Of a DNA stretch of 31,168 nucleotides, positions 1 through 31,168 are shown in pieces (within the stretch, counting starts at the first letter, position 1; every line of letters starts with the position of its first letter). Below the pieces are notes generated by a model, which was given only the letters and a program-made list of their open reading frames with translations, ran no database searches and was not told the origin of the DNA. The position numbers and the translations under genes are program-made. This DNA comes from a virus: IMG/VR virus record IMGVR_UViG_3300008107_000588, positions 1 through 31,168 of that record; one strand, written 5' to 3'.

Positions 1-2
1 TG

Positions 3-647
3 CCTTCTGGACATTTTTGTTTAACATACGTACAAAAAAGAAAAATACCAGAAAAGTTTTTTGATAACCTCTATTTCACAACCAACTATGAGAAGTTCAT
101 TAAGAAACTCATACCTGATTGTGATAAAGAATTAGTACCTGATGCTCGTCTAGTTATACCTTTCTATGACCATTACAATGAATTAATCGCTGTAACTGGT
201 CGATCATTGGAATCTGGAAGTAAAGTGCTTCGTTATGTTACCGTGAGAACAAACGATTCAAAAGATAAGTTATTGTTTGGTATGGATACAGTTGATTTAA
301 ATCAACCAGTAAGAATTGTAGAAGGCCAGTTAGATTCCTTGTTTCTAAATAACTGCATCGCTTCAGGTGATGGAAATCTTTCAATCGCAGCTAAGAATGT
401 AGATTGCAAAGAAAAGATTCTCATCTATGATAATGAAAAAAGAAATAAAGAAATTCTAAAGATGATGCACAATTCGATAGAATTAGGTTATAAGGTAGTG
501 ATATGGCCAGATTATATTGAAGCCAAAGATATAAATGAAATGGTAATGTCAGGCATTTCACCTGACGCAATTGAAGAAATTATAAGTAATAATACTTTTT
601 CTGGTTTGGAAGCACAAACTAGATTTACATTTTGGAAAAGAGTTTAA
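3..647 (+). CDS. 61: DNA primase, T4 gp61-like (5' end outside window)
   Basis: The frame is open from the first bases of the window, so only the C-terminal ~214 residues are visible; the T4 primase is about 340 residues. It would make RNA primers for lagging-strand synthesis with the gp41-type helicase. Seen: a Toprim-like core with VRIVEGQLDSLFLNNCIA (compare EGPIDSLF in T4 gp61), then an acidic stretch ILIYDNEKRNKEI and VVIWPDYIEAKDINEM, which match the T4 order EGP-DS, LDNE and KDVNDM. The N-terminal zinc-binding part is not in the window. It is followed 2 nt later by thyX, consistent with a replication and nucleotide operon. The family match is from memory of gp61, but the run of motifs is long and collinear. 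Confidence 0.83.
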   Translation, partial: PSGHFCLTYVQKRKIPEKFFDNLYFTTNYEKFIKKLIPDCDKELVPDARLVIPFYDHYNELIAVTGRSLESGSKVLRYVTVRTNDSKDKLLFGMDTVDLNQPVRIVEGQLDSLFLNNCIASGDGNLSIAAKNVDCKEKILIYDNEKRNKEILKMMHNSIELGYKVVIWPDYIEAKDINEMVMSGISPDAIEEIISNNTFSGLEAQTRFTFWKRV

Positions 648-648
648 C

Positions 649-1317
649 ATGAAAGTTAATTTGATTAGTTATTCACAAATAGCACGAACATCAGGTGGTG
701 GCATTGAAAAAGATTTACAAGAGTTAGTCGCTTTCTGTGCAAGAGTATCAAATCCCAGTAACCAATCAAATAAAGAAACAAGTGAGAAGTTAATTCGTTA
801 TCTCATCAAAAACCAACACTGGTCACCTTTAGAGATGGTGAGTATGTGTTTAGAAATTGAAACCACAAGAGATATTGCTAGACAGATGCTTCGTCACCGT
901 TCTTTTTCTTTTCAGGAATTTTCACAGCGTTATGCTAATCCTGTAGAAGATTTGGATTTTGTGTATCGTGAAGCTAGATTACAAGATACAAAGAATCGAC
1001 AAAATTCTATTGAAACGAATGATGATTACTTGCAAGAAAGATGGGAATCAGAACAAGCATCAGTAATTCTAAGAGCAAAACAAGCGTATGAGTGGGCTAT
1101 AGAAAATGGTCTTGCAAAAGAACAAGCCCGTGTAGTTTTGCCAGAAGGTCTAACAGTATCACGTTTGTATATGAATGGAACCTTGCGTAGTTGGATACAC
1201 TACATACAGTTACGTTCAGCAAACGGCACACAAAAAGAGCACATGCTCATCGCACGTAAATGTGCAGAAGTAGTTGCCAAAGTATTTCCGATGGCAAAAG
1301 AATTCACAGAAAATTAA
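649..1317 (+). CDS. thyX: Flavin-dependent thymidylate synthase ThyX
   Basis: ThyX makes dTMP from dUMP using methylene-tetrahydrofolate and FAD/NADPH. The 222-residue length is normal for the family. The ThyX signature RHRx7S is present at residues 82-92 (RHRSFSFQEFS, then QRY). Near the C-terminus there is an Arg/Asn-rich substrate region (LRSWIHYIQLRSANGTQKEH). The start is the first ATG after the primase stop, with a weak purine-rich stretch (AAGAG) before it. The gene lies between primase and nrdA, the usual place for a phage dNTP-supply enzyme. Nothing looks truncated. Confidence 0.95.
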   Translation: MKVNLISYSQIARTSGGGIEKDLQELVAFCARVSNPSNQSNKETSEKLIRYLIKNQHWSPLEMVSMCLEIETTRDIARQMLRHRSFSFQEFSQRYANPVEDLDFVYREARLQDTKNRQNSIETNDDYLQERWESEQASVILRAKQAYEWAIENGLAKEQARVVLPEGLTVSRLYMNGTLRSWIHYIQLRSANGTQKEHMLIARKCAEVVAKVFPMAKEFTEN

Positions 1318-1340
1318 TAACAATAAAATTGGAGCAGCGA

Positions 1341-2483
1341 ATGGAAGATATCATCAATGGTATTAAGGTAGACTATTCTCAAGATAGTTTGTTTGATGAG
1401 TTGGGTGTAAAAAGATTAAAAGAATCTTACATGAAAGAGGAAGAAAACTCTCCACAAGAAAGGTTTGCATATGTTTCAAAAGCTTTTAGTTCAAATGAAG
1501 AACATGCACAAAGACTTTATAATTATAGTAGCAAGCATTGGCTTAGTTATTCTACTCCCATTCTTAGCTTTGGCCGTAGTAAGCGTGGCCTTCCTATCTC
1601 TTGTTTCTTACCTTATTTGGATGATAGTGCTGAGGGCTTGGTCGATACGTTATCGGAAGTCAACTGGCTTTCAATGTTAGGAGGAGGAGTTGGAATTGGT
1701 CTTGGTATTCGTTCTGCTGATGATAAGTCTGTTGGCATTATGCCTCACTTGCGTACCTATGACGCTTCTTCTTTGGCGTATAGGCAAGGTAGGACCCGCC
1801 GCGGTTCTTACGCTGCTTATCTTGATATTAGTCATCCAGATATTCTTATTTTCTTAGAGATGCGTAAACCAACGGGTGATCAAAACATGCGTTGTTTGAA
1901 TTTACATCACGGAATTAACATTACAGATGACTTCATGCATTTAATTGAAAAGTGTATGTTAGACCATGATGCAGATGATACATGGGAACTAAAAGATCCA
2001 CATAGTGGTGAAGTACGTGACAAAGTTTCTGCGAGAGAATTGTGGCAACGTGTACTTGAAATGCGTATGATGACGGGTGAACCATATTTGCATTTTATTG
2101 ATACAAGTAATCGTGCAATGCCAGAATTTCAAAAGAAATTAGGTCTATCAATTAAACAAAGTAATCTATGCAGCGAAATTATTTTACCAACCGACAAAGA
2201 AAGAACTGCTGTTTGCTGTCTTTCGTCATTGAATTTGGAGTATTTTGATGAGTGGAAAAATGATAAACTTTTTTTACGGGACACGGCTGAAATGCTGGAT
2301 AATGTACTTCAGTACTTTATTAGCAATGCTCCTGATCACATTAGCCGAGCCAGGTACTCTGCTATCCAAGAGCGCAGCATTGGTGTGGGGGCTCTTGGTT
2401 TTCACGCTTATCTACAGAGAAATGGCATACCGTTTGAGAGGCACCGGACTACGTTTCAGTCATCTTATGGCCATTGCTCCTAA
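1341..2483 (+). CDS. nrdA: Ribonucleotide reductase class I large subunit, N-terminal part (frame broken)
   Basis: This is the catalytic alpha subunit, reducing NDPs to dNDPs. ATG 1341 is chosen because GGAG lies 8 nt upstream; an in-frame extension to 1260 would run into thyX. There is no ATP-cone domain at the N-terminus, so the protein starts directly at the ten-stranded barrel. Catalytic residues are visible: Cys88 (PISCFLPYL), the Asn275/Cys277/Glu279 triad (SNLCSEI) and the partner Cys at 292-293 (AVCCLSSLN). The frame matches the family up to NGIPFE at residue 366, then reads 14 unrelated residues and stops at 2483. The family continues in another frame (next entry). About 35-45 residues expected between the two halves are absent, pointing to an out-of-frame deletion or an assembly error rather than a clean split. 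Confidence 0.88.
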   Translation: MEDIINGIKVDYSQDSLFDELGVKRLKESYMKEEENSPQERFAYVSKAFSSNEEHAQRLYNYSSKHWLSYSTPILSFGRSKRGLPISCFLPYLDDSAEGLVDTLSEVNWLSMLGGGVGIGLGIRSADDKSVGIMPHLRTYDASSLAYRQGRTRRGSYAAYLDISHPDILIFLEMRKPTGDQNMRCLNLHHGINITDDFMHLIEKCMLDHDADDTWELKDPHSGEVRDKVSARELWQRVLEMRMMTGEPYLHFIDTSNRAMPEFQKKLGLSIKQSNLCSEIILPTDKERTAVCCLSSLNLEYFDEWKNDKLFLRDTAEMLDNVLQYFISNAPDHISRARYSAIQERSIGVGALGFHAYLQRNGIPFERHRTTFQSSYGHCS

Positions 2484-3027
2484 TGCTTCTAGCTCTATTA
2501 TCATGGGCAATACTAGCCCTTCTGTTGAGCCTTATCGTGCCAATGCCTATAGACAAGATACTCTTTCTGGAGCCTACTTAAATAAAAATAAGTATTTGGA
2601 TAAGTTAATCAAGGAGAAATGTGATGCCGACAGCAAATTGGATTATCAAGAAATCTGGTCATCTATCATTGCAAACGATGGTTCCGTCCAACACTTGGAT
2701 TTCTTGGATGAATGGACCAAAGATGTCTACAAAACTAGTATGGAAATTGACCAAAGATGGATTGTGGACCACGCAGCTAACAGACAAAATTACATTGACC
2801 AGGCGCAATCCATTAACCTCTTTTTTAGACCTGATGTAAATGTAAAGTATCTACATGCTGTACACTTTCAGGCTTGGAAACAAGGACTCAAAACACTTTA
2901 TTACTGCCGTAGTGAGAAATTGGCTAAAGCAGATAAAGTGTCAAAGAGAATCGAAAGAAAAGTGATCGAAGAAATTGATTTGAAGGCTTTAGCAACAGAA
3001 GATGTTTGTTTAGCTTGCGAAGGATGA
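2422..3027 (+). CDS. nrdA: Ribonucleotide reductase class I large subunit, C-terminal part (frame broken)
   Basis: This carries the rest of NrdA, shifted one base relative to the upstream half. Family-like sequence resumes at GTGLRFSHLMAIAPN and includes the substrate-binding loop AIAPNASSS, NTSPSVEPYRANAY, the Tyr-Tyr radical-transfer pair (TLYYCRSEK) and the C-terminal redox pair CLACEG used by thioredoxin. ATG 2422 is the nearest possible restart in this frame, preceded only by weak AGAGA, and overlaps the upstream half by 62 nt. Residues 1-6 from this start are out-of-frame readings of the upstream coding sequence. Either this is translated separately, giving a two-piece enzyme lacking a short internal segment, or the gene is dead here. 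Thioredoxin and nrdB downstream look intact. Confidence 0.8.
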   Translation: MAYRLRGTGLRFSHLMAIAPNASSSIIMGNTSPSVEPYRANAYRQDTLSGAYLNKNKYLDKLIKEKCDADSKLDYQEIWSSIIANDGSVQHLDFLDEWTKDVYKTSMEIDQRWIVDHAANRQNYIDQAQSINLFFRPDVNVKYLHAVHFQAWKQGLKTLYYCRSEKLAKADKVSKRIERKVIEEIDLKALATEDVCLACEG

Positions 3028-3037
3028 TTGATATAAA

Positions 3038-3676
3038 GTGTCAACAATTGCATTATTTGTGCAACACCCGAAATGTTCGGTTCAATCGTGCAATGGTATA
3101 ATCAAAGCACTAGGACCGAACTATACATATAAATTATTTACTAAACATGAAATCGAAAACGACTTTTTTGATAATGTGGATCTCTTGTGTTTTCCTGGTG
3201 GTGTTGGCGACAGTGATGCTTTCGATACATATTTTAGGCATCACGGGAGTTTTATCCTTGACTACATCAAATCTGGTGGCAGATATCTTGGGATATGTAT
3301 GGGTGCCTATTGGGCTGATAAACATTATTTTAATATACTGTACGGAGTTGAATCAAAACAATATATTAAAAGACCAAACACCTGTACCAGACGATCATAC
3401 AGTAAAGCAATTGAATGTAACTGGAACGGCACAGATGATAGATTCTTCTTTTACGATGCACCTACATTTATCGGAGAAGAATCGAATTATGAAGTTGTAG
3501 CGAGATATAAAAATGGAGATCCAGCCGCAATTATACAAGGTCGTATAGGTTTGATTGGACCCCATCTCGAAGCAGAAGAATATTGGTATGATAAACCTTA
3601 TTTGCATCGTCACTGGAATAATGGTAAACATCATACATTATTAAAACAATTTGTTGACAGATTGATGGAGAAGTAG
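3038..3676 (+). CDS. Class I glutamine amidotransferase-like protein (BPL_N-type)
   Basis: The 212-residue protein has the flavodoxin-like amidotransferase fold signature: LLCFPGGVGDSDAF at about residues 49-62 and GGRYLGICMGAYWA at 80-93, where Cys87 sits in the nucleophile elbow (GICMGAY). This resembles the N-terminal domain of eukaryotic biotin-protein ligase (BPL_N family) more than true glutaminases, and I see no clear catalytic His-Glu pair, so the substrate is unknown. It starts at GTG 3038, the first start after an in-frame stop at 3029, with AGGA about 13 nt upstream. Its position between nrdA and thioredoxin/nrdB suggests co-expression with nucleotide metabolism, but a role there is only inference. 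Confidence 0.72.
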   Translation: MSTIALFVQHPKCSVQSCNGIIKALGPNYTYKLFTKHEIENDFFDNVDLLCFPGGVGDSDAFDTYFRHHGSFILDYIKSGGRYLGICMGAYWADKHYFNILYGVESKQYIKRPNTCTRRSYSKAIECNWNGTDDRFFFYDAPTFIGEESNYEVVARYKNGDPAAIIQGRIGLIGPHLEAEEYWYDKPYLHRHWNNGKHHTLLKQFVDRLMEK

Positions 3677-3677
3677 T

Positions 3678-3809
3678 ATGATAGGTGAAATCATTATGTG
3701 GGGTTTCTTTTCAGCATGGGGTTGGTTTGGTGCTTCATACATTAAAGAAAAAATATGGCCAGAAAAACCAGCAATAGTACAAGAGGAAAAAAAGAATGAG
3801 CAAAAGTAA
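3678..3809 (+). CDS. Small membrane protein, unknown (43 aa)
   Basis: A 43-residue ORF with one hydrophobic, Trp-rich helix (IIMWGFFSAWGWFGASYI), followed by a charged tail rich in Lys and Glu. It begins one base after the amidotransferase stop, with GGAG in the end of that gene as ribosome-binding site, and overlaps the next ORF by 14 nt. This spacing supports translation. I recognise no family; a single-pass inner-membrane peptide is the plain reading. Confidence 0.6.
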   Translation: MIGEIIMWGFFSAWGWFGASYIKEKIWPEKPAIVQEEKKNEQK

Positions 3810-3960
3810 AGATTACAGCAATTTTGAAACACAAAAAGAAATATTATTGGATTATTTACAAGTAATGATTGCGATTGAAGATTGGCATGGCGTATCAGAT
3901 GTGGCAAACGATTTGCGTGAATTGGAAGCAAAACAAAATGTAAATTACAAAAGCAAATAA
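3796..3960 (+). CDS. Short conserved-type phage protein (54 aa)
   Basis: The protein is 54 residues, soluble and charged, beginning MSKSKDYSNFETQKEIL and containing IAIEDWHGVSDVANDLREL, which looks like a two-helix protein. ORFs of this type (short, with an EDWHGVxDxANDLRELE-like core) occur among T4-like phage nucleotide genes as far as I recall. A GAGGA run sits about 8 nt upstream of the ATG. It overlaps the previous ORF and is followed by GGAG for the next. Function unknown. Confidence 0.7.
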   Translation: MSKSKDYSNFETQKEILLDYLQVMIAIEDWHGVSDVANDLRELEAKQNVNYKSK

Positions 3961-3969
3961 GGAGATATT

Positions 3970-4104
3970 ATGGCTAAGCAAACCGGAACAAGTAAACACA
4001 AATCAGTACACAAAAGAACTAAACAGGGTGGACAGAAAAAAACCTCCTCCATGAATAAAACAGAAAAAACATCAAATAAAAAATATAGAGGTCAAGGTCG
4101 ATGA
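3970..4104 (+). CDS. Very basic small protein (44 aa), unknown
   Basis: The protein is 44 residues and extremely Lys/Arg/Thr/Ser-rich (MAKQTGTSKHKSVHKRTKQG at the N-terminus, KKYRGQGR at the C-terminus), with no hydrophobic core. This suggests a nucleic-acid-binding or disordered peptide. It has a good GGAG 5 nt upstream and its stop overlaps the thioredoxin start (ATGA), so translation is probably coupled to trx. Similar basic mini-proteins sit next to nrd genes in other T4-like phages as far as I recall. No function can be assigned. Confidence 0.68.
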   Translation: MAKQTGTSKHKSVHKRTKQGGQKKTSSMNKTEKTSNKKYRGQGR

Positions 4105-4346
4105 AAAAAGTTTTAAGATTTACAGCATCATGGTGTGGACCATGTAAAATGCTAGCTAAAACATTAGAAGAAGTTGAAACTAATGTACCAATTGAAGTGA
4201 TTGATATTGATGTCAATCCAGAAATTGCAACAGAATTTGGCATTCGTAGTGTACCAACATTGGTAATCGTTGAAGATAATATGGCATCAAAAAGACTCAT
4301 AGGAAATAAAACAAAACAAGAACTAGAGGCATTCATCAATGATTAA
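4101..4346 (+). CDS. trx: Thioredoxin
   Basis: A short, 81-residue thioredoxin with the CGPC active site (Cys12, Cys15 in TASWCGPCKM) and the conserved cis-Pro loop (IRSVPTLVIV). It lacks the first beta-alpha element of the ~108-residue cellular enzyme, a form typical of phages. The likely role is to re-reduce the C-terminal Cys pair of NrdA. It starts within the stop of the preceding basic ORF (ATGA) and overlaps nrdB by 8 nt, so trx and nrdB are translationally coupled. Confidence 0.92.
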   Translation: MKKVLRFTASWCGPCKMLAKTLEEVETNVPIEVIDIDVNPEIATEFGIRSVPTLVIVEDNMASKRLIGNKTKQELEAFIND

Positions 4347-5331
4347 AAAGCACGACACAAAACTAACGGACGAAAGAACCGCATTTAAACCATTCGCATA
4401 TCCTTGGGCATATAATGCATGGTTGCAACATGAACAAGCTCATTGGCTTCATTCAGAAGTTCCAATGATCGAAGATGTAAAAGATTGGAAAAACAAATTA
4501 ACAACAGAACAGAAACAATTTCTCACACACATTTTTAGATTCTTCACACAAGGCGACATTGATGTGGCAGGTGGTTATGTAAAGAATTATCTTCCTTATT
4601 TTCCTCAACCGGAAGTAAGAATGATGTTACTTGGTTTTGCAGCTCGTGAAGCATTACACATTGCAGCATACTCACACTTGATTGAAACATTAGGATTGCC
4701 TGATACAATGTACAATCAATTTTTAGAATATCAGGCAATGAGAGATAAACATGATTACGTACTTAATCTTAGCTCACAGAATGGCGATGCTGCTTCTACT
4801 GCTACTCACATTGCAGTATTCTCTGCTTTCACCGAAGGGATGCAATTATTCAGTTCCTTTATCATGTTACTTAACTTCCCACGCAACGGTACGATGAAGG
4901 GTATGGGACAAATCGTTACTTGGTCTATTGTTGATGAAACAATGCACGCCGAGAATATGATTAAATTGTTCCGTACATATGTGGAAGAAAACAAAGAAAT
5001 TTGGAATGATGATTTAAAATCGAGAATATATACTATTGCAGAAAAAATGGTGGAACTAGAAGATAAATTTATTGACCTAGCTTTCGAGATGGGTCCAATG
5101 GAGAACCTAGATGCAGAAGATGTTAAGCGCTATATTCGCTATATTGCTGACCGTAGGCTTATTTCTCTTGGTCTTAAAGGGATTTTCAAGGTAAAGAAAA
5201 ATCCATTGCCATGGGTTGAAGAAATGATTAATGCTCCTATTCACGGAAACTTTTTCGAAAATCGTGTTACTGATTACGCAAAAGGTGCCTTGTCGGGACA
5301 ATGGGAAGAAGTTTGGGGTAAAGCAGCTTAA
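4339..5331 (+). CDS. nrdB: Ribonucleotide reductase class I small subunit
   Basis: The 330-residue beta subunit houses the di-iron centre and radical. All metal ligands align by spacing with E. coli NrdB: Asp73, Glu104 and His107 (REALHIAAY), Glu166 (FTEGMQLF), Glu200 and His203 (VDETMHAEN). The radical Tyr is present as Tyr111, four residues after His107, so this is a tyrosyl-radical type rather than the Tyr-less subclass. The C-terminus (QWEEVWGKAA) would dock into NrdA. The gene looks fully intact, in contrast with nrdA. The start overlaps the end of trx. Confidence 0.95.
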   Translation: MIKKHDTKLTDERTAFKPFAYPWAYNAWLQHEQAHWLHSEVPMIEDVKDWKNKLTTEQKQFLTHIFRFFTQGDIDVAGGYVKNYLPYFPQPEVRMMLLGFAAREALHIAAYSHLIETLGLPDTMYNQFLEYQAMRDKHDYVLNLSSQNGDAASTATHIAVFSAFTEGMQLFSSFIMLLNFPRNGTMKGMGQIVTWSIVDETMHAENMIKLFRTYVEENKEIWNDDLKSRIYTIAEKMVELEDKFIDLAFEMGPMENLDAEDVKRYIRYIADRRLISLGLKGIFKVKKNPLPWVEEMINAPIHGNFFENRVTDYAKGALSGQWEEVWGKAA

Positions 5332-5345
5332 AAGGAGAAAAAGTG

Positions 5346-6032
5346 ATGAAATGGAAAAATGATTTAATAAAAGATATTAGATATCTTACACCTTGGGATG
5401 ATAGTGATGGAGATCCAAGAATAGAATTTAGGGGTTGGGCTGAGGTAACTGAAGCGAATAGAATGGTCTTAAGAGATAGATTTTTGAGAGTTTCTGAAAA
5501 TTGTTCCGCTATACTTGAAATCGGAGTCAATAGAAATGGAGAAAATTCATTTACACAAGTGTTGTTGAAAAATAAGAAAAAAGAAACTATCTATATTGGA
5601 ATAGATATAGATGATAGAGAATATCTAAACAATGAAGAAGAAAATATTCATGTTATAAGAGGTGATAGTTCCAACTATGAAGAAAATATGAAAATAATAA
5701 ATCAAATTTTTGAAAAATGTGGAGCAACTAGAAAAGAATTTGACTTTATTTTCATCGACGGGTGGCACAGCGTTAATCAATGTTTAAAAGATTGGGAATA
5801 CACAAACATTTTAGGAAAAAATGGAATTGTTGGACTTCATGATACAGCATATCATCCTGGTCCAAAAGTATTCATGAGAAATTTAAATAAAGATGAATGG
5901 GCTGTTGAAGCAAACGTGATTGAAACTTCTAACGATTGGGGTATTGGTTTTGCATGGAAAAAAGATACCAATAATTGGAATCCAGTTCCCGAAGGATATG
6001 AATGGAAAGTAGATCCTCCAAATATGTATTAA
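5346..6032 (+). CDS. Class I SAM-dependent methyltransferase-like protein
   Basis: A 228-residue protein with Rossmann methyltransferase features: SAILEIGVNRNGENSF (motif I), TIYIGIDIDDREYL (acidic end of strand 2), IHVIRGDSSNYE, then FDFIFIDGWHSVNQCLKDWE and GIVGLHDTAYHPGPKVF. The FIDGxHxxxxxxxDWE...GLHD pattern is that of Methyltransf_24/CmcI-like O-methyltransferases, often acting on sugars or small metabolites. ATG 5346 is preferred over GTG 5343 because GGAG (5334-5337) is then 8 nt away. It stands alone after nrdB and before the phosphate cassette; the substrate cannot be guessed. Host-glycan or phage-DNA modification are both possible. Confidence 0.72.
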   Translation: MKWKNDLIKDIRYLTPWDDSDGDPRIEFRGWAEVTEANRMVLRDRFLRVSENCSAILEIGVNRNGENSFTQVLLKNKKKETIYIGIDIDDREYLNNEEENIHVIRGDSSNYEENMKIINQIFEKCGATRKEFDFIFIDGWHSVNQCLKDWEYTNILGKNGIVGLHDTAYHPGPKVFMRNLNKDEWAVEANVIETSNDWGIGFAWKKDTNNWNPVPEGYEWKVDPPNMY

Positions 6033-6039
6033 TTGATTT

Positions 6040-6069
6040 ATGACAATCCGATGACGGTTTTGTTACAAT
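6040..6069 (+). promoter_or_regulatory. Promoter of pstS with Pho-box-like phased repeats
   Basis: Three short repeats are spaced exactly 11 nt: TGACA (6041), TGACG (6052) and TTACA (6063). Eleven-base phasing is the spacing of PhoB-binding direct repeats, and ATGACA...ATGAC resembles the reverse complement of the enterobacterial Pho box. The same bases also read as a sigma70 promoter, ATGACA (6040-6045), an 18-nt spacer, and TACAAT (6064-6069), leaving a leader of about 65 nt. The orientation of the Pho-like half-sites is opposite to the classical one, so PhoB control is an inference supported mainly by the phosphate genes downstream. Confidence 0.5.
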
Positions 6070-6107
6070 CCCGTTTAAGGATCATGATTTCATAGATAAG
6101 TGTGATA

Positions 6108-6123
6108 TTGTGCAAAGGCACAA
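6108..6123 (+). promoter_or_regulatory. Hairpin in the pstS leader
   Basis: TTGTGC and GCACAA form a perfect 6-bp stem around the loop AAAG, ending 7 nt before the AGGAG ribosome-binding site of pstS. There is no U-run, so it is not a terminator. It could stabilise the mRNA or affect ribosome access. Its function is not shown by the sequence. Confidence 0.45.
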
Positions 6124-6140
6124 TTCTTATAGGAGAAATC

Positions 6141-7163
6141 ATGAGAAAGTTACTTTTATCTTTATTGTTATTTACAGGAGTCGCATCCGCAGCAGAATTA
6201 ACTGGCGCTGGTGCGACTTTTCCATTTCCAATCTATGCTAAGTGGGCAGAAGCATATAAAGCATCCACTGGCATTGGTCTGAATTATCAATCAATCGGTT
6301 CTGGTGGTGGTATCAAACAAATCAAAGCAAAAACAGTTGACTTTGGTGCAAGTGATATGCCATTGAAGCCTGAAGAATTAGACAAAGAAGGTCTAGTGCA
6401 ATTTCCAGCAGTAATTGGCGGTGTAGTACCAGTATTCAATCTTGACGGTGTAGCAGCAGGTCAATTAAAATTAACACCAGAAGTTATTGCAAACATTCAT
6501 CTTGGTAAAATCACAAAGTGGAACGATAAAGCAATTGTTGATTTGAATCCTGGCGTCAATCTACCAGCATTAGCAATCACAGTTGTTCATCGTGCAGATG
6601 GTTCAGGCACTACATTTATTTGGACAAACTTTTTAGGTAAAGCAAACGCTGATTTTGCAAAAACTGTTGGCGAAGGCACAGCAGTAAAATGGCCAGTTGG
6701 TGTAGGTGGTAAAGGTAATGAAGGTGTTGCTGTTCAAGTACAAAGAATCAAAGGTGCATTTGGCTATGTAGAATATGCATATGCAAAAAGAAATAAAATT
6801 GCACACGCACAATTAAAAAATCGTGATGGTGTTTTTGTACAACCAAGTGACGATTCATTCAAAGCCGCAGCAGCAAACGCAGATTGGGCTAATGCACCAG
6901 GAATGTATTTGTTGCTCACATGGCAAACAGGTAAAGAAGCATGGCCAGCAACAGGCGCAAGTTTCATTCTCATGCACAAACAACAAGCAGATAGTTTGAC
7001 AGGTCGTGCAGTTTTGAAATTCTTTGATTGGAGTTGGAAGAATGGTGCCAAGATGAGTGAAGAACTAGAATATGTTCATTTACCACAATCAGTTATTAAA
7101 TTAAATCAGGACAATTGGAAAAAAGACTTAAAAGGTCCTGACAACAACCCAATTTGGAAATAA
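6141..7163 (+). CDS. pstS: Phosphate ABC transporter periplasmic binding protein PstS
   Basis: PstS binds phosphate in the periplasm and delivers it to the host PstCAB transporter; no pstCAB genes are seen here. The start is ATG 6141 with AGGAG at 6131-6135. A signal peptide occupies about residues 1-17 (MRKLLLSLLLFTGVASA, then AEL). The mature protein follows E. coli PstS closely: LTGAGATFPFPIYAKW, YQSIGSGGGIKQI, VDFGASDMPL, HRADGSGTTFIWTNFL (the phosphate-binding loop), VKWPVGVGGKGN, GAFGYVEYAYA and VLKFFDWSWKNGAK. Full length (341 aa) with no gaps. With the porin 9 nt downstream it forms a two-gene operon closed by a terminator. PstS is a known phage auxiliary gene in marine T4-like phages. 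Confidence 0.95.
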   Translation: MRKLLLSLLLFTGVASAAELTGAGATFPFPIYAKWAEAYKASTGIGLNYQSIGSGGGIKQIKAKTVDFGASDMPLKPEELDKEGLVQFPAVIGGVVPVFNLDGVAAGQLKLTPEVIANIHLGKITKWNDKAIVDLNPGVNLPALAITVVHRADGSGTTFIWTNFLGKANADFAKTVGEGTAVKWPVGVGGKGNEGVAVQVQRIKGAFGYVEYAYAKRNKIAHAQLKNRDGVFVQPSDDSFKAAAANADWANAPGMYLLLTWQTGKEAWPATGASFILMHKQQADSLTGRAVLKFFDWSWKNGAKMSEELEYVHLPQSVIKLNQDNWKKDLKGPDNNPIWK

Positions 7164-7172
7164 GGATAAATT

Positions 7173-8579
7173 ATGAAACTATTTAAAAAATTATCTATCG
7201 TAGTTGCACTTGCAGCAGTAATTCCTGCATATGCTGATGAGTATAAAGATACATTGAATATTCTAAGAGAGAAGAATATAATCACTCAAAAAGAATATGA
7301 ATCAAAACTCAATGCATATGAAGAAAAAGAAGAAAACAAAAAGTTTGCAGAACAAAGAATCGACAAAGATGTTAGTGATTCGGTCAAATACAGACAAGCA
7401 AGAGCAAACGATGGTTCAGTCACAGAAAATGGAATCGGACTCAAAAGCAAAGATGGAAACAATACGGCACAGTTTACAGGTCGAATTCATATGGACTATC
7501 GCCAATACACACCAGATTATGGTGTCGGCCAAACCACGGATTCGTATCAAAACTTAGCCGAAGTTCGCCGTGCAAGATTTGGTGTTCGTGGACAATTTGC
7601 AAAAGACTTCAAATATCAATTGTTAGCAAACTTTGGTGCAAGTGATGGCTTTAGTTCTACATCATCAACAGCAGATGAGATGTGGGTAAACTATGCAGCA
7701 AATCCAGAAATGCAATTTCAATTTGGCTTATTCAAGATGCCATTTAGTCTTGAACAAATGACAAGTTCAAACAATCTAGATTTTATGGAACGTAGTTTGA
7801 TTGGTCAGAATGATACTGAATTTATTCCTGCAAAAGAAACTGGTTTCATGTTACATGGTGTGCCAAAACCTGGCCTTACATATGCTATAGCAGCAAGTAG
7901 AGGCAAATCCAATAAGAGCGCAGAGTTCGATGGACTTGATTATATTGGTCGTGTAACAACTAATATTGCTGAACTAACAGGCAGCAAAGCATACACTGCA
8001 CACTTGGGTGCAGCATACAGCACAGGTGAAATTAAAAGTGGCGTTGCACCAGCCAGTGGTAGAACAGAATCTCGTATGCAGTCTGGTTGGTTTACAGGTT
8101 CCGCATTGAGTGGTGCTACTACAAGAACACGCCAAGGATTAGAAGCAGCGTTTGCATATAACGGTTTCAAAGTTCAAGGCGAACAGTTCAATTTTAAATA
8201 TGATGCTGCAACAGGTAGTGACCAAGAAATCAAAGGGTACTATGTACAAGCAGTTTATAATTTAACTGGCGAATCACATGCATACAAAGATGGTGCGTTT
8301 GGTTGGATTAAACCAAATAATCCAATCGACAAAGGTGGTCGTGGTGCGTGGCAGGTTGGTGTACGTATGAGTGAGTTTGATGCAAGTGATGTATCCGTTG
8401 CAACAGGCAAGTCAAATCGTGCTACTGCTATGACATACGGTCTAACTTGGTTTTGCACTGACAATCTACGTTTCATGCTCAACTACGTAGATACAAAGTT
8501 TGATGCATTAGTTGGTAGTTCTGGTAGTCGTGTAAATGGTGAAAAAGCAATTATGTTTAGAAGTCAATTAAGTTTCTAA
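7173..8579 (+). CDS. Phosphate-selective porin, OprO/OprP family
   Basis: A 468-residue outer-membrane beta-barrel protein. The signal peptide is MKLFKKLSIVVALAAVIPAYA, cut before DEYK. It is followed by a charged helical stretch (about residues 22-75, rich in Glu/Lys) that may be a periplasmic coiled coil. The barrel begins near FTGRIHMDYRQY and includes EVRRARFGVRGQFAKDFKYQ, FGLFKMPFSLEQM and MERSLIGQ, hallmarks of the Porin_O_P family. It ends in Phe (FRSQLSF), the C-terminal aromatic recognised by BAM. The neighbour pstS supports phosphate, or possibly polyphosphate, as cargo; substrate specificity itself is not proved by the motifs. The ribosome-binding site is AAGGA. A phage-encoded uptake porin is uncommon. 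Confidence 0.85.
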   Translation: MKLFKKLSIVVALAAVIPAYADEYKDTLNILREKNIITQKEYESKLNAYEEKEENKKFAEQRIDKDVSDSVKYRQARANDGSVTENGIGLKSKDGNNTAQFTGRIHMDYRQYTPDYGVGQTTDSYQNLAEVRRARFGVRGQFAKDFKYQLLANFGASDGFSSTSSTADEMWVNYAANPEMQFQFGLFKMPFSLEQMTSSNNLDFMERSLIGQNDTEFIPAKETGFMLHGVPKPGLTYAIAASRGKSNKSAEFDGLDYIGRVTTNIAELTGSKAYTAHLGAAYSTGEIKSGVAPASGRTESRMQSGWFTGSALSGATTRTRQGLEAAFAYNGFKVQGEQFNFKYDAATGSDQEIKGYYVQAVYNLTGESHAYKDGAFGWIKPNNPIDKGGRGAWQVGVRMSEFDASDVSVATGKSNRATAMTYGLTWFCTDNLRFMLNYVDTKFDALVGSSGSRVNGEKAIMFRSQLSF

Positions 8580-8596
8580 AATTTTTTTGTTATATT

Positions 8597-8622
8597 AAAA
8601 GCCTCGTAAGAGGCTTTTTTTT
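8597..8622 (+). terminator. Rho-independent terminator after the porin gene
   Basis: A perfect stem AAAAGCCTC/GAGGCTTTT around the loop GTAA is followed by a run of T residues. It closes the pstS-porin operon 17 nt after the porin stop and isolates it from the iscA-like gene. Confidence 0.92.
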
Positions 8623-8624
8623 CG

Positions 8625-8632
8625 TCTAAATA
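8625..8632 (+). promoter_or_regulatory. Possible T4-type late promoter
   Basis: TCTAAATA matches the T4 late promoter box TATAAATA at 7 of 8 positions. It lies between the terminator and the iscA-like gene, where a new transcript must begin. No sigma70-like pair is visible in this short gap. The match is short, so the call is tentative. Confidence 0.4.
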
Positions 8633-8651
8633 AAGATCGAAGGAGAAATCT

Positions 8652-8972
8652 ATGATCACAATGACTGAACTCGCATCTCGCAAAACTTTAAACTCTTTAA
8701 ACAAAAGAGGAAAAGGATTAGGTATTAAGGTTGGTGTTAGAACCACAGGTTGCAGTGGTTTGGCCTATACCTTAGAATATGTTGATAGTGTATCGGATAC
8801 AGATACTATATACGAATCTAACGGTGTTAAAATTTTTGTTGACCCAAAACATATTCCTTATCTGAACGGAATGGAAATAGATTGGAAAAGAAATGGACTC
8901 AATGAAGGTTTTGATTTTATAAATTCTTTAGAAAAGAATCGATGTGGTTGTGGTGAAAGTTTTAATATTTAA
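8652..8972 (+). CDS. A-type iron-sulfur carrier protein (IscA/ErpA/HesB family)
   Basis: A 106-residue protein with the three family cysteines: Cys34 (TTGCSGLAY) and Cys98/Cys100 (RCGCGESF). These proteins hold and pass on Fe-S clusters or iron. HesB-like genes are known in T4-like cyanophages, and here one could support Fe-dependent phage enzymes or host Fe-S enzymes during infection. There is a good AAGGAG upstream, and the start is ATG 8652 (a second Met follows at residue 4). The exported nuclease gene starts 9 nt downstream. Complete and not fused. Confidence 0.92.
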   Translation: MITMTELASRKTLNSLNKRGKGLGIKVGVRTTGCSGLAYTLEYVDSVSDTDTIYESNGVKIFVDPKHIPYLNGMEIDWKRNGLNEGFDFINSLEKNRCGCGESFNI

Positions 8973-8981
8973 GGAGAAAGA

Positions 8982-9431
8982 ATGAAATTAACAAAAATAC
9001 TTTTAATTGGTCTATTATCTTTCGCTGGTATAGGAAATGTTTATGCTGACAAAACAGCAAAAGGTGTAACGTATGATGCACAAATTGTACGGGTAAATGA
9101 TGGTGATACTGTAGTGATTGCAGCACCCTTTTTACCTTTGCCATTAAAACCTGAATTAGCAGTTCGTATCTATGGTGTAGATACGCCAGAAAAAGGCCAT
9201 AGAGCTCAATGTCCAAGTGAAGATCAACGTGGTCAAGCAGCAACTGTGTTTACTAAAAATCTAGTTGCAAAGTCCATTAAACGACAAGTCACACTCTATG
9301 GTTGGGATAAATTTGGTGGTCGTGTCTTGGGTGATATGATTCTAGATGGTCAAAGTCTCCGTAGTATGTTGATTCAAAACGGTTTCGCTCGGGAATATTT
9401 TGGTGAAGCCAAACAATCTTGGTGTCAATAA
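8982..9431 (+). CDS. Secreted thermonuclease-like protein (SNase fold)
   Basis: A 149-residue staphylococcal-nuclease homologue with a clear signal peptide (MKLTKILLIGLLSFAGIGNVYA, then DKTAK). The catalytic set is visible: Asp40/Asp42 (VNDGDTVVI), Arg62 and Glu70 (VRIYGVDTPE) and Arg114 (FGGRVLGDM). It would cleave DNA or RNA, probably in the periplasm. A periplasmic nuclease could digest incoming foreign phage DNA or scavenge nucleic-acid phosphate; both are inference. AAGGAGAAAG precedes the start. Its stop overlaps the start of the next gene (TAATG). Confidence 0.88.
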   Translation: MKLTKILLIGLLSFAGIGNVYADKTAKGVTYDAQIVRVNDGDTVVIAAPFLPLPLKPELAVRIYGVDTPEKGHRAQCPSEDQRGQAATVFTKNLVAKSIKRQVTLYGWDKFGGRVLGDMILDGQSLRSMLIQNGFAREYFGEAKQSWCQ

Positions 9432-9580
9432 TGGCTTCGTTGAAACACACTTGTGGGGCATGTTCCTCAGAGTTTACAATTAAATATGATGAAAGTAAAT
9501 GTGAAGATGATCCACACTACTGTCCATTTTGCGGTGAATATTTAATTGAAACTGAGGATTTTGGTGATGATGACGAATGA
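9431..9580 (+). CDS. Zinc-ribbon mini-protein (49 aa)
   Basis: The 49-residue protein has two CxxC knuckles, HTCGACSSEF and YCPFCGEYL, the layout of a zinc ribbon, and an acidic tail ending FGDDDE. It overlaps the upstream stop (TAATG) and the downstream start (ATGA), so it belongs to a tightly coupled string. Such ribbons often bind nucleic acid or protein partners; the partner here is unknown. Confidence 0.75.
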   Translation: MASLKHTCGACSSEFTIKYDESKCEDDPHYCPFCGEYLIETEDFGDDDE

Positions 9581-9981
9581 CCTGGTATTTTCATAATACA
9601 GGTGAAGAATTTACCGAAGAAAATATAGACGGCCATTTTGGGTTTGTATATCTAATCACACATACTCAAAGTGGTCGTAAATATATTGGTAAAAAATTCT
9701 TCACCAAATCTAAGACTACACAAGTTAAAGGTAAGAAAAAGAAAACCCGAGTATCGTCTGATTGGATGACATACTGGGGTTCTAATTTATTACTACAAGA
9801 AGAAGTTAAAAAAAATGGTGAAGATCAATACGTAAGAGAGATACTTCACCTCTGTAAAACTAAATCAGAATTGTCTTATTACGAAACGTGGGAGATATTC
9901 TCTCGCCACGCACTATTGAATGAATCTTACTACAATCAATGGGTTTCTTGTAAGATTACAAAAAAACATTTACTTAAGTAA
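9577..9981 (+). CDS. GIY-YIG-like endonuclease
   Basis: The 134-residue protein contains GFVYLITHTQSGRKYIGKKF at about residues 22-41, which matches the GIY...YIG pattern, followed by a basic stretch (KGKKKKTRVSSDW) and SELSYYETWEIF, where the Glu of YETWEI could be the metal-binding residue. It may be a free-standing homing endonuclease of the Seg type or a degenerate relative. It starts within the zinc-ribbon stop (ATGA). It ends tail-to-tail with the minus-strand operon, sharing a 12-bp palindrome. Confidence 0.62.
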   Translation: MTWYFHNTGEEFTEENIDGHFGFVYLITHTQSGRKYIGKKFFTKSKTTQVKGKKKKTRVSSDWMTYWGSNLLLQEEVKKNGEDQYVREILHLCKTKSELSYYETWEIFSRHALLNESYYNQWVSCKITKKHLLK

Positions 9982-10272
9982 TTTTGTATTGTTTTCAGGA
10001 TTCATTGACAACATATTGGAGAATATCTTCTGAGTTTCTTCATTAGATTTCACCATCTCATTCCTAAAACTTTCAACAGCTGCACCAGTTTGACGAGACA
10101 TTCCTGAATTTTCAATCAGTAACATAGGAATAAAAGTCATAGCACAATTCCATTCTTCAACTTGCTTACCTGTATTGATATCATAACCTTCAACTTTAGT
10201 AAACCATGCACATTTAAACTGTACACATTCTTCTTTCATTATAGGACAAAATGTTCCTGGTTTTAATTGCAT
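9970..10272 (-). CDS. Small Cys-motif protein, unknown (100 aa)
   Basis: Last gene of the minus-strand operon. ATG at 10272 is chosen because AAAGGAG lies 8 nt upstream; seven upstream residues in frame would cover that site. The N-terminal MQLKPGTFCPIMKEECVQFK, then CAWF and a later WNCAM, gives a CxxxxxCxxxxC...C pattern resembling short phage proteins that probably bind a metal. The C-terminal half is polar and helical (ESFRNEMVKSNEETQKI). No function is recognised. Confidence 0.68.
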   Translation of the reverse strand: MQLKPGTFCPIMKEECVQFKCAWFTKVEGYDINTGKQVEEWNCAMTFIPMLLIENSGMSRQTGAAVESFRNEMVKSNEETQKIFSNMLSMNPENNTKLLK

Positions 10273-10285
10273 AATATAATCTCCT

Positions 10286-11446
10286 TTAAACAAACCAAGT
10301 AATAATAGAATATCTAGTGCCTTTGATTACAGGCATGATTTCGTGTGGATACATAAAATTTGAAGGGAACATGATTACTGATCCTTTCTTTAAATTATAA
10401 ATCAACTCTCTATCAAAGAAAGCAAATTCTCCACCTCCAAAATCATCATTTAGTGCGAAAGAACAAGACACTGCTCTAGGATGTTTTTTGTATGAATCTG
10501 TATGTTGCCGGTAAAATTGCCCTACCTCATACTTTAATAAATCATATCCAGAATCTTCTTCTATTTGACTTAGTGGGAAAATATCATTATATTTTCTAAT
10601 GACCTCATTTGCAACTTTATAAAGTCTATCATCTAAAAGTTTTCTTATTTCGGGATTTTTTAAAATTGTATTTTCGTGTGAAATAGGAATTGTATTTACA
10701 TTTCTAGCATTTAAATTCATTTCCTCGTATCCTACTCCAGCAAGACACCAATTATCATCATTCTTATACTCATTTATAATTTCATCACATAGTGAGTAGG
10801 GAATAATATCTTCATAAATTTGAATGAAATCTGATATTTTATTTTTGGAGTTTATTTTAACTGGTGTTGTTTTTTCTTGTTTCACACTTTCTTCTTTTTT
10901 GATTGGAGAATCTTTTTTCTTATCAAAATAAGTATAAGCTTTATCACCTCTACTTCTTACATAATGTAAAAATACCTGAACATATTCTTTACCTAAAAAT
11001 TGATTTCTCCAATGATCAGCAACACATCCCAAATAAAGCATTGCATCACCTGGTTTTAGAATCAATTCAACTTCATTACCATCAGGAGTTTCAATATAAA
11101 TTGGCCAATCTTCATCACCATCTAAATGTACAGTTAAACTTATTTCGCAAGCATCTCTATCCCTATGTCTTTCCAAAACACTACCATCTTTATACACTCT
11201 AGCATAACTATATGTTGGTAAAACGGTTTCACCTATAATTGTGCTCACCGTTGGTACTTTATCACATAGCATTTCTAAAAAGTCTATGAAATTATATTCC
11301 GCTGAAGAATTTGGAGCTTGATTGTCTCCTTGAACCTCATTTTGTTTACAGTGACTTTTGAAGTTGGAAGCCATGACTTTTGCAGCGGCTTCACTAATGA
11401 AGTTGGGAATATAGATATAATTATTTTCAGTTAATGATTTATTCAT
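10286..11446 (-). CDS. Tandem two-domain 2OG-Fe(II) oxygenase (prolyl-hydroxylase-like)
   Basis: The 386-residue protein carries two dioxygenase domains joined by a Lys/Glu-rich linker (about residues 165-205). Domain 1 has His94-x-Asp96 (LERHRDRDACE) and His145 (CVADHWRNQ). Domain 2 has His315-x-Asp317 (FYRQHTDSYK), His368 (MYPHEIMPV) and Arg378 (GTRYSII), the full 2-oxoglutarate/iron set. The oxygenases hydroxylate protein side chains or other substrates using 2OG and O2. Start 11446 is preferred (MNKSLTENNY), since the 20-residue extension overlaps the upstream gene. It lies directly downstream of the tail-fibre genes, so fibre proteins are plausible substrates; host proteins are an alternative. 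Confidence 0.86.
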   Translation of the reverse strand: MNKSLTENNYIYIPNFISEAAAKVMASNFKSHCKQNEVQGDNQAPNSSAEYNFIDFLEMLCDKVPTVSTIIGETVLPTYSYARVYKDGSVLERHRDRDACEISLTVHLDGDEDWPIYIETPDGNEVELILKPGDAMLYLGCVADHWRNQFLGKEYVQVFLHYVRSRGDKAYTYFDKKKDSPIKKEESVKQEKTTPVKINSKNKISDFIQIYEDIIPYSLCDEIINEYKNDDNWCLAGVGYEEMNLNARNVNTIPISHENTILKNPEIRKLLDDRLYKVANEVIRKYNDIFPLSQIEEDSGYDLLKYEVGQFYRQHTDSYKKHPRAVSCSFALNDDFGGGEFAFFDRELIYNLKKGSVIMFPSNFMYPHEIMPVIKGTRYSIITWFV

Positions 11447-11465
11447 AATATAATCACTTTTTAAT

Positions 11466-11825
11466 TTAATTGTTTTCTGCTGCAGCTGCGGCTTCATCAG
11501 CAGCATCTGATGCCGCTAGTGCAGCTTGTTTTATATTATATGCTTGCAACCATACATCATAACAGTTGATAGCCCATTGTGGTAATTCAGTTATATTTTC
11601 ATTAGGATCGGTCGATCTAAATTCTAACCAACCAGATCCTTGGCCATATTGCAATCCATTTAGATGGGAATTTTGTTTATCTGGCCAAATGGGATTATTC
11701 CATTGTAATGCATGTATATTATCTGGTATTCCACATTGAGATAAGTCTAACTCTGATAAACCTTCTTGGTCTGTAACGACAATACCATCAACAGGAATTA
11801 CTACTAATTTATGTGTTTGAATCAT
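11466..11825 (-). CDS. Tail-fibre-associated protein, possible assembly factor (119 aa)
   Basis: The 119-residue protein has an N-terminal half containing IPDNIHALQWNNPIW and SGWLEFRSTDPNENITELPQ. This pattern (HALQWN... then NExIxxLP) recurs in small ORFs beside tail fibres of many tailed phages. The C-terminal tail is Ala-rich and helical (AALAASDAADEAAAAAENN). Location immediately after the collar-like proteins supports a role in fibre assembly or as a small tip component. AAAGG lies upstream of the ATG. Confidence 0.6.
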   Translation of the reverse strand: MIQTHKLVVIPVDGIVVTDQEGLSELDLSQCGIPDNIHALQWNNPIWPDKQNSHLNGLQYGQGSGWLEFRSTDPNENITELPQWAINCYDVWLQAYNIKQAALAASDAADEAAAAAENN

Positions 11826-11870
11826 AAAAATTGCCTTTCGGTTAAAAACGAATATACTATTATATATGAA

Positions 11871-12374
11871 TTAGTTTAAAGAAGCAATAATAACATCAAT
11901 ATAATTTACACCTATTGTAGAATTTGGACCAAAAACATTACCACTAGCGGTAATTGTAATTGAGTGATTGTGCGCTCCTGAACTACCTACTGATGCGCCT
12001 ATCGGCCCACCGGCCGGTACGGCAGTAGTCATAACGGGTACAGCAGGAGTTATTGGAGATGTAGCATTTGTGGGTGTGGTAGCAGTTCCAATAGCAAATC
12101 TATTTGTTGATGGCGCAACAGCATGAAGGTGATATGGTAACTGAGCTCCAGTTAAGGTATGGTTACCTACTGTATAAGGAACAGCAACCGATGAAAAAAT
12201 ATATGATGTAGTATTAAAACCTGTTGTGAAATCGACAGTACCTCCAGAACTCAAAGACGATCCATTTACTACTCGAAGTGCGTGATTATTATAATTCACA
12301 GTTTCTTTCGTCCAACCAGTGGGTGCGGATGTTTGATGAAAAATTGTTGTTGTTCCAGAATCAAAAATAGCCAC
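11871..12374 (-). CDS. Short tail fibre/collar-like receptor-binding protein, copy 3
   Basis: The 167-residue protein is built like the receptor-binding end of T4 gp12: SAPTGWTKET near the N-terminus, then ALRVVNGSSLSSGG, and two His-x-His sites (LPYHLHAV and SGAHNHSIT). In gp12 such sites hold metal in a trimer. It ends GVNYIDVIIASLN, shared in form with the next two upstream genes (KYVDTIIAVRS, KYVDSILATRT). The three are clearly paralogues. Product: a trimeric tail tip or side protein contacting the host surface. Confidence 0.78.
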   Translation of the reverse strand: MAIFDSGTTTIFHQTSAPTGWTKETVNYNNHALRVVNGSSLSSGGTVDFTTGFNTTSYIFSSVAVPYTVGNHTLTGAQLPYHLHAVAPSTNRFAIGTATTPTNATSPITPAVPVMTTAVPAGGPIGASVGSSGAHNHSITITASGNVFGPNSTIGVNYIDVIIASLN

Positions 12375-12376
12375 GA

Positions 12377-12874
12377 TTAACTCCTAACCGCTATAATAGT
12401 GTCAACATATTTTATATTCAAATTTATTTCTGAATTAACTCCACTCTGATTAATTGAACCAGTAACGGCTACAGTTCCAATTGGATGAGTATGTGATCCT
12501 CCACCACCAGGGTTATTACTAAAAGTAACTGGTGCTCCCGCTGGGGTACGAGCTACGTTCGTATTACCTGCACCACCTCGTCTAGTTAACAATGCGGATG
12601 GGTGTGTTATGGTAGTGTGATTATGCGTTGTCATTGCCGCATCGTCTATCACAGTGGCGTTTACAGCAGAATAAGAAAGTCCAGGTGCCGGTACACCAAT
12701 GCTATTATAATTTTTAAAAACTGTAGAAAAAGACTCTCCTGTAGTTCTATTAATAACAGAACCGGTAGTTACTCTTAGTGCATAATTATCATATGTAGTA
12801 TCTTTTGTCCATCCCGTTGGTGGAGTGGTCATTTTCATTATTGTTCTTGATCCTGATTCTATAACTAATGCCAT
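12377..12874 (-). CDS. Short tail fibre/collar-like receptor-binding protein, copy 2
   Basis: A 165-residue paralogue of its two neighbours. It has TPPTGWTKDT, ALRVTTGSV, two His-x-His sites (TTHNHTTI and GSHTHPIG) and the shared end NIKYVDTIIAVRS. The centre between the His sites (RRGGAGNTNVARTPAGAP) differs strongly from the other copies, as expected if it forms the host-contact loop. It is separated by one or two bases from the flanking copies, so all three are made from one message. Confidence 0.78.
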   Translation of the reverse strand: MALVIESGSRTIMKMTTPPTGWTKDTTYDNYALRVTTGSVINRTTGESFSTVFKNYNSIGVPAPGLSYSAVNATVIDDAAMTTHNHTTITHPSALLTRRGGAGNTNVARTPAGAPVTFSNNPGGGGSHTHPIGTVAVTGSINQSGVNSEINLNIKYVDTIIAVRS

Positions 12875-12875
12875 A

Positions 12876-13436
12876 TTAAGTCCTTGTTGCTAAAATTGAA
12901 TCCACATATTTAATAGCTAAATTTACTGTGGTGAAGGTTACAGGACTTGTTGCTGGATTTAACGGATGATCATGAGCAGTTGCTGTAACTCCAGGATTAA
13001 CACCACCTGGATTTACCACACCAGGTGTAAAATTGTTAGATACTGTTCTGGCTATTGATGGTCCTGGTATTACAGGAGAAGTTGTGCTGGCAGCAACAGT
13101 TGCTGCAGCAGGATAAGGTCCGTGGTTGTGGGAGGGTATCATACTAGATGTAAGTGATGTTCCTCCTACAGTTCCAGTTACCGATAGACTACCTGTTAAA
13201 GATTTAGATGACATAACGGAAGAAAATCCTGATGATCCTCCACTTGATACTGATCCTGTAACACATCGTAAAGTATAATCGGTATCTGAAGTGTCTTTAA
13301 CCCATCCTGTTGGTGCGGATCCTTGTAAAACAAAGACCATAGTGGCACCTTGATAATTAGCTTGCTCTGGATCAGTTGCTACCGAACCAATTACAGAATT
13401 TAAAACGAATGTGTTTATCGAAGATAATCTAGGCAT
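12876..13436 (-). CDS. Short tail fibre/collar-like receptor-binding protein, copy 1
   Basis: A 186-residue paralogue with an N-terminal extension of about 30 residues (MPRLSSINTFVLNSVIGSVA) that the other two copies lack. This could anchor it to the long fibre encoded just upstream. It then has SAPTGWVKDT, TLRCVTGSVSSGGSSG, His-x-His sites (IPSHNHGPY and TAHDHPLNP) and the shared C-terminal form LAIKYVDSILATRT. The Pro/Gly-rich insert between the His sites is the longest of the three. Confidence 0.78.
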   Translation of the reverse strand: MPRLSSINTFVLNSVIGSVATDPEQANYQGATMVFVLQGSAPTGWVKDTSDTDYTLRCVTGSVSSGGSSGFSSVMSSKSLTGSLSVTGTVGGTSLTSSMIPSHNHGPYPAAATVAASTTSPVIPGPSIARTVSNNFTPGVVNPGGVNPGVTATAHDHPLNPATSPVTFTTVNLAIKYVDSILATRT

Positions 13437-13438
13437 AT

Positions 13439-16400
13439 TTAACCAAATGTAATCTCAGAACCAAATACAGACCATGCAGATCCTATTCTTAATAAATTAA
13501 ATGAATAAAATTCAGTTTTGTTTGCTGTTGGTGTGGGTGCTGCACCGCCAGCCCAATTAATTGTTTGTGCTGCGCCATCTATTTGTACGGCATTTGGTAT
13601 ATATCCTGTTGCACCTTGTACTATAACAATCGTAACTGTAATAGATCGACTTGTTGTGGTTGGTACATTTGTAAAATTCGCAGTAAAGTTTGCTGCAGCA
13701 CTTGTGTGATAAAAAACAGAACCATCAGTTAAGTTATGAGTTACTGTTCCTGTAGCACCAGTTAATGTACTTAAAACTTCTGTTACTTCTTGTAAAGTGG
13801 TGAATCCTGTTACTGTTAAATCACCAGAAATTGTACCACCAGCTGTAGCTAGTCGAGTGTTTGCAGAAGCAAAAGCACCATTAGCATACAAACTCGCTGA
13901 TGTTACAGTGTTAGCGGTAGTGAATGATGAATTAGCATATGATCCAGCTGTTACAGCTTTACTATCTGCGGTATTTGCTACACCAAATGCCGAATTAGCA
14001 TATGATCCAGATGTTACTGCTTTACTGTCGGCAGTATTAGCTGAACCAAATGCCGAGTTAGCATAGTTACCAGCTGTTACAGCCTTACCATCAGCGGTAG
14101 ATGCATTTGTTGTAGCAGTATTAGCTTGACCATAAGCTGAATTAGCATATGATCCAGCACTTGTGGCCTTTTGATCAGCAGTAGTAGCATTGGTAGTTGC
14201 TGTATTAGCTTGAGTATAAGCTGAATTAGCATAGTTACCAGCTGTTACTGCTTTACTGTCAGCAGTAGCAGCATCGGTAGTTGCTGTATTTGCTTGCGTG
14301 TAAGCTGAATTAGCATATGATCCAGATGTTACTGCTTTACTGTCTGACGTATTAGCAACACTAAATGCAGAGTTAGCATAGTTACCAGCATCAACAGCTT
14401 TAGAATCAGCTGTAGATGCATTTGTTGTAGCAGTATTCGCAGCAGCAAAAGCACTATTAGCATAGTTACCAGCTGTTACTGCTTTACCATCAGCTGTAGC
14501 AGCATTAGTAGTTGCGGTATTAGCTTGAGTATAAGCTCCATTAGCATAAGATCCTGCTGTTACAGCTTTACCATCAGCAGTTGCAGCATTAGTCGTAGCA
14601 GTATTAGCTTGACCATAAGCACTATTAGCATAGTTACCAGCTGTTACAGCTTTACCATCAGCTGTAGATGCATTTGTTGTAGCAGTATTAGCTTGAGTAT
14701 AGGATGAGTTAGCGTAATCACCTGCCGTTAAAGCTTTAGAGTCAGCAGTAGTAGCATTGGTAGTTGCTGTATTAGCTTGACCATAAGCTGAATTAGCATA
14801 GTTACCTGCTGTTACTGCTTTACTATCTGAGGTATTAGCTAAAGCAAAGGCAGCATTAGCATATGATCCAGCTGTTACAGCTTTACCATCAGCTGTAGCA
14901 GCATTAGTTGTGGCTGTGTTTGCTTGACTATAAGATGAATTGGCATAACTAGATGCAGCATTAGCAGTGTCTCTAGCATATTGGTCTGAACTACTGGCGC
15001 CTGTATTAGCGGCTGCAAATGCCGCATTGGCGTATGTTCCAGCCGTTACAGCTTTTTGGTCTGCTGTATTAGCTGCAGCAAAAGCGCCATTTGCATATGA
15101 ACTAGAACTTACAGCTGTTTGACTAGTAGTGTTAGCTGTATCATATAAAACTTTAATTACATTTGCGGAAGTTAAATTTGCAAATGTCAGATTACCTGAA
15201 CCATCGGTTCTAATATAATCATCATTTGAACCACCTGTAATATGAAGGTTTGCAATTGGTCCCAATAAAACACTCTTTGCGATACTTGAATCTACATTAG
15301 AACGAATGTTAATCGTATTGCTTGAACCAATGATACGCATTTGTTCATTTTCTTCATTCATGCCACCAGCAGTAAATATGACATCATTTTCTAAAAGTGT
15401 ACCAATTACAAGGCCACCACCGCCCGTGACTGTATTGCCAGACACATACAAGTAACCATCATTTGGACCAACTAACGTAAATTCAGGATCGGCATGCAGA
15501 CTACTAGCAATACCCATGTCAATATAAGTATCATTTTCAGTACCGTTATCGGCCGTAGCAACATAATCAGATGATGCGTTATTTCCAGGATTAATGTTTT
15601 GAATGTTTATTTGAGAGTAATTATCCTCATTTGTTGATGCTTGAAATACTGTATGTGGCTGATAGTCATATCCAACAGGAATACCAGCATATAATGCGTT
15701 ATGCCCGTTCGCTTCACCAAAAAATTGACCACTATTACCAGTGACAGTTACAGAAGTAACATTTCCTGTAAAACTAACATTTCCTAAGACACTAAGATCA
15801 TAGAGGATAGTAACGTTACCAGAGATTGTGCCGCCCGATGAACTAAATTTGGTGTTGGCATCAGCAAATGCAGCGTTTGCGTAAATTGCTGTTGTGTTTG
15901 CTGCACCAAAAGCTGAGTTAGCATAACTACCAGCACTCACTGCTTTACTGTCAGCAGTATTCGCTGTATTAAAAGAAGAATTGGCATAACTTGATGCCGC
16001 ATTAGCAGTATCTCTAGCTAAAGTATCTGGCACTCCTGTATTTGCGGCCGCAAATGCTGCATTAGCATAAAGACCAGAACTATTAGCAGTATAAAATCCT
16101 GAATTGGCATAACTAGATGCAGCGTTTGCAGTATCTCTAGCCCAAGAATCGGTAATACCACTATTGGCCACAGCAAAAGCAGCATTAGCATAGTTACCAG
16201 CAGAAATAGAATTGACATCTGCTGTGTTGGCAATACCAAACGCTGCATTAGCATAACTGCCAGCTGTTACTGCTTTACCATCAGCTGTAGCAGCATTTGT
16301 AGTTGCAGTGTTTGCTTGAGTATAAGCAGAGTTAGCATATTGTCCTGCATCAACAGCTTTACCATCAGCTGTAGCAGCATTTGTAGTTGCTGTATTAGCC

Positions 16401-17674
16401 ACACTAAAGGACGAATTAGCATATGATCCTGCACTTACAGCTTTACTGTCGGCAGTTGCTGCATTTGTAGTTGCTGTATTTGCTTGTGTGTAAGCTGAGT
16501 TAGCATAACTACCAGCACTTACCGCTTTACTGTCAGATGTATTTGCTTGAGTATATGCTGAGTTAGCATAGTTACCAGATGTTACTGCTTTACTATCTGC
16601 GGTATTTGCTTGAGTGTATGCTGAGTTAGCATAACCACCAACATCAATAATTTTAGAATCTACTGTGTTAGCAGCACCATAAGCACTGTTAGCATAAACT
16701 CCGGATGATACTGCTTTGCTGTCGGCAGTCGCAGCATTTGTAGTTGCAGTGTTCGCAACACCAAATGCCGAGTTGGCATAGTTACCAGCTGTTACTGCTT
16801 TAGAATCAACAGTGTTGGCCTCACTGAAGGCAGCGTTGGCATAAATGCCAGCTGTTACAGCCTTACCATCAGCGGTAGATGCATTAGTGATTGCGGTATT
16901 AGATTGACCATAGGCTGAGTTAGCGTATTCTCCAGCACTTGTGGCCTTTTGATCAGCTGTAGTTGAATTTGTTGTTGCTGTATTAGCTTGAGTATATGCT
17001 GAATTGGCATAAGATGAACCACTATTAGCGGCACCAAATGCTGAATTAGAATATGATGCAGTACTTACAGCTTTATCATCAGCTGTAGCAGCATTGGTTA
17101 CGGCCGTATTGGCTTGACCAAAGGCAGTATTAGCATATTCTCCAGCACTTACTGCTTTACTATCGGCTGTTGCAGCATTAATAGTTGCGGTGTTTGCTTG
17201 ACTGTATGCTGTATTCGCATAGTTACCAGCTGTTACTGCTTTACCATCAGCTGTAGATGCATTTGTTGTGGCGGTATTAGCTTGACTATACGCAGAGTTA
17301 GCATATGATCCCGCATTTACAGCTTTAGTGTCTGCCACTCCAGCATTTGTAGTTGCATTGTTGGCCTGACTGTATGCTGAGTTTGCATAACTACCTGCTA
17401 TAACAGAAGTATTGGCTTTATTGAAGGCCGAATTCGCTTCGTTAAATGCACTATTAGCATAAAAAGCGGCACTATTCGCTGTATCTCTAGCGTAACTATC
17501 TATGCTACCCGATGATGCTGTATTCGCCGCAGAAAATGCCTGATTGGCGTAAGATGCTGCGGAGTTAGCCGCAGCAAAAGCAGAAGATATGTTTGCTGCT
17601 ACTTCTGTACTTAAATCGGACTGTTGAATTGATCCTGGTTCAATTAATCCGCCTGTTAGTTGTGTTAATGGCAT
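13439..17674 (-). CDS. Giant repetitive tail fibre protein (1411 aa)
   Basis: The product is a long fibre. Residues 1-40 form the attachment end (MPLTQLTGGLIEPGSIQQSD). Two arrays of Ala/Asn/Thr-rich repeats follow, each repeat holding a YANSAYTQANTA-like block and usually TADGKAVTAG. I count about 24 YAN units before and 17 after a central beta-rich island (about residues 605-840, with GTISGNVTILYDL, ATADNGTENDTYIDMG and HITGGSNDDYIRTDG). YAN-to-YAN spacing is mostly 21 or 28 residues, multiples of seven, which suggests a trimeric coiled-coil shaft. The C-terminal head (about residues 1270-1411) starts ATAGGTISGDLTVTG, contains ATGTVTHNLTDGSVFYHTS and ends WSVFGSEITFG. No signal peptide or membrane segment. 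Confidence 0.85.
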   Translation of the reverse strand: MPLTQLTGGLIEPGSIQQSDLSTEVAANISSAFAAANSAASYANQAFSAANTASSGSIDSYARDTANSAAFYANSAFNEANSAFNKANTSVIAGSYANSAYSQANNATTNAGVADTKAVNAGSYANSAYSQANTATTNASTADGKAVTAGNYANTAYSQANTATINAATADSKAVSAGEYANTAFGQANTAVTNAATADDKAVSTASYSNSAFGAANSGSSYANSAYTQANTATTNSTTADQKATSAGEYANSAYGQSNTAITNASTADGKAVTAGIYANAAFSEANTVDSKAVTAGNYANSAFGVANTATTNAATADSKAVSSGVYANSAYGAANTVDSKIIDVGGYANSAYTQANTADSKAVTSGNYANSAYTQANTSDSKAVSAGSYANSAYTQANTATTNAATADSKAVSAGSYANSSFSVANTATTNAATADGKAVDAGQYANSAYTQANTATTNAATADGKAVTAGSYANAAFGIANTADVNSISAGNYANAAFAVANSGITDSWARDTANAASSYANSGFYTANSSGLYANAAFAAANTGVPDTLARDTANAASSYANSSFNTANTADSKAVSAGSYANSAFGAANTTAIYANAAFADANTKFSSSGGTISGNVTILYDLSVLGNVSFTGNVTSVTVTGNSGQFFGEANGHNALYAGIPVGYDYQPHTVFQASTNEDNYSQINIQNINPGNNASSDYVATADNGTENDTYIDMGIASSLHADPEFTLVGPNDGYLYVSGNTVTGGGGLVIGTLLENDVIFTAGGMNEENEQMRIIGSSNTINIRSNVDSSIAKSVLLGPIANLHITGGSNDDYIRTDGSGNLTFANLTSANVIKVLYDTANTTSQTAVSSSSYANGAFAAANTADQKAVTAGTYANAAFAAANTGASSSDQYARDTANAASSYANSSYSQANTATTNAATADGKAVTAGSYANAAFALANTSDSKAVTAGNYANSAYGQANTATTNATTADSKALTAGDYANSSYTQANTATTNASTADGKAVTAGNYANSAYGQANTATTNAATADGKAVTAGSYANGAYTQANTATTNAATADGKAVTAGNYANSAFAAANTATTNASTADSKAVDAGNYANSAFSVANTSDSKAVTSGSYANSAYTQANTATTDAATADSKAVTAGNYANSAYTQANTATTNATTADQKATSAGSYANSAYGQANTATTNASTADGKAVTAGNYANSAFGSANTADSKAVTSGSYANSAFGVANTADSKAVTAGSYANSSFTTANTVTSASLYANGAFASANTRLATAGGTISGDLTVTGFTTLQEVTEVLSTLTGATGTVTHNLTDGSVFYHTSAAANFTANFTNVPTTTSRSITVTIVIVQGATGYIPNAVQIDGAAQTINWAGGAAPTPTANKTEFYSFNLLRIGSAWSVFGSEITFG
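13850..15110 (-). repeat. Coding minisatellite array 2 in the fibre gene
   Basis: About 17 further copies of the same 63/84-nt unit lie between the central beta-rich island and the C-terminal head of the fibre. Several 84-nt units here are close to identical to units of array 1, which makes unequal recombination within and between the arrays likely. Confidence 0.85.
15850..17560 (-). repeat. Coding minisatellite array 1 in the fibre gene
   Basis: About 24 imperfect direct repeats, mainly 63 or 84 nt long, encode the YAN...ANT...TADxKAV heptad units. Copies differ mostly at third positions and at a few codons, so the array is old enough to drift yet keeps frame. A few junctions (around TANAASSYAN) are one residue off the multiple-of-seven rule. 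Confidence 0.85.
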
Positions 17675-17699
17675 ATCTTTTTCTTTTTATTTTTCGTGA

Positions 17700-18635
17700 T
17701 TAGAAAGTAATTGAACCTGAACCTGTGAAAGTATAAATTTTAAATCCACCAGAAATTGTTAGTGTTGGAGATCCTGTGGTCGAAGCAGCATCCAGAAAAT
17801 TTGAAGTATATCTTATAATTACAATTCCGGAACCTCCTGCGCCTCCATTTCCAGTGCCTCCAGGACTATAAGAACCGCTGGCGCCGCCACCGCCGGTGTT
17901 TGTAGATCCACTTTGCCCTGCGCTTCCATTAGTACCTCCATCACCCGCTCCTCCTTTTTGAGAAGTTGTAGTAGTTCCTCCTCCGTATCCAGCCCTAGTC
18001 AGAGCTGTTGCTCGAGTGTCTTGTCCTGAGCCACCGCCGCCGGCATAATATGTTAAAGTTCCAGATATTGATGATTGAAGTGCTAATCCTCCATCAGAGG
18101 CGACAGTTACACCTGTTGTCCATGTTTGTCCGTTACCTCCTGCTCCTCCACCTCCACCGGATGAAAATCTAGTAGAACCATCACCAGTTGCTGCACCGCC
18201 GGCATTTCCTTGGCCGGAACTTTGCACGGTGCCACCTGCGCCTCCGCCAGTAAACGTACTCAATCCACCGCCGCCGCCTGATCCACCGGTACCACCACTA
18301 GCACCATTATAAGATCCAAAACCTCCTCCTATAGCAGTGACGCTACTAAAAACTGAGTTAGAACCTTTAGATCCACTGGCCGTGGTGCCTCCATTACCAC
18401 CCGCGCCAACAGTAACAGTTAAAGAAGAACCTTTGGTTATAGAAAAATTAGTTGCTGTTAAAAGTCCTCCAGCTCCACCACCTCCAGAGGATGATCCGTA
18501 TCCACCACCACCGCCACCCGCAACTACCAAATACTCGACCGTGGGAGTAGTTACGTTGCGCGAAGGATTCGAGGTGTCTCTTCTATTAAATCTTTGTGAT
18601 CTAATATTTTGTTCTACAAATGACTTGATCGCCAT
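17700..18635 (-). CDS. Glycine-rich tail fibre adhesin
   Basis: The 311-residue protein has a short basic N-terminus (NIRSQRFNRRD), then VEYLVVAGGGGGG and many runs of Gly separated by Ser/Thr/Ala, and GGSGIVIIRYTSNF near the end. This is the pattern of polyglycine (PGII-like) adhesins, where variable loops between glycine helices touch the receptor, as in gp38-type adhesins of T-even phages. The C-terminal piece (GSPTLTISGGFKIYTFTGSG) is beta-rich. The local base composition is GC-richer than the neighbours because of the glycine codons. The ATG follows the previous gene's stop by one base, implying coupled translation. Confidence 0.8.
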   Translation of the reverse strand: MAIKSFVEQNIRSQRFNRRDTSNPSRNVTTPTVEYLVVAGGGGGGYGSSSGGGGAGGLLTATNFSITKGSSLTVTVGAGGNGGTTASGSKGSNSVFSSVTAIGGGFGSYNGASGGTGGSGGGGGLSTFTGGGAGGTVQSSGQGNAGGAATGDGSTRFSSGGGGGAGGNGQTWTTGVTVASDGGLALQSSISGTLTYYAGGGGSGQDTRATALTRAGYGGGTTTTSQKGGAGDGGTNGSAGQSGSTNTGGGGASGSYSPGGTGNGGAGGSGIVIIRYTSNFLDAASTTGSPTLTISGGFKIYTFTGSGSITF

Positions 18636-18636
18636 A

Positions 18637-18969
18637 TTACGTTATCTCTGATCCAAAAATACCAAATGAAACATTAGATGATGAAGTATAAACAGTAACC
18701 ACATCAGTATTTCCCAAAGTCAATCCCAAAGTCAATGCGATACTATCCACCGATTGAACCACATTGTTGTTTGTAATATAGTGTTTTGCAGCAATAGCTT
18801 CTCCGGCTGGGCGTACCGCAATACTATAATTTGCATTTGCGGAAGTATTGGCATTTGCAATTGTAATTGTTGATATAACCGCTTGAGTCGCTGCTGGTAC
18901 AGTATACAAAGTTGTATTTGTAAATGCTGTTGGATTTGATTGTCCTAGTACTTTGAAGGTTTGTGGCAT
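18637..18969 (-). CDS. Small beta-rich tail-fibre-associated protein (110 aa)
   Basis: The 110-residue protein contains TLYTVPAATQAVISTITIAN, YSIAVRPAGEAI, HYITNNN and VTVYTSSSNVSFGIFGSEIT, a jelly-roll or Ig-like strand pattern seen in small proteins encoded beside tail fibres. Its last six residues, FGSEIT, also end the giant fibre (FGSEITFG), which hints at a shared C-terminal fold or interaction site. GGGA lies upstream of the ATG. Confidence 0.68.
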   Translation of the reverse strand: MPQTFKVLGQSNPTAFTNTTLYTVPAATQAVISTITIANANTSANANYSIAVRPAGEAIAAKHYITNNNVVQSVDSIALTLGLTLGNTDVVTVYTSSSNVSFGIFGSEIT

Positions 18970-18970
18970 T

Positions 18971-19168
18971 TTACATTCCCGATAACATTAACATTGTTGG
19001 TATTGAAGATTCTGCACTACCGCCGCCACTTACCGCAACATTTGATGCTGCTGTGATTCGACCTTGTGCATCGACAGTAATAGCCGCTGCATTTCCATCC
19101 CCGCCATAAGAACCTGCTGTGACTGCGGTGTTTGCAAGATTATGCGATTTTACTTTTGTGTTTGGCAT
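18971..19168 (-). CDS. Short fibre-type protein (65 aa), first gene of the tail operon
   Basis: The 65-residue protein has NTAVTAGSYGGDGNAAAITV followed by DAQGRITAASNVAVSGGG, a motif very common in long phage tail fibres (VTAGSYG...ITVDAQGRITAA). Here it is a free-standing mini-protein, so it may be a remnant cut off from a longer fibre or a small cap. AGAGG precedes the ATG, and a TATAAATT box lies just upstream. Confidence 0.68.
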   Translation of the reverse strand: MPNTKVKSHNLANTAVTAGSYGGDGNAAAITVDAQGRITAASNVAVSGGGSAESSIPTMLMLSGM

Positions 19169-19180
19169 GGGTACCTCTTG

Positions 19181-19188
19181 AATTTATA
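19181..19188 (-). promoter_or_regulatory. Probable late promoter of the tail-fibre operon
   Basis: On the minus strand this reads TATAAATT, one base from the T4 late box TATAAATA, 12 nt before the first tail gene. A second similar box, ACTAAATA, lies at 19191-19198 (minus). The position at the head of a ten-gene structural operon fits late transcription. Confidence 0.55.
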
Positions 19189-19268
19189 CACTATTTAGTC
19201 AAACTAATTACCGTAAAAAATGTGCTCTTGCAACATAGGATTGGATATATACTTGTACAGGAGTTTTT

Positions 19269-19412
19269 ATGAGTTGCTTACAAAAATTAATCGATTTTCT
19301 AACACCGGATCATAAATCGGAGATAGAAGTATTTATTGAGTCTAAAAATCCAAAATCTACGGCTGACGTAGAACATTGGATCCAATATTATTCAAATTAC
19401 AGGAGAAACTAA
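19269..19412 (+). CDS. Small conserved-type protein (47 aa)
   Basis: A 47-residue protein starting MSCLQKLIDFLTPDHKSEIE and ending VEHWIQYYSNYRRN. It starts the rightward block just across from the tail operon, with AGGAG 6 nt before the ATG, and its own last codons supply the AGGAG of the next gene. A weak -10-like TATACT lies at 19248-19253. The WIQYYxNYRR ending looks like a short family seen in T4-like phages. Function unknown. Confidence 0.66.
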   Translation: MSCLQKLIDFLTPDHKSEIEVFIESKNPKSTADVEHWIQYYSNYRRN

Positions 19413-19413
19413 A

Positions 19414-19662
19414 ATGTTTTATACATTCCCACCAGTACCGACTTTCAATGAAGTTGCAGAGCGTCAAAAAGATTTTATGAAGGCCTTCATTGACCTTAAA
19501 GTTGAAGGTTTCAAGTCATACAATAAAGCTTTTGACCATGCTACATATTCCTTTTTTACTACATATACCAAAGAGTCTGAAAAATTTGTAGTAGGATTAG
19601 GAAACTATGCAAAAGAAGCCATTGACTTTGAACCAGGTAAAGTTCAATCAAGTAAAAAGTGA
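19414..19662 (+). CDS. Helical protein, faintly phasin-like (82 aa)
   Basis: The 82-residue protein is mostly amphipathic helix (FKSYNKAFDHATYSFFTTYT, then KFVVGLGNYAKEAI). The order of aromatic and small residues recalls phasins, which coat polyhydroxyalkanoate granules, but the similarity is weak and judged by eye. AGGAG in the previous gene gives a clear start. If real, it could touch host storage granules or membranes; otherwise it is an unknown early protein. Confidence 0.6.
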   Translation: MFYTFPPVPTFNEVAERQKDFMKAFIDLKVEGFKSYNKAFDHATYSFFTTYTKESEKFVVGLGNYAKEAIDFEPGKVQSSKK

Positions 19663-19876
19663 TTTAAAATTTTGGTCACCAGTAGAACGAAATGGGTGGT
19701 ACATTAAATTCTCCATCTCTAAAGATGAAAGTGTACTACTCATTTTTATTTCTGCTTACACTTGTCAAACCATCATTCGGTACTTTGAAAACGAAAATGA
19801 TGCCGTCAAGTATATAAACTTCCTTTGTGAAAAAGATCCTAGTATATTATTACAAGGTAACGAAAACCCAGCTTAG
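19607..19876 (+). CDS. Conserved-type phage protein, unknown (up to 89 aa)
   Basis: The core KFWSPVERNGWYIKFSISKD, then VLLIFISAYTCQTIIRYFEN and DAVKYINFLCEKDP, reads as a small alpha/beta protein of the kind shared by T4-like phages. ATG 19607 overlaps the previous gene by 56 nt and has AGGA just upstream; TTG 19622 or 19628 would shorten the overlap. The terminator hairpin downstream overlaps its last codons. Confidence 0.68.
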   Translation: MQKKPLTLNQVKFNQVKSDLKFWSPVERNGWYIKFSISKDESVLLIFISAYTCQTIIRYFENENDAVKYINFLCEKDPSILLQGNENPA

Positions 19877-19889
19877 TCTGGGTATTTTT
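19866..19889 (+). terminator. Terminator hairpin at the end of the 19607 gene
   Basis: ACCCAG and CTGGGT form a 6-bp GC-rich stem around CTTAGT, followed by ATTTTT. The stem overlaps the stop codon of the upstream gene, and the T-run abuts the ATG of the next gene, whose translation therefore lacks a Shine-Dalgarno site. It may act as a partial terminator between the two. Confidence 0.65.
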
Positions 19890-20204
19890 ATGGCAAAAGA
19901 AAAAGATTGTCCTCGCTGCGGCACTACTCATACGAAACGTGGTCCCTTTTGCTCAAGGTCTTGCGGCAATGTTCGTGAGCATACTGAAGAAGATAAAAAA
20001 GTTCGCCGCAAAAAACTCATCGAATATCACCAAACACCAGAAGGTATTGCTACCCAAGAAAAATCTCGCCGCATGGTTACGGCAATGAATAAAGGTGAAG
20101 ATTGGAGAGAAATTTCGGTAGATGATTTTGCTGTTGACATTCCTGATGTAACCGATTATAATCTAGATTATGATTCATCGTGGTCTCGGGCAGAAAAGTG
20201 GTGA
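19890..20204 (+). CDS. Zinc-finger protein, unknown (104 aa)
   Basis: The 104-residue protein has an N-terminal zinc-binding site, DCPRCGTTHTKRG then FCSRSCGN (CxxC...CxxxC), followed by a basic helical section (DKKVRRKKLIEYHQTPEGIA) and an acidic C-terminus. The layout suggests a nucleic-acid or transcription-factor-like protein. The ATG lies right after the T-run of the terminator, with no ribosome-binding site, so start efficiency is unclear. An in-frame upstream extension through the hairpin is less likely. Confidence 0.7.
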   Translation: MAKEKDCPRCGTTHTKRGPFCSRSCGNVREHTEEDKKVRRKKLIEYHQTPEGIATQEKSRRMVTAMNKGEDWREISVDDFAVDIPDVTDYNLDYDSSWSRAEKW

Positions 20205-20206
20205 GC

Positions 20207-20235
20207 TTGACAAACACATTTTTCCGTGTTACAAT
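20207..20235 (+). promoter_or_regulatory. Strong sigma70 promoter, apparently leaderless
   Basis: A consensus -35 TTGACA (20207-20212), a 17-nt spacer and -10 TACAAT (20230-20235). The ATG of the next gene is only 5 nt past the -10, where transcription should begin, so the message would have no leader. This looks like a host-polymerase early promoter. Confidence 0.85.
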
Positions 20236-20240
20236 GACGT

Positions 20241-20648
20241 ATGATTATCAATGGAAAAGTACCGAAAAAACACCTCTTGGCAATTGATCATTTTGCCGAG
20301 TTGCTGTTTACGCCTGCGAGAATCGCTCAATTAGAACTTACAATTCGGTACAAAAATCTAGATGTTTTTGGTCTAGTCTATATAGATAATTATAACCTTA
20401 AAGGTAAACCAGATTCTTTTATCATTGAAGTAAACCGTTGTTTGAGTATAGATGATAAACTAAAAACCTTGGCGCATGAAATGGTTCACGTAAAACAATA
20501 TTCGTTGGGATATTTAAATGAACCGATGACAAGATGGCGAGGCAAAAAAGTTTCTAAAAATATTGTATACGAAAACAAACCTTGGGAAATCGAGGCAGAG
20601 CTCTACGGTTTAAACCTTTATGAATCTTTTGTAGCAAACTACCAATGA
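20241..20648 (+). CDS. SprT-like zinc metallopeptidase
   Basis: The 135-residue protein contains the HExxH zinc-peptidase motif in LKTLAHEMVHVKQYSLGY, with a downstream Glu (KPWEIEAELYG) as likely third ligand. Small SprT-like or minimal gluzincin proteins of this size are common in T4-like phages; their substrates are unknown. There is no ribosome-binding site and the promoter -10 is 5 nt upstream, implying leaderless translation. Its stop overlaps the next start (ATGA). Confidence 0.8.
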   Translation: MIINGKVPKKHLLAIDHFAELLFTPARIAQLELTIRYKNLDVFGLVYIDNYNLKGKPDSFIIEVNRCLSIDDKLKTLAHEMVHVKQYSLGYLNEPMTRWRGKKVSKNIVYENKPWEIEAELYGLNLYESFVANYQ

Positions 20649-20905
20649 AAGATTTACTTAAATTTCTACCACAAATACTCTCGGCTTTGCCAGAGTTATC
20701 AAAATATATCAAAATAATTCCTATACTGCTTGTACTAGCAGGCATTGGTTACGGTGCATACTATTATTTTATGAATTACAAAGACCCCTATAAATGTGTA
20801 AACAATCAAGTATTTGAACAAATACGAGTTGATTCAAATGTTTATGTTTTTAAAGGTGAAATTTGCATTGACGGCGAAAGGGTAAATAGTGAGTATAAAG
20901 AATGA
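20645..20905 (+). CDS. Single-pass membrane protein, unknown (86 aa)
   Basis: The 86-residue protein has one transmembrane helix, IIPILLVLAGIGYGAYYYFM, after an N-terminal amphipathic region (MKDLLKFLPQILSALPELSK). The outer part carries two cysteines (KCVNNQ and EICIDGERV) that could pair in the periplasm. The start overlaps the peptidase stop (ATGA). A similar Cys-x(n)-Cys ending occurs in the 57-residue membrane ORF at 27326. Function unknown. Confidence 0.72.
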   Translation: MKDLLKFLPQILSALPELSKYIKIIPILLVLAGIGYGAYYYFMNYKDPYKCVNNQVFEQIRVDSNVYVFKGEICIDGERVNSEYKE

Positions 20906-21536
20906 ATCGTCATGTAATATTTGTGGTGAGAAAAAATTTCAACAAAAAATGTGTGAAAATTGTGGAAGTGAGTCTAGGCATAGATTGCTAAATAATTTAT
21001 TTTCAATAATTGGATCAGGATATTACTTATCTGACTATAAATCAAAATACTACGAAAACTATAATGAAAACTTACCCATACCTTTCCTTAGATTAAAACT
21101 ACCGGACGATATTAGAATATTTTCCGACAATTACTTCGACCTTATCATACATTCTAGTGTTTTAGAACATATTCCGGGAAAATATGTCGATCATTTAACT
21201 GAACTTGTTAGAATACTTAAACCTAAGGGACGTATGATATTTCATGTTCCTCTTGCAAAAGATTTTTTATCAACAAAAACAATAGAAGGAGGCGAGTTTT
21301 TAACTAGTGATGAAGAAAGAATTCTTATACATGGAGAAAACGACCATTACAAAACTTTTGGGTATGATTTCTTCGTAGAAATTAAAAAACTAAATGGAAA
21401 TTTTTGCGTCGAAACATTCACAGAAGAATTTAAAAAGAGCATCGAGGCTTTTCATGTTAAAATCACACATTTAAATCAATTAACTACTATTTTTACTTTT
21501 ACAAAAAATGAAAATACACAAGAAAGCAGCAATTAA
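20889..21536 (+). CDS. Zinc-ribbon methyltransferase-like protein lacking the SAM motif
   Basis: The 215-residue protein begins with a zinc ribbon (SCNICGEKKFQQKMCENCG) leading into SESRHRLL, as in a known class of type-11 methyltransferases, and keeps the back half of the fold: NYFDLIIHSSVLEHI and ELVRILKPKGRMIFHVPL. However, the glycine-rich SAM-binding motif expected between residues 30 and 80 is not recognisable, and the stretch is shorter than usual (about 55 instead of about 70 residues). It may be inactive or have another role. The GTG start overlaps the previous gene by 17 nt and has AAAGGG 5 nt upstream. It overlaps the next gene by 29 nt. Confidence 0.68.
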   Translation: MSIKNESSCNICGEKKFQQKMCENCGSESRHRLLNNLFSIIGSGYYLSDYKSKYYENYNENLPIPFLRLKLPDDIRIFSDNYFDLIIHSSVLEHIPGKYVDHLTELVRILKPKGRMIFHVPLAKDFLSTKTIEGGEFLTSDEERILIHGENDHYKTFGYDFFVEIKKLNGNFCVETFTEEFKKSIEAFHVKITHLNQLTTIFTFTKNENTQESSN

Positions 21537-21786
21537 GACAGCTCTTATCATACTGTCTTTCTTTATGCTAACAACATTTTTAGCATTTGTTATGATAAAC
21601 ATTCCAACAAATTGGATTCTACCCATCTTTGGTATCGTTTTACTTGGCATTGTTATACAAGCCATTTATAAAGTAGTTTTAAGTCAAATGAAATGGGACG
21701 AAGAAATCTTGGAAAGAGAACAGGAATGGAAAAGAATTGATTCTGAACGTTATGAAAGAAAGATGAATCATCATGATACTAAATGA
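21508..21786 (+). CDS. Two-helix membrane protein with charged tail (92 aa)
   Basis: Two transmembrane helices, about residues 9-31 (ALIILSFFMLTTFLAFVMIN) and 36-57 (WILPIFGIVLLGIVIQAIYK), are followed by a charged helical tail (WDEEILEREQEWKRIDSERY) likely in the cytoplasm. The size and layout would fit a holin or a membrane anchor, but there is no endolysin next to it, so I leave it unknown. It overlaps both neighbours. Confidence 0.65.
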   Translation: MKIHKKAAIKTALIILSFFMLTTFLAFVMINIPTNWILPIFGIVLLGIVIQAIYKVVLSQMKWDEEILEREQEWKRIDSERYERKMNHHDTK

Positions 21787-22057
21787 TGAATTGTTGAATT
21801 CTCTATCGACCATTTCGGTTCAATTAAATGTCAATCATATCGAATCTCTTTCATACAGAGGATTAGATGGAGATGAATATGAGAAATTACTCAAAGAAAA
21901 ATTAGTTCGAAAATTGATAGACGGATTAATGAATTCGAATCATATCGAATTTACTGCACAAGAAGATACGAATCAAATGAGTCGAATTTATCGTGCCAGA
22001 GTTGTCACAGCTAATGCAAGTGTAATTGGTAAACTAAGAAAAGAATCAATAATATAA
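21773..22057 (+). CDS. Unknown soluble protein (94 aa)
   Basis: The 94-residue protein is mixed alpha/beta (LNDELLNSLSTISVQLNV, KLLKEKLVRKLIDGLMNSN, IYRARVVTANASVIGKL). It overlaps the membrane ORF by 14 nt and lies just before phoH. The stretch IEFTAQEDTNQMSRIYRARV looks like a small beta-hairpin and may be structural. No family is recognised. Confidence 0.6.
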   Translation: MILNDELLNSLSTISVQLNVNHIESLSYRGLDGDEYEKLLKEKLVRKLIDGLMNSNHIEFTAQEDTNQMSRIYRARVVTANASVIGKLRKESII

Positions 22058-22072
22058 CAAAAGGGAGAATTA

Positions 22073-22840
22073 ATGGCAAGAAAATCTTCTGTAGACCTGC
22101 AAATTGTTGAAAGTGAACATTCAACAAAAAACTCAAAAATAAAAACAGGAACACATAATTTGAGAATTAAAATAGATGATTTAAAAACATTTGACCCATT
22201 GACAGAAAATCAAAAAATATTTTTTGATGCATATAAAAGGCAAGATTATTTTATAGCACTGCATGGTGTAGCAGGAACAGGAAAAACATTTTGTGCATTA
22301 TATAAAGCCTTAGAAGAAGTTTTAGATAGAAATAATCCTTTTCAGAAAATCATTGTTGTTCGTTCGGCTGTACAGTCTAGAGAAATTGGCCATTTACCGG
22401 GTGATGTACATGAGAAGATGGAAATCTATCAGCAACCATATAGACAAATTTGTGAAACATTATTCGGACGCAGAGATGCATGGGATAGATTAGAAGAACA
22501 GGGGCATATTGAATTTATTTCCACCTCATTTATCCGGGGAATGTCCTTCGATGACGCAATCATTATCGTTGATGAATGTCAGAATTTATCATTCGAGGAA
22601 ATTGATACCGTTATGACCCGAGTTGGATATCGTTCAAAAATTATTTGGTGTGGTGATTATCGTCAAACTGATTTGAACAAAAAGAAAAATGATGTTTCTG
22701 GTATTTTGAAATTCTTTGACATTGCATACCATATGGCAGCATTTACAAGAGTTGAATTTACAGTTGAAGATATTGTGAGAAGTAGTTTAGTAAAAGATTA
22801 CATTATCGCAAAGTTGAAAGTAGAAGATTTGAATAACTAA
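22073..22840 (+). CDS. phoH: PhoH-like P-loop ATPase
   Basis: The 255-residue protein has Walker A GVAGTGKT (residues 65-72), Walker B IIIVDECQN (163-171), the PhoH hallmarks IVVRSAVQSREIGHLPG and DDAIIIVDECQNLS, and a C-terminal GDYRQTDL. PhoH proteins are RNA-helicase-like ATPases common in T4-like phages; their exact role in infection is unsettled. The name reflects Pho control in E. coli, but I see no Pho-like repeats here. GGGAG 5 nt before the ATG gives the start. Complete. Confidence 0.93.
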   Translation: MARKSSVDLQIVESEHSTKNSKIKTGTHNLRIKIDDLKTFDPLTENQKIFFDAYKRQDYFIALHGVAGTGKTFCALYKALEEVLDRNNPFQKIIVVRSAVQSREIGHLPGDVHEKMEIYQQPYRQICETLFGRRDAWDRLEEQGHIEFISTSFIRGMSFDDAIIIVDECQNLSFEEIDTVMTRVGYRSKIIWCGDYRQTDLNKKKNDVSGILKFFDIAYHMAAFTRVEFTVEDIVRSSLVKDYIIAKLKVEDLNN

Positions 22841-22854
22841 CACAGGAGTATATT

Positions 22855-23286
22855 ATGATTTATTTTGATGATGAAAGAGATTATAGTAAAATCGTTGAAG
22901 AATGGATTCGTGATTTCATTGCAACAATGGACGAGGGTGTGCTTACAGCAGGCAATGATTCGGGTGAGGCACCTTTTGGTGTAAAAATCATTTTCGATGG
23001 CTATGGGTATGATGAAGAAAATGATTTGGAAAATAATGATACAAACACATTGTCGTTTGCTGTATTCATTCACAAAAATTCATTGAATGAGGAATTTCCA
23101 CCACATGAACAAACGCCTTGGGCTTTGATTCATCGACCAAAAGAAGAAGTTTGCATTTGGGCTTGGTATGATGTCAATGCTGATTTAGTTGATATCATAC
23201 CATTTGAAGATAATAATTCTACAGAGTTGGATCCAAAATTTGTCAGCAATTTAATTCATGAAATTTATATGAGGGAGTTACAATGA
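22855..23286 (+). CDS. Acidic unknown protein (143 aa)
   Basis: The 143-residue protein is very acidic (DFIATMDEGVLTAGNDSGEA, YGYDEENDLENNDTN) and aromatic near PWALIHRP and CIWAWYDV. It has no signal peptide. AGGAG precedes the ATG. It begins a run of four overlapping genes (to 24735) that probably function together. Strong acidity could mean DNA mimicry or binding to basic proteins, but this is only suggestive. Confidence 0.68.
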   Translation: MIYFDDERDYSKIVEEWIRDFIATMDEGVLTAGNDSGEAPFGVKIIFDGYGYDEENDLENNDTNTLSFAVFIHKNSLNEEFPPHEQTPWALIHRPKEEVCIWAWYDVNADLVDIIPFEDNNSTELDPKFVSNLIHEIYMRELQ

Positions 23287-23786
23287 GTTTAGTACAATAT
23301 GCAGAAAGTGAATTAGACCGTATTGGTATGACCGATGATGATGACATGAATGGAGCAATGCGTAGACATTTGCTACACATGATACATGAATTTTCAGAAG
23401 AAGGACATTCTGGATTCTCTGCGAGTTATGCATTACAGTGTTTAGAAAAATTACTTCGTTTTAAACCACTATCACCATTAACAGGTGAAGATGATGAATG
23501 GACTGATGTTGCTGAAATCAGTGGAAAACCACACTATCAAAACAAAAGATGTGGTTCTGTATTCAAAGATGGTAAAGACGGTGAAGCATATGATATCGAT
23601 GGTAAAGTATTTTGGGAATGGTATAAAGATGATGATGGAAATGTATATAAATCACATTACACCGCTTTCGAAAGTCGTGTACCAGTAAAATTTCCTTATA
23701 TTGTGCCTGATGAGCCAATCTATGAGTGGCGTGTTTCATCGCATGATCCACAACAAGCCGAACAAAATGAAGAAGGTTTTGTGTAA
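23283..23786 (+). CDS. Conserved-type phage protein (167 aa), unknown
   Basis: The N-terminal part (SLVQYAESELDRIGM, HMIHEFSEEGHSGFSAS, LLRFKPLSPLTGEDDEW) matches a widely spread phage family with a GHSGxSA...LLxFKPLTPLTxxxDEW core. The C-terminal part is a WW-like repeat region (FKDGKDGEAYDIDGKVFWEW). It is translation-coupled to the previous gene (ATGA). The biochemical role is unknown. Confidence 0.78.
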   Translation: MSLVQYAESELDRIGMTDDDDMNGAMRRHLLHMIHEFSEEGHSGFSASYALQCLEKLLRFKPLSPLTGEDDEWTDVAEISGKPHYQNKRCGSVFKDGKDGEAYDIDGKVFWEWYKDDDGNVYKSHYTAFESRVPVKFPYIVPDEPIYEWRVSSHDPQQAEQNEEGFV

Positions 23787-24025
23787 TGAAATTTTGGACT
23801 ATCGTTTATCCCGATGAGACAGAATCAGGTCAAGAATACACACATTGGGAAACATTATCTGATCAAGATATTTTAGAGCAATACTGGTCTTACTGGTATG
23901 TTCGTATGATTGAAAATAATCAACCTATTGAGAAACTAACATCCGAACAATGTATTGAAGATTGGTGTGTCATACATTGGGCAGAGCGAAACTATTGGCG
24001 TGAGATGAAGGATTGCATAACATGA
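23786..24025 (+). CDS. Trp-rich small protein (79 aa)
   Basis: The 79-residue protein is strikingly rich in Trp and Tyr (MKFWTIVYPDE, ILEQYWSYWYVRMIE, CVIHWAERNYWREMK). It starts on the last base of the previous stop (TAATG) and ends overlapping the next gene (ATGA). No family is recognised, but the coupling on both sides and the clean frame make it a real gene. Confidence 0.7.
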   Translation: MKFWTIVYPDETESGQEYTHWETLSDQDILEQYWSYWYVRMIENNQPIEKLTSEQCIEDWCVIHWAERNYWREMKDCIT

Positions 24026-24735
24026 GAAACAATTTTTTTGAAATTACTTGGTCAGACTATAAATTTTGGCACATGTATTTGATATGGCCAACAGAGGGTG
24101 ATGAAAACAAATATTTAAAAATTTCATTTGGTTTCTGGAAATTCTTTGCAAGTATAGGATTGTGGCCAACAAAAGGTGTTGGAGATTTTACTTCAATTAT
24201 GGGACCAAAATATGGTTTCTCATATAGTGAAGGTGTATTTTTTATCTACAAAGGATTGGACAAATACACTGCAATTGATATGCCATGGCGTTGGCAAATT
24301 GTTCGCCATGACCTTTTATTGCCTGATGGTAGTGTATATCAAACCAATTTGTGGGATTATTCTGGCGAAAAAATTGGTGAACATTACCATTGGCATGAAA
24401 TGTTAAATGGTTGGAAGGATGAAAATCTAAAAAGAGGCCTTTTAGAAAAATGTGCTAGAACGGTAGAATTGGATCACTATACAAAAGATGGTCGCCGTCA
24501 ACAGGCAATAATCACATTAACGGGTGAAGAAAGAGAATGGCGTTGGTTGTGGTTTACATGGTTGCCATTATTCAATAAAGTTGAACGAGTTGTTTCTTGT
24601 GAATCAAATGTCGAATTGGGCAAGAAAGCAGGAACATGGAAAGGCGGCATGATGGGTTGGAGTTGCGATTGGGCAATAAATGAAAGTATGGAAATGGCAT
24701 TTAGAAGATGGTATGATAAGTGGGACGGCAATTAA
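24022..24735 (+). CDS. Unknown conserved-type phage protein (237 aa)
   Basis: The 237-residue protein contains PKYGFSYSEGVFFIYKG, DMPWRWQIVRHDLLLPDG, EEREWRWLWFTWLPLFNKV and ELGKKAGTWKGGMMGWSCDW. This combination of EExEWRWxWFxWLP and GxxKGSWKGGxxG-like blocks is familiar from hypothetical proteins of many phages, without assigned function. The start is ATG 24022 in the overlap with the previous stop; an extension of three residues to TTG 24013 is unlikely. No transmembrane segment despite the many Trp. Confidence 0.76.
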   Translation: MRNNFFEITWSDYKFWHMYLIWPTEGDENKYLKISFGFWKFFASIGLWPTKGVGDFTSIMGPKYGFSYSEGVFFIYKGLDKYTAIDMPWRWQIVRHDLLLPDGSVYQTNLWDYSGEKIGEHYHWHEMLNGWKDENLKRGLLEKCARTVELDHYTKDGRRQQAIITLTGEEREWRWLWFTWLPLFNKVERVVSCESNVELGKKAGTWKGGMMGWSCDWAINESMEMAFRRWYDKWDGN

Positions 24736-24768
24736 TCATGAAACTGTGTTACCTATACAACAAACCAC

Positions 24769-24797
24769 TTGATAAAAAAATTTAGATGAAGTATAAT
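24769..24797 (+). promoter_or_regulatory. Strong sigma70 promoter
   Basis: -35 TTGATA (24769-24774), exactly 17 nt, and a perfect -10 TATAAT (24792-24797). The expected start of transcription near 24804 leaves a leader of about 24 nt with AAGGAG before the TTG start at 24828. It shows that the ATG at 24786 cannot be the start of the downstream gene on this transcript. Confidence 0.85.
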
Positions 24798-24827
24798 ACT
24801 TTAAACACATTCATAGAAGGAGATGTT

Positions 24828-25022
24828 TTGGACAACGGCAATAAAGAAATTCTAATCGATAAGGAAGATTTAGAATCTATTCTACAAAAGGTGAAAGAGA
24901 TTGGTTGTGATACACCATTCTATATTCGCCAACAAAAAGATCAAGAGAGTGATGCCTCTTTTGAAGTTGAAGTGCCTTTTAAATTAAAAGGAATTTTCGG
25001 TTTTTTTACGTTTAGGGTCTAA
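24828..25022 (+). CDS. Small unknown protein with TTG start (64 aa)
   Basis: An in-frame ATG at 24786 lies upstream of the promoter's start point, while TTG 24828 has AAGGAG (24817-24822) 5 nt before it, so TTG is chosen. The product starts MDNGNKEILIDKEDLESI and continues with EIGCDTPFYIRQQKDQESD and FEVEVPFKLKGIFGFFTF, a small alpha/beta protein. Unknown function; it heads an early-type operon of short genes. Confidence 0.66.
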   Translation: MDNGNKEILIDKEDLESILQKVKEIGCDTPFYIRQQKDQESDASFEVEVPFKLKGIFGFFTFRV

Positions 25023-25026
25023 CATA

Positions 25027-25251
25027 ATGGAAGATACAATTTTCGATGACGAGATCATTGAAGCTGCAGTAAAATTAGATGACTTTTTGCTTGAATTAGT
25101 CGAACAAGGTTTTGGTCCAAATGCAATTAATGGTATTGTGTTAGCCCGTCTAATGATACTAAACAGAGAAACCGATAACGAATCCGATTTTTATTCGTTT
25201 TTAACTACAGTGCAAAACGATAGAAACTTAACACCTAAAACATTGCAATGA
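25027..25251 (+). CDS. Small helical protein (74 aa), unknown
   Basis: The 74-residue protein is acidic at the start (MEDTIFDDEIIEAAVKLDD), with FGPNAINGIVLARLMILNRE in the middle. It looks all-helical. Its gene starts 4 nt after the previous stop and overlaps the next start (ATGA). ORFs of this form are seen in T4-like phages without known function. Confidence 0.66.
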   Translation: MEDTIFDDEIIEAAVKLDDFLLELVEQGFGPNAINGIVLARLMILNRETDNESDFYSFLTTVQNDRNLTPKTLQ

Positions 25252-25400
25252 ACGCAAATAATATCGTTTACTTGAAAACTCAGGAAAAACCAGAACCTTT
25301 AATTGATTCTGATTATTTTGGCTCTGAGAAAATTCCAGTAAACGATTTATTATCTTTAATTGATTTGATAAAGAAAGCAAAAGAAAATGGGAATACTTAG
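25248..25400 (+). CDS. Small unknown protein (50 aa)
   Basis: The 50-residue protein begins MNANNIVYLKTQEKPEPLID and ends in an amphipathic helix (VNDLLSLIDLIKKAKENGNT). It starts in the previous stop (ATGA) and overlaps the next ORF by 14 nt. Coupled translation is the main evidence. No family is recognised. Confidence 0.58.
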   Translation: MNANNIVYLKTQEKPEPLIDSDYFGSEKIPVNDLLSLIDLIKKAKENGNT

Positions 25401-25545
25401 TCTTTTCGTTGATACTTTTTTTGCTTGGTTATTTTGGCAATGGTCGAGTGAGAATTATAATGAAGGCAAAAAAATCTCTGCCTATTTTTATTTGTTTCTG
25501 AGTGCCTTGTTCGGTGCATTTGTTTTTAACACATTATTTAAATAA
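25387..25545 (+). CDS. Small two-helix membrane protein (52 aa)
   Basis: The 52-residue protein has two hydrophobic segments, GILSLFVDTFFAWLFWQW and ISAYFYLFLSALFGAFVFN, joined by a short polar loop (SSENYNEGKK). It overlaps the preceding ORF by 14 nt. The length fits a phage membrane peptide, for example a pinholin-like or host-interacting one, but nothing further supports that. Confidence 0.56.
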   Translation: MGILSLFVDTFFAWLFWQWSSENYNEGKKISAYFYLFLSALFGAFVFNTLFK

Positions 25546-25564
25546 AAGAATTGAGGAAAATATT

Positions 25565-25744
25565 ATGAAAGTTTTAACCACTACCACAATCGGTCGTTCG
25601 GTATCAATTGTGTCTAATCAAATTGTTAGAGTTGAAGAACATGGTGATTCGCATCGATCATGGATTTTTACAACAGATGGACAATCAGTTGTTGTTGATA
25701 TGCCTTATCTTGAAGTTGTGGGATTTTTAAAAAGTATTGATTGA
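25565..25744 (+). CDS. Small beta-rich protein (59 aa), unknown
   Basis: The 59-residue protein (VLTTTTIGRSVSIVSNQIVR, DSHRSWIFTTDGQSVVVDMP) is probably a small beta-barrel. ATG 25565 is chosen because GAGG lies 9 nt upstream; the frame is open further upstream but that part covers the membrane ORF. Unknown role. Confidence 0.62.
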   Translation: MKVLTTTTIGRSVSIVSNQIVRVEEHGDSHRSWIFTTDGQSVVVDMPYLEVVGFLKSID

Positions 25745-25753
25745 GAGTAAATA

Positions 25754-25936
25754 ATGTGGACTTTAGTTATCATGTTACACGCCATTTCACCGAATGTGCC
25801 GCCATCAAAAGGATCAATAACTTTACCTACTCAAAATATTGAAGAATGTCAGCAAGTACGAGATTATGTAAAAAAGGCCTGGGAATCCGACAAGTATAGA
25901 GTAACAGCAAATTGTGTACCTAATGGTAGGAGATAA
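25754..25936 (+). CDS. Small secreted or anchored protein, paralogue A (60 aa)
   Basis: The 60-residue protein has a hydrophobic N-terminus (MWTLVIMLHAI), then KGSITLPTQNIEECQQVRDY, a Lys/Trp helix, and TANCVPNG with a second Cys. It shares its layout with the minus-strand ORF at 27489-27686: MWxLxIxL, KGSI, ECxxxxxxxxxA, then AxC. The two cysteines may form a disulfide after export. The TAATG-like start lies 9 nt after the preceding stop. Confidence 0.6.
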   Translation: MWTLVIMLHAISPNVPPSKGSITLPTQNIEECQQVRDYVKKAWESDKYRVTANCVPNGRR

Positions 25937-25937
25937 T

Positions 25938-26207
25938 ATGCAGCAATTAGAAATAAAATTTTTCTGGCCATTAACGGAACAAATTCCTCTTGACCTTGAT
26001 TATGCAGATTGCGAGGCGCCAAAACTTTCCGCAGTAAAATTATATTCGAATTATGCGATACGAAATATAAATGATATTACCACTACCTTTGTTGCTAGCA
26101 ATTTGTCGATTGATGTAGATACTACTGTAATCAAAACAAAAGATGAACCACCATTCTATCGTAAAATGCTTTATAAAATGATGGGTATAAAATGGGAGAA
26201 AAAATGA
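25938..26207 (+). CDS. Conserved-type small phage protein (89 aa)
   Basis: The 89-residue protein begins MQQLEIKFFWPLTEQIPLDL, a signature I associate with small proteins found in many freshwater and marine tailed phages, and ends RKMLYKMMGIKWEKK. The start ATG 25938 has GGAG 6 nt before it. It overlaps the next gene by 4 nt. Function unknown. Confidence 0.72.
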   Translation: MQQLEIKFFWPLTEQIPLDLDYADCEAPKLSAVKLYSNYAIRNINDITTTFVASNLSIDVDTTVIKTKDEPPFYRKMLYKMMGIKWEKK

Positions 26208-26518
26208 GTGATACAAAATTCATGGAAGAATACACTGAGATGATAATTGAAGAATGTCGTAAGGCTTTGCATCCTGAGCAAGACTTGATGCAAAAGCATG
26301 GCATACACAAATATATTGATGCTGATTGCCAGTCGAGGATTGAAATGATATCTGACTTGATTATAAAAGAATGTATTGCTTGCTGCGGTAGTCAGGCCGA
26401 TAAGAAAAATATTCTTAAACGATTTGGTTATGAAATACCTAGCGATATAAAGTATAAGGGACCAGATGCTCATTGGTCGATTACAAGTCAATACAATAGA
26501 GATTATAATATACCATGA
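26204..26518 (+). CDS. LIIxEC-family protein 1 (104 aa), unknown
   Basis: The 104-residue protein contains two related helices, TEMIIEECRKALHPE and SDLIIKECIACCGSQADKKN, followed by ILKRFGYE. The pattern LIIxEC...(K/D)xIxxxFG also occurs in the genes at 26786 and 29136, so the three form a small paralogous family. The start is ATG 26204 in the previous stop, with GGGAG upstream. Possibly a protein-protein interaction module; not identified. Confidence 0.68.
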   Translation: MSDTKFMEEYTEMIIEECRKALHPEQDLMQKHGIHKYIDADCQSRIEMISDLIIKECIACCGSQADKKNILKRFGYEIPSDIKYKGPDAHWSITSQYNRDYNIP

Positions 26519-26793
26519 GTCGATTAAATTGTGATGAACTGTTAGTGATATTGCAGGAAGAATGTGGTGAAGTAGTGCAGATTATTTCAAAGATTCACCG
26601 ATTTGGATTATATAATTTTAATCCAATTACCGAGGAACATAATGATACTCTACTACACAAAGAAGTGGGAGATTTATTGTGTATGATTGAGTTGTGTGTA
26701 GAGAAAAAAATTTTGGATGAAAAAGAATTAACCCATTACATAGCAGAGAAACGCAAGAAGTTGAAAAAGTGGAGTAATTTGGATCATGAATGA
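26515..26793 (+). CDS. MazG-like nucleotide pyrophosphohydrolase
   Basis: The 92-residue all-helical protein has the metal-binding pattern of the MazG/dUTPase-like superfamily: ILQEECGEVVQIISKI (ExxE around Glu16 and Glu19) and LLHKEVGDLLCMIELC (ExxD: Glu50, Asp53). These enzymes hydrolyse NTPs or dNTPs to monophosphates; phage versions may lower (p)ppGpp or clean up modified dNTPs. The size matches single-domain phage MazG. It overlaps both neighbours (ATGA and 8 nt). Confidence 0.75.
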   Translation: MSRLNCDELLVILQEECGEVVQIISKIHRFGLYNFNPITEEHNDTLLHKEVGDLLCMIELCVEKKILDEKELTHYIAEKRKKLKKWSNLDHE

Positions 26794-27019
26794 AAAGATT
26801 AAAGAATTGGCCGAAAAGGCCGGTTTCCTACTATGGGAAGATGAGCCATGGAAACCTGAAGGTGCTATCGTTGATTGGGGATCACAATATGATGGTGAGT
26901 TGGAAAGATTCGCTGAGTTGATTATCAATGAATGTTTAGGTATATGTGAAGAACTAGGCGATAAAGGAATGGATGGTCATTATTGTGCTGATAAAATCAG
27001 TAAAACATTTAGGAGTTAA
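26786..27019 (+). CDS. LIIxEC-family protein 2 (77 aa), unknown
   Basis: The 77-residue protein begins MNEKIKELAEKAGFLLWEDE and has ERFAELIINECLGICEELGD near the middle, then CADKISKTF. It is related to the gene at 29136 (MNDRIKELLSQAG...FAELIIKECADL...) in both start and core. Such short ORFs are repeatedly copied in phage early regions. Function unknown. Confidence 0.68.
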   Translation: MNEKIKELAEKAGFLLWEDEPWKPEGAIVDWGSQYDGELERFAELIINECLGICEELGDKGMDGHYCADKISKTFRS

Positions 27020-27022
27020 AGA

Positions 27023-27223
27023 ATGATATTAAACTATTTTAGAGAACAGATTGAGGGCGGTGCCACAGACAACTGGTTCTATGGCACTGAAATGAACGGC
27101 GAAGTTCGTGTTGAGCGTCATCGTGGCAGTCTTGACGTATTTCCCACCAATCTAAAATTTGTTCGAATGGCAGGAAGTGTTCCATTCTTTACACTGGACA
27201 CATACGATGAACGAGGCAATTGA
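27023..27223 (+). CDS. Small unknown protein (66 aa)
   Basis: The 66-residue protein (NYFREQIEGGATDNWFYGTE, VRVERHRGSLDVFPTNLKFV) is probably beta-rich. It has AGGAG upstream of the ATG and overlaps the next ORF by 17 nt. Nothing recognisable. Confidence 0.6.
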   Translation: MILNYFREQIEGGATDNWFYGTEMNGEVRVERHRGSLDVFPTNLKFVRMAGSVPFFTLDTYDERGN

Positions 27224-27329
27224 GTTCGTTATGCAATTCTATAATATCTCCAGAGATGATGTTATCAGCCTTTATTGGGATGAGGTTGAAGCCTACATGC
27301 AATTACTTAATCATGGAGTTGAAAAATGA
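27207..27329 (+). CDS. Small helical protein (40 aa)
   Basis: A 40-residue, acidic, helical ORF (MNEAIEFVMQFYNISRDDVI, ending YMQLLNHGVEK). It overlaps the preceding gene by 17 nt and the following one by 4 nt (ATGA), and its 3' end supplies GGAG for the next start. Short, but the coupling supports it. Confidence 0.52.
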   Translation: MNEAIEFVMQFYNISRDDVISLYWDEVEAYMQLLNHGVEK

Positions 27330-27499
27330 AAATATTTGTAATCGCTGTGACTACGGTCGGTTTCATTCTACTGCTTAGTTGGATTGTAATGTTGCCACTC
27401 AATTTTAAAGATGATGAGTGTACCGCTAAGAACGGTATATTGGTGAAAACGGTCAATGGTTATTATTGCTTTGACCAAAAAGTTTTAATTAAAATGTAG
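27326..27499 (+). CDS. Single-pass membrane protein with Cys pair (57 aa)
   Basis: The 57-residue protein has an N-terminal helix KIFVIAVTTVGFILLLSWIV and a short periplasmic part with two cysteines (DDECTAKNG and GYYCFDQK). It resembles the C-terminal part of the membrane protein at 20645. It starts in the previous stop (ATGA) with GGAG upstream and overlaps the convergent minus gene by 11 nt. Role unknown; it could be a disulfide-stabilised membrane peptide acting in the host envelope. Confidence 0.6.
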   Translation: MKIFVIAVTTVGFILLLSWIVMLPLNFKDDECTAKNGILVKTVNGYYCFDQKVLIKM

Positions 27500-27686
27500 A
27501 GTTAGGTGTTAGATAATCTTTGAATGTACATGATGCATTGATTTTCGTACCTTTGAGTGAGAGTGCTTGGATTGCCTTTTGCATGTCGGCGGTACATTCT
27601 GCCTCTGTTTTATAGAGGTTGAATATTGAACCTTTATGCTTATGCGGTGGTTCGGATGAGAGTACGATTAAGAGTAGGATCCACAT
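27489..27686 (-). CDS. Small secreted or anchored protein, paralogue B (65 aa, minus strand)
   Basis: The 65-residue protein is the only minus-strand gene in the right-hand block. It starts MWILLLIVLSSEPPHKHKGS and has NLYKTEAECTADMQKAIQAL and INASCTFKD, parallel in layout to the plus-strand ORF at 25754. That paralogy is the reason to believe it. Its ATG abuts the ATG of the divergent gene (CATATG), and TATAAATA lies 5 nt upstream on its strand, so its message may be late and nearly leaderless. Confidence 0.6.
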   Translation of the reverse strand: MWILLLIVLSSEPPHKHKGSIFNLYKTEAECTADMQKAIQALSLKGTKINASCTFKDYLTPNSTF

Positions 27687-27851
27687 ATGATTATTTATAG
27701 AGAATTGCCCTTGGAGGAGAAAGATCGTTTAGCTCAGGAGTTTATAGAGACAACGGTTGATTTGCCGAGTCCCGATAATTATCCGAAGGTAGTACAGACT
27801 ATGTTTCGATTTTTCCTTTATAGTAAAGGTGTAATGGTGCAGAATGACTAA
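27687..27851 (+). CDS. Small unknown protein (54 aa)
   Basis: The 54-residue protein begins MIIYRELPLEEKDRLAQEFI and has DLPSPDNYPKVVQTMFRFFL, a compact helical domain. Its ATG is immediately next to the divergent start of the minus gene, so it lacks a leader-located ribosome-binding site of its own. It overlaps the lipoprotein gene by 8 nt. Unknown function. Confidence 0.6.
   Translation: MIIYRELPLEEKDRLAQEFIETTVDLPSPDNYPKVVQTMFRFFLYSKGVMVQND
27692..27699 (-). promoter_or_regulatory. Candidate late promoter for the minus-strand paralogue
   Basis: The minus strand reads TATAAATA, a perfect match to the T4 late promoter box, ending 5 nt before the minus-strand ATG. The box lies within the first codons of the plus-strand gene, so an overlap by chance cannot be excluded. 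Confidence 0.45.
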
Positions 27852-27984
27852 TTATATAATATTAGTGTTATTACTTTCAGGTTGTGCCTCGCCGTATCAA
27901 TTGAGAGTGATATCTGTATCTGATAAACCGACCCATCATTGTATAGAGAAAAACCGTATAATTTGCGAGTATAGAACAAAATGA
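27844..27984 (+). CDS. Small lipoprotein (46 aa)
   Basis: The 46-residue protein has a type II signal peptide with lipobox LLSGC (Cys14) after NYIILVLLL, and a short mature part of 33 residues with two more cysteines (HHCIEKN, IICEYRTK). It is coupled to the Pal-like lipoprotein gene (ATGA), suggesting both work at the outer membrane. It could be an Rz1-like spanin piece, but no partner Rz is seen, so this is open. Confidence 0.68.
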   Translation: MTNYIILVLLLSGCASPYQLRVISVSDKPTHHCIEKNRIICEYRTK

Positions 27985-28535
27985 AAATTCAAATAATTCC
28001 CTTAGTGTTATGTTTAACGGCCTGTTCAACGGTGTCATTGAAGGATGTATCTAAAGGTAGTAATGAGAATAATGATGCCCCTCCCATAGTGGAGAATCGA
28101 ACGAAAAAGAATAATTCGGGTGTGACGGTGGAGGTAGACACTGATGCTCGAATAGAGGTGAGAAAAATTGATATACCGAAACGGAATGACCCTAATGGTA
28201 TTTTTCGTGATTATTTAATTTATTTTGATTTGGATGAGTATACGGTACAGGACAAATTTTTACCTTTACTGAAGCAGCATGCCGAGTTTTTGGTGAAGAA
28301 TCCGGATGAGTTTGTTTTTATAGAGGGGCATACTGATGAACGGGGTGGTGCAGAGTACAATTTAGCATTAGGTCAGAGAAGGGCTAATGCTGTGAAGGTT
28401 GTATTGATGAATTATGGAGTTTCTGAGAAACAAGCTGAGGCATTTTCTTATGGGTCGGAAAAACCCCGTATTATAGGTTCGAATGAGGAAGCTTGGAGTG
28501 AGAATCGCCGAGTGGAATTATACTATAGGAATTGA
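27981..28535 (+). CDS. pal: Pal-like peptidoglycan-associated lipoprotein (OmpA_C domain)
   Basis: The 184-residue protein has signal peptide MKIQIIPLVLCLTAC with Cys15 as the lipid site, a disordered linker (about residues 20-70), and an OmpA C-terminal domain from about residue 78: LIYFDLDEYTV, FIEGHTDERGGAEYN (Asp for the diaminopimelate contact), ALGQRRANAVK, EAFSYGSEKPR and WSENRRVELYY (Arg contact). It follows bacterial Pal from start to end. Pal ties the outer membrane to the cell wall. A phage copy is unusual; it may stabilise or disturb the host Tol-Pal system or alter surface access for other phages. It is coupled with the lipoprotein before it. Confidence 0.88.
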   Translation: MKIQIIPLVLCLTACSTVSLKDVSKGSNENNDAPPIVENRTKKNNSGVTVEVDTDARIEVRKIDIPKRNDPNGIFRDYLIYFDLDEYTVQDKFLPLLKQHAEFLVKNPDEFVFIEGHTDERGGAEYNLALGQRRANAVKVVLMNYGVSEKQAEAFSYGSEKPRIIGSNEEAWSENRRVELYYRN

Positions 28536-28536
28536 G

Positions 28537-28632
28537 ATGAAAAATCCTGTTACTGAGAGAATCAAGGAAGCCGCAGAGATAAAGAGGCTGGAAGAATATG
28601 AGTGGATGTATAAGGAGTTAAATGATGAGTGA
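28537..28632 (+). CDS. Tiny helical peptide (31 aa)
   Basis: A 31-residue ORF, MKNPVTERIKEAAEIKRLEE at the N-terminus, entirely helical and charged. It starts one base after the pal stop with AGGA in range, and carries AAGGAG for the next gene. It may be a real peptide or just a leader that couples translation to the next gene. Confidence 0.42.
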   Translation: MKNPVTERIKEAAEIKRLEEYEWMYKELNDE

Positions 28633-28816
28633 ACCGAAAAGTTGGGTAGTAAATGAACTGCCGAATGGTGATTTAGTATATCAAGATACTATTTGGTGGA
28701 GTTTCGATGATTGGAAGAAAGGTAAAAATCCTATACGCACGAATTGGGATGATCCACCGAATGTGCGATTTACCTTTGATATTAACGGCAACCTAAAGAA
28801 TGTGGAAAAGTTATGA
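28625..28816 (+). CDS. Small unknown protein (63 aa)
   Basis: The 63-residue protein has WVVNELPNGDLVYQDTIWWS and GKNPIRTNWDDPPNVRFTFD, probably beta-rich. Of the two adjacent ATGs (28622 and 28625), the second has the better spacing of 7 nt from AAGGAG. Overlaps the next gene (ATGA). Unknown function. Confidence 0.6.
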   Translation: MSEPKSWVVNELPNGDLVYQDTIWWSFDDWKKGKNPIRTNWDDPPNVRFTFDINGNLKNVEKL

Positions 28817-29139
28817 AAGCATTATATAAGAGTACCAGGGTTGTGTATGATGCTCATTTGAAGGAGTATCAGGTGTACTATAAGAACTGGTTTATCTGGA
28901 GGTATGATTCTTGTTATAAATTTGATGATCAAACAACGAAATATCCTGTGCATTATAGCTCTGAAGAATCCGCCAAAGAGCGTGCAATTTATCGTGCTAA
29001 GAGTATGTTGAATAGTGTAGAGGTTTGGTGCGGCATGGAACTGAGTATGGTTGCAGATTATTCATATGTCGATATCCACGATGATTACTGGGAAGAACTC
29101 TGGAACAATTTACCCGTGAGAGCAAAAGAGAGAAAATGA
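28813..29139 (+). CDS. Unknown protein (108 aa)
   Basis: The 108-residue protein has an N-terminal beta section (VVYDAHLKEYQVYYKNWFIW), a helix with SSEESAKERAIYRAKSML, and an acidic aromatic part (YVDIHDDYWEELWNNLP). Coupled by ATGA overlaps on both sides. The WxWRYxxCYKF-like hairpin may be a structural core. No family is recognised. Confidence 0.64.
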   Translation: MKALYKSTRVVYDAHLKEYQVYYKNWFIWRYDSCYKFDDQTTKYPVHYSSEESAKERAIYRAKSMLNSVEVWCGMELSMVADYSYVDIHDDYWEELWNNLPVRAKERK

Positions 29140-29333
29140 ACGACCGAATAAAAGAACTATTATCACAGGCTGGTGTACACTATGAGGTGATGCCCAAGGA
29201 CACGGTACATGAAAAATTTGCTGAGTTAATCATAAAGGAATGTGCTGACCTGTTCAAACTGACCTTCACCGATGAGCAGTACCAGAGGCGTATAGATAAG
29301 ACCATCTATAAGCACTTTGGACTAGACCAATGA
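29136..29333 (+). CDS. LIIxEC-family protein 3 (65 aa), unknown
   Basis: The 65-residue protein (MNDRIKELLSQAGVHYEV, KFAELIIKECADLFKL, then IDKTIYKHFGLDQ) is the clearest member of the family also found at 26204 and 26786; the end KHFGxxx is complete here. Overlaps both neighbours by ATGA. No known activity. Confidence 0.68.
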   Translation: MNDRIKELLSQAGVHYEVMPKDTVHEKFAELIIKECADLFKLTFTDEQYQRRIDKTIYKHFGLDQ

Positions 29334-29512
29334 AAATAATCAAAGTATCTCATAATGCTACACAAATAGCGATTACCGTACAGACTGATACCGAATACCA
29401 GATCCACCTGTATAATGAGAATGGGTACGTAGAACTCCATAGTAGAGCCGATACCCTTGAAACCGCATTAGAATATCACCAACACCTTTGCGAGAAATGT
29501 AGTATCAAATAG
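29330..29512 (+). CDS. Small unknown protein (60 aa)
   Basis: The 60-residue protein has a beta N-terminus (KIIKVSHNATQIAITVQTDT) and a helix with ETALEYHQHLCEKCSIK, ending in a CxxC pair. It is the last gene before promoter cassette 1; a hairpin starts 4 nt after its stop. Function unknown. Confidence 0.6.
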   Translation: MKIIKVSHNATQIAITVQTDTEYQIHLYNENGYVELHSRADTLETALEYHQHLCEKCSIK

Positions 29513-29515
29513 ACA

Positions 29516-29538
29516 ATTGTTGTCAAAAAGACAATGGT
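29516..29538 (+). promoter_or_regulatory. Inverted repeat upstream of promoter cassette 1
   Basis: ATTGTTGTC and GACAATGGT pair over 9 positions (three of them G-T wobbles) around the loop AAAAA. There is no T-run after it, so it is not a classical terminator. A similar but shorter TTATC/GATAA hairpin with a five-T loop precedes promoter cassette 2, so the element may belong to the repeated cassette. Confidence 0.45.
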
Positions 29539-29566
29539 TGCCAAATCCACCGTTTTATGAGATAAT
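29538..29566 (+). promoter_or_regulatory. Promoter cassette 1 (sigma70-like)
   Basis: -35 TTGCCA (29538-29543), a 17-nt spacer and -10 GATAAT (29561-29566). Five bases downstream begins CCATACTGAGAGAGGTT, which recurs exactly at 30642 after cassette 2. It would drive the small genes from 29594 on. Confidence 0.72.
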
Positions 29567-29570
29567 TACT

Positions 29571-29587
29571 CCATACTGAGAGAGGTT
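29571..29587 (+). repeat. Repeated 5'-leader element, copy 1
   Basis: The 17-nt sequence CCATACTGAGAGAGGTT occurs identically at 30642-30658, in both cases 3-4 nt after a -10 box. It contains the AGAGAGG ribosome-binding site used by the ORF at 29594. It is therefore a conserved initial transcribed region. Confidence 0.85.
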
Positions 29588-29593
29588 ATCAAA

Positions 29594-29671
29594 ATGATCC
29601 CGGCTCGACTATTCTTGCTGGTGGGTATGGGTGGGGAACTACTGGCGACCTTGCAACCGCTGATGATTTAG
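29594..29671 (+). CDS. Possible 25-residue hydrophobic peptide
   Basis: A short ORF starting MIPARLFLLVGMGGELLATL, with AGAGAGG 8 nt upstream and promoter cassette 1 in front. Its mean hydrophobicity would allow a membrane peptide, but it may equally be a leader ORF that hands ribosomes to the gene at 29681. Codon content alone cannot decide. Confidence 0.35.
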   Translation: MIPARLFLLVGMGGELLATLQPLMI

Positions 29672-29680
29672 GGTGATAAA

Positions 29681-29839
29681 ATGAACAAAGTTTTTATTGT
29701 AGTAGAACCGATACCATATGAGGGCGATACCGTCCTCCGTGTATTTGCAAAGTATGATGATGCTATTGCCTATGGTGAAGCACTAGTTGCTGAGAATACT
29801 ATAGAGGAATTCGATGTATATGAGCGTGAGGTGTATTGA
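29681..29839 (+). CDS. Small unknown protein (52 aa)
   Basis: The 52-residue protein (MNKVFIVVEPIPYEGDTVLR, VFAKYDDAIAYGEALVAEN) has a beta-alpha layout ending EFDVYEREVY. GGGTGA lies upstream of the ATG, and the last base of the stop is the first base of the next gene (TGATG). Unknown role. Confidence 0.58.
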   Translation: MNKVFIVVEPIPYEGDTVLRVFAKYDDAIAYGEALVAENTIEEFDVYEREVY

Positions 29840-30075
29840 TGGGTACTTATCGTAGATTCTGTTATACTACAATACAAAAAGACCGAAAAGGTCGTATATA
29901 TGCTGAAGTTGAACATGGCCGTGGAGGTGAAGTGTTTAATGTATATGCTGATGGTACAGTATTGCTGAAAGAGAACAAAAAACTCTATTCAACAAAAGAC
30001 TATAATAGTACCTTTGTAAGCCATATCCGATACCATGGTAAAAAATCACTTAAATATGCTCTTGGAGTATACTAA
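29839..30075 (+). CDS. Small unknown basic protein (78 aa)
   Basis: The 78-residue protein (MGTYRRFCYTTIQKDRKGRI, YAEVEHGRGGEVFNVYADGT) is basic and beta-rich. ATG 29839 overlaps the previous stop by one base. Its own stop overlaps the HNH gene start (TAATG). The fold cannot be assigned by eye; co-transcription with the HNH gene is likely. Confidence 0.6.
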   Translation: MGTYRRFCYTTIQKDRKGRIYAEVEHGRGGEVFNVYADGTVLLKENKKLYSTKDYNSTFVSHIRYHGKKSLKYALGVY

Positions 30076-30470
30076 TGAAAAAGAAAATTATTGATATATC
30101 GAAGCGTCCAAAATGCTCCCATCCAGGTTGCAATAACCCTGGACAGCATACGGGAAATTACCGTAAAGACGGCACTCCACTTTTCCGTAAACAATGCCAA
30201 AAACACCACGGTATACGCTATGAAATTGGGGGATGGGAATATAAACAATACCGTAAAGATTATTGTGAGAATAAAGACGGCCGATTAGGGTTTAAGTGTA
30301 ATTATAAGATCCGTATAGAGGGTCAATTACAAGTAGACCATAAGAACGGCAATCCATCAGATAACCGTAAAAGAAACCTCCAAACATTGTGTGCGAACTG
30401 CCACACCTTTAAAACGCTAATGAATAAGGACTATAGTAGTCCAGGACGCAAGTATTATAAGACCGCATAG
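30075..30470 (+). CDS. HNH endonuclease
   Basis: The 131-residue protein has the HNH motif LQVDHKNGNPSDNRKRNLQT followed by LCANCHTFKT, giving the catalytic His and the structural CxxC zinc pair. An N-terminal Cys/His cluster (PKCSHPGCNNPGQH, QCQKHHG) may bind a second zinc. The whole protein is basic. Free-standing HNH nucleases in T4-like phages can be homing enzymes or act in DNA degradation or packaging. It starts in the previous stop and ends the gene string before the non-coding stretch. Confidence 0.87.
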   Translation: MKKKIIDISKRPKCSHPGCNNPGQHTGNYRKDGTPLFRKQCQKHHGIRYEIGGWEYKQYRKDYCENKDGRLGFKCNYKIRIEGQLQVDHKNGNPSDNRKRNLQTLCANCHTFKTLMNKDYSSPGRKYYKTA

Positions 30471-30610
30471 AGAACCGAAGTATAGTGCAGACGTAGCGAA
30501 AAATGCGAGGTTATTCGAGAAGCAACGGGTAGTCTAAAATCCATGTCATTTCTGTAACTTATCAGAGTGTCAACGAGATTTCCTTATCTTTTTGATAACA
30601 TTCTGAGGGC

Positions 30611-30638
30611 TTGCCATCCTTGCCGAAACCTGTATAAT
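30611..30638 (+). promoter_or_regulatory. Promoter cassette 2 (sigma70-like)
   Basis: -35 TTGCCA (30611-30616), a 16-nt spacer and a perfect -10 TATAAT (30633-30638). It differs from cassette 3 at only about 4 of 29 positions over the whole promoter, including the spacer end CCGAAACCTG, so the two are copies. Its leader contains the 17-nt repeat and then the G10 tract, but no obvious long gene starts from it before cassette 3. Confidence 0.8.
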
Positions 30639-30641
30639 TGA

Positions 30642-30658
30642 CCATACTGAGAGAGGTT
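30642..30658 (+). repeat. Repeated 5'-leader element, copy 2
   Basis: Identical to 29571-29587 (CCATACTGAGAGAGGTT). Here it is followed by TTG and only eight codons to a stop (30683-30685), so no real gene uses its ribosome-binding site. Confidence 0.85.
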
Positions 30659-30672
30659 TTGCCCGTCACGGA

Positions 30673-30682
30673 GGGGGGGGGG
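30673..30682 (+). repeat. Homopolymer of ten G
   Basis: Ten consecutive G after CACGGA in an otherwise AT-rich region, 15 nt after the leader repeat. It could slip in length, form G-rich RNA structure, or be an assembly or sequencing artefact. Confidence 0.85.
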
Positions 30683-30715
30683 TAAAGTTTCATTCCTGAC
30701 AACACCAAATAATGC

Positions 30716-30743
30716 TTGCCATTCCTACCGAAACCTGTACAAT
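30716..30743 (+). promoter_or_regulatory. Promoter cassette 3 (sigma70-like, apparently leaderless)
   Basis: -35 TTGCCA (30716-30721), a 16-nt spacer and -10 TACAAT (30738-30743). The ATG of the next gene begins 6 nt after the -10 box, where transcription should start, as for the promoter at 20207. It is a near copy of cassette 2. Confidence 0.8.
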
Positions 30744-30749
30744 AGAGTC

Positions 30750-30956
30750 ATGGTTAAGAGAAAAGACAAATTCGATATAAGTGAGGCCTGCGGTTGGTTA
30801 GGTATGGTCTTGATTCACGCTGCAACCCTTCCTACTAGTCTTGGAGTGATTCTGGGATATAGTGATAAGTTGCCTCCTTTGAGTATTGAGCCTGTGGTGG
30901 TGCTGAACAAAAACCCTGGCTATATTGCTTACCTTGCAAATGGAATGAAACTATGA
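30750..30956 (+). CDS. Small membrane-associated protein (68 aa), leaderless
   Basis: The 68-residue protein has a basic N-terminus (MVKRKDKFDISEA) and a hydrophobic middle (CGWLGMVLIHAATLPTSLGV), then PPLSIEPVVVLNKNPGYIAY. It lacks any ribosome-binding site, and its ATG falls at the predicted transcription start of promoter 3. The stop overlaps the next start (ATGA). Unknown function. Confidence 0.66.
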   Translation: MVKRKDKFDISEACGWLGMVLIHAATLPTSLGVILGYSDKLPPLSIEPVVVLNKNPGYIAYLANGMKL

Positions 30957-31168
30957 AAAATTTAGAATGGGAAATCCAGGCCTACGGGTCTCCGAAAGAT
31001 GATATTCTGGAGTCTGTACAGGATTCTCTGACTTTTAAACTAAGTGGTCCTGGCATGGTAGTGGCTAGTTATCTGTCGGACGCCCAGGAGTTGATTGCTT
31101 CTAATCAGTCTGGTACCAATGAAATTGCTCGCCAGTATATCAATATAGCTAAAATGATTATGATGGAA
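30953..31168 (+). CDS. Unknown protein, 3' end outside window
   Basis: The first 72 residues are visible and the frame is open at the window edge. It begins MKNLEWEIQAYGSPKDDILE and has FKLSGPGMVVASYLSDAQEL followed by EIARQYINIAKMIM, a helical pattern I associate with a small hypothetical family in T4-like phages. It starts within the previous stop (ATGA), so it is co-translated with the leaderless gene before it. Confidence 0.62.
   Translation, partial: MKNLEWEIQAYGSPKDDILESVQDSLTFKLSGPGMVVASYLSDAQELIASNQSGTNEIARQYINIAKMIMME

Follow-up and report, generated by a model that had tools for sequence, protein, structure and literature searches.

Phosphate-uptake genes in phages and their closest counterparts

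Phage genes for phosphate uptake have so far been known mainly as the pstS genes of cyanophages, whose product acts in the periplasm; such genes are described for T4-like cyanophages such as P-SSM2 in the part of the source that was available (PMC3686209). The phages analyzed here differ from these in their likely host, which belongs to the Burkholderiales, and in the partner of pstS, which is an outer-membrane porin. The nearest precedent that we found for this pairing comes from viruses of oxygen-depleted ocean waters, in which glnK-amtB is followed by ompL according to the accessible portion of the report (PMC8115048). There, too, a viral nutrient-transport gene has a host-derived porin gene directly 3' of it. 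As far as the same partial text goes, the viral ompL arrangement differs in that it concerns ammonium, a membrane transporter with no binding protein, and Bacteroidetes; in addition, a terminator follows amtB, the substrate of the porin is unknown, and the arrangement is described from two viral contigs (PMC8115048). No report of a phage pstS-porin pair was found in the open-access literature, a search that left most subscription papers and all preprints outside its scope. What we regard as new is that phage phosphate uptake is extended to the outer membrane, and that this has happened more than once.

A pstS-porin gene pair in a viral record

The window, by which we mean the whole stretch of DNA that was analyzed, is an entire IMG/VR record of 31,168 bases. 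It carries pstS at 6141-7163 on the + strand, encoding a periplasmic phosphate-binding protein of 340 amino acids with a signal-peptide-like start. The start codon was placed at the ATG at 6141, ahead of which lies a Shine-Dalgarno-like TAGGAGAA (6130-6137, + strand) recognized from the sequence; the frame upstream is open already from a GTG at 6102. Nine nucleotides after the pstS stop codon, also on the + strand, begins the gene for an outer-membrane porin of the OprO/OprP family (7173-8579), whose 468 amino acids comprise a signal-peptide-like start, a helical N-terminal part, a beta barrel, and a terminal Phe. The porin gene is followed by a terminator-like stem-loop and T run (8597-8622, + strand), in which a stem of 9 pairs, 4 of them G-C (8597-8618), precedes the T's; 3 terminator-like sites were found in the region versus 1.5 expected. 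The earlier note on this DNA had proposed that the phage carries pstS and an OprO/OprP-type porin as an adjacent pair, and this is confirmed by the shared strand, the narrow gap, and the terminator-like stem after the second gene.

Genes for primase, thyX, nrdA, nrdB, and a methyltransferase lie 5' of the pair, and an IscA-like protein, a nuclease, a SegE-like endonuclease, and tail-fibre genes lie 3' of it. The two genes have a GC content of 0.39, the window one of 0.37. A PhoH gene is found elsewhere in the window (22073-22840), linked to phosphate by name only.

Identity of the PstS and the porin

The window's PstS matches Pfam PBP_like_2 at 127.5 bits and a PHROG phosphate transporter subunit family at 215 bits, and its similarity to solved PstS structures (5wnn, 2.7e-115, residues 11-328 of 340; 1ixh, 1.3e-109, residues 18-338) places it in this sequence family over most of its length. 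The phosphate ligands of E. coli PstS are T10, F11, S38, D56, R135, D137, S139, G140, and T141. Paired with these by motif, T26, F27, S54, D72, R151, D153, S155, G156, and T157 are invariant in 16 phage PstS proteins, so conservation of the ligand set is satisfied. That the phage protein binds phosphate and hands it to PstCAB is inferred, without biochemistry.

The porin belongs to the Porin_O_P family (PF07396, 171.8 bits with a cut-off of 20.9), its sole Pfam match, and no PHROG family was matched. OprO and OprP of Pseudomonas aeruginosa, members of the same family, were the only PDB sequences that matched it at E<0.001. An AlphaFold model built from 23 phage sequences is of moderate confidence (pLDDT 65.2, pTM 0.61); it has 16 strands of at least 8 residues, and its best fold matches are OprO (Z 31.6) and OprP (Z 31.1), followed by a chitoporin (24.3), as expected of an OprP-fold barrel. 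OprO scores slightly higher than OprP in both sequence and fold Z, the two being practically tied, and Foldseek ranked OprP first. Identity to OprP/OprO is only 25% in the structural alignment, and the helical N-terminal part of the phage protein (model residues 17-78) falls outside the match.

Ten OprP channel positions were compared in 23 phage porins. Six are kept: R34, R59, R60, D94, and R133 in all 23, and K74 in 22. At two others, Y62 is replaced by R and Y114 by K, which adds positive charge. The position of K121, the central lysine of OprP, is Q in 23/23, and that of R112 is L in 20/23; further residues of the arginine ladder fall where the alignment is not unique. By its look the phage channel would attract anions, with its specificity unproven and no phosphate selectivity measured. 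A placement among non-phosphate porins would have counted against the earlier note. This was not borne out: among proteins of known structure, OprO and OprP come closest both in sequence and in modelled fold, and bacterial relatives adjoin ppx and phoX.

Distribution and conservation of the pair

A tblastn search of 50,697 phage records with the porin gave no match, and PstS matched 90 of them, all at less than 60% identity and 79 named as cyanobacterial phages. The picture in IMG/VR is different. All of the best 80 of 109 relatives found with the porin hold pstS, some of them cut by a contig end. When these are joined with the best 80 of 293 relatives kept from a scan with pstS, both genes are present in 145 of 147 loci, the window included; in one further scan, the best 80 of 131 relatives were kept. 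Among these best-ranked relatives, 105 of 107 IMG/VR contigs (repeats removed by contig name and counted by hand) carry both genes in the same order, and in 113 of 145 loci the porin starts 12 nt after the last PstS codon (the stop codon plus 9). Among full-length sequences, 53 distinct PstS and 53 distinct porins were counted. The earlier note had called the pairing much less common than pstS alone; this needs correcting in that the pair is widespread in IMG/VR, even though the isolate-phage collection of 50,697 records lacks it.

Exceptions are few. Two loci have pstS without the porin (L114 and L147) and one has the porin without pstS (L396), and L114 and L396 share the nrdB-nuclease-SegE surroundings of the window; L134 has a disrupted porin frame. 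In a scan with mostly Methylophilaceae porins (the A3 scan; best 80 of 84 relatives), both genes occur in 72 of 76 newly numbered loci, most of them on contigs that the other scans had also returned; of the remaining four, L396 is the only one not truncated by a contig end. A PF07396 search of 26 larger records found one porin match in each (26/26), which gives no independent support because the records had been selected for carrying the pair. Chance co-location of pstS and porin is ruled out by the 105 of 107 contigs among the best-ranked relatives together with the repeated pairing described below.

For sequence pairs with dS of 0.1-1, the median dN/dS is 0.10 for pstS (493 pairs) and 0.129 for the porin (184 pairs). 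As judged from these ratios, purifying selection is acting on both genes, and the pair meets the description of phage auxiliary metabolic genes as host-derived genes that are carried in phage genomes under purifying selection.

Probable origin in an uncultured Burkholderiales genus

A scan of a genome collection returned 29 bacterial porin loci. The closest seven (47-54% identity) are on MAG contigs that carry the labels Burkholderiaceae, Oxalobacteraceae, Burkholderiales, Polynucleobacter, or Noviherbaspirillum. The genomes of these contigs (G001-G007) all fall in one genus, hereafter the host genus, and of its 21 genomes in the collection only these seven match the porin at E<1e-80. When 300 genomes of the order were searched, this genus supplied the two top-scoring PstS (74-75% identity, the next being 69%) and likewise the two top-scoring porins. 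The comparison of bacterial PstS was confined to the order of G006 (these 300 genomes) and to genomes reached through the porin.

The trees included 22 of the 53 distinct porins of the window's group (lineage A) and 24 of its 53 PstS. The 22 phage porins form one clade (support 100), as do the 24 phage PstS (99), and in both trees the phage clade groups with the host genus at a support of 99; the genus as a single group has weak support (71 in the porin tree and 82 in the PstS tree). The prospect raised by the earlier note, that the porin might group with a bacterial genus and so reveal the host, was thus realized, in the form of a lead to an uncultured genus of Burkholderiales. Since both proteins group with this genus, the phage pair appears to have been captured from a Burkholderiales host. 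From the MAG labels we would guess a fresh water habitat.

The nearest bacterial porin, and the nearest PstS within the order searched, belong to a phosphate/polyphosphate cluster of this genus. In L149, L150, and L153, the porin gene and ppx are divergently oriented and phoX comes next; L148 starts just 5' of the porin, and in L152, among the closest host contigs, no ppx/phoX-like ORF was seen by eye beside it. The host genus has pstS and porin apart, whereas they are adjacent in the phages: in G002, ppk, ppx, and phoX stand between the two genes on one contig, 10.8 kb apart, and in G004 a fragment of pstS lies at a contig end 12.5 kb from the porin, giving a separation of about 11-12 kb. No pstS of the window's kind was present in the 6 kb fetched for the 29 bacterial porin loci. 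With the host genes this far apart, and no such pstS near any of these porins, the tight pair looks like a phage arrangement.

Further pairs in other viral lineages

Beyond lineage A, further pairs came to light when eight porins, most of them from Methylophilaceae (A3), served as queries. Lineage B consists of two loci (L330/L331) and includes a 378,912-base (379-kb) record with gp23 and terminase matches. Its PstS is of another subfamily, 24% identical to that of the window and 58-67% to betaproteobacterial proteins, and its porin, which begins 2 nt after pstS, is 48% identical to a betaproteobacterial porin. In five bacterial loci (L154, L159, L161, L162, and L172), the 6 kb fetched beside the porin also contain a PstS of the lineage B subfamily. 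In lineage C (L401/L402), identity to the window's proteins is 56-57% for PstS and 33-34% for the porin; the closest match to this porin (55%) lies in a second group of porins from the host genus. Terminase PF03237 was matched in 1 of 6 records and gp23 in 3 of 7. The two lineage C records, of 54 and 104 kb, matched neither, and they are taken for phages on the strength of IMG/VR and of a neighbour gene that the window's phage also has. Scans with the lineage B and C porins returned only those four contigs.

A single origin of all phage porins was rejected by AU test (p-AU 2.7e-47), also with lineage B left out, so that only A and C were held together (3.5e-34). Holding the PstS of A and C together gave a borderline result (p 0.045), in a tree in which the host genus is not one clade. 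These tests used 8 lineage A porins and 9 PstS, and 11 bacterial porin rows, most of them long-branched or distant, were left out of the porin test. The phage porins paired with pstS are thereby shown, within the limits of these phylogenies, to have at least 3 separate origins.

Upstream sequences and possible PhoB control

Upstream of pstS in the window lies a Pho-box-like array on the - strand (6040-6068), three 7-mers at 11-nt spacing (TTGTAAC-N4-CCGTCAT-N4-TTGTCAT), whose orientation is opposite to pstS transcription. It reaches p 0.002 with a host-derived matrix against GC-matched random stretches and matches the E. coli consensus at 12/14 (shuffle p 0.01). A sigma-70-like hexamer pair on the + strand (6040-6069, 10/12) overlaps this array. 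The earlier note had given the pair its own promoter; the 10/12 match does exist, but a scan found 9 such sites versus 8.2 in shuffles, so a promoter is suggested and not established. The Pho-box comparison is the better argument for it.

The E. coli Pho-box consensus was matched at p<=0.05 by 14 of 28 non-redundant bacterial porin upstreams, always on the strand of the gene; for host pstS the figure is 3 of 5, with one of the three sites on the - strand. All six of the closest host-genus porins have upstreams that fail this test. The host-derived matrix was built from 28 host sites, some not significant alone. With this matrix, scored against GC-matched random stretches of phage loci, 13 of 21 non-redundant sequences upstream of phage pstS hold a site at p<=0.05 and 8 do not. 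The passing sites lie on the + strand in 8 phages and on the - strand in 5, including the window. The plain E. coli consensus is weak in the phages (5/28 at p<=0.05; mean 9.46 versus 8.30 in shuffles). A degenerate third motif occurs in 11 of 21 phage upstreams versus 21 of 2512 random stretches, evidence that is circular because the motif was read off the same sequences. Lineage B has CTGTCATACTACTGTCAC, a 13/14 match to the consensus (shuffle p 0.001), and lineage C has CTGTAACACTACTGTAAT and CTGTAACATTACTGTAAC (p 0.016 and 0.08); no Pho box was found in L403. Reports on cyanophage pstS and host PhoBR, insofar as the available text extends, fit a Pho-box reading (PMC10976474). The phage pair may be under PhoB control, regulation being inferred here from motif matches alone.

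A proposed phosphate-uptake module and its alternatives

In our view the pair is probably a module for phosphate uptake that the phages acquired from a Burkholderiales host; its substrate, regulation, transport, and expression are inferred. In a phosphate-starved cell, host PhoB would activate the phage promoter of the pair, the phage porin would insert in the outer membrane and admit phosphate, and phage PstS would bind the incoming phosphate and pass it to host PstCAB, so that a sustained flow could feed phage DNA synthesis. The description of the cassette as self-contained in the earlier note was an overstatement: the ABC permease domain PF00528 had no match in the window or in 17 other phage records (possibly fragments), with 14/14 control genomes positive, so the host's PstCAB must complete the route. 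Our confidence is evenly divided on the broader statement that Burkholderiales phages repeatedly built a two-compartment phosphate importer, porin plus PstS, under host PhoB control. If it is true, outer-membrane permeability, and not periplasmic capture alone, limits the phosphate supply during infection of starved cells.

A rival reading concerns the substrate of the porin: the protein could possibly, if somewhat doubtfully, be a general anion channel or an OprO-like channel for pyrophosphate or polyphosphate, and PstS would then collect whatever phosphate comes into the periplasm or is set free there. The changes at OprP positions 62, 112, 114, and 121 would suit such a channel, as would the ppx and phoX genes adjoining the host porins and the nearby ppk of G002; the small lead of OprO over OprP points the same way but amounts to a practical tie, which Foldseek turns in favor of OprP. 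Porins are common phage receptors, and the phage copy could instead alter the host surface through receptor masking or superinfection exclusion, its adjacency to pstS being incidental. L396, with its porin alone, can be cited for this role, which we nevertheless consider improbable in view of the adjacency in 105 of 107 contigs among the best-ranked relatives, the repeated pairing with different PstS proteins, and the phosphate genes beside the host relatives.

Host contamination or a chimeric contig, which would have undone the earlier note's attribution of the stretch to a phage, draws only on the host origin of both genes and is rejected as next to impossible. The same arrangement recurs in many IMG/VR contigs, the phage copies cluster in clades of their own, and the GC content of the two genes is close to that of the window, versus 0.47-0.62 in the seven closest host loci. 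Furthermore, of 32 larger records, 14 have the T4 capsid gene gp23 at a score above its cut-off, including 11 of the 14 that reach at least 100 kb. The pair is carried by large phages of the T4-like kind, whose hosts are probably uncultured Burkholderiales.

Implications for phage biology

To the periplasmic step known from cyanophage pstS, the many uncultured T4-like phages described here add one at the outer membrane, in a compact gene pair that came together more than once. One Burkholderiales genus is now a host lead for these phages. The pair leads to the prediction that the outer membrane can limit phage production in phosphate-starved Gram-negative cells, and it suggests that viruses may put a nutrient pore on the surface of a living cell.

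Variation within the pstS-porin pair

In two phage loci related to the window, the pair has diverged unevenly: PstS and porin are respectively 97 and 87% identical to those of the window in L033, and 72 and 88% in L034. These opposite differences suggest that recombination may have occurred inside the pair, an inference drawn from sequence comparison alone. The porin frame is broken in a third phage contig (L134:1334-2624), which retains an intact pstS; the break reflects either gene decay or an assembly error.

Genomic context of the pair and further phage pstS genes

A glutamine-amidotransferase/BPL_N-like protein is encoded repeatedly close to the pair in lineage A, the phage group of the window, and in lineage C, whose porin was derived separately. 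It lies at 3038-3676 in the window, at 348-989 in L396, a phage locus with a porin and no pstS (identified by eye), and at 4380-5093 in the lineage C locus L402. The pair of lineage B occurs in a 379-kb phage record (IMGVR_UViG_3300031949_000001) with 2 genes resembling the T4 capsid gene gp23; genes nearby encode a Band-7 protein and a protein resembling a release factor. The Campylobacter phage records MG065691.1 and MG065686.1 each contain a pstS with 52% identity to that of the window; because MG065691.1 is marked unverified and lacks annotation, it may represent either phage or host DNA.

Other genes of the window

The ribonucleotide reductase large subunit at 1260-3027 is divided between two overlapping ORFs, the first matching profile positions 2-304 and the second 368-522; this split points to a broken reading frame or an error in assembly. 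The products of three adjacent genes at 11871-13436 resemble one another, contain a PTGWTKD-like motif and may belong to the tail or the fibre tip, and 13439-17674 encodes a tail-fibre-like protein of 1411 amino acids built from many short repeats of the type SAYTQANTATTN. Within 23283-24735, 2 genes separated by 226 nt that contain a small ORF match the Thoeris inhibitor Tad3 (PF25185, 145 bits) and the CBASS inhibitor Acb3 (PF25187, 82 bits), and on these profile matches they are probable anti-defence genes.
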